The notes beneath the pieces are model-generated. The model did no database searches. It saw only the letters and a program-made list of their open reading frames with translations, and had not been told where the DNA came from. Made by a program: the position numbers and the translations under genes. A DNA stretch of 7,439 nucleotides, from positions 1 to 7,439 of the forward strand of contig CAMPCG010000141.1 of NCBI GenBank assembly GCA_946644025.1, written 5' to 3'. Positions within the stretch are counted from its first letter, which is position 1. Each line of letters starts with the position of its first letter. Shown piece by piece: positions 1 through 7,439 of the stretch. The DNA comes from an uncultured Prevotellaceae bacterium (GTDB lineage Bacteria > Bacteroidota > Bacteroidia > Bacteroidales > Bacteroidaceae).

Positions 1-1
1 C

Positions 2-466
2 GAGACTACCTCCACTGGTATGCTCCGCAGCTACACCTTCAAGAAGGGAGGTCAGAACCTCGTGGTCATCGACATTCCCAAGGACTACATCAACAGCGTA
101 GTCGGCTTCGCCAGCGAGGACGGCGAGGGCAACACCGGCATCTTCCTGAAGGTGAAGACCAACACTGCCGACCAGCCCGACACCTTCGACTACATCGACG
201 CCAGCGGACTGGTGGAGTATCTGGAGCTGGGCGACCAGACCGGCAAGCCCGTGCAGCTGACCATCTCGGCCGACCACAAGATTACCGGCGACCTGGCCGA
301 CGGCTCCGTAGCCAAGGCCAAGCTCGTGACCGCCGTGCAGACCTCGCTCGACAACGCCGACACCGCCTATGGCTGGGGCGACCACGCCCAGGCCGGCTAC
401 ATCGTGGGCGAGTTTGCCACCGATGCCGAGGTGCGCACAGCCCTCGGACTGCCCGCAGGCGAGTAA
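2..466 (+). CDS. Phage tail fibre-like protein, C-terminal part (5' partial)
   Basis: The reading frame is open from the first complete codon of the window (nt 2), so the gene probably begins upstream; the ATG at 20 is the first internal methionine and could be the start, but the sequence before it reads as ordinary coding. The visible 148 residues after that Met contain a beta-rich segment with the phrase TIDIPKD-like 'VVIDIPKDYI', then an acidic, glycine-rich stretch, and near the end a 'YGWGDHAQAGY' motif at nt 368-400. GWG-D/N-HA-x-AGY motifs are common in tail-fibre and collagen-like or spike proteins of phages, often near a C-terminal trimerisation or collar region. It probably forms part of a tail fibre or spike. 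It is followed by a GC hairpin and then the next tail-type gene. Family assignment rests on motif memory only; the role is inferred. Confidence 0.65.
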   Translation, partial: ETTSTGMLRSYTFKKGGQNLVVIDIPKDYINSVVGFASEDGEGNTGIFLKVKTNTADQPDTFDYIDASGLVEYLELGDQTGKPVQLTISADHKITGDLADGSVAKAKLVTAVQTSLDNADTAYGWGDHAQAGYIVGEFATDAEVRTALGLPAGE

Positions 467-481
467 GCGGACGCAACGGGA

Positions 482-508
482 CGCGGAGGGGCAGACAACT
501 CCTCCGCG
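482..508 (+). other. GC-rich hairpin between tail genes
   Basis: CGCGGAGG (482-489) is perfectly complementary to CCTCCGCG (501-508), giving an 8-bp stem with an 11-nt loop just after the stop codon at 464-466. The DNA that follows is A-rich (from about 520) rather than a T-run, so it is not a canonical intrinsic terminator. It may stabilise mRNA ends, attenuate transcription or separate translation units. The complementarity is seen directly; function is unknown. Confidence 0.45.
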
Positions 509-544
509 CCTCTCATTAGAAATTAAAAAAAACAACAAGACGTC

Positions 545-958
545 ATGCCAACAGACAATTCTATACTTGACAAGGCGATCAACCTGCGACAGCTGCAGAT
601 GGCCCACGAGGACCTGAACAGCCGCACGGTACAGTTCCAGGAAACCGCCGATCCAGCCAGCGCCGACGTCATCAACGAATACCAGCGGGTGCTGGCCGCT
701 CTCTATCAGGCGCTGACCGACGCACAGACAGTCATCGCCCCCGCCGAACAGGGTGCCGCAGACGCTTCTGCCGCCGCAACAAGGGCTGACGCCGCTGCCG
801 AACGTGCCGGCAATGCCGCCGGGGCTGCCGAACGTGCCGCCGCGCAGATAGAGGATGCCAGAGGCGACTACGTGTCGCTCGACGCCCGGCTCGACGCCAT
901 CGACGGGCGATACGGCTTTGTGGAAAACGCAGACCCGATGTCGCTCGTCAGCGCATAA
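545..958 (+). CDS. Alanine-rich coiled-coil phage structural protein
   Basis: A 137-aa protein with a start after an A-rich leader (about 519-544). Residues 1-60 are a mixed polar helix-prone segment. Residues 66-105 are very alanine-rich with regularly spaced R, E and D (AERAGNAAGAAERAAA), which predicts a long helix or coiled coil. The end has 'GDYVSLDARLDAIDG', a phrase typical of collar or trimerisation regions in phage tail fibres. There is no signal peptide or membrane segment. A 16-nt direct repeat (794-809 and 824-839) underlies part of the Ala-rich section. Position between two fibre-like genes suggests a tail-fibre adaptor, connector or chaperone, but no family can be named with certainty. 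Confidence 0.75.
   Translation: MPTDNSILDKAINLRQLQMAHEDLNSRTVQFQETADPASADVINEYQRVLAALYQALTDAQTVIAPAEQGAADASAAATRADAAAERAGNAAGAAERAAAQIEDARGDYVSLDARLDAIDGRYGFVENADPMSLVSA
794..839 (+). repeat. 16-nt direct repeat with 30-nt period inside Ala-rich gene
   Basis: GCTGCCGAACGTGCCG occurs at 794-809 and again at 824-839, exactly 30 nt apart, so both copies encode the same frame (A-AERA). It probably reflects recent duplication or slippage lengthening the helical Ala-rich region by ten residues. Confidence 0.7.
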
Positions 959-1000
959 GATTGAAATAATAAATTATTAACAATAGAAATCACCAACACA

Positions 1001-2653
1001 ATGAAACAAGGTAATCCCACCATCGGAGGCCAGCCGGTAATACTCAACACCGTCACCTCCGCCGTCGCCGACCCCCCGCGCAACCAGGCGCTGTCGGCAT
1101 CGTTGACTGCATTGATTGAGAAAAATGTGCTCGGCTATCCTGCCTTCTCTACGCTCGAAGCCTACGACGCAGGAACGACCGTGTTCCACGACCGCCGGCT
1201 CTACACCTTCAACGTCGCTCATGCTGCCGGAGCATGGGACGGCACGCAGGTGACAGAGGCTAATATCAAGGATTTGATTCCGGCGCTCATCAAGGCCGTG
1301 CTTGAAGCCGGCGAGATCACCCCCACCGTGGCCCACAACCTGGCATCGTGGGAGGGTGCGTCGGCCAATGCAGACTACACGCAGACTTTGCCCGTCGACA
1401 CCACCGGCGGCGACCTGAGCATTGACAGCGATGTACCGGCACAGATGATCAGCATCGGTGCTAAGACCGACTTCTCGGCCACCGCACTCTGGGCTACAGG
1501 CTTCAATCTGCTGCGCCGCGCCCGTACCGTCGGTGCCGGCTATGCCATCATGGTACCCGCCATGCCATATTCTGAAATCGGACACGCTAATACACCCAAC
1601 GGACTGCTGTTTACCGACCAGAACGGACAGAACCTGCGTCCGACAGTGCGCTTCAAGCCGCGGTCGGCAGGGGCTCCCACCAGTATCAACGACGGTACGG
1701 AGTGTGCTTACACCGACGCCACGCAGAACGGCAAGACCTACCGCTTCTATAACACCTCACAGGCAGGCTGGCTGGTCATCAGCGGTATCACACTTGCCAA
1801 CACCTGTGCCCATCTGGGCTGGTCGAAGCGCTACGACGAGTACGTGGCCATCGACGACGCCGACGACGCCGGTTCGGAGATTGCACTGACCGCCGTCATC
1901 CAGGCCTGTCACTCGTTCGGGCAACTGCTCGTTGTAGGCAACGCGGCCGACACTATCGAGACAGTCAGCGACACGCAACTGCGCTGGATTCGCAACGTAG
2001 ACCGCGTGCAGCCATCGTGGTCGACCACGGCGACGGAAGGCACCGACGGCACCGTCACCTATCTGCACACCGCCATCATCGCCGGCATGAAGCAGGGCGG
2101 CAACGCGGCCTTCCAGAACGAGGGCCATGCACTCACCATAGACGGGCAGACCGTCAGTTATAGCGACCAGAACGCAGAGGCCCTGACCGACTATGTAAAG
2201 TATGAACTGGATACCGCCGCCACCGGTACCGTGGATATCGGAACGACGCTGGCTGTTGAAGACTGGGGCATGATAGTACTGCAGACCGCCGTCGGCGAGG
2301 CCTACGTCTCTATTGCCTACGCACAGGGACTGCCCGACACGCTCCGCTCGCTGGCTGGCTCGCTCGACTCGCACAAACTGCAGGTGCTGGTGGAAGCCAT
2401 CGCTGAACTGCACTATGAGGTAGACGCACTGCGCCGCACACTCGCCGAGGGACAGGCCGCGCTGAAGGCCGTCACCTTCGATGCCGAGGACGGCTTCCTG
2501 ATCATGGGACAGAAGATGTTCGATACTGTCACCACTGCTCCTACAGAGATTCCGAAGGCTGTCGGCCTGGTACGTTTCAACGCCGAGACGGGCGCCTGCT
2601 ACGTCAGCAAAGCCGTCACCAACTCAACCGGCGACTGGGCACTTATTAAGTGA
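1001..2653 (+). CDS. Tail fibre / putative carbohydrate-binding structural protein
   Basis: A 550-aa protein starting at an ATG after an AT-rich leader that has no Shine-Dalgarno motif (959-1000). Residues 44-80 contain 'YDAGTTVFHDRRLYTFNVAH' followed by AGAWDG, which resembles the (Y-x-x-G-x-x-V-x-x-x-x-x-L-Y...W) pattern of CBM5/12-like sugar-binding modules found in many phage fibres. A helical linker follows, then a long beta-rich body (about 130-450). Around residues 460-488 lies a heptad-like helix (LHYEVDALRRTLAEGQ), and the last 60 residues form a beta-type tip with 'VGLVRFNAETGACYVS'. It has no transmembrane segment. Neighbours are tail genes and the DGR target, so a fibre or spike shaft carrying or accompanying the variable adhesin is likely. 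The CBM-like call is a pattern-level guess; the structural role is inferred from context. Confidence 0.75.
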   Translation: MKQGNPTIGGQPVILNTVTSAVADPPRNQALSASLTALIEKNVLGYPAFSTLEAYDAGTTVFHDRRLYTFNVAHAAGAWDGTQVTEANIKDLIPALIKAVLEAGEITPTVAHNLASWEGASANADYTQTLPVDTTGGDLSIDSDVPAQMISIGAKTDFSATALWATGFNLLRRARTVGAGYAIMVPAMPYSEIGHANTPNGLLFTDQNGQNLRPTVRFKPRSAGAPTSINDGTECAYTDATQNGKTYRFYNTSQAGWLVISGITLANTCAHLGWSKRYDEYVAIDDADDAGSEIALTAVIQACHSFGQLLVVGNAADTIETVSDTQLRWIRNVDRVQPSWSTTATEGTDGTVTYLHTAIIAGMKQGGNAAFQNEGHALTIDGQTVSYSDQNAEALTDYVKYELDTAATGTVDIGTTLAVEDWGMIVLQTAVGEAYVSIAYAQGLPDTLRSLAGSLDSHKLQVLVEAIAELHYEVDALRRTLAEGQAALKAVTFDAEDGFLIMGQKMFDTVTTAPTEIPKAVGLVRFNAETGACYVSKAVTNSTGDWALIK

Positions 2654-2691
2654 TATCGTAAATAATAAATCGTCAAATAGTAAAGATCATT

Positions 2692-4032
2692 ATGGCTATA
2701 AAGAAAGTAAACACTCCGTCTGAATATGCTGCACAGCCTAAAAGCGGCATCGAGACAACTCTGACAGGCGTAGCCGACGGCAATAAGGTGCGTGTCGACG
2801 GCATCAACGTGCGCGTCAATACGCCAACTCTGGGCGATGCCGTCTATGCCGACGGTAACGACTACTATTTCTACAAAGGAGGCGACCGCCTGAACCACGC
2901 CCTGCTCGCTGCCGCCGGACTGGTTGCCGTCGGGCCGGTATGTGGATTCCTGGACGGCAAGGCTGTAGTAATGAACGGCACCGAGGCCGACCGCAAGTAT
3001 GCCGATGTGCTGCAGTACACCATCACCGCCATCACCAGCATCACGCCAACCATCAATCTCCACTTCCGCGACACGTCGAAGAGCGGACAGGCGCAGTATG
3101 ACAGCAACATCCCCGTCACACCTACGCTCACCTCTACCGACATCAACGCCACCACCGCCGCAGAGATTTCTGCCGCCGTGGCTGCCAAGGCTGCCGAGGT
3201 GGGCGATACGCAGGCATGGTGGGCCTATCTGGCCGATGCCGACGGCAACAAGGTGGACGAAGGAGGCACGTGCATCATCATCCAGTGCGACTCGTGGAGC
3301 AACTACGCCCAGTATGCCGTTAGCGGCTCCGGCCTTACCATCAGTTTCACCACGTGGGGCGACATGCCCGAAAATAGTTGGTATAAGAAACTGAACGGTC
3401 AGACCACGAACTATCGCGGTCTGATGAACATCGCCCGTGGCGCAGCCTACTTCGGCACCAACGGACGTGTGCCGACGGCCGACATCGCCGTGGGCAGCGA
3501 GGCCAGCAATACCGACCCCGTGAAGCGCGAGGAGTTCAACACCTCGGCATTCTGCACCGCCATCCGCAACCACTACAAGACCTACGAGGCCTACCTGCAT
3601 GGCGAGTTTGGCATCCCGTACCCGCAGAAGTGGGGTTGCTTCGGTCTGCCGCACGCCAAGGAATTGACGTTGAAGTACGCTCTGAAGACCGCTCCCACCA
3701 AGGATGGCGGCAATAAGTATAAGTACCCAGCCATGTACTATGCCTACAGCACCACCTACGGCATCGACGGCCTGGACTTCGGCGACTGGTATCTTCAGGG
3801 TGTTCACGAGGGTGTTCAGTTCATGGACGACGCCAACATGGCCGTCATCAACCGCACGCTGTCCAAGATGGGCAAGTCTACCATAAGTAACGGCACGACC
3901 CGTTGGTTCGCCCAGAGGGGCAACGTGCACAACGCCTGGCTCTTCAACGGCAGCAACGGGCCCTTGTACATCGTCAACGTGTACGGCACGTATCGTGCGA
4001 GGGCTCTTGCGCTATTGGAATTTAAATCTTAA
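2692..4032 (+). CDS. DGR target (variable) protein: C-type-lectin-fold phage adhesin
   Basis: A 446-aa protein; the ATG follows a 38-nt AT-rich spacer after the upstream gene. Residues 1-~150 are a beta-rich N-terminal part, followed by an Ala-rich helix (about 150-170) and a central domain. The C-terminal part resembles the CLec/formylglycine-enzyme-like fold used by DGR variable proteins: 'DFGDWYLQG' (G364-D365-W366), then 'MAVINRTLSKMG', then the W-x-x-Q-x-x-N-x-x-NAW pattern and the terminal 'RARALALLEF', equivalent to the usual R-VRAV-x-F ending. The VR encodes residues 402-442. Comparison with the TR puts the variable residues at 403, 410, 413, 417, 421, 424, 426-428, 431, 432, 434 and 441. 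Invariant scaffold positions such as W405, N414-A415-W416 and R435-A436-R437 fall on non-adenine or unaltered codons. It is probably the receptor-binding tip of the tail, with its ligand unknown. The DGR target role is strongly supported by the repeat pair; N-terminal domain assignments are uncertain. Confidence 0.92.
   Translation: MAIKKVNTPSEYAAQPKSGIETTLTGVADGNKVRVDGINVRVNTPTLGDAVYADGNDYYFYKGGDRLNHALLAAAGLVAVGPVCGFLDGKAVVMNGTEADRKYADVLQYTITAITSITPTINLHFRDTSKSGQAQYDSNIPVTPTLTSTDINATTAAEISAAVAAKAAEVGDTQAWWAYLADADGNKVDEGGTCIIIQCDSWSNYAQYAVSGSGLTISFTTWGDMPENSWYKKLNGQTTNYRGLMNIARGAAYFGTNGRVPTADIAVGSEASNTDPVKREEFNTSAFCTAIRNHYKTYEAYLHGEFGIPYPQKWGCFGLPHAKELTLKYALKTAPTKDGGNKYKYPAMYYAYSTTYGIDGLDFGDWYLQGVHEGVQFMDDANMAVINRTLSKMGKSTISNGTTRWFAQRGNVHNAWLFNGSNGPLYIVNVYGTYRARALALLEFKS
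3891..4017 (+). repeat. DGR variable repeat (VR)
   Basis: These 127 nt align without gaps to the template repeat at 4787-4913 (constant offset of 896). There are 18 mismatches. Seventeen fall on adenines of the TR, at VR positions 3899, 3920, 3928, 3940, 3953, 3961, 3962, 3967, 3971, 3973, 3974, 3982, 3985, 3986, 3991, 4012 and 4013; the other is 3919 (TR T, VR G). By my count 17 of 40 TR adenines are substituted against 1 of 87 other bases. Substitutions are A to C, G and T, mostly at first and second codon positions. The repeat ends 15 nt before the stop codon of the adhesin gene, as usual for DGR targets. Confidence 0.96.
3994..4011 (+). promoter_or_regulatory. Initiation-of-mutagenic-homing-like (IMH) segment of VR
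   Basis: CGTGCGAGGGCTCTTGCG is identical to TR 4890-4907, including its single adenine, and forms the GC-rich 3' end of the VR before the last variable codon (441). In BPP-1-type DGRs the GC-rich 3' end of VR is the IMH, which fixes where cDNA priming and integration start and marks VR as recipient. The identity is seen; the function is inferred by analogy. The two substitutions just downstream (4012-4013) mean the homing start may lie slightly further 3'. Confidence 0.65.
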
Positions 4033-4038
4033 ACCGCT

Positions 4039-4068
4039 CCGCGCCCATCCCGTAAGGGTGTGGCGCGG
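4039..4068 (+). other. Hairpin with GTAA tetraloop downstream of VR
   Basis: CCGCGCC (4039-4045) pairs with GGCGCGG (4062-4068). Inside is a 3x3 internal loop (CAT/TGT) and a second stem CCC/GGG (4049-4051 with 4056-4058), closed by GTAA, a GNRA-type loop. It lies 27 nt after the IMH-like segment and 6 nt after the stop codon at 4030-4032. Hairpins or cruciforms just downstream of VR stimulate retrohoming in the BPP-1 DGR, which is the likely role here; a transcript-end hairpin is the alternative. No T-run follows. Confidence 0.55.
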
Positions 4069-4078
4069 GCGCCATAAC

Positions 4079-4097
4079 GCCGCCCCTTGTAGGCGGC
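4079..4097 (+). other. Second short hairpin after the adhesin gene
   Basis: GCCGCC (4079-4084) pairs with GGCGGC (4092-4097) around the 7-nt loop CCTTGTA. It is followed by mixed sequence rather than T-rich sequence, so it is not a clear terminator. It may act with the preceding hairpin to separate the adhesin message from the DGR accessory genes. Confidence 0.35.
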
Positions 4098-4116
4098 TCG
4101 CAATCAGAGAAAGTGA

Positions 4117-4242
4117 GTGGAACAATATACCGACTACGACGCCTATCTGCAGGACGCCTACGAACAGCAGGCCGACAGGTGGCGCGGAATAACAAGAGCA
4201 CAAAATGAATCACGGAACAAAGCCGAGGCCAGGCGGCAATAA
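4117..4242 (+). CDS. Possible 41-aa acidic small protein overlapping avd
   Basis: This frame opens with GTG at 4117 and ends at TAA 4240-4242. The encoded 41 residues begin MEQYTDYDAYLQDAYEQQ and continue with ADRWRGITRAQNESRNKAEARRQ-type helical, charged sequence. The composition (Y, D, E, Q early; R, K, N late) looks like a real small helical protein rather than a chance frame. A TGA lies directly upstream in frame (4114-4116), so GTG 4117 is the only upstream start, and a purine-rich AGAGAAAG sits just before it. It overlaps the accessory gene by 38 nt in another frame. It may be a small phage protein or a translational coupler for avd. There is no homology evidence, so confidence is low. 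Confidence 0.4.
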   Translation: MEQYTDYDAYLQDAYEQQADRWRGITRAQNESRNKAEARRQ

Positions 4243-4600
4243 AGCCAAAAACGACAAGTCGAGCATACTTGTAGATGCCAAGATGCTGCTCAGGATTTAC
4301 AATCCCATCTTCCAGCACATGCCGAAGATAGAGCGCATCGACGGCCTCGGTGCCGACATGCGGCGTGCCATCCTCGACATCATCAGCCATTTCTCAATAG
4401 CCTACGAGTGCGAAGAGGTGCGGCAACAGGAGATACGGCAGATGATAGGCAGCTACGGCAAGGCGATGGCCGTGTTTGATCTGTTGCGCGACCTTGGTGT
4501 GGTACCCGACACCGAACTTTATCTGATGGCGGAGAGGATGGACCGCATCGAGCAGGGCATCCTGAAATGGCGCAATTCACTAAGAAGCTGTAAGTCTTAA
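4205..4600 (+). CDS. avd: DGR accessory variability determinant (Avd-like)
   Basis: A 131-aa protein, the usual Avd size. Avd is a basic four-helix-bundle protein that forms a pentameric barrel, binds the DGR reverse transcriptase and the TR-containing RNA, and is needed for mutagenic cDNA synthesis and homing. Visible features are a basic, hydrophilic N-terminal tail (1-18), a first helix (about 21-37) ending in 'HMPKIERIDGLG' (the family's PK-x-x-R-x-x-LG turn, P40, K41, R44, L48, G49), a second helix to ~68 (RAILDIISHFSIAYE), a third helix (about 70-97) and a fourth (about 103-127). Its place directly upstream of TR and RT supports the call. The ATG at 4205 is used; an internal Met at residue 27 would remove part of helix 1, so is less likely. 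The fold assignment is by pattern only. Confidence 0.85.
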   Translation: MNHGTKPRPGGNKAKNDKSSILVDAKMLLRIYNPIFQHMPKIERIDGLGADMRRAILDIISHFSIAYECEEVRQQEIRQMIGSYGKAMAVFDLLRDLGVVPDTELYLMAERMDRIEQGILKWRNSLRSCKS

Positions 4601-4786
4601 TTCCCGTCAGGAGCGGTGTCAGGTCCCGGCTTACGATGCTACGGGTTAGCATGCACACCGAAAGAGGTCGCCGTCAGTTACGGAATAAGATAATAGGGGA
4701 CGCGGCTATCATTCCTGCCATTTGCGGCAGGCGTCGCGGCGGCTACGGCAGCCCGGCGATAGCAACATCATAATGCCGTCCGACAC
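4601..4786 (+). ncRNA. Structured leader of the DGR template RNA (putative)
   Basis: No convincing gene lies between avd and TR. Instead there are nested complementary segments: CGGTGT (4614-4619) pairs with ACACCG (4655-4660), enclosing ATGCTA (4636-4641) paired with TAGCAT (4647-4652) around the loop CGGGT. CCCG (4625-4628) could pair with the loop CGGG (4642-4645), forming a pseudoknot or an alternative stem. Nearer the TR, CCTGCC (4714-4719) pairs with GGCAGG (4726-4731). In the BPP-1 DGR the template RNA includes avd-end and flanking sequence that RT-Avd recognises, so this stretch is probably the 5' part of that RNA. The complementarity is seen; function and RNA ends are inferred. Confidence 0.5.
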
Positions 4787-4913
4787 CGGCACGAACCGTT
4801 GGTTCGCCCAGAGGTACAACGTGAACAACGCCTGGATCTTCAACGGCAACAACGGGAACTTGAACAACAACAACGTGAACAACACGAATCGTGCGAGGGC
4901 TCTTGCGAAATTG
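4787..4913 (+). repeat. DGR template repeat (TR)
   Basis: This is the invariant donor copy matching VR 3891-4017. Read in the VR frame it has no stop codon and is dominated by AAC: 14 AAC codons plus AAT, TAC, ATC and AAA. AAC is the typical DGR template codon, because changing its A's gives many amino acids but never a stop. It lies 186 nt after avd and 54 nt before the RT start, on the same strand, as in canonical cassettes. Its transcript serves as the template for error-prone reverse transcription. An open frame runs through it (4722-4943) but is probably not a gene; it exists because TR mirrors a coding segment. Confidence 0.96.
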
Positions 4914-4967
4914 TCTAAACGTATTAATTGGAATGACTTATAGTTTTTTCTTATCTGTTTAAAAAAA
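4914..4967 (+). other. TR-RT spacer, probable 3' part of template RNA
   Basis: A 54-nt AT-rich spacer between TR and the RT start. In BPP-1 the equivalent spacer is an essential part of the template RNA, where cDNA priming occurs. It contains ATTGGAAT (4927-4934), also found at the VR 3' junction (4014-4021), then T-run TAGTTTTTTC and an A8 tract touching the RT start codon. The T-run without a preceding hairpin does not make a clear terminator. I could not identify a convincing promoter here. Confidence 0.45.
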
Positions 4968-6281
4968 ATGACTCTTCGAGAAAAGGCAACCATATTCAGG
5001 CATCAGTGCGACGTGATGGACGTCACTCGCAAGAACAAGCGCTACGGGCGCGACTCCGTGGCCTTCGAGCGGCACTGGGTCTCGCAGCTCTATAGCGACA
5101 CGCAGGCGCGGCTGGAGCGTACGTTCCGGATAGAAGAGGACTATGCCTTTCTAACTCCCATTCCGCGCTGGCGTGAGATATTTGCTACCTGCGCCTCTGG
5201 GCGCAATGCCGACCATGAGTTCTGCGATGCGCTGGAGCCGTATATTGAGCGCGAGTTGCACGAGCGTACGTTTAACAACCGCATAGACATGGGCAGTCAG
5301 GCAGCCATCAACCGGGTTATGGAAGATGTCTTCGAGGTTACGCAGGGTTATACCCGTCCTGCCCGCATCATAAAGCTTGATCTTAAAGGCTTTTTCCCGA
5401 ATGCTAACCTTGACCGTGTGGAGCAGTTCTTTCTTGATATTATCGACAAGTATCAGGACGACATCATTGCCAATGCTGTTATGTCGGGCGAATGTCCGCC
5501 GGCCTACGCCGCCGAATATCCTGCCTATCTGCGTTGGCTTGCGATGGTCGTCATCCACTGCTGCCCCACGCTTCACTGCGAATTGCGCACGCCACGCGCC
5601 TTCTGGCACGAGTATATTGACCCCGAGAAATCGCTCTTCGGAAAGCCAGACGGCATCGGTGCGCCAATAGGCCGTCTGCCGTCACAGAAAGGCATGGGCC
5701 TGTATGTGAACGACGAGGTGCGCTGGCTCAACGACGACTGTGGTGTGCGCACCACCTGCTTCATGGACGACTTCGTAATGGCGGTGCCTGAAAATCGTCA
5801 TTGCTATGTACTGTCGCTTATACCAGTACTCCGCAAACGGCTCGCCGCCAAAGGCGTTCGTCTGAACGAGAAGAAGTTCTACGACCAGCCATCCCAACGT
5901 GGGCTTGAGTTTCTCGGGTCTCATATCCGCAACAACCGGCTACACCTGAATGATTGTACGTATCGGCGCGGCATGGAGCGGCTGCGGGAGTTCAACAGCC
6001 TGCCGCCGCGTGAAAAGCACCTCCATCTCGAAAGTTTCCTCTCGTCTATCAACAGTTACTTCGGGTTGCTGAAGAATCGTACCGACCACAATCGGCTGAT
6101 GACTATGCTCCGGAGTGTCGACACGGGCTGGTGGCACTACTGCCACTACGATCCCCGACGCCAGTGCGTCGTCGCCAACGAGAGTTACGGCCATCGCAAC
6201 CTTATCAACAGTAAACATCATTTATTAACCAACAAAAAGATTAAGCATCATGACACAACAGGAAAAGCAATCGCTGCTTAA
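4968..6281 (+). CDS. DGR reverse transcriptase
   Basis: A 437-aa RNA-dependent DNA polymerase that would copy TR RNA into adenine-mutated cDNA together with Avd. RT motifs appear in order. Motif A is 'IIKLDLKGFFPN' with catalytic D138. The DGR-specific replacement of the usual QGxxxSP box is 'IGRLPSQ' (234-240), with S239-Q240. Motif C is 'CFMDDFVM' with catalytic D267-D268, phenylalanine replacing the common tyrosine. Next come 'RLNEKKF' (298-304) and 'GLEFLGSHI' (312-320, motif E region). A thumb-like helical region with 'SSINSYFGLLKN' (359-370) follows. The first ~130 residues are the DGR-type N-terminal extension. There is no fused protease, maturase or integrase domain, as expected for DGR RTs (Brt in BPP-1). 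The start ATG directly follows an A8 tract; the 3' end overlaps the next gene by 32 nt, and the tail after about residue 410 is Lys/His-rich and lower in GC. Confidence 0.96.
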   Translation: MTLREKATIFRHQCDVMDVTRKNKRYGRDSVAFERHWVSQLYSDTQARLERTFRIEEDYAFLTPIPRWREIFATCASGRNADHEFCDALEPYIERELHERTFNNRIDMGSQAAINRVMEDVFEVTQGYTRPARIIKLDLKGFFPNANLDRVEQFFLDIIDKYQDDIIANAVMSGECPPAYAAEYPAYLRWLAMVVIHCCPTLHCELRTPRAFWHEYIDPEKSLFGKPDGIGAPIGRLPSQKGMGLYVNDEVRWLNDDCGVRTTCFMDDFVMAVPENRHCYVLSLIPVLRKRLAAKGVRLNEKKFYDQPSQRGLEFLGSHIRNNRLHLNDCTYRRGMERLREFNSLPPREKHLHLESFLSSINSYFGLLKNRTDHNRLMTMLRSVDTGWWHYCHYDPRRQCVVANESYGHRNLINSKHHLLTNKKIKHHDTTGKAIAA

Positions 6282-6498
6282 CGAGCAGTATCTTATCGTC
6301 AACAACGCAGAGGCAGAGTTGAAGGCTACCGACTATATCGCAGCCAAGATTGCCGAGGGTAAGGCCACCAAGACCGAGTACAAGGAGAAGATTGAAAAGC
6401 GCCAGCAGTGGCGAGATAAAATCAATGCTGCACAGGAAGAGATAGCCCGACTGGAGGCTGTCGAAACCGAGGACGATGCGCCACATCTCGATGAGTAG
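6250..6498 (+). CDS. Small coiled-coil phage protein
   Basis: An 82-aa, charged, almost wholly helical protein that begins inside the last 32 nt of the RT gene in another frame, suggesting translational coupling. Residues 1-25 are helix-prone (QQEKQSLLNEQYLIVNNAEAEL). After a short turn (AEGKA), residues ~40-72 form a heptad-like helix (EYKEKIEKRQQWRDKINAAQ), and the tail is acidic. It has no signal peptide or membrane segment. Short helical-hairpin proteins with this layout occur next to tail genes in many phages and may act as chaperones or tail accessory proteins; I cannot name the family. Nothing links it to retrohoming other than its position, so it most likely belongs to the tail operon in which the DGR is inserted. 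Confidence 0.8.
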   Translation: MTQQEKQSLLNEQYLIVNNAEAELKATDYIAAKIAEGKATKTEYKEKIEKRQQWRDKINAAQEEIARLEAVETEDDAPHLDE

Positions 6499-6502
6499 CA
6501 AC

Positions 6503-6531
6503 GGTGCCCGCCGTCTATCCGGCGGGCCACC
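6503..6531 (+). other. Strong GC hairpin in the 6499-6594 spacer
   Basis: GCCCGCCG (6506-6513) pairs perfectly with CGGCGGGC (6520-6527) around the 6-nt loop TCTATC. Beyond a single bulged C (6528), GGT (6503-6505) pairs with ACC (6529-6531), making 11 pairs in all. It begins 4 nt after the stop codon of the small coiled-coil gene. No T-run follows, so it is a terminator-like or RNA-stabilising element rather than a classical intrinsic terminator. Confidence 0.5.
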
Positions 6532-6562
6532 TGCCCTTGCGTCCGTCGGCGCTCGTATTTAT

Positions 6563-6586
6563 CTTAACACCAAAACTTAACACCAA
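6563..6586 (+). repeat. 11-nt tandem-like direct repeat in translation leader
   Basis: CTTAACACCAA occurs at 6563-6573 and 6576-6586, separated by 2 nt, and ends 8 nt before the ATG at 6595. It sits where a ribosome-binding site would be and contains no Shine-Dalgarno motif, consistent with A-rich Bacteroidota leaders. It may be a duplicated translation enhancer or a slippage product. Confidence 0.55.
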
Positions 6587-6594
6587 TCAGAATT

Positions 6595-6978
6595 ATGGCA
6601 AATTATTACAAAGGCGACGAGATTAAGTTCGCCATCAAAATCGAAGCCCCGGGCTTCTCGATGGACACCGACGACTTCGACATCGAGGTTAAGTCGGGAA
6701 ACACCAGCGTGAAAGGATACAAGGACGCATCCAAGAGCCAGGACACCGATGTAGTCATCTTCAAGGAGACAGAGACGGTACAGCCAGAGACTCCAGAAGG
6801 CGAGGAACCTGCAGAGCCCGTTACCGTCAACACATGGTATGCCATCGTTGACACTTCTAAACTTGCGCTTAATGAAATGCGTGTCATCGCTACGGCGTAT
6901 ATCGTCGATGCCAACGCCAACGACGGTGTGCGAAAGAACATCGCCGTGCAGAAATTAGGTAGACTCGTAGAAGCATAA
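6595..6978 (+). CDS. Ig-like / baseplate-upper-protein-like phage protein
   Basis: A 127-aa beta-rich protein. It opens with 'YYKGDEIKFAIKIEAPGFSM', then a D-rich strand turn, a 'VKSGNTSVKGYKD' strand, an acidic proline-rich loop (about residues 64-78, QPETPEGEEPAEP) and closes with 'VIATAYIVDANANDGVRKNIAVQKLGRLV'. The pattern (ligand-like KGDD/E start, alternating strands, D-G-VR ending) recalls the N-terminal Ig-like domain of phage baseplate upper or distal-tail proteins in Bacteroidales and Gram-positive phages. It has no signal peptide. It is probably a tail or baseplate accessory component made with the next gene, which starts 5 nt after its stop codon. The family resemblance is from memory and not verified, so the specific name is tentative. 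Confidence 0.75.
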   Translation: MANYYKGDEIKFAIKIEAPGFSMDTDDFDIEVKSGNTSVKGYKDASKSQDTDVVIFKETETVQPETPEGEEPAEPVTVNTWYAIVDTSKLALNEMRVIATAYIVDANANDGVRKNIAVQKLGRLVEA

Positions 6979-6983
6979 GCACC

Positions 6984-7310
6984 ATGACATGCCTTAATTT
7001 CGACCTCACTCTGGTGCCATCGGCGGTGCTGACCGCTACCGCCGTCACTGCAGCAACGCTTGCGGTGTCGACGGCGGAGCAACCGGCACTGGCGGTGGTG
7101 CCCGTCGAGCAGCCGTCGCTCGCCGTCACACCAGCCGACCAGGCTGCGCTATCGGTCGGGCCAGTGCGGCAGGCCACGCTCACACTCGGCGAGGTATGCA
7201 CCGTTAGCAACGATACCATTGTGGTACTCGCTGCCAGCGACGGACCACTGCGCACCAGAGACGGCGGTTACTTCCTGCTCAATCCGGCGACGAACCCGCC
7301 GGGCGTATAG
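6984..7310 (+). CDS. Small phage protein with 10-residue repeats
   Basis: A 108-aa protein starting 5 nt after the preceding stop codon, so very likely co-translated. After 'MTCLNFDLTLVPSAV' there are repeats with an exact 10-residue period: LAVSTAEQPA (26-35), LAVVPVEQPS (36-45), LAVTPADQAA (46-55), LSVGPVRQAT (56-65) and a decayed LTLGEVCTVS (66-75), with a degenerate copy at 16-25. L and V recur at unit positions 1 and 3, P at 5, Q at 8. The period and hydrophobic alternation suggest a stacked beta structure. The C-terminal part (ASDGPLRTRDGGYFLLNP) looks like a small beta tip. The job is unknown; tail-operon context suggests a short spike or baseplate protein. Confidence 0.75.
   Translation: MTCLNFDLTLVPSAVLTATAVTAATLAVSTAEQPALAVVPVEQPSLAVTPADQAALSVGPVRQATLTLGEVCTVSNDTIVVLAASDGPLRTRDGGYFLLNPATNPPGV
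7059..7208 (+). repeat. 30-nt-period coding repeat region
   Basis: Five consecutive 30-nt units encode the 10-residue L-A-V-x-P-x-x-Q-x-x repeat. Nucleotide identity between units is moderate (for example the gtcgagcagccg / gccgaccaggct segments), indicating old duplication with divergence under protein-level constraint. Confidence 0.6.
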
Positions 7311-7320
7311 CGTCCAGTAC

Positions 7321-7339
7321 GCTGCTGTATCACAGCAGC
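7321..7339 (+). other. Hairpin after the repeat gene
   Basis: GCTGCTG (7321-7327) pairs with CAGCAGC (7333-7339) around TATCA, 11 nt after the stop of the repeat gene. A second, weaker one, GGAGAC (7364-7369) with GTCTCC (7381-7386), follows with a partly A-rich loop. Neither is followed by a convincing T-run, so termination is uncertain. Confidence 0.35.
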
Positions 7340-7418
7340 CACTCACTTCTCACAAAGGGAATTGGAGACTGAAAAAAGCGGTCTCCGGTTTCTTGAAAAT
7401 CCTCTCACAGAAATTCAC

Positions 7419-7439
7419 ATGACATCCCTGTCACCCACC
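7419..7439 (+). CDS. Possible start of a further gene (3' partial)
   Basis: ATG at 7419 opens a frame of seven codons (MTSLSPT) running off the window end. It is placed plausibly after the hairpins following the repeat gene, and the context ATGA overlaps the stop of another short frame. Too little sequence is present to identify it. Confidence 0.25.

Follow-up and report, generated by a model that had tools for sequence, protein, structure and literature searches.

A diversity-generating retroelement and its template

In phages, diversity-generating retroelements (DGRs) are a natural means of targeted protein hypermutation; to our knowledge, their detailed mechanism is known mainly from Bordetella phage BPP-1. 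The window analysed here, a 7,439-nt stretch of DNA from an uncultured Prevotellaceae bacterium (contig CAMPCG010000141.1), carries a template repeat (TR) and variable repeat (VR) beside a reverse transcriptase (RT) gene, raising the questions of whether this cassette is a complete and working DGR and of which part of its transcript guides reverse transcription. We report that the window contains a complete DGR, itself of well-known type, and that a conserved, apparently uncatalogued structured RNA preceding the TR makes this otherwise familiar element a variant.

Parts of the cassette

A first-pass annotation had proposed a target gene with VR, a hairpin, an Avd-like gene, TR and RT, in that order on the + strand, and all were found where it had placed them. 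They are listed here with a boundary difference inside VR that the present analysis adds:

2692..4032, + strand: target gene, 446 aa, with VR at its 3′ end
3891..4017, + strand: variable repeat (VR)
4012..4013, + strand: fixed VR/TR boundary difference, IMH/IMH*-like
4035..4071, + strand: GC-rich DNA hairpin after VR, loop GTAA
4205..4600, + strand: Avd-like accessory protein, 131 aa
4787..4913, + strand: template repeat (TR)
4968..6281, + strand: DGR-type reverse transcriptase, 437 aa

The IGRxxSQ box ascribed to the RT is present as IGRLPSQ, and residues D138, D267, D268, I234, G235, R236, S239 and Q240 are invariant across 32 aligned sequences including that of the window. Profile comparisons, on which the placement of this RT as DGR type is based, agreed with the original assignment: the protein matched PHROG 1423 (E 3.7e-27), its sole match in the PDB at E<=1 was the DGR RT 8ub7 (E 6.3e-8), and a profile search of the same database again ranked 8ub7 first (E 4.5e-18), followed by DRT2 (E 0.0014) and a retron-type RT (E 0.77). 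A group II intron or retron origin was rejected, as NCBIfam gave only a sub-threshold retron match (E 0.068) and the PDB profile search puts the DGR RT far ahead.

Avd accessory proteins are found in many DGRs. The proposal that the window encodes one was upheld by a match to PHROG 3206 (E 6.2e-5) and by a structure model (pLDDT 86.2) that resembles BPP-1 Avd (4dwl_D; TM 0.84 by target length, Foldseek E 0.017), but not by the NCBIfam Avd model (12.6 bits, below the cut-off of 80) or by Pfam bAvd, which left the window's protein unmatched and recognised 6 of 15 aligned sequences at E<=0.1. Searching the PDB by sequence profile did not recover Avd for this protein. The predicted hairpin 3′ of VR was corroborated by DNA folding, which exceeded that of shuffled sequences (z -3.38 for positions 4018-4110), and together with the relationships of the RT and Avd and the repeat chemistry described below it confirms the identification of the element as a DGR.

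A C-type-lectin-like target fold is common in DGRs without being obligatory. The structure model of the window's target (pLDDT 37.5) was unusable for reading a fold and its sequence had no match in Pfam; Lcl_C matched two of seven target homologues weakly (E 0.11 and 0.24) and the window's target not at all. The phage collection searched gave neither relatives of the target nor near-identical named phages, and the relatives found in genome records were Bacteroidales; two loci fetched by their TR-end pattern (L023, L024) had no blastn match to the window. As for the claim that the cassette lies in a tail-fibre operon, neighbouring genes do match tail families, but weakly, and the claim stands only in part. 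The carrier is most likely a Bacteroidales phage or prophage, its host being probably a gut bacterium, and the target is probably a virion-associated protein that may bind a receptor.

A structured RNA between Avd and the template repeat

The 186-nt gap between the Avd-like gene and TR contains a covarying RNA with helices P1-P4 that is common to the RT clade of the window:

4601..4786, + strand: pre-TR structured RNA region
4613..4674, + strand: helix P1 (4613-4620 with 4667-4674, one mismatch)
4698..4781, + strand: helix P3 (4698-4702 with 4777-4781)
4705..4763, + strand: helix P4 (4705-4709 with 4759-4763), CAU-start loop with a large insert

Helix P2 is nested in P1 and is weak in the window. 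The segments compared came from a TR/VR scan of 84 sources, 76 of which had a repeat pair and many of which were the same contig fetched twice; these were reduced to 58 distinct pre-TR segments, with 34 entering alignment A4 and 30 entering A6. Long-insert segments and near-duplicates were excluded from both alignments and distant groups also from A6, and a realignment of 25 segments (A5) was kept out of the counts. Two covariance models were built for the pre-TR RNA, with P3 and P4 read from the R1 alignment and P1 from that of R2; in the window R1 matched positions 4688-4790 (E 1.1e-8) and R2 matched 4582-4700 (E 8.8e-6). The first-pass annotation makes no mention of this RNA.

In sets whose sequences were picked after the motif had been seen, and from which the helices themselves were drawn, the covariation score was 0.667 for P3/P4 (0.225 when shuffled, at most 0.153 when slid) and 0.725 for P1/P2 (0.253 and at most 0.156, respectively). 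RNAalifold, unaided, returned P1, P2 and P4, and of P3 the four innermost pairs. On held-out related loci R1 matched 12 of 12, some being near-duplicates of one another; among more distant DGRs it matched none of nine, and two others gave the inner hairpin alone. R2 was without a match in 14 of 25 sources, including distant groups that retain P3/P4, and P1/P2 as modelled are therefore not universal. Free energy is uninformative both here (z -0.63 for the window's pre-TR segment, not unusually stable) and in the segment after TR (z 0.03); it is covariation that supports the RNA. Rfam gave no match for the window (E<=1) or for the ten relatives scanned, and a partial literature search, covering titles and abstract openings, found no structured RNA 5′ of TR in this clade. 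The folded RNA is conserved and apparently uncatalogued.

The 3′ strand of P3 ends 5 nt before TR, and the position of the hairpin before TR is kept in 54 of the 58 segments, the remaining four having a loop insert. We infer that the RNA most likely docks the RT-Avd complex and/or sets the end of reverse transcription. A plausible if somewhat less favoured alternative is that the structure regulates expression of TR and RT, as a leader or attenuator; it does sit in the operon upstream of the RT gene, docking is a proposed role, and its free energy in the window is unremarkable. Against such a leader stand the position before TR just described, the finding of no consensus structure in the short stretch that follows TR, the site of the docking spacer in BPP-1, and the similar placement of another DGR-associated RNA, RT-15.

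It is unlikely that docking instead occurs 3′ of TR as in BPP-1, in a spacer overlapping the beginning of the RT gene, with the pre-TR RNA serving some other role. The DGR transcript could extend into the RT gene, and the 54 nt between TR and RT plus the RT start would be long enough, but across 20 loci (49% mean identity) no consensus pair was found in the 150 nt after TR, and the window's own post-TR segment shows neither unusual stability nor an Rfam match.

Repeat variation and activity

VR and TR form a 127-nt pair at an offset of 896 with 18 mismatches, 17 of which lie at TR adenines (hypergeometric P = 2.4e-9; P = 2.2e-8 without the two boundary positions), the single exception being T4815 in TR against G3919 in VR. 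The target ORF continues for 15 nt past VR. Close to the 3′ end of VR, CT (4012-4013) faces AA in TR (4908-4909), and the same AA to CT change was seen in 16 of the 20 loci printed, the window among them; the other four have A to C alone (L002), AA to CG (L003, L005) or AG to CT (L017). Mutagenesis was ruled out as the source of this difference, which recurs across loci and leaves Leu441 unchanged in all 23 targets. As the pair is a fixed boundary, the adenines that look mutated number 15 rather than 17.

Natural variation of VR against a constant TR was seen in two pairs of related contigs. Between L003 and L005 all 19 differences over 10,008 nt fall inside VR, 18 of them at TR adenines, while between L007 and L021 this is true of 20 of 21 differences over 1,927 nt, all 20 at TR adenines; within each pair the TRs are identical. 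The 22 close homologues of the target also differ at template-adenine codons: among the 23 targets the mean pairwise difference is 0.69 at the 22 such codons, compared with 0.087 at the 20 other VR residues and 0.13 in residues 1-400. The VR-only variation and the codon variation of the target homologues show that DGRs are active in these relatives. The window's own element is presumably active too.

It is very unlikely that the window's copy is instead a silent relic whose VR records earlier rounds, as its one non-adenine change might suggest. The RT is full length with D138, D267 and D268 in place and VR is in frame without a stop, in keeping with the original description of an intact cassette, and the variation in relatives and target homologues likewise speaks against a relic. 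The idea that the direct repeat arose by plain duplication followed by drift is refuted outright by the adenine bias, and the same one-sided pattern is seen in related loci.

Proposed mechanism

We consider it very probable that the window encodes an intact DGR that diversifies the C-terminus of its target by cDNA-based replacement of VR, with the pre-TR RNA as a likely docking or stop element. The RT and Avd would reverse transcribe the TR-containing transcript and place random bases in the cDNA wherever the template has an adenine, the RNA part 5′ of TR (P1-P4) probably serving to dock RT-Avd and/or to set the end of reverse transcription. The cDNA would then replace the 3′-terminal VR of the target gene by means of homology at the VR end, marked by the fixed AA/CT boundary, and of the adjacent DNA hairpin, and the outcome would be a diversified C-terminal tip. 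The presence of covarying RNA 5′ rather than 3′ of the template, in a clade with a short 3′ spacer, makes the RT-Avd binding site and the priming or stopping of cDNA synthesis testable in gut-phage DGRs, and on a practical level R1 and R2 offer a means of marking the pre-TR region in related metagenomic DGRs.

Comparison with known systems

The DGR of BPP-1 (mtd-avd-TR-brt; NC_005357) shares with the window the gene order target-Avd-TR-RT, a 3′-terminal VR in the target, adenine-specific differences and a related RT and Avd. It also has a hairpin after VR (PMC3240598); the window's hairpin loop, GTAA, departs from the GRNA pattern. The two differ around the template: in BPP-1 the TR abuts the avd stop and is followed by a 144-nt spacer with Rfam RF03022, a structured RNA with no match in the window (Rfam E<=1), whereas in the window TR is preceded by 186 nt containing structured RNA and followed by a spacer of 54 nt. 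The Bacteroides uniformis phages F1, F2 and F4 likewise have a Bacteroides phage DGR with Avd, TR and RT, as described in PMC8143477, and in F2 and F4 an inner CAUUU hairpin precedes TR. Their RTs, however, are 26-28% identical to that of the window, and R1 recognises the inner hairpin alone (E 0.044).

We tentatively suggest, as a conjecture with nearly even prospects, that this clade of Bacteroidota-phage DGRs has its RT-Avd docking RNA 5′ of the template, a P1-P4 leader with a CAU-start loop standing in for the long 3′ spacer of BPP-1; in that case another RNA architecture would govern where the clade's cDNA synthesis begins or ends. RNA in this position has a partial precedent, because the RT-15 RNA (RF03018) also sits 5′ of TR, between Avd and TR beside Burkholderia and Pseudomonas phage DGRs. 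In three Proteobacterial phages (L089, L092, L093) it ends 1-2 nt past the called TR start, a start called by a script that may place it late. RF03018 matches neither the window (E<=1) nor ten relatives (at gathering threshold), and R1 is without a match at the RT-15 loci; a partial literature search found no papers on RT-15 RNA or on Phage_DGR (RF03022). If the suggestion is correct, the window's clade and RT-15 would together form a 5′-scaffold class of DGR RNA.

Repeat pair and target gene

The largest repeat of the window (7,439 nt, 57% GC) is a 127-nt direct pair, with one copy at the end of a 446-aa ORF and the other between ORFs of 131 aa and 437 aa. The main features of the window are as follows, the four ORFs being part of a plus-strand ORF set.

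1001-2653, plus strand, ORF
2692-4032, plus strand, 446-aa target ORF with the variable repeat at its end
3891-4017, plus strand, variable repeat (VR)
4035-4071, plus strand, GC-rich post-VR hairpin (DNA fold z -3.38 for 4018-4110)
4205-4600, plus strand, 131-aa Avd-like ORF
4787-4913, plus strand, template repeat (TR)
4968-6281, plus strand, 437-aa reverse transcriptase (RT) ORF

Between the copies there are 18 mismatches, of which 17 fall at TR adenines (40 A in 127) and none at target codon position 3, an adenine bias with a hypergeometric P of 2.4e-9 (2.2e-8 without the two boundary positions). The pair is the VR and TR of a diversity-generating retroelement (DGR), and this bias, together with the RT matches to PHROG 1423 and PDB entry 8ub7, bears out the identity given to the cassette in the first-pass annotation. 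Towards its 3′ end the repeat reads AA in the TR and CT in the VR; the same difference occurs in 16 of the 20 loci displayed, with a variant in the remaining four (L002, L003, L005 and L017), and the first letter changes from A to C in all 20. Leu441, which the boundary difference encodes, is invariant in 23 targets. The boundary is a fixed IMH/IMH*-like difference, so that 15 TR adenines look mutated rather than the 17 originally counted.

The sole VR/TR change away from a TR adenine is T4815 (TR) to G3919 (VR). L001, a 129,669-nt viral contig that is 88% identical to the window across about 6 kb, shares this T-to-G change and has other A-site changes; single non-A changes are seen in several further relatives. 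The post-VR hairpin starts 17 nt past the VR end, inside the range of 4-34 nt described for other phage DGRs in PMC3240598, whereas its loop, GTAA, deviates from the GRNA described there. A second GC-rich hairpin lies downstream, at 4079-4097.

A Pfam search of the target gave no match, and its structure model was unusable (pLDDT 37.5). Lcl_C, a lectin-like family, weakly matched the VR domain in two of seven target homologues tested (E 0.11 and 0.24). Window positions 2-466 match the tail fibre family PHROG 9729 (E 2e-5); of ten ORFs flanking the cassette in L001, one matches a tail family (minor tail protein PHROG 1446, E 5e-7) and a second gives weak spanin matches. The proposed tail-fibre operon is, from such neighbours, plausible but not proven. 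Relatives found in genome records are Bacteroidales.

Reverse transcriptase and Avd-like protein

The RT matches PHROG 1423 (E 3.7e-27) and scores 29.3 bits against Pfam RVT_1, narrowly under the cut-off of 29.6. As a single sequence its sole PDB match at E<=1 was 8ub7 (E 6.3e-8), annotated in the structure search as a DGR ribonucleoprotein RT, and a profile of 32 sequences (the window and 31 of at least 120 relatives) placed 8ub7 (4.5e-18) ahead of DRT2 (0.0014) and retron-type RTs (0.77). The aspartates D138, D267 and D268 and the constant residues of the IGRxxSQ box (here IGRLPSQ), all singled out in the first-pass annotation, are invariant in 32/32 aligned RTs. The active-site box, F265-M266-D267-D268 (FMDD), is also invariant in these 32; many RTs carry Y at its first place.

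The Avd assignment of the 131-aa protein found partial agreement among profiles: PHROG 3206 ‘Avd’ matched (E 6.2e-5), but the NCBIfam Avd model scored it far under cut-off, Pfam bAvd matched 6/15 aligned Avd-like sequences at E<=0.1 with the window's protein not among them, and a profile of Avd-like sequences found no Avd in the PDB. Its predicted structure (pLDDT 86.2) resembles Avd of BPP-1, the Bordetella phage with the prototype DGR (4dwl_D; TM 0.84 by target, Foldseek E 0.017); the model also matched the Avd chains of 8ub7 and S23-type 2rld, its top match being the hypothetical protein 2gsc (E 5.3e-4).

Activity

Across 23 targets (the window and the best 22 of 299 homologues, 75-92% identical), mean pairwise difference is 0.69 at the 22 residues with A in the template codon's first two positions, compared with 0.087 for the remaining 20 residues of the VR and 0.13 over residues 1-400. 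The viral contigs L003 and L005 differ at 19 positions in 10,008 nt, all 19 in the VR and 18 at TR adenines, and L007 and L021 at 21 in 1,927 nt, 20 of them in the VR and all 20 of those at TR adenines; the TR is identical within each pair. Compared with the window's RT, those of L003, L005 and L007 show 57-58% identity (L021, containing just part of its RT, is left out of this range). Judged by these sequence differences the DGR family of relatives is active, and we infer that the window's own DGR, called likely active at first pass, is active as well.

Structured RNA upstream of the template repeat

The Avd-TR interval of the relatives contains a recurrent hairpin with a CAU-start loop directly 5′ of the TR. 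By script, CATNN is closed by at least five pairs (G-U allowed) in 54 of 58 distinct pre-TR segments, including L064, where the script's pairing is doubtful and an insert is present too; in the other four (window, L001, L047 and L057) a large insert interrupts the hairpin loop. In the few loci with large inserts in this P4 loop (4710-4758 in the window), the stem and CAU start are retained.

Four helices, P1-P4, were drawn. For P3/P4 (34 of 58 segments) 91.4% of cells are paired (shuffles 68.5%) and covariation is 0.667 (shuffled 0.225; slid at most 0.153); for P1/P2, further 5′ (30 of 58), the values are 88.0% (61.3%) and 0.725 (0.253; at most 0.156), in sets chosen after the motif was seen and with helices drawn from those same sequences. 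RNAalifold, unaided, predicted P4 with the inner four pairs of P3, and likewise P1 and P2.

A covariance model of P3/P4 (R1), tested on 23 sources that had not been used to train it, matched 12/12 loci of the window's RT family, some near-duplicates of each other; in the window it matches 4688-4790 (E 1.1e-8). In Bacteroides phages F2 and F4 it found just the inner hairpin (E 0.044), and in nine other DGRs, BPP-1 included, nothing. The P1/P2 model (R2) matched 11 of 25 sources (window 4582-4700, E 8.8e-6), most weakly L019 (0.023) and L030 (0.22); the 14 without a match include the given members of distant groups L068-L083, F2 and BPP-1. R1 gave one match in each of three Bacteroidales genomes, all chosen through RT search. 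Over 295 Bacteroidales genomes (18 candidates scored per genome, strict filters) it matched one, also the sole genome with an RT of the window's clade (E 4e-213, next 1e-58); 17 of the 295 have a related RT at E<=1e-20.

The CATNN hairpin was absent before the TR in 13 distinct loci of other RTs with a script-found TR/VR pair (one weak); nine further loci gave no pair. Two hairpin DNA patterns, searched irrespective of RT, matched 11 viral contigs, nine of them already known via RT; the RT encoded by the tenth, L101, has 44.6% identity. L103, the eleventh contig, has an isolated match at 3733-3760, with no RT or TR/VR pair found within the 12.6 kb examined. The pre-TR RNA may dock RT-Avd or stop the RT.

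Comparison with known systems

In BPP-1 the avd stop adjoins the TR, and the 144-nt spacer between TR and brt, the RT gene, contains Rfam RF03022; this spacer folds, recruits bRT-Avd and contains the priming adenine, according to PMC12875486. The window has 186 nt before the TR and 54 nt after it, whereas BPP-1 has none before and 144 nt after. In relatives the TR-RT spacer is 16-54 nt in rows judged clean, other rows being larger, negative or empty owing to TR ends set too early, or RT starts misplaced, by the script. Alignment of the 150 nt after the TR in 20 loci gave no consensus pair, at a mean identity (49%) at which a helix could be missed. Rfam had no match to the window at E<=1, nor at gathering to ten relatives among 19 sources scanned. 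RT-15 (RF03018) lies between Avd and TR in three Proteobacterial (Burkholderia/Pseudomonas) phage DGRs:

L089, 2182-2364
L092, 2154-2346
L093, 2170-2346

It ends 1-2 nt beyond the script's TR start and looks like a pre-TR part of a DGR RNA; a 5′ RNA beside the TR is therefore already in Rfam, under an uninformative name. As DGRs go, the window's is ordinary, and the first-pass reading of it holds; less ordinary are the 5′ RNA and short 3′ spacer, which make the window's clade a variant of the DGR prototype.
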